NCBI GenBank assembly: GCA_009192285.1
Contig: CM018603.1
Span: forward strand, 1,775,802-1,839,801
DNA length: 64,000 bases
Origin: Morchella semilibera
Taxonomy: Eukaryota > Ascomycota > Pezizomycetes > Pezizales > Morchellaceae
Direction of reading: 5' to 3'
Shown here one piece after another: positions 1 through 64,000 of this stretch. Position 1 is the first letter of the stretch. Each line of letters begins with the position of its first letter. The notes under the pieces are model-generated. The model was not told where the DNA came from, made no database searches, and saw nothing but the letters and a program-made list of their open reading frames with translations. A program made the translations under genes and the position numbers.

Positions 1-59
1 TGGAGTCACGATTGTTAATTAGCTATCATCCTTCTCAAGAGGTATACGGTGATACATAC

Positions 60-699
60 AACGTGCATGAGACCAACTTTGTCCATGTACTCCCAGAACT
101 CGAGCTTGCTGGGGTCGGAGCAGATCTTGCTGAGGTAGCCGCGCAGAAACATCTTACGATACTTTATCTGAGGGGAGTCCTCTTCGGGGAATTCGTCGAT
201 GGGGCCTTCATACGATGTTGAGCGTGTTGTGAATGCACGTGCTGTGATGTCGTAGGAGAGGAGCTTCTTGTATACGATATTTACAACGGCAGGGATCAGC
301 GCCTTAATATATTTCGAGCCGAGTACGAGGGCTGCTCTGTCTTCTGTGTTTTTAGAAGTTGTATTAGTTGAACAATTCAATTTATGGGCTATATATAAGG
401 CTATCCGGTAGTAGCTACGAACCTGAGTTAAAATCTAAAAATGAGTGGAGGTATTTCACTCTAGCCTCTAGGTTTGTGTACAGCTCCTTGCGGTCAATAT
501 GCTGCATGTTTTTCTTTAATGAAGCCATATTTGTCAAGGTTTCTGAATGTGATTCGGTGACTGGTTCTTCGGTCGAGGGAGATTTAAAGCCTTTAACGGT
601 AGTAGCTGAATCAGGGTTTAATGGAGGGGACGACTTTTTAGTCGAGATTGTATTTGCGAGTCCAAAGATGTTGCGGATGGAGTCTGTGTAGGAAGACAT
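60..699 (-). CDS. Protoglobin / globin-sensor domain protein (partial, 3' end outside window)
   Basis: Fungal protoglobin-like heme protein. Exon 1 is 699-423 and exon 2 is 343 down to about 60. The intron (422-344) starts GTTCGT, ends CACAG, and joins the frames as DFNS|EDRAALVLGSKYIKAL. A second donor GTATGT begins at 59, so the gene continues past the left edge. What is visible: an N-terminal lead of about 65 residues rich in Ser/Thr, then the first globin helices (HIDRKELYTNLEARVKYL), then FLRGYLSKI and EFWEYMDKVGLMH, a block typical of fungal protoglobins around the proximal heme region. Family members bind O2/CO/NO through heme; the role in fungi is not well settled. The 3' part of the globin fold cannot be seen. 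The start is the first ATG of the open frame, with no in-frame ATG upstream. Confidence 0.8.
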
Positions 700-3600
700 A
701 ATTGGAGATTGGTATTTAGATGAGTGTATATATACCCTTTAGTTCCCAGGCGGAGATGAGGGTTTGGGTTATAGTTATATGGCAGGCTAGAAATAAAAGC
801 CTCTAGCAGCGCAAATTATACTATGTAGAACCGCAAAAAACATAAACGCAGAAATCCACACGAAAAGAAAACGGAGTCCCCTCACAGAGCGCTCCGATGA
901 GGCATTACGATGTTGTGGAGTGGTTGAGAATTACAATGGTCTGATACCACCGCCGTGATGTCGGGGAATCCTTGCAATCTTTCCTTGGAGTGGAACGATT
1001 TCTACGCCTCAAGCGAAAATCATCTGATGATCACCTGGTTCAACTCGAGGTCAGCTTGAAAACGTCGCTGCTGATTGATAGATAGCTTTGAAACCGGGTC
1101 CTGTAGTTATGGAACGGTACAGTGTATGCTCATAAATTGGGTAACAATTATCGCAGGTACTGGTGACTTTCCCGTAGTGCGGCCGCACAGCTAACCCTAA
1201 CCCTGAGGATTGAATCGCGGCTAGCTAGATACACCCCACCTAACTATTAGGAGCCTCAATGCTATTCTGATAACATGTAATTAACCTGATCACATCGACA
1301 GCCACTAGAATTAACAACCAGCCTAAAGTAACTTCATTGTAGCAACACAAGTCAGTCAACCTGAAGTGGACTCAGGCAACGAATTTATCCGTTTCCCTCT
1401 ATTGGTTGAACTATGAATACTAGACATTGTTCTAACTCTAATCAGCATAGTTCCAGGTTATTTGTGGAATGGCCGCCGACTCGTCCGGAGCTCTTCACAT
1501 ACCAATCAACAAGATATAATACTGCGTGATGATGTCGTGTAGGATCAATGTTCAATGTGCGTGTGGGGAAATCGAAGGCAAGTGGGAAATTTTGTGCATG
1601 CAACGTGCTGTTGGTCTCCTCCGTAATGTGCACGTGTTCATCTACCGAAACCTTAAATTCAGCAAAGTTACACTCAGGTGGAATACTCCTGTAAGTCTAT
1701 GAACCAATCGCCTTCTGTTAAAGTTCTAATACGCCGAAAGTTGTCCGTTGACCGTGCCAGCGGATGGCCAGCGACAAGAGGGATCTGAAGATCTATCAAA
1801 TGCAGTACAGAAGATGTGCGAACCATGTTGTTTCCCCGCAGCGTCGGGCCCGCGAGGGGGAGGGATTTCTAATGTAATTCAGTAAGCCTACAGCTGATAG
1901 TTGATAAATGCTTAAAGAAGTGCTTTGGTAGCGGGTGTTTAAGCGCTTCAAGTATAGATGAGGCTGTCTTGCGATGGGGGTCGGGGTCGAACCGTGAATA
2001 GGGAAGTTCAGTGCAGGATTACAAGCTGTTTAAAACCTATATCATTCTTGAACGTGAAAGACTGGTATGTGGAGACATAGAGGTGTCTTATGATACCGTG
2101 GTTTATTTGTTATCGTTGTGGTGCAGTGGAATAGGCGGGGAGGGAAAGGGCTATTTAAGCGGAAAGGAGGTTTGGGCAGATCAAATCCGATCTAATTGCG
2201 TTGATAGTCTAAAGTGGTATAATGTTGCTGGTAGCACGATTGATGGATAAGTGGTATGGAAAGGATTAGGAAAGGGGGGCTAAAGATGAGGGAGCCAAAG
2301 AATACATTGCTCATGCCCTAACCCTACATACATATAGCCCAACTAAAGTCCCCGACCCGACCTCCGGGGAAGGAAGTTTCGATAACCCCATCACTGTAGA
2401 AAAGACAGCATTAAAGGGGGTGCGTGTAGGAGGGGAAAGGTAGTCCTTATTTTAGTATAACACTAAAGGGCGTTTATATACCTTTACTTTATTCGCGGTG
2501 GCTCCTCGACTAAGTAAAATAATGGCAGTACTATACTAATAGTGCCCGTTGGCCATGTATGACGTGGGCTATCTACTTAAAATCTAGCCCTTATTAACTG
2601 TCAGCGCATAGCGAGAATAATATCAGGGGATTTCTTCGTATTAGTACGCTGATGGCCACCGGTTCAACAGTGACTACTTTCACTCGCTATGAGTGAATTT
2701 AATTATATATATAAAGGTTGAATACTCGCATATATATTTGAGTTAAAGTCCCAGAGAACTCTGGTAATGTTCTTGCATATTTAAGTATGTATCACCCAAG
2801 GCAGCTCAAGCGTAGGGAAGACACAACTTGATATATCCTCTCCTTCCAGCCTTGATATATCTAGAACCGGGGTTATTGTACTATTCTTAACTAATGGTCT
2901 ATAGATCATACCCAGATAAAACAAGCACCCTATACCCTGTACACCTGGTGAATTTAACTCATGAGATATCACTCGGTGTTTAAAGAACAAAAGAAAACCG
3001 ATTCAGATAGCCATTGGTGGTAGGGCACCAATAAAGCAACTTTGTAATAATTGTGGTGTGTCTTGATTCGGGTCTTGAGATCGACGGTAGTACGCAGTCA
3101 GTTACACCAGCAGGGTAAAAAAATCATTACCACTGGCCAAGCCACACCCGCAAGATCGACATATTTTCGCACACCCGATTTCTATCAATGAGATTCAGAC
3201 TAATATCTCATATTGTGCGTGTGCCCTGAACCGTTGTAGTAGTGGTGAAACAACGCTGTGGATTAATGTTGCCCGTTTACCTACATGTAGCTTAGCTAAA
3301 TATATATATATATTATATACGCTTCACAAAGATGGACAGAGTCTCCGAGCATTTGATGCGAGGTATTGAGATGTGTTGTGCCCATGTAGATGTAGTCTTA
3401 TTGTTCCTAAAAACGCTCGTCGGCCCGGATGAGGTACTTACATGTATGTATGCATAACTCGCGCGTGAATGACAAGTACATGTACATGTATGTGTGCCTA
3501 GCCCGGGAATGTTTCTGAGAAGGTCTCTAAACAGACTGGGGCCTAAATTGGGCGTCAAGAAACATCTAATATCAAGATCCGTTAGTTCGCGATTCAAGCC

Positions 3601-6600
3601 TTTTAATTCGACTCACTGTGAATATAGTTCAAGCCTGAATCTTACTGCATACTCTAGCTACTCTGCTACCTACCGAGCACGGACCGATAATAAGTGCATG
3701 TAAAGCACATAAGCCCTGCATCTTCGGGAGACCAACGGCGCCCGAGCCAATTTCTAGAGAATCCCATATTTCGGGAACTTCCCCTCGCCTCACTGCTAGC
3801 AATTGGCGGAGTAAATCAACACCTTCCAGCCTTAAAATTTATGGATAGATTACACATATCCCACCTACTACATACATATATCGCTCTACGATTTTTTTTT
3901 TCTGCGGACTCGCGGGTGCGCAATTCTACCCAAAGTCCGGTACCCGCAGTGTATGTAGTCATACTTCAGTATATATACATGGTACTTTATAAGTAAACCA
4001 CCACTAGATGACCTGCTTCCCGACCGGCCTGCTGTGTTCGCAGGTTCGACTCATGTGCATTTCAGGCAACAAGTGCAAAGTGCGCAAATGATGCCGCTAC
4101 GAATAAGAGCGCAAGAACACGCACGCACAACGGCAACAATTCCCCCTCACCCCCTCACCCCCAACTCCATTCACTGGTCGGATCTATCAATATTATAAGT
4201 GCAACTTTCGCCACTAAGACTCGCATTCGAGCGCGCGATGGAATGATAACCAGATCCCTGCGATAGATGGGCTCAAGGCAGGGAGGCCGGCATGTTGCTG
4301 CTAAGTGTACTTAGCTATGTGGGAACTTGGCTGCGCTCGAACAACGCAAAGAACATTCCATGGAGATTCCCGCAGAATTCAAGGGAGAGAAGGGGAAAGG
4401 GAATCACTGATTTTTGCTACAAGTTAGTATAGGTACTCTGCATGTTGGTAGAGACGTTGGGAATTAATAAGAGGGGATATCCTAGTTTGCGGTAATATCA
4501 ACTGACAACGCATAAAACAGCGACGAGGAATTAGCATGGTGGAGGAGGCGCGGTAAATACATGATAATGGACCTGTTTATTAGGCGAAAGCGGGTGAAAC
4601 AATTTTACGTGAGCTGAGGCTCTTGGATGGTGGGACTCCCCGGGCTGTATTTTTAGTGGTCCAACCCTACGTAGATTCACGGGAGCGGGATGGCTTTTAT
4701 GTGTCCGATATAGGACCCTTATGACCTCATAGGGACCGAAGCTTCGACAACACCAGAGCTGAGCTTCAATTAAACACGATCGGAATCTCTTCCAGCAGAC
4801 TTGCCAGACCCAGCTCTTTAGGAGAACTTCATTGACAAGAACTAGAGACGTTCACCTCCTGAGATCAGTAGGTACAATTGCAAGCAATTCATGCGAGCGG
4901 TTGTCTCTTCGTCTTTTCCCGGGGTTTCGGGTTAGCACCCATGAGCAGCACACCGTGACCGCTCGCATATCAGTAACGTGTGGAGTAGATACATACAAGT
5001 ACTTCAGATAGGTAAATGACCTAATCCAGAGGCCTTGCTTTGCGGGGGTGACTCTGCTCTCCGAGCCGGAATAGACAAAATTCCCCACCCCCACACTCAC
5101 TGAGGAGGGACTTGCATAAGATTCGAGGTAAGGGTGCCTTATCAAAGGAAAGAGCCTTAACAAGGCTGGAGAACTCTCTGCTCATACTAAATACTATAAT
5201 TCCGGAGGTCAGGTTCGGCATCAAACACACATACAAATATCCTCTCGTCGAGCATCCTCTGGCTCTCTACTTCTGCGCATGTCTCACGGCGGGAGAATTC
5301 TGCCGCAACAAGATGGGGCATCTCAGGTAATGGGCCGCAAGGCAGGCAGAAGTTTGCAGAAAGCACTACAGATTTGACACTGAACGGCCATTTGCACCCC
5401 CTCCCCAGGATCTTCCCTTCAGGAATCAGGACCCGACATGTCCAGGCAATTGGACAAACTTTGAAAAAGGGGGCTGGTAATAACTTGAAAGGATCAGTAA
5501 ATAAAGTCACTCTACTCCGTATCTAGAGTGGTCGAGTAGCTATTTATGCAAGGCGCATGTATGTAGCTCTTCTGTCTTCTTAGGCCCATAATTTGACCAT
5601 GGGCGGCAACTGATCGGTGGACTTTTGTCTCCTTTGAAGTCTTAGTCTTAGTCTCTAACAGTAGTTGTGCCTTGTAAAGGTAAAGGATCGAGTTGTCAAT
5701 TTCGCTACCTGTATCATGGGTTAGGTGGTCCAAAGTTAGTATGGGGGACGGGGGTCAGGCAAATGCTTGTCGCTCTAAGACCCTCAACCCGACAGAGTGG
5801 TTCTGAAGACCATCACGAAACGTCACGCCGCCTCGAACCCGCCCAGATGGTACATAGAGCAGTGAACGGTTCCTCAGTCATGTTTTTTCTTTCTCCCTGT
5901 TGGTGACGAAAGGTGGACCTGTCTAATACTAGTCACTCCGTTTACAGATATCTTTTCCTGTTATGTTATTCGCTGCAAAATTTCCCCCAGCTCTACCCCT
6001 CTCCACATACATCAGAATCAGGCTGCGGGGACTGTTGAAATACTGAACCCCCCCCCTCTCTTGTCTTCTTCCTATTTATAATTCACTTCTTCATCCTCCC
6101 GCGTTGTGTTCAGAATACTACTAGATATTATTATTACTATACAGTCAAGGCCGCCGTCTAATCTTTATTTTGTTGCTCTTACTGTCACTAATAAAGGCCT
6201 TTCCCTGGAGGCCATAACTGATTCGAAGACTGAAGGGCATCCTATTCCCTGGACTGTGAGTGAGAGCCGAGCGGAAAACCACTTTGGCTCCAATCCCCAA
6301 ATCACCCGGGTGCTGCACCATCTCATCCAAAGTGACACCCGTAAACTAGATTTGTATGTACGGGGGAAAGCAACAAACTTGTCGTCACTGACCTGGTCCT
6401 CGCCCATCCCGGATAATTTATCTTTTTTCTCTCCACAAGGTGTCACAAACGCTCCGAGCGGGCCTTTGCATTGATCCATCAGATAGTCGGGAAGCTTGAA
6501 CTCTCAAAGACAATACTATCAGATTCTGTTGAACGAGGGGGGAACATGATATAGATATTGCACTCATCCATAGTGCCTCCCACGGCAATTCCCATTGAAC

Positions 6601-7853
6601 GACCCGAAGCATTGTTCCTTCTGATCCGGGGATTCCTGGCTGCCATCCGACTAGACCGTGAGCAAGTAGGGTTCTTGGCGCATTTGTTAGACGTTCTTAT
6701 TCGTGAGTGACAATGGTGACAACGAATCAGCACCATACCATACCCCCTTGCCCGATTAGTTGGCCCCTCACTTTCTTCCAAAAAAAAATTTTTTTTGCTG
6801 GAAGGCTGGCAGATGGGAAGTCCATAGGAAAAATACATGCATCCCTTCTGCCAGAGACTCAATTGGTGTTCGATAAATGCTAGGAGGGAATGCCATGGAA
6901 GCTAATCAGACTTCATTGCAGGGCATCTACTACTATTCTCGAACTGTGTATTAGCGTCACCTTTCTCATCTCAAGTCTCAAGTCACAACAAGTATATTAG
7001 AGCTTCCCACACGGGGGTAAATAAAAGTGCATAAGCTGTACGTATCTTTCTCGACTCTTTTTTTTTTTTTTTGTTTCCCCACCCCCCCTTTCACTAAAAA
7101 TCTTACCTCCTCATTACCTCTGCAACTTCCCCCCTCCAGTTGAAACACTGCCCAGTATCTCCGCCGTGCCCTCCCGAACACCAATCGTTGGAGTGGGCAA
7201 ACGTACTCATCTGCCTTATATGAGCTTATTCGGCTCACTTTCTTCCACAGTTGAAACCTTCCTCCACAGCGTCATCTATTTTCTTTCTGAATATATCCCA
7301 TCCCACAGGAGTTTCGAGTGTCTTCTTAAGTCGCTCTTTTTTTTTCGTGGACTATCTTTGTTGCTGTTCCCCGCCTCCCCGTTTAAGAGCGCCAAAATTT
7401 ATTCTTCCTACCGGTAAGCGTCGCTTGGGTGGAAGGAACCCTGTACGAAACTCGATCTCTCAACCTCAAATAGACTTCGCGTCGGAGAATTCACGTCCTT
7501 CGCTCTATAGATATACCTACCTACTCGCGAGACACATAGCCACCTTCATTAATTTATATAAGCTACCGCAGCCGGCCTCTGTTCTTCTTTCGAGAGCTAT
7601 TCTCGTGCGCTTTTCGACAGCTGAATAGCTGTTGGTCCTCTTCGATTTTTATTTTCGATCTTGATAAAACAGTGGGGCGAACGCCCCCTCTTACTTTGTC
7701 CAGTCTACTTGCGAGTCGGCCCTGAATAGAAACTTTGCATCCTTAATCTTATTCTTATCTTATTCTTAAAAGTTTGGCGTTTGTTGTCGTTTATTTATTT
7801 GTTTATCATTGGTTTAATACCCCACGAGGACTGATTGCCGATAAACAATCACT
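700..7853. other. Gene-free stretch, 7.1 kb
   Basis: I find no coding region I can support here. All open frames are short, lack family signatures and overlap on both strands. The stretch is AT-rich, with short TA runs (for example near 3300), ACATGTA palindromes near 3430-3490 and short pyrimidine runs. CCCTAACCCT-like words at about 1193-1205 and 2317-2326 are single and not arrays. From about 7050 to 7850 the sequence becomes T/C-rich, as expected of the promoter and 5' leader of the gene that starts at 7854. Confidence 0.6.
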
Positions 7854-10800
7854 ATGCCGTAAGTAAACAAATCTTTATTTTGGAGCCCCCCCTTGACAAC
7901 AACAATCTAGTGCGCAGGGTGAGTGCACTAGTAGATTAGAAAGGAGAGATCTGGAATGATGATTTTTTAATATCACCATCCGAGTCTTTAATTTCATGGC
8001 TGTTATTTTGCATTTTCGTTGTAGTAAATTATAAAGGGTTATTGCTCACAGGTCTTGTGCTGTAGTATCAACATCACAATCGATCACACGTCGACGACCA
8101 ACGGGTCGGAGTCTTCTCTGTCTGAAGAAGAGACTGGTAGCAGCGGTCTTGAGTACGGTTACCAGCCGTCTCTAAATTATCACCCTTCCCAGTACTCATC
8201 TCATCGGTCCCATCATTCTGTCCATTCCCCCCATCACTCGCAATTTCCTTCACACACTGAGTACTCGGGGGATTCTTTCCCTGAAGACTGGGAGGACCTG
8301 CAAGGTGAAGAGCTCGGTCCATCAGATTCAGCTTCACGCCCGCGAACAGCCAACAGCAGAACAGGCCAAGATACCCCCACTCACTCCCGGCGAGAGACAG
8401 CTAGATCTCACCGCCGCCGTCAGGATAGCCCACCCGTTCATCCGGATATACTACCACCTACTCCCGCATCAATTCACCCCCCACCCCCACCTCCCCAGTC
8501 ATCTCGTCACAGTTCACACCGTGGTCATCGCCATCGGCAGTCTGCCCCAACTGCACCCCCGAGTACATCTGATAGTGACGAAGATATTAGATACGAGCGT
8601 GGACCCCCCTCTGCTCCATTAAAATCAAATCAATACTGGGGATCATCACAAGGTAGTAGTCCTTACCAGCCGGTACCAGCTCCAGCTCCAGCTCCCGGTG
8701 GTGGATACGGCGGTTTTGGTGAGCCCCGTGGCTATAATCAAAATCCTCTTGCCCTGGTCCCCACCAGCCCTCCACCTCACCCTCACGCATTACCAGGTAG
8801 CGGTGGTGATCCCCGGGACCATATGCGAAGAGGGGGCCCAAATCCCCTCGCTCCTTTTGATCATCAGGGGTATCCGCACTCACAGTATCCAGGCCAACCT
8901 TCCCAGCACCCTGGTCAGTATCCCCCACACCCACCACACGCATCTCACCCTGGACATTCGGGATATCAATCTCCACATTATCCAGCTCAGTCACCACAAT
9001 ACCCACCCCACTCAAGTCAATCATCAAAGTATCCAGGACAGTCACCTCACTACCCGGGGCAATCCCCCCACTATCCCGCCCACTCGCCCTCATATCCAGG
9101 GCAATCACCCCATCACCCATCCCACTCTGGACACAGCAGTCCAGGCAGCTCAATGACGCCTTATAATTATGGGCAACATCCCGGCAGCCCTACCTACCCT
9201 CCTCATCCGCAGCATCCTCACCATCCTCACGACCCTCGTCACCCATATGATCCAAGACACTCACAACACGATCCTCGAGACCCTAGACATGATCCCCGAC
9301 TCGATCCCCGGGATCCTAGACATGATCCCCGACTCGATCCTCGGGATCCTAGACATGATCCCCGACTCGATCCCCGGGATCTCAGACATGATCCACGGGA
9401 CCCTCGGCATCAACCGCATGACCCCCGACACCCCCAGAACCATATGGCTGGTCCGCTAAGCCCGAGAGGCGCCCATCAGGCTGACATGTATGGATACTAT
9501 TCGGGATCTCCCTATAGTCCTTACGGCCCATACGGTGGCGGATACTTTAGTGCTGGCGGCCATCCTCACCAAATGAATTCTATGACTTCTATGAATACTA
9601 CTAATCAAATGATGATAATGGGACCTCAGGGCTATCTAGTCCCATACGTAGTTCCACGAACGGAAAGTCCGCCATCACCCGCTGAACCAGAGAGGCCTCG
9701 CGAGAAGACGGAGGAAGAAAAGCGCGAGGAGGAACGTTGGGCAAGGCTTCAAGAAGAGAAGAAATTGAGGGAGGAGATGATCCAACAGGAGAGGAAGTGG
9801 CACCTAGAGAAAAAACAGGAGGAAGAGGAGAAGGCTAGAATCGAAGCAGAAAAGGCTGCTGAGAAGGCTAGGATCGAAGCGGCAAAGGCGGAAGAGGCTG
9901 CTAGAAAGGCGGAAGAGGAGGCAAAGGCAAAAGCTGAGGCAGAAGCCGCTGCTGCTGCTGAGGCAGCTCTTGCGGAGAAACTGGAACAAGCAACCGCAGC
10001 AGCGGCAGCAGCAGCGGCAGCAGAAGCAACTAGGGTAGCTGAAGAAAAAGCTGCTGCAGCTGCTGCAGAGCTCGCAGAAAAACTAGAACAGGCTACTAAG
10101 GCGAAAGCTCGAGTAAAGCCAAAGCCGGTCAAGTTCCGCGACGCTGTTGGGAGGAAGTTCTCATTCCCATTTGAGCTTTGTAAAAAGTGGAGTGTAAGTA
10201 TCTGGTATTCAGAGTTTATGTGGTATATTTTGTTAATTTGCTACTTAGGGCATGGAAGAGCTTATTAAGCAAGCATTCCTTCACGTCGAGGTCATTGGAC
10301 AGCATGTTATTGATGGACACTACGATCTCCATGGGCCTGATGGCGAAATTATCCTACCACAGGTCTGGGATTCGGTAATCGAGCCCGACTGGAGCATTAC
10401 CATGCACATGTGGCCAATGCCCGAGCCCGAGCCCGAGCCAGCTCCACCGCCACCTCCCCCACCTGCCCCTGAGCCTGTGGTTGAAGAACCACCCCCACCT
10501 CCTCCACCCCCTCCACCAGCACCGGAGCCGGAGCCGGAGCCAGCCCCACCACCAGCTCCTGAACAAGCCCCACCAACCCCACCGCCTCCACCGCCAGCGC
10601 CAGCGCCAGCACCGGCTCCCCCGCCTTCCCATGTTGAGGTCGTAGTTCTTGAGCGACCCGTGGAACACCTGGTGGATGTTGTTTCAGCGGAGCCGGAGCC
10701 GGCGCTACCCCCGCCCCCGCCGCCCCCGCCGCCCCCACCACCCCCTCCTGTCAACGTCGTAATTCAAACTCGCACCGAAACGGTTACAGAGAGAGTCAGA

Positions 10801-10875
10801 TCAAAACCAGCGAATATCCCGCCACTTCTTATGTGGACCGCAGGTCGTTATGGATCCAGGAAGGGAAGAAGATAA
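7854..10875 (+). CDS. Large low-complexity/coiled-coil protein with fungal ubiquitin-like domain
   Basis: Three-exon model: 7854-7858 (ATGCC), 8066-10193, 10249-10875, giving 919 aa. The first coding exon is only 5 nt before a canonical GTAAGT donor; the acceptor CTGTAG (ends 8065) restores the long frame as M-P-I-N-I-T-I-D. Residues about 20-530 are Ser/His/Pro/Gln-rich, with HYPGQSP-like and DPRHDPRLDPR repeats. Residues about 540-685 are a Glu/Lys/Ala heptad-rich coiled coil. The segment around the exon 2/3 border, FRDAVGRKFSFPFELCKKW then GMEELIKQAFLHVEVIG and GPDGEIILPQVW, is the ubiquitin-like domain found in many Pezizomycotina proteins. A Pro-rich, Glu-spaced tail follows. Function is unknown; a scaffold role is only a guess. 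The domain is confident, the micro-exon start less so. Confidence 0.75.
9282..9380 (+). repeat. In-frame 33-bp tandem repeat (3 copies)
   Basis: Three head-to-tail copies of a 33-bp unit begin at 9282, 9315 and 9348 and differ at only a base or two; a degenerate fourth follows. The unit codes for eleven residues of the DPRHDPRLDPR type inside the low-complexity part of the ubiquitin-like-domain protein. Because 33 is a multiple of three, copy-number change would keep the frame. Confidence 0.9.
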
Positions 10876-12679
10876 TCGACCGATCTTCCACTCGACGAGA
10901 ACAAGAGACATGATTGTATGATACGAACTGAAGGATGAACAACTTGGTAAACAAGGAAAGGGAGTTCGGTTTTACTAATTTTTCTTTAAATTTCCACTTT
11001 TACTCTCATTTCTTATATTTTCCTGTATTGTATGCATATCAAAAAGGTGTCTTTCTCTCGGAAAATCGGGCATCAGCGTTGGCGCGAATGGTTGAAAAAA
11101 AAAAGACTCGGGTTTTCTGTTCTGCTTTTCTTAGCGTTAAAATACCTATCGCTTCATTTTTTCCACTTGTCTAATTTTCCTTACCCCTCGTTTTTTTTAG
11201 CGCAAAAGAGTTAGCAACAGATCTAAGTACATTAATAATGAAACTATTGGGGAAAAAACCATCTTCAAGCTTCCCTTCTAGGCACCGTGATGCCCATGGT
11301 CATAGATCATCACTCGCTACAATGTCTTGGCGCTCCTTCGCGCATCCGCCAAGCGTCTTAACCTTGGTTTCTTACAGATAACCTTGATCAAGCTGATATT
11401 TGGTAAAATATTGGTCGCTAACACCCTGAATAGATGCCGTAGGGCAGGTCGCGATGCTAGAGTCATCGTTCACACCCATCTAGCTGTCGGTCGGGTCCTT
11501 TTGGGGTTTAGAGAGGTGGCTGTTGTGGACATGGGGCTTGTGTATTTGGGGGACTTGATGAAAGCACCGCCCGTCAACCCTTGAAGTATTAAAGTGTTGA
11601 TGTATAGGCTGGGTTGTTTATAAATAAAATAGTTAGATATGTATCTCTGTTATCACGGAAGGCTTCAATTGGATTGCTAGCTACCTCATATTTCTGTGAT
11701 CTGGCGGGCTACAGCTGTCAATAGACAAAGAATCGGGTGCGTTAAGGGAGACGATATACATTGGTAAACCTCAATCACTACTGTCGTGATATATAATAAA
11801 CCTCTATCCCATGCCCCCAGCATGCCACACAGTGGCAGGTGGCCCCGATTGCGTGCGAGGATGTCTATTACACCGAAATCTTATGTTTATCCGAGTCATT
11901 GAACAGGGCCGTCGGTTTTCTGGATCTTTAAGTTATCGAACTGATGGTTACTTATGCAGCTGGAGGGCCGCTCCTCACTAGTATTGGGATAAATGCACAT
12001 AGTCAATAAAATATATTCTACTGGCTCCTGAATTGGGGAGCGGTTGGACGCCCTCAGACCTGGGCGTTGGATTCTAGACAACTAGACGGGTTTCGGGGCT
12101 TTGACCACAGCTGTTAGCCTAACTCTTGGGATAGATCTATTTAGACCTATGCTCAAGCGGGGCCACCCCATTGGCTATGTAGCTAATACTACAATTGGCT
12201 TTATGGCTCTGTGGGGTGTAGGGGGGGTAGCTAGCGTTGGAATTTGAGGGGTTTATATTTGAGAAAGGCGCGCTTGCGCAAATATATTTAGTGCTTACGT
12301 TTTCGGCGCAATAGAGAGACTACTACGTGAGTCAAAGCGACGAAGTTGGGGCCAATAGAGTGACAACTATTTTCTCGATTATAAGCAACACTAGAAGGCC
12401 TCACGTCAATGCGAGGATCACATGATCGATATTATTGTGATTGCCAGTACAGGTCTGGTTGAACTCGGAAACCGAGCGATGATGGTCTATGATCCATTCA
12501 ACTATCAAACCAAAAAGAGAGATAAGTAGAGCACAATCGTATCTATAAAGTCAGCCACAAGTGAAACTGATTTTGAAATTCAGGCCTGTTGCCACTGTCT
12601 TAAAGCACCGGTCTAACTAGTACACAAAAGCTCATCCCCAAAACGAAATCCGGGAAAGAACGAAAGATATGCAACGCCC
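10876..12679. other. Intergenic, 1.8 kb between convergent genes
   Basis: This holds the 3' regions of two convergent genes. T-rich tracts lie at 10965-11200. Small open frames at about 11238 and 11327-11584 have no recognisable family signature and I do not call them. Nothing else is supported. Confidence 0.5.
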
Positions 12680-15600
12680 TTAGCTACCATTATACTTCAA
12701 CACCGGGCTCAGCAGTTTCCTCCTTCTTGTCCCTTTTCTTCTTCTTCTTCTTCCCCTCTTTGGCCCCACCACCAACTCCCCCTCAACTTGGGGGGCATTC
12801 TTTTTCTTCTTCTCCGTGCCTTCTTTTTCTTTGCCTTTGTCTTTTTTAGCCTTCCTCGTTTTCTTTTCGCCCCCTTCCTTCACCTTTTTGACCTTCACCT
12901 TAGGAACCTCGAGACTGTTACGAGCCTTGACCCGCTCTGCTGCTATCTCCATCTCCTTCCTATACTTCTCTACCTGCTCTCTTGCAGCCTTAATGGCCTC
13001 CTGTTCCCTCTTCTTGTCTTCCCCCTCCCCATCAACATCGAGTGAATACCCCATTAAACCACTTGAATCAACCTGTAGAAGCCCCTTCCGTCCCTTGCCC
13101 TTCCTCTTTGCCTCTTCTACATCATCGGCAAAGTCCTCACCATCGTCACCAGCTATGCCCTCATCGGTCGCAATGGTAACTTTCTCACGTCTCCGCTTCG
13201 CCTGAGCCTCCCGGCGGGAAGCAGATGGTGATACATCCCCAAGGTCGAGTTTCATAACAGGGATGCTATCGAGATCGATTTCCTCACCTTCACCTACTAC
13301 TGAAGCGCCGATGTAAAACGGATCGTCTTTGTTCCGCTCTCTTCGATCTCGCTTCCGGCGTTCCAGGATATCCGCATCTAGGTAGTCCTCTTCCTTCATA
13401 GCCTGGTAACTTCCGCTGCCATTACCACCATTGTTGCCGAATGCTTTCGCGGATGCACTATCCACGCCTAGGGAAGCAGGGATGTTTGAAGCCTTTGGCG
13501 CGGGCTTTTGGTAATACCATTCCCTGAAGCCATCGTCTTCCTCATCTGCCCCTAGTGCGCTATCCGCATACTCAGCTTCCCGTAATAACTGTTGAAGATT
13601 TGGATTGATAGGTTCATCTAGATCGAGTCCTTCTGGCAATGGTACTTTTCGTTGGGCGCGTGGGGCAACTGGATTGAGCTCCTGCCCTATGAACATGGCT
13701 GGGATCGCCTGTGTAAGGATTAGTGGGGGATCATATTCCTCATTTGCGTCAGGTATTGAGGCAGGTGTTGAGGCGATGGCTTCAGATGCGAGGCGGAAGA
13801 GTTCTAAAAATTCAACAGCGCGCTCTTGGACTTCAAGATTTGGAGAGATAGCTAGCGGTTCGAAGAAGCTAATGATGCGTGTGGTAAGGAGCGTAACCGT
13901 TGATTTGCGAGCAGGGGTCCATGGTATATTCTCGGAACCTGTTATAACTGCATAGATCTTTGGAGTTGCCTGTATATAAATTGCTAATATATCAGATGGC
14001 AGGAGGCGGGATGACGAATGGAGAAGAGAATTTAGCGCTTCTTGGGGGTCAGTCAGTAGACTATGCGCAATAATTAGTAACTTGTCCGCAGGGGGTATGT
14101 AAGAGGTCTTGTCACCTTGAAAATTCCCCAGCGATCCATCCAGCCGCTCCAAGGACTCTTTTCCCCCCGCCACCAGCAGCGGGGAACATCCCATCATACC
14201 TCCCTACAAGCATTTCCGCATATCTAACAGCTTCCGCCCTAACGCTTCGCACTCTGATGGCGACATTCCTGAGTTCTCTACCAATCTCTTCCCCAACATC
14301 TTTCTCTTTCTCAGCCTCTGTATCGTCCTCGTCCTCGTCGAAATCTTCTGCGTCGTCCTGTAACTCTCCATCGGCCAGTGAAGAGACCGGCGGTGCATAC
14401 CTAACCAACTGAACAAGTACATCCAAGTACCACTCAAAATCGCCCACATTCACATATAAATCTCTCGAGCACATTTCTATTATCCGCTTTATAACTGTCC
14501 TCTTATACGCCTCTGGTAGCTCTAGCACAACTAGCTGGCCTTTCCGCTTCCCACCACGCATGACCTCTTCTTCCATATCCTCCTCGTCACTCTCATCCGC
14601 AGCTCCTTCAAGCTCTACATACTCCTCCTCTCCTCTGTTGGCAGCTGGCTTTAGCTGTCTAATAAGTCGTCCAACCACTTCCGGCAGACTGTCAGAATTA
14701 ACCATTCCCACAACCAATTCAAGTGCCCTATATCGAATACTAATATCCGTATCATCTATACAGTCCAGGATAACGTCTTGGTGTTCCGCAACAAGATGCG
14801 CGTGTGTAGCGACCAGCTTCGTTAATGCTAGAAGCCCCACATATTTTAGGTTACTGTCTCCTATGACCAAGAACCCACGAAGCTTGGTGACACAGACAGA
14901 AGCTAATTCTTCGCCTTCATCCGTTTCCTGTATTCCAGCGAGAAGCCCACCGGAAATGAGACCATTGATGCATTCGTATAATAGTGACATAGCGGGTGTC
15001 GTGCGAATTAGATTCGTGATAGGTGGTATGAGCTTCTTTATTAACCGTGGTTCGAGGGGGGTGAGGGTCGCGAACTATTTATTAAGAGTGATAATTCATG
15101 ATCAGCCTATCTTACTTGACATACCCGGGTCGAAGGGAAGAGTCGTACGAGTTTAATTAGTTTTATGGTCATCCAATTATTCGGCGTCTCTGTGAGTAAT
15201 CTAAACAGTTGAGGGGCTAGAGGCAAATAATTCTTCGGATTACGCCGGGCGAGCTCGCAAACAACGTTCACTGTTGCTGAAACTACACTTCCGTCTTCAT
15301 CGTTCAGACATTCTCGCAAACGTGGCCATGAGGTTCTGAGTAGCTCTGGGGACTGGAGGAAAGACTTGTAGAGGACAAGAACAGCCTTTTTCCGGATTAA
15401 GGGTGAAGTATGGGAGAGTTTCGAGAGAAGATCAGGCGAGAGGTCCCGCGCAAGAGATGGGGAAACAATATGTGACACGCCGTTTATCGCAAGAGATATT
15501 TCGGGAGGATAGCGGGAGCCGAGATCCTAGCCAAGCGTTAACATACGGCCTATGTGGAGGGGGAGGATTGATTTATAGGCAGACTTTTTTGAGCAAGTTT

Positions 15601-16044
15601 GTCGTTAGCATCAGCACATCTGTGTCCAGAGTAAAGGTCTGTGTAGCTGCAAGGTAGCCTACACGCTTCTGCATAAACTTGGGAGAGCTCATAACTTCCA
15701 GAACATTAAAAGAAGCCCATGACATATCGTGTCCAAACATCTCAAGATATACAAGCTTCAGTATAGCGGCCGCTTTGATGTCTGTTTACCCCACCCCGCA
15801 CCGGTCAGCTATGGGTGCATTATGTAAAGGGGGTACCCGACGTAAGGACCTTCGGGATAGGTAGCGCACCGATATCCTGAGACTTTGCTTCGTTTTGACA
15901 CTCTTTTAATGAGTCAAGCATGTACTGGCGCTCATTGCCTTTGTGAGAGCGTAGGCCCCGGATAAGGTCGTAGAGTGATTTCTCGAACCTAGCGACGCTG
16001 TATTAGTTCGGGGCGGATTTGAAGCTTATAGAGAAAGCTTACAT
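12680..16044 (-). CDS. APL5: AP-3 complex subunit delta (adaptin)
   Basis: Large subunit of the AP-3 coat, which moves cargo from Golgi/endosomes to the vacuole. Six exons on the minus strand: 16044-16043, 15988-15870, 15781-15585, 15526-15125, 15074-14116, 14060-12680; 1019 aa. The N-terminus after splicing starts MFEKSLYDLIRGLRSHKGN, the delta-adaptin signature. It is followed by YLEMFGHDMSWASF, INGVSHIVSPSLARDL, the HEAT-like adaptin trunk, DLYVNVGDFEWYLDVLVQLV and AAGWIAGEFS. The 55-nt intron 14115-14061 (GTGACA...CATAG, branch TTACTAAT) links AGEFS to SLLTDPQEAL and removes an apparent frameshift. The C-terminal third is acidic then Lys/Arg-rich, as in fungal delta. The start codon is split by intron 1 (AT|G). 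The last 35 residues are Arg-rich in this frame; another frame reads as a Lys/Glu tail, so the extreme C-terminus is uncertain. Confidence 0.9.
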
Positions 16045-17292
16045 TGTTAGGAAAGAAGGGAACGCGGTTCAGGATTAACGGCGCACCGGACCCGGAGTAT
16101 GTTGAGTTGAGGTGCCCTGAACCTTTGAATTCCTGTAGACGTCAGAGGCTCCGTGAGTTTGGGGGGGGTAGCAAGCTTAGTCACCGAGTCTCTAGAGATG
16201 ATCACGAAATTCTAAGCAAAACAAGAAATTATCGCGGCTTGATTTATGCCTAATAAAATTAAAACCGATCGTATATATAAACGTAGTAGTTTACAACGGT
16301 TCGACGGAGTTCTGTTGTTAGATAAGGTTACTGATAGCAATTTCACCAGCAGGATATATATATATATATATACATGTATATATATATCTGGTTTTGTGGT
16401 AGTCAGACAACGATAACCTATAATCATCTACACACGCCTATAGCCCATGTTAGACTCTATGAAGTAGTCCCAAGTCAGACTTCATGACATCTGCAGAGCT
16501 ATAACAATATCATTCCTTAACCTTCAAGTCAGGCCACATGCGATCATTTTGGCAGCTAGGTCAAATACTCACGGAGGTTCGTAGATATATGTACTTCGGG
16601 TGTAGGGGTAAGTGAGAAGATACCAAGCTGCCAAGTTTGCGTGAAGAGTGTCTTCTCACTTACCCCTACACCCGAAGTACATACTTCTTTTGATTAGTGT
16701 AGCTTCTCAGTTGATGCGTCTCGTAAAGCAGAATAATGACTTTAAAGAGAACAATGACTGAGTGATATTGACCGGTATTATACTGAAGTAAACCTCATCT
16801 AGGGCGCTTGCAGTAGCTACGTACATGTAGTTGTGATAATAGATATTATATCGTTGTATACAAATGCTCGCACAAGCAGGATTTTGTAATACGCAACACA
16901 CCAGGCATTGCTTAGTCACTCCGTTTAGTCATCCTCCTACTTCAGGGCGCATCTATTACTTACCAATGGTGAGGCTGGCAACTGTGAGCTCACCTACTTG
17001 TTAAATACTCAACTTCACAGCAAGTACTTGATACTCGAATTTACATAATCCTTCGAAACTGCAGAGCAAAGCTGCAAAGCGAGGAAGTAGAGTCGACTAC
17101 ATGTATTTACTTCAGGGCGTTGCTAAGCGTAGCGCAGCTCCGGTACATGTCTCTTAGTCATCTTAGAGTTCCCAACACCTTGCATCTTGGCCAACCTCTT
17201 AGAGAAACTCAACCATCCCACATATATCAAACCTAAAGTCCACATAGCAACTACGCAGCTCTAAACAATACATACATTATCTACTTGTAATT
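16045..17292. other. Divergent intergenic region, 1.25 kb
   Basis: Lies between the divergent AP-3 delta and EMC2 starts. It holds a (TA)n run at about 16351-16386, a perfect inverted-repeat element (listed separately) and several ACATGTA palindromes. No gene is seen. Confidence 0.6.
16588..16683. mobile_element. MITE-like perfect inverted repeat, family A copy 1
   Basis: Two perfect 33-bp arms (16588-16620 and 16651-16683) flank a 30-bp centre. The outer arm begins TATGTACTTCGGGTGTAGGG and continues into GTAAGTGAGAAGA. There is no coding capacity. A related, diverged copy lies at 60241-60326. Length, structure and copy number fit a non-autonomous DNA element, but no transposase is in the window. 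Confidence 0.75.
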
Positions 17293-18348
17293 ATGGCGAT
17301 CTTATCTACTTTGCTTTCTTACCTTTCCTCCCACCCATCCCCTCTACGTCTTCCCCAGACCTCTCAATACCTCTCACAACAAGCTCCCATCTTCCTCTCC
17401 TCTTCCGATTCTTCAAAGGATACCCAAAAAACATGGATTGTATACGAGCAGCTCCTTCTCGCATGCCTTCGGACAGGCGATGACCCCAGCGCAAATTTAT
17501 GCCTTGAGCGATTGTCGAATCGCTTCGGGAGAGACTCTCCTCGAATTCGTGCGCTCCAAGGTCTTTATGGAGAAGCAACGGCAAAGGATGCGAGGGAGTT
17601 GGAATCTGTGTTGAAGAATTACCAAGATATCCTCAAAGAGGATCCTACAAATATGGTACGTAAACTATGCATCAGGCTCTTGTCTTGCGTTCCCACTTCC
17701 GCAATTACCGCCCAATCTGTCGATCTGGCCAATTCGTCCAGAATATACAAATAAAAATAACTAATATCGCGATACTATCAATAGCCGATAGAGAAACGCC
17801 ACATCGCACTTCTTACATCTCTTAATCGTACAGAAGACGCCATAAAAGCTCTTACCGCACTCCTTAACCATTCGCCGAATGATGCCGAATCATGGTCCCA
17901 GCTATCGTCACTTTATTATACACAAGGAATGTACCCGCAGGCCATATTCTGTCTAGAAGAGGTCCTTCTCATACTGCCGAATGCATACAATATTTTTGCC
18001 AGACTAGGCGAGATCAACTACATATCTGCCCAGGGCACGAACATGGACGGTCTTTTGGAGTCAATTAAGCATTTCGCGCGGAGTGTTGAACTATGTGAAT
18101 GGTATTTGAGGGGGTGGTACGGTCTGAAGCTTGTCACGGGGAGAATTTTGGAACTGAACCGCACAGAGAAGGCTGGTGGCGTTGAAAGAAAAAAGATTGA
18201 AGCGCTTAATGAAATGGCAACTAAAAAATTGGTTGAGACTGTGAGCAAAGCAAAGAGACAGGAAAAGGGCTGGGAGGGATTTGACGAAGCCGAGGTTGAA
18301 GCCGCAAGAGCCCTGGTTGATAGTAGCGATGTAAAGATTGCACGATGA
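17293..18348 (+). CDS. EMC2: ER membrane protein complex subunit 2 (TPR protein)
   Basis: EMC2 is the soluble TPR subunit of the ER membrane protein complex, which inserts tail-anchored and multipass membrane proteins. Exons are 17293-17655 and 17785-18348, giving 308 aa, close to the usual size. The intron starts GTACGT after DPTNM and ends ATCAATAG before PIEKRHIALL; DPTNMPIEKR is a hallmark of the family. TPR helices follow: ALTALLNHSPNDAESWSQL, YYTQGMYPQAIFCLEEVLLI, NYISAQGTN. The C-terminal part LCEWYLRGWYGLKLVT also matches. The start is the first ATG of a frame opened just upstream, in a pyrimidine-rich leader, and shows the leucine-rich N-terminal helix expected. Confidence 0.9.
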
Positions 18349-21300
18349 TTGTCTTTAAAAGTGCTGCGATTGAATTTATGATAATACAGTCTTTTAGGAG
18401 CAGGGGTATTTAATGCTGGACATGGGCTTATAATTCTGGTGTTTTTTTTTTTCTTTCTTTTTTTATGTTCATTTAGATTCCCACCCTACTACATGGACCT
18501 TTTCTATTAGGTATAACTGATATTATCACTAGCATTGATTGGTATTGGTAAATTTGGTGATATAACGTTGTGGGATGGGGCTTCGTTTAGTCATGAAAAG
18601 CTAGTGTTTCGTAAGCTATAGTTCTTATTCAAAAGTCTCGGGACCACGCAACCGCGAGTTGGGATTTTTGACATGGAGGTATACATACTTGTAACTACCT
18701 GCTCGGGGAAGGCAAATAGTACCGTATTAATTCGAATAGAAAGCCCATCACACAAGACGTCGAAGTTGCCTTTTCAAGCCAGAGTGAGGGGAGATTATAA
18801 TTAGGGGGCGTATAAAAAACCAAATATTGGAATTTCAACGCCTTGTGTGGCGGGTCTTCTAGCCGAACTAATACGGCACCGGACAATGCAGGTTTTGTCT
18901 CTAGGCTTTTTTTTTTTTTTGAAGTAGTCCTCGCCTAGTACGCACACCAATTGGTGAACCAAAAACCCTTATTGTCCGGTACTTTTTACCTGCCCCGAGT
19001 ACATAGGAGGTTTCTTTATCTAAATTGTCTCAATTACCTCTCACTTTTGCCTGCTACTAGTCCGAAAGAGTGTATGGGAGACTAGGCGTTTTAGCGTAGA
19101 CACCTATTCGGTGGATGATCCATCACTTACAACGGCCGGTTGGACACCTTTGAATAATTTGGTTAGAAGAGGCCACTCTTGCGGAAACACCTACGTACAT
19201 TAATTAGTTCATGCACATGACAATATTTTCCGAGTGAGAAGTGGTGATTCAACTTTGGCATATAATATATCGTGTTCGCGCTTCAGTAATATTATCTAGA
19301 TCTCATCGAGCTCAAGTGCTACCAAGTACATGTAGGCGTGTATGCGTGCCCTACAGATAACGAAATAAGGAATGCCTTGAACTTTAACTATTAGAGGACT
19401 TAATTAAGATCTTAAAACTCGTATTTTCTATCTAGCGACTGTGTAGTTGCTCAATATATAATTCACATAAATTCACATAGGATAACTCGGGTAAACAGGA
19501 GATTTATTTATTAATTCACGAGTAGAAAGAAAGATATCTAGACATGCAAGTATACATGTAGCTCATGAAGTAGAAAGACCTATACCTACTTGTACATCCT
19601 GTCACGAGGCAATGATCTGGGGCACCTCCCTCCGGATCTGGCCTAGCTCCTAGGCCTCATGTCGAGATCATTATATTATATGTATACAATCGATACACTT
19701 CGGGAGAGCTTTCCTTAGTTTAATATAAAGGACAAGACTAATAAAGGTCTTGCTTCATAAGAAATTGTCTCCTCGTCATCCCCGCTTATCTGATATTAAC
19801 TGGCCATGGCTAGTCTGTATCAAAATATTATGCTCGTACTATAGCCTATTTTCAGAACACCCACTAAGTAGTAGGCTAGGGTCTAAAACCGTTTATCGTT
19901 GTTTCTCACTATGACCCATCGACCCGTTAGATAGCCATGGACAAAACGGTATATACTTCATATAACATGTACAAGAATAGGTTTACATGTACTTATAAAT
20001 GGCGACAATAGGGGCATTCGTATAATTCATGCCCATCATAGCACAAGATAATAATAATTAGACACTCTTCGTATAGAATTGACAATCTTTCTTCAATCTC
20101 TCTTGTTGCGGAATTCCGCCTAGGAGTTTTGGGTTATAATACCGCACTGCATCAGGCACGATAGCTTGTATAAAGGTACATACATACCCGTGCATGTCTA
20201 GGCAATGCAAGGCAGAGACGCATGAGGCATAGGGGACCCAACTTGTGTTCCTCCTTATTTTGCCCCCTCAGTCTTCTGTTGATCTTTAATTGGCTAGGGC
20301 TGACGTCTATCTAGTGGATTATCATAGCAATAACATAAATTTGACACTCTAGGAGGTGGTACGACTTAATTCACTGAGGAATACAGACTTATAGTTAAGT
20401 AGTTAATAGAGAATAGAAGGCCCCTAGCCAAACATAACTACATGTATTTAATATATAGCACTTGCAGGTGGTATGTTTATTTCAATGTATAATTCCCACC
20501 ATACCCCCCCCCCCCCCACATATTGATCGTCGGTAACACAAGCAGGTGAGTAATTAACAAACCTCAACTGCTAATAAATTAAATATACATGTATGCTTGA
20601 AATTCTCTGCGCCATAATTTAAACCCCCTGTAAGAAGTGGAGATACTATATTCTCTACAGGAACCTCTAAGTCAAATGTGCATCTACTGACACGGAGGTG
20701 CCCCCTCAGGGTGCTGGGGCAGAGGGTACTCAATAACGGCCGTAAGTCCTCTGTGTCTCACATGTGGGCACACACCTTATAGCATTAGCGTACAAACAGC
20801 CACCACTGGGATGATTCGGCTCCCATTTCCCGGGGAGGGAGAAGTAGATCTCCCCTGTGACTGTTAAGACTAAATAGTAACTTTGGTTGTGCTCTAACAT
20901 ATGGGGTCGCTAGGATTCTGAAAATGAAAGGGAGGAAGCATCGTGTCATTAGGACACAATAGGAGTTTAAATAGGACAACCAATCTGTTGCCTATTGGGT
21001 CTAATCTCTTGTAAGCTAAAATCTCTCGCCAGCTGACCGGACCTACGTTGTGCATGTGAGTTGAATACTGACTGCATGGATATTTGTCATTACCCGTGCA
21101 AATGAAGTTAATATTTCTCTTCATGCAGCGCCGCCTGGGGTTATATATGATAATTGCATAAGACTACCCCTTCTCTACTTTTTACACTATCTCTGAATCT
21201 AGCGGCTAACGTATACTTATGCCAGGACATGGACAGGGAGGTTCGGGCTATAAATCTGTTGAGGGCTTGAGGTTCGAGTTATGCATATCACCTTATCAAG

Positions 21301-22464
21301 GTTTCGCCGCAGCTCGGAACTCGGATACCCCCTTCACTACCTTATAAGGTCACAGGATGTAAGTATAACGTTGTTATGGTTAGTGTCACCCGAATTTGGA
21401 TTTTATTCTCAAACTTTGTATTTACAACCATGGGACTAACATAAAGTAATAATGCCGACGATATCAGCTATCTGCTACCTACTACAACCGCAAGGGTCGA
21501 AATTCTATAGAACTGTCTGGCCCGACCCTCGGACTCCGAAGCCGAGTGCTGCTTCCTAATAAGGACTGTCCTTAACTTCCGCTTTTTTCCCTCTTCCTTC
21601 TTAGAGTCATTCTCTGACCCTAGCTATTGGCGACTCGTGTGTGCTGTTGCCGTACTACATATAGTCAGTCCGAGATTTGAGGGTTGAAGGGTTAGGACCT
21701 TGTAGGTTCAATAGTAACAAATACCTATTAAGGAGGCAGATATGAGCAGTGGTACAATGCCCCACTTTCTTTATTGAACCTAGTATGTAATAAACGGGTA
21801 ATATATGAACACATGTGTTTACATGCACATAAGTACCAGTAGTAGGTCAGGACCACTGCCACCCATGGCCCTGGGGCGAGAATCTGGGGCAAGGACAAGG
21901 CTTAGCAGGATGTGGGTTACACCGGTCAGATGGGGAAGATTATTGAAGCCATCCACCAAGAAAAACCTTGGCTGCTCCTTGCATTGTCCCAACTGGGAAA
22001 TTCCCAGTGAAATCATCCTGGTTATCTTGACATGTAGCGTTCAAAATGCAGAGCTTCTAACGCGGCGGTCTTGAACTTGGAGGAACGCTGCCTCAGATAT
22101 CCTTTTTTTTTTTCGGGAAAACTACAGCACCTGTAAGCATATTGGCTTTTTACGGCAAAGATCGTATTATTCGTGACAACCCAGTACATCCCCCTGTTTG
22201 AGAGCAGTTGTGCAATGCCCTAAAGCAATATTAGATGTAATATCCAGAAGTTAGCTTATATACGAAAGCACAAGGAGCACGGGAAAGGGGTATAAGATCA
22301 ATGGATCTGCCCAAGCTCTATTTCAAAGCACCTAATTCGCAGGCTCTATTCTCCCCCTTAGTAAATGATAGGAGGCTATCCACACCTCCTCTCTGAATCA
22401 TTCCCCTTATTTAACTCCGGTCTAAAGCCCTGTTCGCTTTTCCTCCTATTAGATTTTGGTCGAA
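18349..22464. other. Gene-free stretch, 4.1 kb
   Basis: AT-rich DNA with no coding region I can support. It contains an inverted-repeat element (18878-18980), poly-T and poly-C runs (18908-18920, 20506-20518) and many ACATGTA palindromes (about 19326, 19555, 19970, 19986, 20442, 20588). The small open frames have no family signature. Confidence 0.6.
18878..18980. repeat. Inverted-repeat element, about 103 bp
   Basis: Terminal arms ACCGGACAAT (18878-18887) and ATTGTCCGGT (18971-18980) are perfect complements, and the pairing resumes inward with GGTTTT/AAAACC-like blocks. A poly-T run sits in the middle. The structure resembles a small MITE. No second copy was found in the window. Confidence 0.5.
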
Positions 22465-23655
22465 ATGAAATTTTCTACCCTTATCTATGGCTCAGTCCTA
22501 GCCTCCCTCCCACTATTCACAAATGCTTGGCTTCCAGAAGGAAAAATCCGTGGCGTCAACCTCGGTGGTCTCTTTGTCGTTGAGCCATGGATGATGCAGG
22601 ATGAATGGAGCGCAATGGGTTGCGCCGGCCAAGTCAGTGAATTTGACTGCGTGTTAAAACTCGGTCAAACCGCAGCCAACGCCGCTTTCCAGGCGCACTG
22701 GAATCGCTGGATCACTCATGATGATATCACCCAAATCGCCAGCCTAGGCTTGAACACCGTTCGTATCCCTCTAGGCTATTGGATATATGAGGATATCGTG
22801 TATAGCGATAGCGAGCACTTCCCTCAAGGAGCCTTCCAATATTTGGAGCGTGTGTGCATGTGGGCAAGGGATGCAGGACTTTACATCATTCTTGATCTTC
22901 ACGGTGCGCCAGGCGCACAGCAGCCTACGCAGCCCTTTACGGGGCAGTATGCACCTACGGCTGGTTTCTATGTAGACTATCAGTACGAAAGGGCCTATAA
23001 ATGGCTTGAATGGATAACTAACATTGTCCACACCAACTCCAACTTCGCAAATGTTGGAACAATCCAGCTCGTTAACGAGCCCATCCAGAACTCTGAAACC
23101 GTTGCAACAATGATCTCTGAATACTATCCAACGGCATTCAAGCGGATCAGGGCTGTTGAGTCAGGTCTTGGTATCACCGCCAATAACTACGTCCACATCC
23201 AGATGATGAACGAAAAGTGGGGGTCCGGAAACCCTAATGCCAATCTCGACGATCTCTACTTCGCCTTCTACGACGACCATCACTACGTCAAATGGACTCC
23301 CGGCGTTACTGTTTCCAGAGATGGCTACATGCGTCATTCGTGCACTGATGACCGTAGCGGAAACTGGCCTGTTATCACGGGAGAGTGGAGTATCAGTGTC
23401 GCTGACTCTGCTGAGTGGGGTGATGAATTTACCCTTGACCGTAGTGACGCAGTCGAGTGGTATCGTAAGTGGTGGGCGGCCCAGTTCTTGAGTTACGAGA
23501 AGATCGATGGGTGGGTCTACTGGAACTGGAAAGTCAACTGGATCGGGGGGAGGAACGATTGGAGATGGGGGTACCAGCAAGCTGTAGCTGCTGGAGCTAT
23601 CCCAACGAACCCATTGGATGCGTATAGCTGGAATGTTTGTGATGGGTACACTTGA
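22465..23655 (+). CDS. Secreted glycoside hydrolase family 5, endo-beta-1,6-glucanase type (GH5_15)
   Basis: Single exon, 396 aa. The start ATG at 22465 opens a signal peptide (MKFSTLIYGSVLASLPLFTNA, 21 residues with cut after FTNA), so the enzyme is secreted. Family landmarks: KIRGVNLGGLFVVEPWM, GLNTVRIPLGYW, YIILDLHGAPGAQ, LVNEP with the acid/base Glu near residue 205, and VITGEWS with the nucleophile Glu near residue 307. The closest pattern I recognise is the fungal beta-1,6-glucanase subfamily, which cuts beta-1,6-glucan in fungal cell walls. A role in own-wall remodelling or attack on other fungi is inferred. An exo-beta-1,3-glucanase is the main alternative. It has no introns, unlike most other recognisable genes here, and sits alone between AT-rich gaps. 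Confidence 0.88.
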   Translation: MKFSTLIYGSVLASLPLFTNAWLPEGKIRGVNLGGLFVVEPWMMQDEWSAMGCAGQVSEFDCVLKLGQTAANAAFQAHWNRWITHDDITQIASLGLNTVRIPLGYWIYEDIVYSDSEHFPQGAFQYLERVCMWARDAGLYIILDLHGAPGAQQPTQPFTGQYAPTAGFYVDYQYERAYKWLEWITNIVHTNSNFANVGTIQLVNEPIQNSETVATMISEYYPTAFKRIRAVESGLGITANNYVHIQMMNEKWGSGNPNANLDDLYFAFYDDHHYVKWTPGVTVSRDGYMRHSCTDDRSGNWPVITGEWSISVADSAEWGDEFTLDRSDAVEWYRKWWAAQFLSYEKIDGWVYWNWKVNWIGGRNDWRWGYQQAVAAGAIPTNPLDAYSWNVCDGYT

Positions 23656-24201
23656 CCGCGCATCATTTAGCTAATTAGTGAATCATGTATAAAAAGTATT
23701 TTCTCTAGTTTCCTAGCTCGAGAGGGATTTTTATTTCGTGTAGTTGCGGGTATATTGATTGAAACATCATGGAAACGATACGCTGGATTTTTTTTTCTCT
23801 GTGGTGTTTCTGATTGAAGGATTGTCGAGTGATTCATGGTGAAGAATTTTCCTTCGCAGGAGAAGCTGAGTCATAGAGTATCACTCGGCTTTCAATTAGG
23901 GACATCCTTTGGTTCTAGACTCCCTTAGTAGACAACGCAACTAATTACATTAAGTTCGAGGGATTACTCTCTCACCTCCGATTACTACATGGCGAACCAC
24001 TAGCAATGACCTACAATTCAACTCTAAACACTATCAGAACAAAAATAACCCCCCCCCCCATTGAAAAGCAATATCAATTCCCCACCAGGGAAAATAAAAT
24101 ACAAGAAGACACGATATAGAGCTGGGAAGGTTTGCCTATGCACTGGGAGGTCGTATACTCTAATGAGCAAGGTAGGATTGTGAATTTATGCTAGTGTGAG
24201 A
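23656..24201. other. Convergent intergenic region, 546 bp
   Basis: 3' regions of the GH5 and Mdm31 genes. There are T-rich and C-run tracts (for example poly-C at 24051-24059) and no coding region. Confidence 0.5.
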
Positions 24202-26514
24202 TTATGCGACAGTCCCGGCCATAGCCAGCAATAATGTATGAGCGATTACGTGCAGCGACCACAACCCGACCTTCTTAAATCGCCTTCGCCTGGCTTGATC
24301 ATCCACTACACTGCGAGCAAACCCTTCGTAGGTCTAAATAGATTTGTTAGCGGCTGTTTGAAATGCCTGGGACTGGGGTAACACCTCTGCAGACAGGTCG
24401 TCCATCAAGCCACTGTCGTAGATTGTCCAACTCCCGTCAAACTCGTCCTGCTTTTTTACAACACGGCAGTTGATGGGGATGTAGGTTTTTCGGCGGTTGA
24501 TGTATGCCACGATTGGTCTTATCAGTGCGTTGTTGACATAGCTGAGATCTCTTGTGAATAAAGGCACAGAGGCGCGAACATCGTTTAGCTGTATTCGGAG
24601 ATCCATTATAACGTATTTTTCGGCTTTCCTATCTTCCGACTTTCTGTTGTCGTTGTCAAAGAACTTTCTGGCCGAGTTCGAGGATACTGTAGCTTCCATT
24701 CGTTCGACGATGTCCTGGACCACCTGAGTAAACTGGAGGTCATTCTCCACTGGGAACATGATATCCGCAACGATGTCAACATTTCCACTCTGAATCCACG
24801 AGAACATCCCTCCTGCACCGTGATTTAGATGATCAATTTCAAGCCCGTCAATTCGGAGGCGGCTAGTCTTTTTCCACAGATTAGGAGTGCGGGAGCCGTT
24901 ATCTTTCAGCATCATCGAACTCACGCCGTGGCTCTGCCTGGGGTGTATTGTGAACAACGAGTCATCGAAAGAGCCAGACATCATGTTTGCACTCAAAAAG
25001 TCGTAGAATAACCATTGCTTTCTCAGTTGTGGAAGATCGCAAGAGAATATACTGAAAGAGAATGGGCGGAACCCATCTGGCTGCTGTACTGTTACTAAAA
25101 GATCCTCAAGCTTGAACGAATCGATCTCAAAGTCTCCTGGGACATGTTCATGCTTAAATGATCTGGGATCAACGCCCTCCTCCCAGCTAACGTGAGTCCG
25201 GTCGATTACCCCACGAACTCCTTTAATCTCGACATCTTTGAGAAGCCCCTTGCCGTTCATCCATTTTGTGAAGGAAAGGGTGACATTGACGGCGTCAATT
25301 GTAACGTCGAACTGAGTGTAATTCGTATTCTCCTCTTCCGCCGTAACAATATGGTTATGATTCTTTCCGCTTGTTTCGTCTGCGTGAGCTGCTGCGGCAG
25401 CTGCCGCCGCTGCAGTAACCGAAGATCCCTTACGAACGTTTTTGTTGCCTTGCTTCTCTCGACCAGGCCTACGGGATACGAAGACGTTTTTGAATGTGAT
25501 ACATCCACCTTTCCAGCTGGGAACGATGGCTGACTCAAAAACGACCTTGACCCCGGTTTCCTTCGTGAGATAGTTACCCACCGCTCTAGCAAGAGATTCT
25601 TGCGCAAACACAGTATTGACCAAGAGTATGGTCAACGAAACAAAGGTTGTAGTCCCGAGCACGATCCATAAAACCTGACCAAGCAGCAACCATGAGAAGA
25701 AAGCGCTGAGGTCATCCCAATTATATGGCCTCATCTGCCGTATCATGGCCCATTTCGTTCGGATCCTCAATCGCTGAAAGAACCCAGTTGCTGCCGCCAA
25801 CATCTCATCCTTTGTTGGCCGATGAATGTGAGAAATCCGGTCTAAAAGCCTATTCTCTTCGGGGTGTTTATTCAATACATCTCTTTTTACCGATTCGCTC
25901 TCCTCACTCTCAGTTTCGTTACTGCTCTTATTACCATTTTCATCCTCATTCCCGTTTTCGTTTGCATTAACACCAATGGTCCTATTTTTTTGCAGCCTTT
26001 TCCCTGCCCTTTGGTCAATTCCACTATGAGCTCCCCTTCCACCCCCACTCCGACCCCGGGGCGATGAATAACCCGCCCTCAACCTTGATAGAATTTTCAG
26101 CTTTGTCGACCTCCCCCCAGTATGAATACACCGAGACCAAGCAGCGCCCGCTATCCACGACATCTTTCGTCTATCCAGCACACTGCTAGTAGATGTCAAA
26201 CTCCTGTCCACTGTACTCACGGCACATGATTTCGTCTCTGAGGCGGCTGCAGTTGTTGGTGCACTTGTCCATACACAGAACCCCGCGAATCCACGAGAAA
26301 CAACATATTTTGACCTTGGACACCATAATGTCGCCGCCGCTCCGGCGGATGAGGAGAAAAATCGAGGTCGGTGTGGGAAGGAGTGTATTAATAGTCGAGA
26401 AGCGCCTCCAACTGATGCTGGAGTAGCTGAGGAAGATAACAGGGAATTGTGGAGCAATGGGAGGACAGCGTCCCAAATGCTGGCGTACAACCTACGGCCA
26501 GGACTTATGGCCAT
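24202..26514 (-). CDS. MDM31: Mitochondrial inner-membrane protein Mdm31 family
   Basis: Mdm31/Mdm32 proteins sit in the mitochondrial inner membrane and affect mitochondrial shape, mtDNA inheritance and lipid homeostasis. Exon 1 is 26514-24385 and exon 2 is 24333-24202; 753 aa. The N-terminus is Ser/Ala/Arg-rich, as expected of a targeting peptide. An Asn/Glu low-complexity segment follows, then IRTKWAMIRQMRPYNWDDL. The first membrane segment is at about residues 271-302, and then comes the intermembrane-space body with TKETGVKVVFESAIVPSWKG and GMFSWIQSGNVDIVADIMFP. I infer a 51-nt terminal intron (24384-24334, GTGTTA...TTTAG with branch GCTAAC). It replaces a short read-through tail by YEGFARSVVDDQ and KKVGLWSLHVIAHTLLLAMA, the expected second membrane segment. 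The start is the first ATG of the frame. Confidence 0.87.
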
Positions 26515-27126
26515 GTTCTCATCGGCATGTGTTCGGCTGGGATACTGTGATGGTGAAGGGTCAATGGTTATCGAAATTTGATTCCCGGGGGTGTGGTTTG
26601 CGGGGCGAAGAATGACGATATGGTTTATTTTGCGGCAGCACTTTCACAAGCGAGAACCAGATTAGCACTGTGCTGCAGATATTACGGCGCTGCAAAATCT
26701 TCTTTGAAAAGTTTAGGTCGGAATTTCCACAAAAACAACATATTTATAAATGATTGGCGCTTTGTTTCACCAAATTGGACTGTGTTTTGTGCATATAGAC
26801 TATTCATAAATGCCCTCGTCACGTGCAAGTACTTAACACTCCATGAAATATCACTCGACCTCCACCAAAACTAAGATTCTTGAAACATGTCTACGGTACT
26901 GTAGGTTTTGTTGCGTTTCGCTCTTAAGAGCTGTAACAAAACCGACCTATTCATTCTTTGTTTGTTTAGGAAAATAATCCTCATGTATAGAAGCCGTTAC
27001 AATGTAACAAATAAATCTCAAAAGAAATCCCTTTAGCATCATGACCTAAAGGGAAATCTTCCACCTCGTCCTAAAGTTATCTCACCATTAGAGATCAAGC
27101 TTAAGACTGAGGACAAATACAATCTA
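26515..27126. other. Intergenic, 612 bp
   Basis: Upstream of Mdm31 and downstream of the next minus-strand gene. I see no coding region or element. Confidence 0.5.
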
Positions 27127-28270
27127 TCAGAGCATCTGTGTGCCAATTGCAATTGCGATAGCTAAGGAGGTCCAGGCGAAAAACCAGAACGAACGATAAG
27201 CAGACTCTGCCCAAGACAAGGCGCCATTTACTTCTCCAACCCCTGTTGGGCGTGTAGGAAGATCTGTCGGTGTGTTGTTTGAAGCTTGAATAGCAGAGGT
27301 AGGAAACTTATTATATGAGATAAAAAGATCAATCGTTGATTTTACAGCGTTAGGATTGTCTACAATCTTCGGGATCATAGACATGCTCAAACTTTTAGTT
27401 TTTATACCCTATTTAATAGAGTTAATACGTATGAATTGAAACACAAGAGGAAATATATACCTCGCTAGAGGTCTCCGCTTGGTAGGATAACTCTTGTGCA
27501 GCTACAGACTGGCGCAGTTTCACAAGATCTTGCAGATCGAATCGATCCTGCATTACTATTTTGCAGTAGGTTTGGCATGTGGGTGTATGGATGCTTCCAT
27601 CCAGCTGTGGGTTTGCCCTTTGGCATTCCATCTAGGTAAGAAGCCCTGGTAAACAAGAAGAACCCAGATAAATGGTTTGAGACTTACAATGCACTCTTTT
27701 AGATTATCTAGGGGCTCTAGACAGTCATCATGAATAAGCTTTTATGCGGACCCTGAGAAAGAAAGGATCGTACCCAAAGGGAGCAAATCTCGTTTTGAAA
27801 CACCGGGTTTGAACTTGTTTATAAAAGGACCCAGTGTTCTATCGTAGCAATCTGAACGGCACCCGGTATAGCCTTTGATATCGACAGTAGGAGACATATA
27901 TGTTTCGGTGCAATCAAGCTAGAACCAAGGATGTGTGTTTAATAAGTCTCATTGGATGCGTAGAAATGATACAGGGGAAGGCACGACATACTACACACTG
28001 TTCTGTGAGTAGAACCTCGGAATCATCAGGGTTCTAGTGGGTATATATTTGACATTAGCTACTGAACGGCAAGGTATCAGTGAAAATCGGTTGAAGAAAC
28101 AAACAGGGGCCGAAGTATACCGGGCTTGCAAGGCAAGAATTATGACAATCAGTGTCCATGTCAAAATAACCGTGAATCCAACAGATTTCTTTACATAATG
28201 ACAGTTTATCTGCCATAACCAGCGAGATACTGGTAAGCAAAAGCGTAGTAAGGATCGACGACAACTTCAT
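27127..28270 (-). CDS. Secreted cysteine-hairpin repeat protein (three CxxxC...CxxxC units), unknown function
   Basis: I do not recognise a family. Model of six exons: 28270-28121, 28033-27992, 27918-27774, 27716-27688, 27631-27461, 27408-27127; 272 aa, all borders GT-AG and in phase. Residues 1-20 are a clear signal peptide ending VMA. Three units follow, each CxxxC then CxxxC: C26/C30/C42/C46, C63/C67/C84/C88 and C121/C125/C141/C145, with 11, 16 and 15 residues between the pairs. This spacing is that of alpha-hairpinin-type helical hairpins held by two disulfides. Introns cut units 2 and 3 at the same place (between the 2nd and 3rd residue of the first CxxxC, phase 0), pointing to exon duplication. 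The C-terminus is strongly hydrophobic (SFWFFAWTSLAIAIAIG), suggesting a GPI signal or a membrane anchor. An effector or surface role is only a guess. Confidence 0.72.
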
Positions 28271-28668
28271 TTCCTTTTTTTTTTTTGAAAAGAAGTACGT
28301 AGCCCTATTAAGTTATTAATGAGTTTATGTAGAATCGAGTGCTATAAGGAAATAGCGAAGTAAAGCAAAGCGAAGATTTTGAGCCGTAAAGGAAGAAGGG
28401 GGAATGGAAGAATTGAGAGCCGGAGCTTACTTGTATGGTGAGAGGTGGTATTAAGAGCCTAGCTACATGTGCATTTCCAGAAGAGATGGTAATGTGGAGA
28501 GCGAGTTGGACACATATCAGCCAGTATTTCAGGGTAAGGACACAAGCAACAGCTTTTCAAAGATTATGGGTAAAGAAAACGCTAATTACGATAAATAATT
28601 ACATACACACTTCTATCATATTGATGCAATATCGACCGCATTTGTACGGATATCGCGTCTACAGCGCA
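28271..28668. other. Intergenic, 398 bp
   Basis: Promoter side of the secreted hairpin protein, with a poly-T run just upstream of its ATG (28276-28285). No gene is seen. Confidence 0.5.
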
Positions 28669-30046
28669 CTACAACTTTGCGTTGGTCTGAGCAAATACCA
28701 CTTTGTTCTTGATGCTGCCCACACCCTCAAGGCCGATCTCTATAATATCTCCGTCATTTAGCCATTGTTGAGGAGATTTACCCATTCCAACTCCTTGTGG
28801 CCTACCAAACTATCAGCTATTGATAATTCCTCATAAAATAGATCATCGCTTACGTTCCAGTAAAAAGAATGTCACCAGGCACTAGTGTGGTTCCTTGTGA
28901 CAGGAACGCGATCGTTTTTGCTACAGAGAATATCATGTCTGCAGTCGAAGAGTCTTGCATAGTCTTACCGTTGACCTAAAGATGATACCGTAAGCATTTC
29001 CGAGCCTAGAAGTAGTCATAATTGCTATACCTTTGTTGATATTCGAAGGTTTTGGGGGTCTTTGATAAGCTTAGGGCTAATGATAGCAGGCCCCATGGGG
29101 GCCCATCCATCAAATCCTTTCCCCAACGACCTAGGCCTGAATTAACACAAGATCTCGTGCAAATACAATTTATTTACTTGCCATTGGCCACCACCCTTCT
29201 TCAATTGCCAGTCTCTGTGGCTCACATCGTTTCCCACGGTGTAGCCTAAAACATATTCCAAGGCCTTGTCCTCTGAGACATCTCTCGCCTCTTTTCCAAT
29301 GATAGCAACAAGTTCACATTCATAGTCGAGGCCGGGGTCAGATTGGACAACACTGTGAACCGGAATGGGGTCTGGATTAGAGAGTTAGGGCAATCCTTCT
29401 AGGATCTATTTTTAGGCTGTCCGATATCATCTGCGGGGCGACTTTTGAATACATACCAAAAGGTCCCGCAATGGAAGTAACAGGTTTGTACTTGTTTGTC
29501 AGCATGGGTTCCGGGTTCACTAGAATTCAAGCTTAAAACTTACGAAAACTACTGGGAACTTTGGAATCGGCATATTTGACTAATGATAGCGATATTAGTA
29601 TTGGAGCTATGTTTATAGAAAATTTAGTTTATCAAATACCTCTTTTGCGTGTTGGGCATAGTTGAGGCCTAAGCATCTCACAGTTCTAATATCCTCCATC
29701 GCAAGTGGGGATAGAAGTTTTCTGATATCCTGCTCGACTCATGATATCTGGTAAGCTCTTATGTTAAGGTAACGAGGCATTAAAGGTCCATTAGGGTGGA
29801 TATAATACTATGGCTTTCTCAGTAACATTGTGGTTAGCATTGAGTATGTCTCCTTCGATAAGCTTGGCTTTGAGTGCCTTGGACACATCAGTAGTTCCGT
29901 GGGGGAGAACGGCGTCGCCGTAGTATGTCTTTCCGTCTCCAGCCACGAATCGGACGAGACGCTGCGCCAGTAGAATTAGAAATAAACTAATAAATGTATC
30001 ACGGCGGCAAGATAAAACATCATACCGAGAATGTGTGAGACGACAT
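28669..30046 (-). CDS. Fumarylacetoacetate hydrolase (FAH) family protein, with one apparent +1 frameshift
   Basis: FAH-fold hydrolases of this small type cleave acylpyruvates or decarboxylate oxaloacetate, using a divalent metal. Nine exons: 30046-30026, 29961-29809, 29729-29640, 29579-29544, 29490-29457, 29371-29178, about 29130-29031, 28975-28854, 28801-28669. The join reads [114 protein letters not shown] and [15 protein letters not shown]. The Glu-x-Glu metal motif (ECEL) is present. Between exons 6 and 7 (GGGQW to GKGFDGW) no splice choice keeps the frame. Removing one base (for example in CCCC at 29121-29124) gives 293 aa in frame. This is either an assembly error or a disabled copy. 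Confidence 0.8.
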
Positions 30047-31162
30047 ATTGAGAATGGTAATTATGTTGAAAGGTGGAATTCTAAAGGTTTTGGAGTTAAT
30101 TGACTGTTGAGCTGAGGTCCCGTTGCTGTTAAAAGCTATATCGGCTAACCGGCTATCTTCCATAACGCATAGCTGCTGCGCCAAGGTAAGTACTCTACAG
30201 TGTGGATGGACAGTGCAACCTCCGCCAAGGATCTCCACATATCTGATAGCTGCGCTTCCTGGTAGATATGAAGCGAACAGGCATACAGCGAGATGTTCTC
30301 TCGCTATATAGACTCTGTCTGAGAGAATCTAGGAAGAAGCCATTGGTATGTATTCCCTTTGTCTAAGTGATATCCCGGTGGTTTGTAACAAGAACGCTAT
30401 CTAACACGTACAGGATGCAAGAGAGAATTTCCGCAACTTTGCCAGGTTAGTTGGTATTCGATAAGTTCCATCACCTAAAACACTCTAAATAAGATGTAGG
30501 GACGAATTCCGGGCGCACCTTGATATCAAAAAGAAAGACTTTGCAACAATTGAGCACCTATTAAGAGTAGGACAGAAGAAATTGGAAACCTATTCGCAGC
30601 CCGGAATAAAGAATATCTTTCGTTGATTCTATACAAGGCCGGAGGAGGGATGGGGAAGGTTATGGTCAATGTGGCCTAGGAATGAGCTACTGTTCGGTTC
30701 AGTTGCTCATTTGCTCAGCTCCTGTGGAGTTATGCTCTCTAGGTTGCAATTGGGAAGGAATTATAGTTTATAACGCCGTATAATCAACCTTCAATCGAAT
30801 TTCAATTTGGTGCCAAGTAGACATGCACTACCTCTTGAGACAGGACAGCACAACTACCTATTATATCCTGGTCGGCACAGGGAATTTCGTTTTTTTTTAT
30901 CACCTTGGCGCCCTTTCTCCCGTAGTGCTGAAAATAATGTTTTTCTTGATATACAATAACGAACCTCTAAACTGCTTTCTGCCAGTTAAATGGCAGCGGG
31001 CAAGGAACCTACGACTTCCTGCCTTCGCTTTCAAGCTCAAAGCACAAAATAAGAAGGAATTGACGAGCAACAACCTGTGGAATCACTATTGCAGCCGATA
31101 AAAAAAAATGCAAATGTCAAACGGATTGAGTCTACCACGGATTGCTCAATGATTCGTGGTGT
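30047..31162. other. Intergenic, 1.1 kb
   Basis: Lies upstream of the FAH gene and downstream of lumazine synthase. An open frame at 30823-31101 (+) has no family signature and no convincing context. Nothing else is supported. Confidence 0.5.
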
Positions 31163-32141
31163 CTACGGCCCAATGACACCATCCGCCCAGAGCTTTCTCT
31201 TAGCACCCATTTCGACAGCTGCGTCCTGCATTAGCCCCAAATAGAGGAATATTCCACAGTGAAAAGTAGCTCACCTGCTTCACCCCAATCTTCACCGTGG
31301 TTGTGGCCATCTGAGGTTAACCCAGCACGTTTCTTTGCTTGATCTTCACTAAGAACAGTCTTCAAGAAGTTAGAAACACCGCATTTCGACGAGACTTGAA
31401 ATAGATATCCCCCTACCAGTAGCCCAAATATAACCGGGACACCAAAATCCAATTGGAGTCTCATCAATCCACGAGAGACTGACTCCGCAATGTGTTCAAA
31501 GTGCACCGTATCGCCCTTAATCAACACCCCAATGGCAATGATAGCATCGAATGGCCCTTTGCTAGAGGTTCCAGTGGTGGAACCGGGGATTGGAGTTGAA
31601 CTGCGGCCAAGCCCCCCAAGGAGGTCCCCAGAAGGAGCCGAAGAAGCTTGGACCTGAGAGGCAGCATACAATCTGGGTGATTAAAGTCTTAGATATTGGC
31701 TTTACTTTTATTTATGAAACATCACACTTTCTTTAAATGGGTGGGATGGACGGGAATATGTAATAGCTCCCCAACGTATCAGGGAGCAATGGTGATGCAG
31801 GAGGTGTTTCTCAAAGGGAAATCGAACCGTTGAACGGCTATTGGCAGTTCCCAACTACCAGGGACGCTCTGCGTAATTATATTCAATGGCTTCACGCCGC
31901 GTTCTAGAAGCTTTTTCTTCGCGCCTTCCACGAGGGGTGTAATCAAGGTAGAGTTCCAGCGGGCGTGCACAATGAGAACACGGAGGTTGGAGCCTGAAAG
32001 TTTATTTTATTGGAATCTATATTGGAATTTTGGGGGGGTATTGATTGGTGTGAAGAGGGACAGTAAGTTCACGGAATGGATGCAAGAAAACATACCATCC
32101 AATGCCTCAACTTCACCAGGGCCTTTAGCGCCAGAAAACAT
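31163..32141 (-). CDS. RIB4: 6,7-dimethyl-8-ribityllumazine synthase
   Basis: Penultimate enzyme of riboflavin synthesis: joins 5-amino-6-ribitylaminouracil with 3,4-dihydroxybutanone 4-phosphate. Five exons: 32141-32096, 31993-31828, 31672-31417, 31359-31275, 31218-31163; 202 aa, the normal fungal size. Landmarks in order: [13 protein letters not shown] (substrate-binding Trp), [33 protein letters not shown], then [14 protein letters not shown] with the catalytic His, [18 protein letters not shown], and [14 protein letters not shown] at the C-terminus. The 57-nt intron after FGLL (31416-31360) and the acceptor ACGCAG before CTGTCGAA give this continuous match. A Ser/Gly-rich insert between QVQASS and KGPFDA is typical of filamentous fungi. 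Confidence 0.93.
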
Positions 32142-35100
32142 TTTGATTTTTCTTGTATTTAGCTGAACAACGAGCTGGTGAGAAATTGGATGGATTGATC
32201 GATTCGGAAGATGGGAGATGGGAAAGAGAGTGATGGTGGAAGAGAAATTAGTAGCGATAGGAGGAGAAGGTGGTGGGGGTGGACATGTGAGTGTGGGGCG
32301 AGGGACAACGCAGAGAGTATGAATAACGACAGATCGGGGGTCTAGGGAAATAGAATTGATATCTCTAGTCCTATTTATAGCAGATCTACATGCGCTTTCA
32401 TAACTAAAAACAAGAGACGACAAAAAAGCTTCTTTTTAGTTATGCACTGCTCTTTTCCAACGCCCGCCTTTCCCCCTTCTCATTGAATCCTGTCTGCGAG
32501 CCACGTCACTCAAGTCTTTAACTGCGGAATTCACGTGATAAATGCCAAGACCGCGATGAAAGGTTTGTTGAGTACATGGAGTACATACTCCAGAGCTGCA
32601 TGTACCTACATGTACCTACACTGGTCCTACAGTACGAAGTACTACTATAGAGTACCCACTTCCCTAATATCTTAAGATTGTAGCTGCATATTCCCTTTGT
32701 GGCTGAACTTGTGATAGAGTATGGGTGTTGGAGCTCTGTTAGCATCATTTGAACGTCTTATGCAGCTAGGCCGACATTGTTGAGGTTGGGATAAAAAACA
32801 GTAGTCTGCAGCTGAGAAAGCTTAATACCATCCATTTGCGGTAGGCAATTCCCACCAAGCAAAGCATAGGTTATTCCTGCCTGTAGGGAGGCAAGTGATG
32901 TTTGGACTCCTGCAAAGTTAAGGTTCGCTCAATGGCGTATTGGCAGCAAACGAAGTACTACATACATGTATGACTTGCGTTCGGCACCGCACATACTCGT
33001 ACGAGTACATTTAGATGTAGGTACTGTCGTTCACGGGGTGATGTGCTGACGGATCCCACCAAAGAGAAACAGCCCCTGGCTGTCAACACCCAGTGTCCGT
33101 CAATACCCACTGAGTGACAGTGCCTACACATGTATCCAAACCCCATTTCTTCATGTGTATTACCTCTACTAAACGGCAGTAAAGGGCTGAGCACAAGTAC
33201 ACGAACTGTTACGGAATTGAGCATACACAGAGAAATAAATAATCACCTACCTACTTTATGATCAAGAAGGGTCAGCCCCATTCCTGTCATATTAATGTAG
33301 TTTGTGAAGAATTAACAAACATGTAAGCAGCCAAACCTCAGCTGAGGTTAAATGCCGATCAGTCACCGGTCTCTAGTATTCCAAACGAAGCAATCATATA
33401 TCCTAGTTCGCTCACGGTTCAGCCCTGCAAAATATAATATTGCCGTTAGTCTTTCATATCACGCTGAAAAGGCGACATCTTAGTAAGTTAGGTTATATAT
33501 CTCTTCTGTGAGTAGGCCGGCAGCATGTGGCAATCCTGGGAGTAGCATAACTCGTGATCGTGACACAGCTGTAGGGCTGGAAGCACGTTTTGGCCAACCA
33601 ATCTAATAAAAGAACAAAGAAAGATACTCTAAATCAGCCGCAAAGTTGTTTCACCCATTATCGTCGATAACTCTCGCCAAAAACCCAAGCCCCCCCGGAG
33701 TCTGCCCAGACTTTCCCTTGCTCCGGACCAAAAGCCCTCACGAAATACCTTTAGAGGGTAGTTTCGTGATCAATTGCGTAACAAGCACGATCCGCTGCCA
33801 AAAACGCTCCTGTCGTACGAAATTCTAGCTTTCGGTGGAGCCGATTTTAAAGTTGGAAAAAGAAAGTCTGGGGAAACTCTGAAGATTATCCTAAACCCTT
33901 TGCACAGAGGCCGAATCAAAAGGGAAGGAAGAGTTTTTACCTTCTACTGCTCTAGCAAGTTCGGTCAAATCAAGAGGGAGGATTATTGCGGGTATTTAAT
34001 GAAGATACATGGTCGTTGATTGGGGTTGGGTGAAGGATGTTTGTTTCTTTTTTTAGTACATCGTCTGTTGTTGCTTGCTCATAGTCAGCCGCTTTCGAAC
34101 ATGAAAAAAAAACTAGCTTAGCTTCTCGGAGCATTGAACTTTTGCATTCTTTTGATCCAATACGATCCAAAAACAGCGCCCGCTATCCGTGCCGATTAAT
34201 AACCAGACATGCAGGATATAACTGGTAGAAAGCAGAGTAATAACACAGTGGTTCCTGGGTTCTCGATAGTATATTAGAGGTGAAGCTAGTTGTGTCTGGG
34301 TATTTATCATCTCACTCACCCTCGCCCCATGAGCTTTCTTTAAGTCGGATTGAAGTCCTGCTTCCTATTTCTAGAAACACTGCTGCACGACGTTATGAAT
34401 AAGGAGCGGAAACCGAAAGTAATAACTCTAGGGAAAGCTATCTATGGAAAGGAAAGCTGTGGGAGAACGCCGAGACACAGGGTATTAAAAAAAAAAAAAA
34501 AAGGCGGGATCCCTTTTTAGAACTATAAACTGATAAGAAAATCACCAGTGAATTCTCTTTGCTATCAATTCAGCAGAAATACCAAGGTGCCTAAAATGTT
34601 GCGTGGCAGTCCCAACGCACGTACAGGTCCTTTTCTTTGCAACACTGGGCTGGTACCTAGAACCATCGAAATTTAGTGCTAGAAGGACCGCGAGTAGCAT
34701 GTGTACTAATAGGTGATCTAATAGGTGATTGGAATGCAAAGGTTTCTGTGCTCCGTATCTAGCAGGTCTGAAGTGGGGAAAGAGCTGATCGGATCCCCTG
34801 TGGTCTGGTGGCAGTCTTTCCCTGTCTTTGAAGGGCCCCTTTCCGCCCAAGGCTGGGCGTGCATGGGGTAGGAGGGGCTACGAGGGGTGTGGGTGGACCG
34901 TCGAGTTGGGTGGGATAGCTCAAGCTGCTGTGTGCTGCAGCAGCCCGCCAGACAAGCAAGCAGACACGAGAACTTCCCCTCCTCCGCCTTCAATTCTTAC
35001 TCCACGGACCCAGCCTGACTAGAGTACTTAAGAGCCCGTAATCCCTCCTACTCTGCCCGTCTTTCTTCCTCTCGCCCAGGTCATTTCATCAAACCCCACC

Positions 35101-35288
35101 CATCCATTTAACCTCTTCCAATTGCCCTCGTTGGCCCACCTCCAACGGCCTTCCCATCAATTCATCAATCATATCGATTAATCAACCCATCAATCCATCA
35201 AGAGAATTCCCTCATTATCATCACAACCTCTATCTAGGTTGAACAAAATCCTTTACAGAGACCTTATTTTCAGTTTATAGATATCACA
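32142..35288. other. Divergent intergenic region, 3.1 kb
   Basis: Between RIB4 (-) and GFA1 (+). It contains tandem TACATGTACC-like words at about 32600-32615, a MITE-like element at 33017-33127 and a poly-A run at 34487-34502. About 300 bp of C/T-rich leader precede the GFA1 start. The open frames at 33646-34019 have no family signature and are not called. Confidence 0.55.
33017..33127. mobile_element. MITE-like element, family B copy 1
   Basis: About 111 bp with terminal arms GTAGGTACTGTCGTTCAC (33017-33034) and its imperfect complement ending at 33127. The interior (GCTGACGGA..., AAGAGAAACAGCC..., TCAAC...) matches the element at 38434-38533 along most of its length, so they are two copies of one family. 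Confidence 0.65.
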
Positions 35289-37799
<2,511 letters not shown>

Positions 37800-38433
37800 A
37801 TTTCGGATTTTTTCTTTATGAGGGAGGGAAAAGCGGCTTTTTTTTTTTAATGAAGCGGTGATTTGTTTTTTTGTTGAGGGCTTTCAATACCCGCTAGGAA
37901 AGACTTTCTTCTGTTCTTTTTTGGTTTAATCACAAATTGTGGAATCCTTTCCCCTCATACTTGGGAGAGAGACTGTGAGTTCAACGTGAAGCTGTGCAGT
38001 AGTACTTAGTAGTGGCAGTGCAGTGGTGATGGTAGTAGTAGTGGTAGTGATGTTAGTACCTAGTAGTTTCGTGTGACTCTAGTGCAATTGGACTCTAGCC
38101 CGACCGGCCCTTCAATTTCTCTGACATTGGTAGTTGCTGCGGTGGTACCAACTAGAAAGCGCAAAGAGAAGGGGGGGTGGGGGGAAGGGACGGTACCGAC
38201 CTGTCCATCTTTTTTAACTGGGCCATCGGGGAGAGAAAAAAAAGAACGCATAGCCTACATGCATACCCATACATCCGCAGCTTGGCTAGATGGTAATTGA
38301 AGCAATTGCGATGGTGTGGTGCAAACACGACGGGGTCCAGCCCGTACCACAGTGCCAGAATCAAAATGCCATAGTGACGTCAGAGCAGAGCTCTCCGTCT
38401 CGCTTGTGGCTGAGTTATGGATACATGTATTGT

Positions 38434-38533
38434 ACCTACTGTCGTTCACTGGACTGGACCGTGTTGACGGAACAAGCCAAAAGAGAGACAGCCAAGCCAG
38501 GTTTTACCCGCAATCCCGTGAACGACAGTAGGT
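38434..38533. mobile_element. MITE-like element, family B copy 2
   Basis: Perfect 16-bp terminal inverted repeats ACCTACTGTCGTTCAC (38434-38449) and its complement (38518-38533). The interior matches the element at 33017-33127 (TTGACGGA, AAAGAGAGACAGCC and so on). No coding capacity. Confidence 0.7.
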
Positions 38534-38838
38534 GCCGGCGACGGGTTCGTGCGTTGTGTAGGTACGCACACATATCTACCTACATAACACAAACCTGCCA
38601 GATCGTGAGAGTGCCGGGAATCTGGCAGGGTTTGGAAAAGAAAAAGCAGAAGCCCAAGCCAAAAAGCCAAAAAGCCAAAAAGCCAAAGTTCAGGGATGGT
38701 GCTAATTTATACAGGGTGTGAGGGCTTGCACGTTTCCACTATTTCGTACATGTACGGTATTGGAAGGTCTTCTATACCAATGCACCGCCACCTGTTGACA
38801 GACTTACCCCTGCCCCCGGAGTATAGTACTCTACAGTG

Positions 38839-38916
38839 GTGGGTAATAAGTCATCGGATAGCCTAGCCACAATATTCACAATATTGTGGTGTTCCGTCCG
38901 ATGACTTGTTACCCAC
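38839..38916. repeat. Inverted-repeat element with nested palindrome
   Basis: Arms GTGGGTAATAAGTCATCGGA (38839-38858) and TCCGATGACTTGTTACCCAC (38897-38916) differ at one or two bases. Between them a second palindrome, CCACAATATT...AATATTGTGG, sits at about 38867-38889. It could fold as a long hairpin or be a small MITE. Confidence 0.65.
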
Positions 38917-39768
38917 GGCTGTACAACATACTTTGTCTACTCTACTCTGTACTTACTCTAGAGTGAGTAGTAGACATTGGCATCATGCAGAGAGCCGCGA
39001 CGACGACGTCACTCGGTTCTCCCGACGGCACTCGATCAATCAGTCGCACATATGTAGAAGTATGTACATGTACTAGAGTACCAGTCTGAACTGTGCACTG
39101 CGTAACTCCAGAGTCCTATACTGTACTTTAGAGCTAGCCCAAAGCAAGGCCACCTTTTTATAGAGTATCTTGTCTGTCTGTGGAACCTGCTGCTGATCAT
39201 CGACCTTGCTGGCCTCGGCGGCTGCGGTGGGATTCGCTTCTGGTCCTGGTTCCTGTCCTTCTTCTTCTTCTTCCTCCTCCTCCTCCTCTTCTTTTCTTTC
39301 ACCATCATCATAGTCATCATCATCATCCTCTTCCTCTTCTTTCTCCTCTCCATCTGATTCATCTGCTTCATCGTCTCCGTCTTCCTCTGTGTCTGTATCT
39401 CGGTTCTCTCAGGATATAATTCTTATTCTTGCTTGAGAATTGCTATTGAGACGGACGACACTTGAACAGGGAAATTGTTGTTGTGATCTTACTCGTTGAG
39501 ATTGTATTCGGTGACTATTTATTGATCGGTCTATATCTACGTATCTATCTATCGCTCCGTTATATGTATTAGACATCATTGATCATTGATCATTGAGATA
39601 CCCGCCCCCCCACCCCCTTCCCACCCCCTCAGGTATGTATATATAAAACGAGTCCTGCCTACCCGTGCTACCCTGTCCCGTCCCAATTCGCCCCTCCTGC
39701 TAACACCCGCCCTCCCTCCCTCTCCAGCCCACTCTCCAGCCCCCCCCCCCCCCCAACTACCGCCCACC

Positions 39769-40407
39769 ATGTGCATGATAAAAGTGCGCCCCGAGATCGA
39801 AGAAACTCCCGTCGTCCCCGCCCGCGTTGTCCGACACTCCAGCACACGCGGCTCTCACCGAAACCGCTCCCGCACCTCCGTGCGCTCCTCCCGTTCCCGC
39901 GACCGTTCCCGCGACCGGGGTTCCACCACCGTCATCGAACCCTTCAAAATCCCGCCACCCGCGTCCCATAGCGTCGACCGTACCGAAACAACCACAATGG
40001 TCATCCAGGGCGCGCCCACCACAACCGCCGCACACCACTACCACAACAGCCACCACGGCCACAACCGCCACAACAGCTGGGGCGGCGCCGGCAGCCCCCG
40101 TGCAAGTGTCGTCAGCTCAAGAAGCAACCGCGACGTTGACTACTATGTCGACGGCGGCGCCGGGCGGTCACCACGCGCGAGCAGCGTGCGGTATGTTGAC
40201 GGCGCTGGCGGGGCGCCAGGTAGCAGCCGCGGCGATCTGGGGAGAGGCGCGACGGAGAGGTATGGGTATCATAACTTCCACGGGAGACGCTCGGGAAGCG
40301 TCAGTTATGTGAACCCCAGGCATTCGGCGGTGTCGCAGCGGAGCGCGAGGGAGACCAGGGAGAAGGTGGTGGTTGTGGACCAGGACGGGAACGAGAGGTA
40401 TTACTAG
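39769..40407 (+). CDS. Arg/Ser/His/Gly-rich low-complexity protein, conserved-type hypothetical
   Basis: Intronless, 212 aa from the ATG at 39769, which has a good context (CCACC before ATG) and follows a long C-rich leader. The N-terminus MCMIKVRPEIEETPVVPARV resembles a group of uncharacterised Pezizomycotina proteins beginning MCM-x-K. It is followed by RS dipeptides (SRTSVRSSRSRDRSRDRG), a His/Asn patch near residues 105-120, Gly/Ser-rich spacers with SPRASV/SPRASS repeats and an end REKVVVVDQDGNERYY. No catalytic motif and no membrane segment are seen. The composition suggests a disordered, perhaps RNA- or DNA-associated protein, but that is a guess. An earlier ATG would add a Pro-rich stretch that reads like leader sequence. 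Confidence 0.65.
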   Translation: MCMIKVRPEIEETPVVPARVVRHSSTRGSHRNRSRTSVRSSRSRDRSRDRGSTTVIEPFKIPPPASHSVDRTETTTMVIQGAPTTTAAHHYHNSHHGHNRHNSWGGAGSPRASVVSSRSNRDVDYYVDGGAGRSPRASSVRYVDGAGGAPGSSRGDLGRGATERYGYHNFHGRRSGSVSYVNPRHSAVSQRSARETREKVVVVDQDGNERYY

Positions 40408-41221
40408 CGCAAGTAGCGCCGGTAGGGTGAGGTGCGGTGCGGTGCGGTGGGCGCTAGCCGCTAGCCGCAGGTGCGTGTGCGGGTGTGGTGCGCCTTGGGG
40501 GCGGTTTTTGGGTGCGGTGATCATTGACATTGGTCAGTGCGGCAGTGCGCAGAAGATAGCCCGCAGCTTGTTAGGCATTGGCACTGGCACTAGCGCGTAA
40601 TTGATGGAATGATACTATGACATCCATGGATTTTAGCGGGTCCTACATTTAGTTTGAATAATGTATTTTTTCTCTAACTCTGTCTTTCTTCTCTCTTTTG
40701 CATCTCGTTTATCACAATTTTCTCATGTCTCTGTGTCTGTATGCGTGTGTTTTTCTACTTTGTCTCTATCTGTTGAGTTTTTCTCGTCTCTGTATAGTTC
40801 TGTGCATCTCCCTTCTCCTCACCCACTTTGGCGTGGTTCTTCTGTTCTAGTTTTACTGTAACTACATCTTTTTATTTCCGGGAGCGGGGCTTGCGTGCAA
40901 TTTTGCCCTTTTGTGTGTTTCTAGTGTTGAGCAGTTATTCTACAACTATTTTTCTTTTGTTTGAGTGGTACGAATTAAAAGAGAGCAGTTATTTAAGAAA
41001 GGGGGAAAAAAACCAATTGAGAGAGAAATAAAAAAAGAGGTTATGACTTTACTTCAGCCCCTTTTGTGAAATGTTTGCCCATCTATCCTGGCCCGCCGGC
41101 CCACGCTTTAAAGCATTGTAATGTATATCCGTTAGTACCTCTGTCCCTTCCTCTTTATCCATAAACATTCGTAAACTATTACATCATAACCGGCTATCCC
41201 AAGCACCTACGGCCATCTCGT
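40408..41221. other. Convergent intergenic region, 814 bp
   Basis: 3' regions of two convergent genes, T-rich (40660-40960) then A-rich (40960-41040). No gene is supported. Confidence 0.5.
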
Positions 41222-44200
41222 CTACGCAGGCCTCAACGGCTGCCACGCCGCCATCCCACTCAACTCATCCTCATCCGCATCTAGCACGCTTCTCCCCTGA
41301 ATCTGCCCCTTCACCGCCGTCCTCCTCGGTGGCAACGCCGGGTTCGGCAGATGCGTATCATCGCGGAAGCTATACGGCCTTACTGCGGCCGCCGCCGTCA
41401 TGGTGGGCGGCATCGGCGTAGTCCCCACCCGCCGTGGCGGCGGTGGAAACATCATGGAGGGGGTCATTATATCTCTTACGGGGGCGGAGCCGCTGCGGGG
41501 CGTGGGTATATCCTGGTCGAGGAGTGATGGTTGGTGGTGGTTGTGGTTGCCGCGTGCGGAGAGGACTGCGGGCTTTCGAGGGACGATGGGCGGTACGGCT
41601 TTTTGTGGCTTGCCGGCGGCGGCGGTGGTGGTGGTGGTGGGGGGGGGGCGGGGGCGGGAGGAGAGTGAGATCTCCGAGGCGGCCTTTCGCGGGATGACGG
41701 GTGGTGGGATGACGGATTTCCGTTTGGTGGGCTCAAGGGGGGCGGGGAGTCGTTGCGGGAGGATGGGGAGGTCTGTGGGATTGAAGGGCGGTGGAAGCTT
41801 TCGGGGGCCGATCTTCGAGGGAGCAATGGAGATTATGCTGCTTGAGCTTGAAGCTGGCGCATGCTGATTGTGTTCATCCCTTTGGGACCTCTCGATCCAA
41901 TCGGGCACGAGTGTCTCGGTGAACGGGTTTGTTGGCCGATCCGGATTAGGTACGAATTCATGAGTCGGTGGTTTCACGGTTGACTTCGCAGGCATCCCAT
42001 TGTCTAACCACCATTTTCGTTTCTCTGAGCTTGGTGGGGGCACTACGCATACAAAAATATCAGGGATCCAATCACCCAGAATAACAAGGTTTTAGATATC
42101 TTACGTCCAGGCTCCAATGGTTCAAAGTCCAAAAGATCATCTTCATCTTCTAGAAGATTCCCGGAATGGCCACCAGACTTTCCAGCTTCGCTCTTTCGCC
42201 TCAAGTATATCTCCCTACTCAGCTTATCCCTTACACCCTCATTCACGACTGACACGGTGCATTGAAACGTTGCATACACAGGTCGGTGGTCCGAAAAGCG
42301 CAATGGGGCGCAGTTGTAAGAAAGTTGTCGAAGGACATTACCTTTCTTAAGAACTCGATCGCACCATGCTGGAATTCGTGCCTTCTCACTTTTCCCGCGT
42401 TCTAGTTAGTCTGGGGCCATTCATAATTGGTATGCAAAGGGGAACCTACGAGCTATCATAATTGTCAGTTCCAATGTCATATTTGTAAGTTGGTGGGAAT
42501 GATATTTTCGCTTCAGAGTAAAATGGGAACGTTAAACCCGCTTCCATTTGTATATTCAGCTACATTTATTGTCAATATACAAGTCTAGCTGTCATCCAGT
42601 CAAATACAACATACCTGGTCGTTTTGACGTAATATTTGCAGATCGTGATTTTCAACTGCCTGGAGTACTTTCTCGCGTGTAAGAGTAATTCTGTAATTGA
42701 AATCTCCCAACCAAATCACAGCATCATGGTCGTCAATCGCGCGCCCACGTGAGAACCTTAAACCGTGCGAGATGGTTCTATAATCTCTATTGCGTTCATC
42801 ATAATTCGAGAACCCTGCAGCAAGGTGCGCCGTGACAAAACAGATTCCCGTGTTTGCGTAATCCATCCGGATAGCAACTGCTCCCTTATTCCCGGCGACA
42901 CCAGACATTCCCGTCTGAACACATTGACGACGTTAAAATTCGTACAGATATTTGGATGGTACAATTTTCACGCTATCAAATCATACCTTCTTAAGACTTC
43001 CTTCAACATTTTTGATATCCCCAATAGCACTCGACTTAACAAAAATTAATAGGGCAGCCCCTACTAACTGCCCGACTCGCAAGAGGATATATTCCTCTCC
43101 ACCAATTTCCTTGGACCGCCTATTCAATGTTTTTTTCACAGCCCGTTCCCATATCTTCCTCTTTTCCGGACTAGTTGCCATTATCTGTTGAGGACTAAGC
43201 TCGACGATCTCTTGAAACCCCACAACTACCAATTCAGGTTGTAGTTCAGCGCCTTCGAATGGTGGACACAGCCATCCAGAAAGATCATCCTCGGAGCCAT
43301 TGATCCGGCCATTGAGATTGAATGTACCGACGTAAATGTGAACCGGTTTATCGTATGAATATTCAAGGGACCTAATTTAAGGGCTTTCAGTTAGCTCCAT
43401 GCTTCATCAATATTTAAAAAGGCCCTATGGTATAACCTTTTGCCTAACTCGGCCATTACATAATCGTTAATAGGATCGTATAAGTATGCTGCTTCCTGAC
43501 CAACTAATCTTCCCTAAAATATAAAACAAATTTTCGGTTAGCACTTTCCAATTCTATAAGACAGCCTCTAGGTATACCAGTAAAACGTCGATCGTGTTTT
43601 GTCTGTCTTTATCCGCAAAATTGTTGATATAAATTCTTGTAGCGCTCTTCCGGGCATCAGCGAAAGCACCAGCTAGGCTCATTTTCCCCGTTCTTGTAAA
43701 GCTTGACTTCAAAGCTCCAGTACCAGCATATATTTTTGATAGTGCCTTAGAAATCAATCAGCCACCAACCACGAACAAAATCTTACGGAAACTCACATCA
43801 CCGTTATCTGCCCATAGACTTGAGTGGCGCATCCAAAATTCTTGGCCAAAATTGTGGTTGAGATGTTCTAGTAAGGCTTCAATAGCCATTCGACTAAAGA
43901 TTCCCTGTACAAGATTGGTTCGATCTAGACAATCAAGACAGTTCGTCCTGAAGACTCCCTCCTGTTGTAAGACTACACTATCGGTACCACGCTTCTTTTC
44001 GGCTTCATAGACTTCCTGGTCCTCGTGAGACTGGCCTCTAGCTTTGACCTCAACATTTTCCATTAAAAAAAACGAAAACGAGTCGGCAGATGGTTGTATA
44101 TGTTGTCTAATCCTATTCGCTGCTTCAAAGCCACTAGGACCTTTCGTCTCGGCGTGGAAGTCGAACTCGGTCGATTTCAACAAAGAAGGCCCGCTGCTAT

Positions 44201-45752
44201 CCGCTCTGCTGTGCCCGCTATCAAACAGAGGGGATTTTGAGATGTGTTTCATATATCTATTTGACAATTCCACCTCCCCGGGTTTCGTCTCTGACAGAAG
44301 GTTTACTACGTGCGTTGCTCCATATTTCAACGTAATTGTCTCCATGTGCTTGTCGAAAGCAGGCTGGGTAGCTTCCGGAGACCTAGTGATCTGCACCTTC
44401 TGCTGGCCTGGCAAGAGACCTGCTTGTTGCTCCCAAAAGACTATAGTCGTCGAGGTAATATTAACACCCATTGGCCTTAGCAAGAGACAAAACACTTACT
44501 CGGAATACTCCCTCGGATCTGACAGTAACTGAAACCAAGACTGCGGTCATTGGAACCAGGATCCCATACTACGGTTTCTGTTTCCACAAAGTTTGCAACA
44601 TGTCCATCATCATCGATACCTCTCGAGTTAAATCGCGTCCCGGCCCTTCGGCAACTCAGCCTACTAATTAATGTTAATGTAGCAAGTGAGCCTGATGACC
44701 TCATCCTTTCTTCCAGTTGGGTGCTTGGACGAGGTATTGAGAGTGATTCAACAAATCCACGGATTGTACTGGTAAGAATGTTCGATTTATCTAGAGCAAT
44801 ACGTTCTGATTCTGAGAGGCGAGACCGAAACCTGAGTAGTGGCTGGATCATATAAGAGTTCCATAGAAACGCATCATCGAAATTATCAATATCGAAATTG
44901 TTGGTGTCGAGCGATCTATGGGTGATCAACGTGACCAAAATCAGCCCTGACTCGAATTTATGGGGACATGATAATAGGGTGGGGAGGATTGGATCGCTAG
45001 AGATTTTCCAAGTGATAAACCAATGTTTCATCCGAGTAAATCTCTAGAAAATGACTCCCCATCTCCTAATAAAACTAAATTGTAGCTGGAGAGATCTCTG
45101 CGTTATCGATATCTTGGCAATCCCTTACCGGTCTTGTAGTCGATTTGTTAAATCAAAGTCTCGAGAATAATAAAAAGTTCCATCGCTGAGGAGTTTCTTT
45201 AGAGCCAAGCATGGATGTTCCAAACCAACAGGCTGCTGACTTCGACCCTGATCCCAGCCATCAGATTCAACCGAATATGGGTTTACTTCGTTATCAAGAA
45301 AATCGTCATAATCAGTGCGGTTAAGACAATCTGAGCGATGTCAGCCCTGGATCTTATTTAACACCGGTATGTATTTGGGGCTTACGAAATTGAACAGCAT
45401 GAATTCTCAATACATTCTCCCCTGGGCGAACTGAAGCAACTTCTTTGGCACCTGTAACCACACATATAAAAATGTCCCCCCCTAATGTTATCAATCCAAG
45501 TGTACCGAGACAAGGCTGGTTTGTCAAACGCCTATAGTCACTGAGTTCGGCATGCTCGAGCTCAACAAGCTCCACCATACATCTTGGGGCATTCGCTCTA
45601 TCGCCTATTGAAGCGTAGGGGTTATTTGGGCTGTGGTCACCGGTGTGGTTTTCGAGACTGGGAGAATGACGAAAGATCAAGACATGGGATTGTGTCACTA
45701 AGGAGATTGAGCGCTTCGGATGGTGATCCCTAATAAGAATATCTATCGACAT
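41222..45752 (-). CDS. Synaptojanin-like polyphosphoinositide phosphatase (SAC1 + inositol 5-phosphatase)
   Basis: Dephosphorylates phosphoinositides in endocytosis and Golgi/endosome traffic (yeast Inp51/52/53 family). Eleven exons: 45752-45386, 45330-45129, 45041-44500, 44440-43797, 43745-43578, 43513-43437, 43371-42987, 42914-42615, 42559-42450, 42388-42105, 42042-41222; 1299 aa. The SAC1 domain (about residues 1-560) shows [20 protein letters not shown] and the catalytic CLDCLDRTN (C-x5-R intact, unlike Inp51, so probably Inp52/53-like). The 5-phosphatase domain starts near residue 680 with YVGTFNLNG and has [46 protein letters not shown] and [10 protein letters not shown], all active-site motifs. 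The last about 270 residues are Pro-rich with PPPP and PRKP motifs, suited to SH3 or actin-linked partners. The start [19 protein letters not shown] matches family N-termini. Confidence 0.93.
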
Positions 45753-46802
45753 AGCGAAAAGAGTACTGAAGTTTCATAAGTGTGATGATGTTTGCGGAGC
45801 TACGTACTGAGCAGTAGATACTCGTAGTCAACGTTAGACCCTGCCAAGCGCCAGTTAAGCATGTCGAAACTTTAAACCTGGTAGGCCAGGTAGGGTCTAC
45901 TTACCCAAATAGCGATCACTATCAGCCACAGAGTCGTGGATCCCGTAGCCATGGATTTAGGGCATTTTAGAGTAGAGTGAATCGCCGCGCCTCGCATTGT
46001 GATGTGTCAGATCAGCCCATTTGGACGGTTGCCAAGAGGACAATTTTGAAAAATATCACCCAGCACTGCTCGGTACCTAGTCTCGTGCCCATCGGTGTGG
46101 TTGGGGATGTAGTGTTTTATGTATTAGTATTTTATGTAGTCCACACCAGTACACCACATAAAGAAATACCGATTGGGTCTGGGAACGAGACTACTCGTAC
46201 CTACATGTACTCTATGGTAGTTGCGTAGTACCTACTCCTTAAAGTTTGATGAGGCGGGTACGTTCATATCTCTACTGCACTACATGTAGTACGTATACTG
46301 TACTGGAGCCTGGGCTGTAGGTACATACATGTATACATACCGCAAAACTCGGCTCGCAGCGTAAGCCACACCAGTTTTCTGTGACTTGTCCCGTGAGCCC
46401 GGTAGTTGAGCTTTAATTTGCTATGATCTCGGATTTAACACCTCCGTAGGCATTCTTAATGTTCCAGCAACCTTGCCAATCCTCCATAGGTTGCACTTAC
46501 GTGGATTCATACTTGTAGCCAGTGTGATTCGAGAAGTTCATACTCCAGGGGCTTGATTACTCTTCGCCATGGCCGGGCTGTGTACAGGGTTTAAAACTGG
46601 GAAACAGAATCTGTTGGTCGCAGTTGAGCCTCGAAAATGAGGCTCGATGTGGCAATGAGCGGACTATACGTCATCACTCGGGGTTAAAAGCATCCGGGCC
46701 GTAAATGTGGTTTATTAAATATGTCGCAAGTCCCTAATTTATTATTTTGCATCTTCCTCTGTCAAACTTTGAATAAGCTCGATCGAGTTAGCAAGTCCCT
46801 CA
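45753..46802. other. Divergent intergenic region, 1.05 kb
   Basis: Shared upstream region of the synaptojanin-like and Frag1-type genes. It contains an inverted-repeat element at about 46073-46200 and ACATGTA palindromes at 46202-46335. No gene is seen. Confidence 0.55.
46073..46200. repeat. Inverted-repeat element, about 128 bp
   Basis: The left arm GTACCTAGTCTCGTGCCCAT (from 46073) pairs imperfectly with the right arm ending CGAGACTACTCGTAC at 46200. GTGTGG/CCACAC pair further in, and the centre carries a duplicated TTTTATGTA word. It looks like a decayed MITE; no other copy is seen here. Confidence 0.5.
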
Positions 46803-47872
46803 ATGTCGGAAGGTCAACTACAACATAATTCAGACGATGATAGCCTCCAAGTTATCACTCGCAAAGAGAGTCGGCTAGAGGCCGCCAAAAATCATTTTCC
46901 GTACTGGATATTACCTTTGGTATCTGCCATAACATGGTTTGGTAAGTTTTGATTATGAAAATATAGTATAGAATGATATACTATACTAATTTGTGTATTT
47001 GGTTGGTTAGGGATGTTATGGGTTTTGATGATAGTTTGGTTGGCTAAAGGTCAACCAGTATACGTTTCAATGACTAGCAATCAAACAATTGCTTACATCT
47101 CAGATATAGGTATGTGCCTGTGTAGTTTGTAATTTTACAAAACCCTGAGAGGCCTTTACTAATAACGCTATAATCTAGGGGCAACATATCTTAAGCCTCT
47201 ATTTGTTGTAGGATGCTGTATCACCAGTTTCTTCTTTTTTCTCTCGTTGTGTGCAATGCGTAAGTTACAAGCCGCCTATAAATATTCCTGTGTAGTACAT
47301 GTATCACTTAGTATAGTACTCATATCTTCACAGGCCGTAATCAAGCATTGGTGAGACGCCTAGAAAAGGGTCTTGATTGGGCTTCGATTTTGTCAGGCGC
47401 GATGGGATCTGTATCGCTTATCTTGTTAGCCATCTTCGACACCGCTCGCCACCCTACACTCCATAGACTTTTCTTGTTATTATTCATGTTAGGAGTTGTG
47501 TTATCTGCTCTCTTCACAACACTCGAGTATCGACGCCTAGGCAAAGTCTTCATTGAACGCTCGTTCCTCAAGATTAGCTACAGGACCAAACAGGCAATCG
47601 TTGTTCTTGAGGTCTGCTTGTAAGCACCACTAGTTATTTTTGTCATATCTTAACATAACTAATATTCAATTAGGTCTGTTGTATTTGGTGCTACCATGTA
47701 TAAAAAGAAGCACGATGTTGCAGCCATATTTGAATGGTTGGTTGCGTTTATTTTCACCTTCTATGTCCTCTCTTTCTTTTTCGACCTCAGGCCCAAGGCC
47801 AGGACAAGGGACGAACTGGAGGCGCGCCGTGAAATGATTCAGCAGCAAAGAGCTTCCGGCCAGTTGGTTTAA
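46803..47872 (+). CDS. Frag1/DRAM/Sfk1-family multipass membrane protein
   Basis: Five exons: 46803-46941, 47011-47109, 47179-47259, 47334-47619, 47674-47872; 267 aa. After a short polar N-terminus the protein shows YWILPLVSAITWFGMLWVLM, a lumenal segment (QTIAYISDIGATYLKPLF), then three to four further hydrophobic segments (FVVGCCITSFFFFLSLCAM, SILSGAMGSVSLILLAIFD, LFLLLFMLGVVLSALF, FEWLVAFIFTFYVLSFFFDL) and a charged cytosolic tail. The pattern and length fit the Frag1/DRAM/Sfk1 family. In yeast, Sfk1 works with the PI4-kinase Stt4 at the plasma membrane; other members are linked to autophagy or GPI-anchor remodelling. The neighbouring divergent gene is a phosphoinositide phosphatase, which may be chance. 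Confidence 0.82.
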
Positions 47873-48474
47873 CGTATTTGTGGAGGATTTCTTACGGGAT
47901 ATGACAAAGAAGAGTTAGAGGTGATAATCTTGAGATTAAGAGTTTCTTTTCTCTCTTCTACTCGCCAATAAGAGGCATAGTAGTAGGAAGTAGTGTTTTT
48001 AGATAACTGGTAGGAGTTTTGGTGCGGGATCATTTTGCTATTTCCCTTTATATTTTGTTGTGGACAGCTTTGCAATTTTGTTTTCATATAGCGCGGCGTT
48101 ATAGGGCCACGGCGGATTTACATATAACTCTTTCCCCTTATATCGTTATGGATTTTTATGTATCAATGTAAAGGTAATTTAAATGAGTCGACTATAAAAG
48201 AGCATATCCAAATTGATTGACTTGAATTCTAGTTCAGTTTTTAGATACAGCTCTGCGCACCGGCGAAGCATAAAGGTTAAATTTGGGTGAGCGTTGGCCT
48301 ACAGCCCCCCGTCTGTTGACGTAAAGGAAACCAGAGTTAGTTTGCTCACCCCCGGTGTGAGTGAGTTCTCATGAGGATCTACTACACCTAGGGTTAGGGT
48401 TCATAATTTCGTTTCAACCTCATGCCAGATCGACGACAACCACAACCTTCTGATTCAACGCAGGAAAATCAAAG
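47873..48474. other. Intergenic, 602 bp
   Basis: Between two plus-strand genes. A single CTAGGGTTAGGGTTC word at 48390-48404 recalls a telomere unit but is not an array. GGGTGAGC/GCTCACCC words near 48286 and 48344 form a weak inverted repeat. No gene is seen. Confidence 0.45.
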
Positions 48475-48935
48475 ATGCTGTGCATTCGCTGTACCACACG
48501 GGTAATCCGTCCCGTGGCTAGCCTCCCGCTTAAGAATGTCTTCAAGACTGCCTCTACTAGGTACGATCCCCGCCCCAAGAGATATCCACTCGAGCCCGTA
48601 TTCATTCATTTGATAGCGAATTCCCACTCTCTAGGACATTCACATCCCTCACTCCTCTTCGGCCATCAGTATTCCCCTCTATCGGCTCTTTTGGTCTGGC
48701 TGTGCCAACAAACACCACGCCAATTACCGCAATAACTGTCACCATCGCCCCGCGCATAAGTTCTCACCCGGCCCTTCAAGCGCTGCAAGTCAGAAACGGA
48801 CCAAGAAACACTTTTGATCCCAGCCACCGCGTTCGGAAGCGGAGAGCAGGCTTTTTGGCAAGGAAGAAGACAAGGGGCGGGCGCGCGGTATTAAAAAGGA
48901 GACAACTAAAGGGGAGGAGATCTTTAAGTCATTAG
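48475..48935 (+). CDS. Mitochondrial large ribosomal subunit protein bL34m
   Basis: Two exons, 48475-48560 and 48635-48935; 128 aa. The intron starts GTACGA and ends CTCTCTAG, making an AG|G Arg codon at the join. The N-terminal about 80 residues are Arg/Ser/Thr-rich without acidic residues, as expected of a mitochondrial presequence. The last 45 residues carry the L34 core, NTFDPSHRVRKRRAGFLARK then TRGGRAVLKRRQLKGRRSLSH, which binds rRNA at the mitoribosomal large subunit. It lies tail to tail with another mitoribosomal gene 223 bp away. Confidence 0.93.
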
Positions 48936-49158
48936 ATAGGCGATGGGTCGGGATTTACAATCTTCCCTGGAGAAAACATAAGATTGGGATTAGGCCTCAT
49001 CTTTGTCATGAGAGGTAAATCGGGAATACTGGATCAGATCACAATAACTTCAACTGGGATGAGACCACAATCTCTATATCTGAAATGTACAATGATAGTT
49101 TTACATATCTTTTCTACAAGTTATGCAACAATCTCGTTCCTTCCTGGCTGCCAAGGTC

Positions 49159-50235
49159 CTAAAGAAGCATTCTTGGCCTTAGTGGACCAATTCGGGATTC
49201 AACTTTCTCCCAATCTATTCTGTTCCACAAGTTTTCCAGATACTCTGGCTTCCCCCTAACACCGTAATCCGTGATCCAAGCATGCTCCCAGCAATTGATG
49301 TTCAAAAGAGGGATAAATTCTTGTACCCCATAAGGTTTGTTAGCCCTCGCAGTAGCAATACTGTACTCGGCGTTTCGTTGGAGTTTGTTGGTAGTGTTCA
49401 TATCGGTTTCCTGGCGTCTATGAGCCTGTCCGTAGGGCGAACCCGCATTGTATGTGCACAGGATACGGAGGCTCTTGCCCATATCAAGAACCAGCCAAAC
49501 CCAACCGGAACCGAACATGGCCTCAGCAGTGGCAAGCATCTCACCTTTCATCGCTTCAGGGGAGGAGAAGGTGTCTGGAATATATCTAAGAATCCGTTCA
49601 GGCAATTCCATTTGCGTGGGAGACTAGAATGGACCAATAATCAGCATGGATGGGTACATTAAATGAAGGCTTAGCGAGAAATTATTTACTAGTGCATCGA
49701 AGAAGAAGTGGTTATTATGAGCCTGGGAGGCGTAGTTGAAGGTTGCGGCAAGGTCCGCTTGTCGGGATGTGAGAATGGATATCTCAAGAGCCGACTTGTC
49801 CGCAATCTCATGGCCTGTAGCGTAACATTTGTCAAATCAATTACACCCCTCATGGCCTCGTGATGCGGGAAGTTGATAGCGCCGGCGGGGGCGATCTCCT
49901 CCATACCTGCTGTGAGAGAATTGAGCCTCTCTATCAGGCCCTCTTGGTATTCCGTCCACGCGGCGTTGAAACCCTGAGCTGAGAAAAGACCCGGAATACC
50001 CTCTTTTGAAAATCGGGGCTCATGATGCAATATAGGACGCTCATGTAATGACCGCTTTGAGAGATTGATGAACGGGGTCTTCTAGAAGAGACCATGGATG
50101 TTAGATCAAACAAACTGGGGGAAGGGGCGCAATTTGTGGTGGAAAAGAAGATCAGGAAAAGAAATCCGGGAGACATACGCCGAGAGGTTGGAAGGTGCGC
50201 AGAGCCGACCGCCGGAATAACGAAGGCGCGAACAT
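49159..50235 (-). CDS. Fe/Mn-SOD-like mitochondrial small-subunit ribosomal protein (mS42/mS43 type)
   Basis: Four exons: 50235-50179, 50081-49907, 49814-49690, 49623-49159; 273 aa. The N-terminus MFAPSLFRRSALRTFQPLG is a presequence. The SOD-fold N-domain reads LFSAQGFNAAWTEYQEGLIE and NYASQAHNNHFFFDAL, and the C-domain reads MLATAEAMFGSGWVWLV and LLNINCWEHAWITDYGVRGK. This is the Fe/Mn superoxide dismutase fold reused in yeast Mrp1 and Rsm26. Metal ligands seem degraded: the third-ligand motif of true SODs (D-x-W-E-H) reads INCWEH here. That favours a ribosomal protein over an active dismutase. Whether it is Rsm26 or Mrp1 I cannot decide. It shares a 357-bp divergent upstream region with ATG5. 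Confidence 0.87.
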
Positions 50236-50592
50236 GATGAAAATATGCAGGAACGAGTCCCAACTTGTGCTTGGACAGGCGATTGATTATTTTTAGTTGA
50301 TGCTGAGGTAGACCTGCACACAAAAATCTGCTGGGCAACGGCGGTTGGTGGTGGGGTTGAATCGGGATGCATGATCTACGGAGCCGCAATATCTGCACAC
50401 CATGTGCAATGTATCCACGCGTATCACACAGCCTACAGGACCACCGCGACCAGCCGCAACCCGGCATTTGCCCGTCTAGTACCTGTGTTGGAAACAAATC
50501 AATAAACACCTCCTACCTACTACGTCACCACCTCCGCTCTTTCCAGCTTGCTAATCCAAAGTTGTGGACTTCATCACCCAAATCCCGGAGAT
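50236..50592. promoter_or_regulatory. Bidirectional upstream region, SOD-like mitoribosomal gene / ATG5
   Basis: The two start codons are 357 bp apart and point away from each other, so this short stretch must hold both promoters and both leaders. I see no clear TATA box. Confidence 0.5.
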
Positions 50593-51828
50593 ATGGATTC
50601 CTCAGAATCGAAATCAATCCGCAAGGCTATCTGGTCTGGCTCTATCCCTTGTAAGATACTACTTGATCCTGGAGAGTGCCGTGTCTTTGACGATTCAGAT
50701 CCGTACTACGCACGTATCCCTATTCCACCACCAATCATCCTATGCTGACATTATGGACCCTCGTTAAGCTTACCATTCCGCGGATATCGTATCTACCACT
50801 CTTTATCCCGCAAATCTATAAGTTTTATAAGCATTTCTTGATTGATCAAGAAGTCTCAAAAGAGAAAACAGCTTGGTTTGAATTTGAGAGCGTTCCGCTA
50901 AAATGGTTTATCCCCTGCCATCCAAACCCATATCTCTCCAGTAAGAGTGAGTCGTCCAGAATTCTAATTTGATCTTGTGGGACTTAGGCACTGGCCCGTT
51001 GGTCTCCTCTATGACCTCTTTACCGGGCGCGATCCCTCAAGCATGGATGTTGAAGACGATGAACATCAGCTTCCATGGACTCTGATCCTCCACTTCCGAG
51101 ACTACCCACATAAACACCTTATGCGCTTGGACAATCCCGCAGCTTGTCATGACGCATGGATGAACTTATTAAAAGAGGTTAGTCTCACTATACTTTACTA
51201 CGGGAAACAATCTCACGATAATTAGGCAGATTATGTCCGCCACGGAAGCGCAAAAGCGGTCATGAACCTAACAAAAGCCGAGTCTACAGGCCTCTGGGAC
51301 TCTTTGAAGTCTTGTATGCCTTCTATTACAATTTCGCACGCTATTTTCTGACTGCTTGCAAGATGACCTTGATAAGTATTGGAGTGTCTACGATAAGCTT
51401 ATTTCTCCCATTTCTACCCCCACCCGAAATATACCTTTAAGGGTTTATATCCCTGGCACTGGATCCCGGGTGGTTCAGCGCCCAATTCCCCCTCTTCAAG
51501 CATCTCGTATGTACCCCCTTAAATGAAACCTTGTGTTTTCCCCCACTCGCCGTACCCGCATAATTACATGGAGCTTGTAGAATAATGTTTCGTTTTCCTT
51601 CACCCCACCCAATCTTGAGTTGACAGCTTTATAGGTGACCCTCATACCGTCGGTACGGCCCTGCACCTATTCGTTCCAGAGCTCTTCCCGAGCCAGAGGG
51701 TATGCGTATTAGCGAAACCTGTGATTCATGGTGTGGTAATAGCCATGGGCACACCACTAATAGATTTAATGAGGGACGCGGTGTATCCGGACGGGTTCTT
51801 GCATGTGTCTTTGGCCATGATGGCATGA
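50593..51828 (+). CDS. ATG5: Autophagy protein 5
   Basis: Atg5 is joined to Atg12 and, with Atg16, drives Atg8 lipidation on the autophagosome membrane. Six exons: 50593-50709, 50769-50905, 50988-51177, 51226-51313, 51363-51506, 51635-51828; 289 aa. Landmarks: RKAIWSGSIPCKILLDPGEC at the start, PRISYLPLFIPQIYKFYKHF, WHWPVGLLYDL, LPWTLILHFRDYP, KEADYVRHGSAKAVMNL (which probably holds the Atg12-acceptor Lys), GLWDSLKS, VYIPGTGSRVVQRPI and GTALHLFVPELFP near the end. To stay in frame, intron 1 must start with GC (GCACGT at 50710) and end AAG at 50768, with branch TGCTGAC; the other five borders that count are GT-AG. The stop is 61 bp from the stop of the convergent gene. Confidence 0.92.
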
Positions 51829-51889
51829 TTCTTTAGCGCGAGTAATACCCTGGTAGGTGCAGTGAAGGGTGTTGTTTGGAGTACAAATC

Positions 51890-53279
51890 TTAGGTAAAGG
51901 TCATCGGCGTTCTTGTCAGGGAGTGATAGATTGTATCAAGGGGGTTCTGGTTTTCGTTTGTATTATCTTCATCTGTTGGGGCGTCAGGTACCCATGCAAA
52001 TATTCTGCCATTCGATGTAGCGGAATATATATATGGATAGCCAGGCCTCTGCACGAGCGCATTGATGGTACTAGCTCGCGGGAGCTTCAAACGATTCACT
52101 AACGTGCCATTGTTCAAATTAAACCCTTTAATTGAGGAATTTGAGGGCGCGAAGACAAGCTGAGGATCAGAAATTTGCATTGGTGTGAGAACAGGATTTT
52201 GCGCCTGGTTACGGCGGCTACCTATTGGAGCTTCGAACTCAGTCTGTAGTCAAGCATTATTAACTAGGATTGATAGTTCTCGAATGAGGAATTTGTACCA
52301 TTGCATTTTCACCGGTGGCCATATTCCAAACCCGCATCGCATTATCATGCCCTAATGTTACCAACTGCGTCCCATCCTCACTCCAACTAACACCATTCAC
52401 AGGGCCGTTGTGCGCCAAATTCCTACTATCAAATTTATTAGAATTGGAGTTTGTCATATCAAGGCATGCAAGACAGCTTGCAGCCCGCCGGATGTCCCAT
52501 AGCCTAACAGTTCCATCTGCCCCACCGGAGGCCAGAATATATTCATCTCTAGGTGACCAGTTTACTGCAAGGGTTCCGGCACCAATGTGCCCCACTAATG
52601 AATGTATATTCCCGCCGGTATTTAGGTCAAGAAGTCTTACAGCAGGAAACTTAGAGGAGGCCGCGACCATTGTATGAAAGGACTTGGGGGCCATGACAGC
52701 TGAATAGACAGTTTCTTCCAGGTTGAACTCAGTAACATGTTCCATGACATTTGTATCCCACGCCTTGACAGTTTTGTCAAAAGATGAGGTGACGAATAAG
52801 CCATTGTCTGGAGGGTAGAAAGATATTGAGGAGATGGTATATTTATGCAATTCCGGGCTAGGATGGATGGACCAAGGTGTTAGTGTTACAAAACACCGAA
52901 CTGATCCGAATTGAAAAAAAATTTATTCCTGTAATGACTTACCTGGGTATATGTGTGACTATGGGTTTGAGCTCAAGTTTCGTGTCAGGGGTAGACTCAA
53001 GGTCCCATAAACAGATGGAGGCGCAAGCACCAGCTGAAAGCAGGCTATATGTACGATGTTTATATATCAACGACCACCTATTTAGGACTCGTGTTCTACA
53101 TACAATCTGGAGCTTTGTCTTTCTATATCCAACGCGCTAGCCCCCAGCGCATGCTGTTCACTAAACGTGATATGGGGGGTGCTTTGGATGGAATGCATAA
53201 GTCTTGTGGTATAACCCAGCCTTAGGTTGGAAGCTGCGCGCTCATCACCAAGCTCTCTCGAGAGAAGTAGAGAATCCAT
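51890..53279 (-). CDS. RAD28: WD40 protein, Cockayne syndrome A homolog (Rad28/ERCC8)
   Basis: CSA is the WD40 substrate receptor of a Cul4-type ubiquitin ligase in transcription-coupled DNA repair. Four exons: 53279-53104, 53044-52943, 52857-52299, 52243-51890; 396 aa, the CSA length. The N-terminus LLLSRELGDERAASNLRLG and TTRLMHSIQSTP is the DDB1-contact helix region. WD repeats follow: SAGACASICLWDLES, FVTSSFDKTVKAWDTN, FNLEETVYSAVMAP, LAVNWSPRDEYILASGGADG with VRLWDIRRA, and GVSWSEDGTQLVTLGHDN with MRVWN. The C-terminus has SATSNGRIFAWVPD, close to the ILAWVP end of CSA. All borders are GT-AG and phases agree. Confidence 0.92.
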
Positions 53280-54808
53280 ATTTGACGAGTTTTGCTGATA
53301 TAGTACCTAGGGAAGACAGAAGCCTGGAAGTCTAATGTTCTGATGCGTCATACATGCCAAGACCTCGGTTAAACTCTAAACCAACGTCCTTTGCAACATC
53401 CGCCCCGGAACCTTGGTGGCAAAGAGGCCCCGGTCCAGATTTATCTGCCCGGGACCTCACGTGCGATGTGTAGCACTTGTCATTTTGGGCCTAGTAGCTG
53501 ATAACCATGATTACATAACCTAGGACCCTTAAAGAATGTGTTCTCAGAATTCACAACTACATAAGGTTCTATTCTATTCAGATAGAGGCACTATAGTTGC
53601 TGGAAGTCAAGTTTCAGTAGTAAAAATCCTATCGTTTTAGCAACCAGAAATGGGCAGCTGCGTCTGTATCCCATAAGTACTCTACATGTAGCACTGCCAA
53701 CATAAAACATAACACCAGGGATCTCCTGCGCATAAGCCACAGCATTGAAACAAGAGACTTGGCAAAGTTGGCAGCTTTAACAGTGTATGGGATACTGACA
53801 CCTGAAGGTCTTCTGTGCCACCACAAAGTTGGAGGTATGACGCGGGTGGCGCTTGTTGGGTACCGGCTAAACCCTAAGTCAACGTCCTGCGGCTCTTGCT
53901 ATGCGGGCCATCCACGGTAATGACAGCAGGGCGAGAAATTTGGTGCTGCACCCAGATAACTAATCTTTCGAGCATCAAGCTGCATTATATAACATTGAAA
54001 AGAAAAGAAAAACTGCATTTCAAGTATATTTATGCTGTTCAGAATTAGTCGATAGTAACGGCAACAGACCTCTTCTTTTTAGTCCCAAGCCAGCCGTTAT
54101 CTTGGGATCCCTTCCAAAATGTCGCGTAGCAGCATACTTATCTAACCCACCGACTACAAAGAAGGATAGACTCACTTCGAAGCAACCAAAGGTGTGAGAA
54201 AAAGCCCAATAATCCGCATGGGTTTACAAGTTCCTCATATCAAGCTGCGCAGATATTTGCATTTCTCCTCATCATCTTCAGGTCAGTCATCAGGTGAAGG
54301 AGGAGAGTCGGTTGGCACCACGTACTGCTTCTCTATCCAATCCCACCTGCCATAATCTTCCACGTTGGAAAGTATGGTCACAGCCTAAAGCCACGAACGG
54401 ATTTCTTGGCAAGGAGAATGCCCCGAGTACCCGAAAAGGGAAATGAATAAACAGTTCGTAAATGATACAAAAACAACAAAACCTCAGTACATGCGAGATA
54501 AGATACGTGTGGGATAGTCCCAATAAAAATGTCTTTACAAGAATAATTCATCAAAAGGGGAAGATTCACAAAATAGATGCTAATAACCAACGAGAAAGAA
54601 ATACGCGCAAGATGAGGCGAAAGAAAAGGAATAAAAGACAGAGAGTGCAATATACAAAAACTCATGGTTGCATTTTGAAGAATCAGCATCTCTGCTGCTA
54701 ACTCCGACTTCGCTTCTAAAATAATTTGCCAAGTGACTTTATATTGACCCATACCCAAATTAAAAGAAATTGTACCAGTGGGGCCGTTAAAAATCGGAGC
54801 AGGATTAA
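53280..54808. other. Intergenic, 1.5 kb
   Basis: No coding region supported. It holds an inverted-repeat element (53662-53798). A roughly 25-bp word, CCGGyTAAAC-CTAA--CAACGTCCT, occurs twice (about 53372-53396 and 53864-53888), each time near GGCCC-rich DNA, suggesting a duplicated or flanking-repeat structure. Confidence 0.5.
53662..53798. repeat. Inverted-repeat element, about 137 bp
   Basis: Arms GTCTGTATCCCATA (from 53662) and TATGGGATACTGAC (to 53798) pair with one mismatch. GCACTGCCAAC and GTTGGCAGC pair further in. It is MITE-like and sits between the two copies of the 25-bp word noted in this intergenic region. Confidence 0.5.
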
Positions 54809-56785
54809 TCACCTTCCAGATGATGATTTTTGGTTTAGAGAAGATGGGTACGTCTCTCTCGAAATAGGGGCTGAAATGTTGGACGTATCGTGTGTGGCTT
54901 GATTTATCGTCGGTAGTTGAGAGGTCGATTGATATCCATGATAAGTTGAGTGTGGGGGATGGCCCATGGGAGTTGGGGGTGGAAATGACTGGTGATGGGG
55001 GAATTGTCGGGGCGACGGTGGAGGAAGAGGTTGTGAATGATGAGGTCGTTGATCAAAGTAGCTCGGCCCGGGGGTTGCCCCAGGAGTAGGCGGGGGAAGA
55101 GATGGGAGTGAACGGTGAGAGCGGCCCCCATCGTCAAAATTGGACATTGAGGGCGTTAATGAAGGCGCCGATGAGCTCCCACTGCTGCTGATTGAGGCTG
55201 GTGTCGGTGGAAGAACATCATCAGAACGTATACTAGACCTACGAATCGCTGGACTTGGAACAGGCTGTCCTGGCCTCGACAAGGGTTGGGCCCCGATCGG
55301 AGGGGGTTGGTGTCGCATGAACGAAGGTTGTTGCTGTATATGAGGGCTTTGTATTGTTGGGTGTATACGGGGGAAGAATGAAGATTCCGCTTCGGTAGTG
55401 GGAGCTACAAGAGCTTCTTGCTGTTGTTGGGTCGTTCTTAGAACTGCGTCTCGGTAGCGGGCAACATCTGATGGTGAACTTGACCGGCGCGGTGGAGAAA
55501 TAGCAGGCTTGGCCGCAGAAGGAGAAACAGATTGAACATTCATGTGATGGAAGGCATTCGAAGAATCGTGACTAGAGGGAGACGCATAAGCACTTTGTTC
55601 TGATGATGTCGCCGTTCCAGAGCCAGCACCGCCGCTCCTTCCGATACCACTAAGAAAAGGCGCTGTAGCGCCTACTCCACTACTTAAACTTCCACTGCTG
55701 CCAACAGTATTTGTAAACGCCCCGCTTGAAGAGCTTGTTTGACCTTCGATCTTTGGCCGCTTTCGATTCGTTTCTGCTTGCTCTGCTGCAAAGGTAAGTA
55801 GGAAACCCCTTGATAGCTGACATTCCGGGGCTCACCACTTCCTTCCCTACCTTCCTTTCCCATCTTTGATCTGAAGTCGGAAAGATATTGGATATACTCC
55901 CGGTAACTCTCAGTCTTCTTGTACTCCTGCATCTCTGAGTTGTACTTCTCCTTGGCTATAGAAGCTTCAAGTTCATATGTTTCTTTGTGGTCCGGATCAA
56001 GAACCTTCCACTTCTCACCGACAAGCTTTGCAATATCAGTAAAAGAGAGATTCTGCCCTTTGAGTTCATCTCGCACACCTTGAAAACAGATTTAGCAATT
56101 TGGACCACAAAAAAAAGAAGAGCACGTACGATTGGCGAACATAACATATGCGGACGGAGGCTTTTCTGGTGCCCGCTCATCAGGCTTTAGGGAACAGATC
56201 AACGTCAGCGGCTACATGCATTCAAGAAGCCTCTTTATTCATACCTTTGGATGCCGCCGATATTTTCTCTTACCCGTAGGAGGTATCCCACCCTTCCCAG
56301 GATCGGATTTAGAGGATGGATGGTCCTTCGGTGATAATCTTTCGTCATCAACATCTTCTGCAGGGTAAGTTGGCGGTATTGCTGTTAATGCTTGGTGTGG
56401 CGGGATACCCCTCGCACTTGCAATCTCTCGTTGCAGAATCTAACAACAATTGATATCAGCAAGCACCCCTGGTCATATGAGAGAGGCAGCAAATATTGAT
56501 AAAATCAAAGATAATAAATCCGGACGTTGTTTAAATCAAAAGGATACCGGAAATATGGATTATTGGGGAATTTTAACTTACCCTTCGATGGCCTAACTTA
56601 AAATTGAGGAAGCCGCTGGACCTTAATTATCAGTAACCTGGTACATTAACCTCGAAGAATATGTCTTACAGATCCTGCTCCGTGATGTCCATAACGGCCT
56701 CCCATTTTTCGAACCCCTCATCAACAAGCCGCTCTAGGTACTGCGAGAGTCCCAGCCGGTCCAACAACTCTCCCAGATCCGTCAT
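54809..56785 (-). CDS. SAM-domain and HMG-box protein
   Basis: Six exons: 56785-56670, 56621-56582, 56439-56245, 56184-56130, 56078-55851, 55785-54809; 536 aa. The N-terminus is a SAM domain: DLGELLDRLGLSQYLERLV, KWEAVMDITEQDL, then FKLGHRRILQREIASARG. From about residue 110 an HMG box follows: KRKYRRHPKPDERAPEKPPS, AYVMFANRVRDELKGQNLSF, IAKLVGEKWKVLDPDHKETY and KYNSEMQEYKKTESYREYI. The rest is Ser/Gly/Pro/Gln-rich and disordered. HMG boxes bend DNA and SAM domains oligomerise, so a chromatin or transcription role is likely. I recognise the SAM+HMG layout from Pezizomycotina but not a named gene. The start at MTDLGELL is chosen because the SAM domain begins there; an open frame extends upstream without similarity. 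Confidence 0.88.
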
Positions 56786-59700
56786 ATACACGGAAACACT
56801 ATCACCGGGGTGAAAGCCGCCCTCGAACAAGAGGTTTCCCCAGATGGCGTCGCAAATGCCTAATCTGCCAACACCTTCTGTCACTTTCCGTTGTTCCACG
56901 AACAACTTGTTAACTTCGTCTCAGGAACGTAGACCGATAAAGATGTATTTTGGTCGCCAACGTTCGAGCTGTCGGTGTTGCAGGAACGCAGTCGATGTGT
57001 TTGAGCAAGTCCAGATCATAACAAAAAGTCTCAGACTAATATTTTGTCGAATTGAAGCGTATTCGCAGCTCTCCCTCTCCAATAAGAGTAATGGAAAGGG
57101 AGGCGGGTTTAGCCCCAAGGTGGCTAGAGTAAATCTATCAGATACGTAGAAATGCAAGATCGAAGGCGTTCTGATCTGACGAAAATTTCGTAGAAACCCA
57201 AGGCGTTGATTCGGCTTAGACGGAAGAGTATAGTCAGATCTACTAGAACCACCCGGCCCAGATTTTGTGACGCCCACCCGGTTAATAGATACACAAAAAC
57301 CAACAATTTGCACAGAGAAATGATGCCAGAATAAGTAGGTCACCGGGAGCAACCAGTGGTTTGTTACAAAACTCGGCGATGCTTAACCGGATAGGATGAA
57401 AGGGGGGAAAGAGCAAAGAAATTCCTAATAAATAAATGAATGGATACAATTCTCTAATTCTCCGTAAATTGGGATATAAAATATATCAAAATGGATGGCC
57501 GGTTTACGAATATGGAAGTCTTGGGGTAAGAGACTGCCGGAGCAAGGTGTTTGCGTGACACGATATCAGAACCAGACCCGTTCTCATCGCACACAGTTCA
57601 GCACATTGTTCACGAGGTTCCGTGGATCGAAATTTCTGGGGGTGATCACCCGCAACGAAGGTTATGCCAAGGCCCAAGAGAATCAGGTCTTTTGAGCTTT
57701 TTCTGAAAATCGCAGTCTCGGAAGGAATGATGCCGTTTAGTTTGAAGGACTGAAATGGAACAATATCCTGTCGATCAGCCTACTGTAACTAAGGGTTTAC
57801 GGGAGGGAGACTGACAAGAATAGCACACACGAGAGGCGTGAGTACGCGAAATTCAAAAGAGGAGGAAGGGAGGTGAGGGGATTGGGGGGGGGGGGGTGGT
57901 TCAATGAATTGTGGTGCTAATGGAGGGAGCAGGCGTAGAACGTATTGGCAAAAAAAAAAAAAAGGAAAAAAAGGAAAAAAAGTGCAAAATTCACCGTAGC
58001 CCTGAATGGAAAGAAATGGGCCGATATGGGAAGATTTGAATTGATATTTGCAGTAAGCAGGTGCAAAAGAGGAGCTGCAGCTGCGATGGAAGGCTGTGAG
58101 GACTCAAGGGGAACGATCGTTGCAGCCGGTAGCCAGTGTAAAGACCTACTCTCAAGGATATGGTAAGGGTACTTTTACTCTACTGTAGTTGTTAAGGTGG
58201 GGATGTGTAATGACGTTGTTGTAGGTGGGGATGGGTGGACAAGAAAAGGAAAGGAAGGCTTTGCTTGGTGCCGATGCTCTGTCACGTACGTAGGGTGGTA
58301 GAAGAAAGACCTGTAGAGTGCTTGTAACAGCTTCCTTGAAATTTCCACAGTTTTAACTACCTTCCAGCGACAGCCAGCCAGAATAGAGTGTCTTGCGGGG
58401 TCCACCGAGACACATAAATAACAGCCCTTCGCCCCCCCCCCTCCTCTTTGGTACTGCTAATTAGCCATTGCAATTGGCAACAGTTTGGTATGTACATACA
58501 TACTTAGCAGTACTTGCCGGTGCTAAGTAGCATATCTCGTACATACACATGTACTTGATACACACCTGTTGGGTGCTGCTTCCGTTGCTTCTGTTCCTGC
58601 TCTACTCTCTCCGGCTCACGGCTTAGAGGGGAGAGGAGGGAAAGAGAGGAGAAGGAGGGGGGGAACCAGGGGAGGGGGGCAGCAGAATAAGATACAGTGG
58701 CACTGGTATATCCTAGGCACGACGGTGGTCATCGGGGACGCGGTGGACCTCTCAAAGGGGGCCGTTGACAACTGCGATGTTGCCCTGTTTTTGTCGGACA
58801 CATGCACAATGACGTCGGCGGAGCTGTGCATGGCTTAGTTGTTATTTCAAGGGACCTCCCGAAAGAAGAGTGCTTGTTTTGTACCAGGCAAAAACCACGG
58901 GCAGACAGCCTACAAAAAGGGCTGCCGGGCGCCCGGACCCGTTCAACTATACTTTGATTCGATTCTCCATTAAAATATGCAGATGTGCCAATCGAGCATT
59001 GAGGAGAGAAAACAAATGGCATAAGAAAAAGGGAAATAATCTCCCATCTTTTCCCTATCAAAAAAAAAAAAAAAAAAATTCTAAATTTCCATTTTCTTCA
59101 ACAGGGGTGGGGTGAATTAAAGAAGACATGCAAGCAAGCAATTCACGTACGTGCTAAACAGACAGGTCCTAGGAGCTGGGGGAGGGGGAGAAACAAAAAA
59201 GGAGGCTGGACTTGCTTACCCGTCTTCACATAAGAGCACCCGACCTATGACGCACTTTGATGCCAGGTCCACAGAATTGGAACGACGGGCACTTAGTCTC
59301 AATCTTGAGACGACGAACGACAGGGGCGTCGCCGCTATCGCTAATTGTGGAGCCGGTGAGTTACTCTGAGCAGACATAGTGCAGACTGAAAATACTGGAC
59401 AGTGGGGACGACGACGTTGGCCTACCAATCATTGTGCTAGAACTGACAGGGGGTGCTCTTGGGAGCCAAGGGAACTGCGATCGTACCCTCAAGCGAGATC
59501 GGTAACTTTTCGCGGTCTGAAACGCGCCAAACGTTTAGGGAGGCTTCAAGAAGGCGGCTCCGGCCGCAGGCAAGGGTGCCTGCGAAATTGAAGATCAAGG
59601 AGAATTAAACAAAATAAAGGTTGATACAAGGAAGATAGAACGGGGTGGTTGTTCTGAAAGGTTTCTGTCAGCGATGCGCTGCGGGGTGCAACATCGTAAA

Positions 59701-60704
59701 TACCACTCCATACATGCCTTGACGTTTTACTGGCAGTCCAGCGCTTTTCGGGTACCGGGTACCATTTTTTTCTATGCGGAGTATTCGGTTCTGGAAGCGG
59801 CATGTATGTATGTATATGTAGGTGAGGTTAGGTAACTTTTGTTACTGCAAGGGCCGTTCTCTGTGCCATTTGGGGGAAACGGTTCATGCATCAGCATCAT
59901 ACGATGGGCGCCTTAAATTCATGTATCTAACAGCCTCAAGTCATCGATCATCGTATCGATTTGTGGGTAGGTTGTTTCCTTTTTCTCCTTTTTAAATAAG
60001 AGCATGGGAAGAGGGGGAAGAGGAGGAAGAGGAGGCCCTGGATTCGCAGAAGGCTGGGGTTATCCCACCACTTCCTCATTGGCGAGCTGTGACAGGGTTC
60101 ATTCATGTAGGCCTTCACCTACTTTAAACAAATATCTATATTCAATTCCTTCGTGTGTTTTTACGACCAGGGACATGGCGGCCAGCTTTTACTCCGTGAA
60201 CTTTACAAACCGTTCTATGCCTATATGTATTTTAGTGTAAGTACTCCGGTGTGAAGGGTAAGTGAGTAGAAAGCGGTACGGTTTGCGTTGCTACGTTCTA
60301 CTCACTCACTCTTGACACCGTAGTACCGGGGTGTAAGGGACGCCCATTTTAAAAGTTAGGGCTTGCAAGAGGATCTGATTGGGCAGATGATATAATTTTT
60401 TAAAAAAGCAACACTTGGAAGCCAAGCAGGTATTATCACGGAGCAAGGTGAGGGCGAGGTCGAGGGCGAAACAAGCCAAACTATATAACCTATGTCGAGC
60501 TGCAATGAAGAGGGGTACTAGGAACAATGATTATCCGATGCGAGTAGGTATTACGGAGTTAGACTGGGACGAGGACTAAACTAGCCAAGGTACACAACCG
60601 AGGCAAGGCGAGGGCAAGTCGGGGTACTATAGTAGGAGGAGGGTGGGACAGAGAGTCAACAACATCAGCAAGATTCAAACTCTCTCCAGAGGCTTGACTG
60701 GGTC
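56786..60704. other. Gene-free stretch, 3.9 kb
   Basis: No supported coding region. It holds homopolymer runs (poly-G 57886-57896, poly-A 57950-57962, poly-C about 58432-58441, poly-A 59062-59078), GA- and AG-rich tracts, ACATGTA palindromes near 58546 and a second copy of inverted-repeat family A (60241-60326). The open frames are short and of low complexity. Confidence 0.55.
60241..60326. mobile_element. MITE-like inverted repeat, family A copy 2
   Basis: Arms at 60241-60270 (GTACTCCGGTGTGAAGGGTA then AGTGAGTAGA) and 60297-60326 are imperfect complements. The arms and part of the centre (GTTTGCGT) resemble the element at 16588-16683, so the two are diverged copies of one family. Confidence 0.65.
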
Positions 60705-60951
60705 TCCGGAGGCCGTTGCCAAGGCAATTACCCTCCCGTCTCTCCTAATAACCTCGCTAACCATTTGTTGCCTCCCGAGCCTCCCGATGGCCTCCCGAGC
60801 CTTCTAGAGAGTCTCCTGAGCCTTCTGTTACCCTCCTTACCTCTCCTGACACCTCGCTAATTGTATGTAGCCTCCTGAGCCTTCTAGAGGGCTCCCTGAG
60901 CCTTCTGTTACCCTCCTCTCCTGACACCTCGCTAATTGTTTCTCGCCTCCC
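60705..60951. repeat. Minisatellite, about 80-90-bp unit, three diverged copies
   Basis: Tandem, diverged units share blocks such as TTACCCTCC, CTCTCCTGACACCTCGCTAA, TTGT, GCCTCCCGAG and CCTTCTAGAGGGCTCCCTGA. Copies start at about 60705, 60796 and 60877, and shorter GAGCCTTCCAGAGGGCTTCC echoes run on to 60990. Confidence 0.7.
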
Positions 60952-60990
60952 GAGCCTTCCAGAGGGCTTCCTGAGCCTTCCAGAGGGCTT

Positions 60991-63527
60991 CCGAGCTTTG
61001 ATTAGTAAGTTTCGGAGGCCACCAACAACCTATTTTCACGCAAAAAACATATACAGCTCTTTATGGCTACCCCGCCGCCCGGGAGCTTCTGGCCCTCTGC
61101 GCCTTTATAAGGGGTTCTGGAGCCCTCATGAGTCCCCGATCTAGATCATATTGTTTCGTTTACTATCATGTTAATTTTATTCTAAATACATTCTATGCCA
61201 GCTGAAGTCACTCGAGCCTTTATGAAGGCCTCTTGTACCTTTCCCCAGGCCACCAGAGACATTGTCACTATATATCGAATTCATTCCACGTTCTCAAATC
61301 TATCCTCGTGTTCACAAGCCATTGACCCTGTCCCAGCTCGAACAAATGAGCCATTCCCAAAACACTATTGATATTAACTACCCAAAACCTTTGCCGAGAG
61401 CGCCTCACAACTCTAAGAAGATCATGTGAGCCGTCTGGAAGACTCCTATCCTTGGCTTCGAGTAGCTCTACAAGACAAAGCTGATATGTTTTCGTCGATA
61501 TACTGTCACGTATCTTGAATATTGCTCGTACAAGCCCTGGTAGGTGTCCCTGAAAGGCTCCCTACAGCTCCGTTGTGGCCACCTTAATCCATGCCCAATA
61601 TCACGGCGTACTACGGACTTCGCGGGGGAGAAGGATATTGGAGAATAGGGTTTCGGGTATAAGGTTTCTTTTGGGTTCTTGGAGTTTCTATGGGTTTCCG
61701 TTGCACGATGTTATGAGTCATGATTGTACAGGGATTAGGAGGGGTATATATACGTTGCTACAGATCTTCCCTTTGTTCTTTTCTTTCTCTTTCTTTCCTT
61801 ACGTGTTCTTCCTGTTATCAACCCTACGGTTTAGTTTCGTTTTATCTTGTGTCTTTAGTTCCGAATATATTACGTCATAACCATAGTCTTCGCCAAGACC
61901 CCCTTGGGTCTTCCATAGTACCTTGCCTCGCCTCGCTTCGTCTCGTCTTGTCTCGTCCCGCTTCGCCTCGCCTCGCCCCGCCCATAGCTCATGACCGTAG
62001 TCCGTGTCGTCTACTGGTATCTTCGTCTCCACGTCTTCGTCAGAGAGGCCCTCTGGACCCTCTGCCCTACAACCCTGCTCCTCGGTTAAGTCTCCTCGCC
62101 TTCGCCTTTCGTCTTCGTCCTCGTTTCGGCCTCGGTTGTGTACCTCGGCCCTCTTGTCTGTTGTCTCCGTGTTGCTCCGTAACACCCAATCATTTTCAGT
62201 CGACCTTTTCCTAAATAATGCCTCTCCTGTACACTGTATATTGTGTATCTCGTAACTGTCAGGATTCTGAAAAATTGATACTGGCACCTGTAGGCACTTA
62301 AAGCACCCCATCGGGCACTTCAGAAGGCTCAATAAGCTTTGTTCTCCTCGGTTCAGGCCCTGACCATATTCCGACACCGCTCTTGCTAGTGTTCTTCTAT
62401 TGATTTTAATCATATCAGCGATATCAGATAATATGTGGGGTCCATCGTCGGGGGTTGACATCCTAGGTTCCGGGTGTTTATCATCGTCTAGGAATCTTTC
62501 ATTTATCTTTTGTGGGTCCTCGTTTTTGAATACTTCCAACATGCTCCGGAGGCTTTCTCGATGGCTTGGGAGGCTCTCGTAATGTTCTGGAAGACTGACA
62601 ACGATATCTTTTAGATTTAAGACCCATACCTCTATAGGCATACGCCTTGAGTGTTAACCGAGAATCTGAACTGTTGCGTCGACCTTATTGGAGGCTGCAT
62701 AAGCCATCTTAATTTGTTGCCTATGAGCTAACTCGCTCACATCAGTTGAAAACATTGGAATATTACCAAAGCGCTCTACATGCACCCGGAAGTGTGAAAG
62801 AAGATGCATTTTAATGAAGTTGAAATGAGAAGCCTCGCTGTCCCGGCGTGTTAGCATCGGTCCTAAGGGTTTGGTAGTCGAAGCGCTGTTGTAGTTATTG
62901 GGGTAATGTTAAGCGAGAAGGAGGTAGGCAAGGCGAGGGTGTCGTCATTGGGTTCTAGGAGGTTTGATGGCGTGATGAATTGGTAATGTAAATAGCGAAG
63001 ATGGTGGGGAGGAATATGCGGTGTGGTAGCGATGGGTTTCTATGAGGTTCCATGAGTAAAAGTGTGAGTCATGGCGGACTGGTGGAGGGGGTATGTTAAA
63101 TAGCGGAGATGGATAATTTCCTTAGTTCTTTCTTTCTTTCTTCTCTGTTTCGTCTTCTTGTTATCTCGGTACATAGGAATCTACTCCTATTCTTAAGCCA
63201 TAGCTTCTCGTACCCAAGATCCTATCCTTTAAAAGAGGAAAACCATGGTACCGCTCATCGTTCTCGTTGAGGTCCATTCGGTCCTCACTCTCCCTGCCCT
63301 GTGTTCCTGTGCCCTTGCCTTACCTTTGCCCTCGCCGGTGCCTGTGCTTGTGCCTGCCCGGGGTTACCTTTAAAACTGTCTTTGTCGGTCTTCTCGTCGC
63401 TGAAGCTGTGCTCCTCGGGTTCTTCTGCGTCATCATTGTCATCTTCCTCTTTGCGTCGGGTTACTCCATCACACTAAGACGAGACCACTCTTACTCGACT
63501 GGCACAGCTCGAGTTCTCGCACCATAG
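60991..63527. other. Repeat-derived region ahead of gag
   Basis: Probably the left end of an LTR element and older insertions. Two stretches share similar order of words (ATGGGTTTC, GAGTCATG, GGAGGGGTAT, then a CTTTCTTTC tract and CTTSTTGTTATC-like block): about 61688-61830 and 63027-63162. They look like diverged promoter ends of one element family; the first has a TATATATA box at about 61747. A minus-strand frame (62641-61799, about 280 codons) has no family match and is not called a gene. Confidence 0.4.
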
Positions 63528-64000
63528 CTCACCACGTCCTCTCCAGATACCAATGCATTTTATTATCAAAAGCTCCATACGGATCTCGAAGGGTTCTTTG
63601 TCGCCCACCCTGAAGTGGACCCTGCCGCAACGGAAGAAGCGAAGGAAGCCTATGCCCTCCTTCAAAGAGCGCACAAAGGGGTCCAGCAATATGCAGTTGA
63701 CTTCAACACCTATCACATTGAAACCGAACAAGGCCGGGCCGAGTTCCATAAAGAAATCCAGGGACTACGAGCTAAGATCAAGAAGTTGCAAGAAGGAGTC
63801 AAGGGAGGTTTAGAGGAGATCCATGACGACTTAACGAAGCCATCCAAATCCGAGAAACTTCCCGACCCGGAGAAATACCGGGGCGATCGCAAGACTCTCA
63901 GAACCTTTCAAAGACAACTACAGATTAAGCTTACGGCTAATCTTGATCGTTTTCCTACTTCGGCTCAACAACTTGCGTATTCTATTTTTCGTTTGGAAGG
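63528..64000 (+). mobile_element. LTR-retrotransposon gag coding region (Ty3/gypsy type), partial
   Basis: An open frame runs from just after a TAG at 63525-63527 to the window end (about 157 codons). It contains a predicted helical region (EIQGLRAKIKKLQEGVKGGL) and then KLPDPEKYRGDRKTLRTFQR and QLAYSIFRLEG. This is the capsid-like N-terminal part of fungal gypsy gag, which packages element RNA; the usual block is LPDPEKFxGDRxxLxxFLxQL. The frame has no ATG after the TAG. The same frame is also open before it (63267-63524) and encodes a hydrophobic stretch. Either the true start is spliced in, or this copy is damaged. Pol, if present, lies beyond the right edge. Confidence 0.75.

Follow-up and report, generated by a model that had tools for sequence, protein, structure and literature searches.

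A minus-strand gene in the window (the whole 64-kb stretch of Morchella semilibera DNA analyzed here) raises the question of what kind of protein a fungus would build from twelve cysteines that all fall in CxxxC pairs, two of which are split by an intron at the same place. The gene spans 27127..28270 and is predicted to run from an ATG at 28270 to a TGA ending at 27127, with six exons encoding 272 amino acids; as re-derived here, the model agrees with the first-pass annotation in its start, its stop, its 12 cysteine positions and both of the intron positions reported there. Exon 1 (28270-28121) encodes the presumptive signal peptide and all of unit 1, and ends after P50 in phase 0. It is followed by exon 2 (28033-27992; 42 nt), which ends after C63-V64, exon 3 (27918-27774; 145 nt), exon 4 (27716-27688; 29 nt), which ends after C121-I122, and exon 5 (27631-27461; 171 nt), while exon 6 (27408-27127) encodes a linker bearing Ser/Thr, Asn and Pro and then the hydrophobic end. 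The five introns measure 87, 73, 57, 56 and 52 nt, and GT...AG borders are present in all five.

The cysteines of the predicted product, at residues 26, 30, 42, 46, 63, 67, 84, 88, 121, 125, 141 and 145, are accounted for entirely by six CxxxC pairs, and the three CxxxC-n-CxxxC units originally described at this locus are recovered with the same pairs. Unit 1 (28133..28195, minus strand) connects C26-C30 to C42-C46 through a loop of 11 residues and has no internal intron; unit 2 (27847..27997, minus strand) connects C63-C67 to C84-C88 through a loop of 16 and is interrupted by intron 2; unit 3 (27563..27693, minus strand) connects C121-C125 to C141-C145 through a loop of 15 and is interrupted by intron 4. 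When 12 cysteines were placed at random on the 252-residue mature part, six CxxxC pairs were obtained in none of 200,000 placements, and five pairs in 3 of 200,000. A hairpin pattern with an intron inside the CxxxC has two matches in the 64-kb window, each in frame and each belonging to this gene, compared with none in 60 copies simulated by a first-order Markov model; because these two cases served to design the pattern, the comparison gauges how rare it is and does not amount to an independent prediction. Across a real-sequence background of 264 kb, made up of the window and 200 kb of neighboring sequence, the intron-bearing pattern has four matches, namely the two in the gene and two overlapping ones in a single further locus (L019) that are Cys-rich, of low complexity and contain a stop. 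The uninterrupted hairpin motif, counted without rows that have a stop or a cysteine inside the loop, occurs at three places in the same 264 kb: one is unit 1 itself, and the others are frames of 113 residues (in L014) and 35 residues (at the L026 edge).

The protein opens with a signal-peptide-like segment (residues 1-20; 28211..28270, minus strand) that holds its most hydrophobic 15-residue frame, and by the (-3,-1) rule cleavage presumably follows VMA. The second-ranking hydrophobic frames, starting at residues 252-255, fall on the C-terminus (residues 253-272; 27130..27189, minus strand), such that the hydropathy of the predicted protein is consistent with both the signal peptide and the hydrophobic C-terminus noted previously. 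This terminus is preceded by a candidate GPI site, N240-G241-A242, which by inspection is separated from the 20-residue tail by a ten-residue spacer, and the sole N-glycosylation sequon of the protein is at residue 223. A secreted, multi-unit CxxxC-n-CxxxC protein is thus supported by the sequence, and this protein is probably surface-anchored. As judged by a weak method, the first CxxxC of every unit has a higher helix propensity than the loop of that unit, with the clearest difference in units 2 and 3; the second CxxxC scores poorly in unit 3 (C141), and in unit 1 it does not exceed the loop. Prolines are located between the units of the predicted sequence.

Given that all 12 cysteines lie in CxxxC pairs, that both ends are hydrophobic, that N-G-A is followed by its spacer, and given the helix propensity and the inter-unit prolines, we favor, tentatively and with somewhat less than even confidence, a protein in which three disulfide-clamped helical hairpins are carried as binding modules on a Ser/Thr/Pro-bearing stalk that is GPI-anchored at the cell surface. 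Such a protein would pass through the secretory pathway, and a GPI anchor would hold it on the outside of the plasma membrane or wall. Each module would consist of two antiparallel helices with the 11-16-residue loop between them, and its disulfides would link Cys1 to Cys4 and Cys2 to Cys3. With their loops and outer helix faces, the three differing copies may then each offer a small binding surface that resists proteases; what they bind could, as a guess, be a polymer of the wall, some secreted enzyme or a partner cell.

That the units originated by exon duplication had been proposed in the first-pass annotation, and this proposal finds an argument in the placement of the introns and no sign in the residues, the intron sequences or DNA repeats. 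Intron 2 (27919..27991, minus strand) lies inside the first CxxxC of unit 2, after C63-V64, and intron 4 (27632..27687, minus strand) lies inside the first CxxxC of unit 3, after C121-I122; both are in phase 0 and share one place, after the residue that follows the first cysteine, at an offset of +6 nt each. The chance of a shared offset between two units is approximately 1.3% (0.013) if five introns are placed randomly, which is a crude, after-the-fact null. Unit 1 has no intron at this place, and between the introns that lie upstream of unit 2 and of unit 3, both the phase (0 vs 1) and the offset (-36 vs -23 nt) differ. With cysteines held fixed, shuffled sequences scored as high as the real comparison in 1993 of 5000 cases for units 2 and 3, in 1992 of 5000 for units 1 and 2, and in 4300 of 5000 for units 1 and 3. 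Furthermore, the best alignment of unit 1 with either of the others sets the cysteines out of register, and MAFFT without padding left C42 of unit 1 unpaired with its counterparts; the units are not self-registering. At the nucleotide level, introns 2 and 4 resemble each other no more than shuffled sequences do (1716 of 2000 scoring as high), nor do introns 1 and 3 (1704 of 2000), the coding stretches of units 2 and 3 were equaled by 813 of 2000 shuffles, and no direct DNA repeats of at least 14 bases were found within the gene. As the intron place is shared and no other sign of duplication is seen, any duplication would be old; alternatively, the two introns may have been gained independently at one favored place.

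The lack of significant residue similarity beyond the cysteines is also what would be expected if the units are not repeats at all and the protein folds as one compact six-helix domain, whose 12 cysteines would bond partly across units and form no independent hairpins. Cysteine-rich, single-domain CFEM proteins exist in this genome, as evidenced by five exon-level CFEM matches. Nevertheless, we consider the single domain unlikely: the order CxxxC-n-CxxxC is regular, prolines separate the units, and neither the protein nor its units gave a Pfam match to CFEM (PF05730). The CFEM and hyphosphere (HFS) proteins are, as here, fungal, secreted and Cys-rich, and the HFS pattern holds one CXXXC, but in the available text of the source it comprises eight cysteines (PMC8596622), as does the CFEM pattern, vs twelve in the present protein.

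Independent hairpins of the kind we favor have their best-known parallel in the alpha-hairpinins of plants, a pattern that had been recognized here from the outset. Each of the three units fits the published inclusion rule for the hairpinin motif, CX3C-X4-20-CX3C (PMC11591084), with loops of 11, 16 and 15, the fit of unit 3 hinging on the acceptor at 27632; as stated in the available part of PMC7191063, however, a cysteine pattern alone neither classifies a peptide nor predicts its three-dimensional structure, and for this reason we do not file the protein as a hairpinin. Plant hairpinins, as well as some peptides of scorpions and cone snails, have this spacing and fold as a two-helix hairpin closed by Cys1-Cys4 and Cys2-Cys3 bonds (PMC7191063). 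The protein resembles plant alpha-hairpinin precursors of the MiAMP2, Tk-AMP-X and Luffin P1 type in its layout, with a predicted signal peptide followed by tandem modules and a C-terminal domain, and identity between alpha-hairpinin members is low (PMC7191063, PMC11591084). It differs in being fungal and in its hydrophobic, probably GPI-type end, as well as in having introns inside its modules, whereas the available text describes the Tk-AMP-X genes as intronless and the MiAMP2c gene as having one intron, in its C-terminal vicilin-like part (PMC7191063). The trypsin-inhibitor arginine that VhTI and BWI-2c have four residues after the second cysteine (PMC7191063) occurs in none of the three units, which have G34, Y71 and N129 at that position. 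As for the plant origin that characterizes alpha-hairpinins, the genome has CFEM matches, a domain described in the accessible text of PMC7409268 as found only in fungi, and the window has an MDM31/32 gene. By analogy, the protein may work like a hairpinin scaffold, its membership among the hairpinins being unproven.

Two other systems invite comparison. Unit 2 alone has a likeness to zf-Tim10_DDP (E 0.092; 12.7 bits vs a cut-off of 22.3), and the whole protein has no match to that family. The small Tims that this family represents carry a twin CX3C with a helical hairpin, and are intermembrane-space proteins without a signal peptide; in contrast, the present protein has three tandem units, a signal-peptide-like start and, by hydropathy, a hydrophobic end. 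The likeness of unit 2 to the small Tims is taken to reflect the shared twin CX3C spacing only. QID74 of Trichoderma is likewise secreted, composed of tandem Cys-bearing units and wall-associated, and its repeats bind a chitinase of its own fungus (PMC13170347). It differs in having thirteen 59-residue repeats with a NGKQCVCPKGQVW motif and, as far as the available text of that source describes it, no CxxxC hairpins (PMC13170347).

A plain secreted effector, either unanchored or with a different C-terminus, would also be Cys-rich and secreted, and a candidate extra intron at 27231-27162, found by enumeration, would take out most of the hydrophobic tail. Exon-level matches in the genome to cutinase (12) and CBM1 (22) make a plant-associated or plant-decaying fungus likely, one that probably handles plant material. 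However, cutinase and CBM1 genes are also common in saprobes, and exon 6 reads through into the hydrophobic end in the six-exon model. Of 25 window frames searched against Pfam, 17 hit families of ordinary domains and the other 8 had no match, which leaves no mark of an effector cluster. The neighbors with Pfam matches include a GH5-type gene (22453-23652), MDM31/32 (24337-26643), FAA hydrolase pieces (28850-28975 and 29142-29384), lumazine synthase (31234-31680), and GATase and SIS pieces (35880-37494), the last of which we take to be GFAT-like. All in all, we regard a plain effector as improbable.

Several further features of the genome were noted. The cutinase matches at C12:1269488-1270047 and C13:1268366-1268925 have equal scores, lengths and spacing and sit at almost the same coordinate, as if the two contigs were duplicates or haplotypes. 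Within the window, a 75-base tandem repeat of 2.5 copies and 87% matches (60790-60980) has the longest period among the 24 repeat rows. Elsewhere in the genome, a diverged 5.8S rRNA-like stretch (L010 788-959; C19:2699587-2699758) scores 39.5 bits, under the gathering score of 42; it is the sole 5.8S match, with 39 of 1209 candidates scored, and no rDNA unit is recognizable by eye around it in the first 2200 of 3001 bases.

The protein might alternatively be a precursor. K106-R107 (27790..27795, minus strand), a possible Kex2 site, sits between units 2 and 3, and no other KR or RR occurs in the sequence; cleavage there would free units 1-2 as a diffusible peptide, for example an effector or antimicrobial, while unit 3 would remain anchored. 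Plant modular hairpinin precursors are indeed cut to release their units (PMC7191063). Nonetheless, the dibasic pair stands alone, with no KR or RR between units 1 and 2 to part those modules, and we think processing of this kind quite improbable.

Relatives were sought in several collections. In Pfam, neither the protein nor its units had a match above cut-off, and weak matches below the cut-offs, to MINAR1_N (0.007, 0.056), Furin-like, DUF6934, DAP_DH_C and zf-Tim10_DDP (0.09), were rejected. Among PDB sequences, nothing was found with the full protein or unit 3, and unit 1, unit 2 and the three-unit profile each gave one unrelated match (E 7.5, 0.63 and 0.64, respectively); the missing PDB match to a known hairpinin weighs little because that family has low identity. 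Protein queries against the genome itself (56.8 Mb, 23 contigs, E <= 10) returned five matches for the full protein, all of them exons of this gene and none a paralogue, one match for exon 3, again this gene only, and two for a blended 44-amino acid query, both at this locus. A C-terminal query found this locus and two weak matches, one of which (E 0.05) is antisense to a Rho-type GTPase gene recognized by eye and was dropped, and the other of which (E 0.33) holds two stops. Pattern scans, which are sensitive to close relatives alone, gave one matching stretch in viral contigs and five in prokaryotic genome contigs, with none confirmed in either. Thus no close paralogue in the genome and no curated Pfam family is detected, a result that does not establish orphan status.

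The gene model itself was examined by enumerating models from the ATG at 28270, blind to cysteines, with introns of 45-110 nt and hand-set splice weights, which yielded 108 complete models of at least 150 amino acids. The six-exon model ranks 3rd of the 108 by length and 85th by a crude splice score, the latter because the score adds a bonus for each extra intron. The 20 listed of these 108 models all share exons 1-3 as well as the donor sites of introns 4 and 5, and they carry 11-13 cysteines and 5 or 6 CxxxC pairs. At intron 4, a second in-frame acceptor at 27605 competes with that at 27632; the latter yields C-I-M-E-C, and C125 of unit 3 depends upon it, use of the former losing nine residues (MECQRANPQ) including C125. 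Alternative splicing at this intron (27605-27687, minus strand) would toggle unit 3 between four and three cysteines. By a codon-usage measure whose training set was twelve window frames, some of them without a Pfam match, the gene appears weakly coding, at 0.042 per codon vs -0.019 and -0.038 in the other two frames, where the training frames themselves score 0.119 (SD 0.079); in exons 1, 4 and 5 an alternative frame scores slightly above the reading frame, and the measure is ambiguous there. A pattern search of the five introns for the strict YTRAY branch site was positive for introns 1 and 5 and negative for introns 2, 3 and 4. That the model is wrong or the gene decaying, with a cysteine order that is partly the product of splice-site choice, would accord with the weak codon bias, the branch sites missing from introns 2-4, the low splice rank and the failure to find a relative, but we consider it very unlikely, as the 20 listed of the 108 cysteine-blind models agree on so much of the structure and keep nearly all of the cysteines and pairs, the 272-codon product stays open across five introns, and the intron-in-CxxxC pattern appeared in none of the 60 simulated windows.

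Among the papers listed in searches of the open-access PMC literature, there is no fungal family of tandem CX3C hairpins. It is conceivable, albeit on balance doubtful, that the gene represents such a family, undescribed and GPI-anchored, which would have arisen independently of the plant hairpinins and in which an ancestral intron in the first CX3C would have allowed modules to be gained or lost. Should the fold of three anchored hairpins that we favor fail, the locus would add one more uncharacterized Cys-rich surface protein to those of fungi. If it holds, fungi would own tandem helical-hairpin proteins on the very surface that plants attack with hairpinin peptides, which would constitute convergence on one disulfide scaffold, and the matched introns in two of the modules would offer a handle on how such modules multiply.
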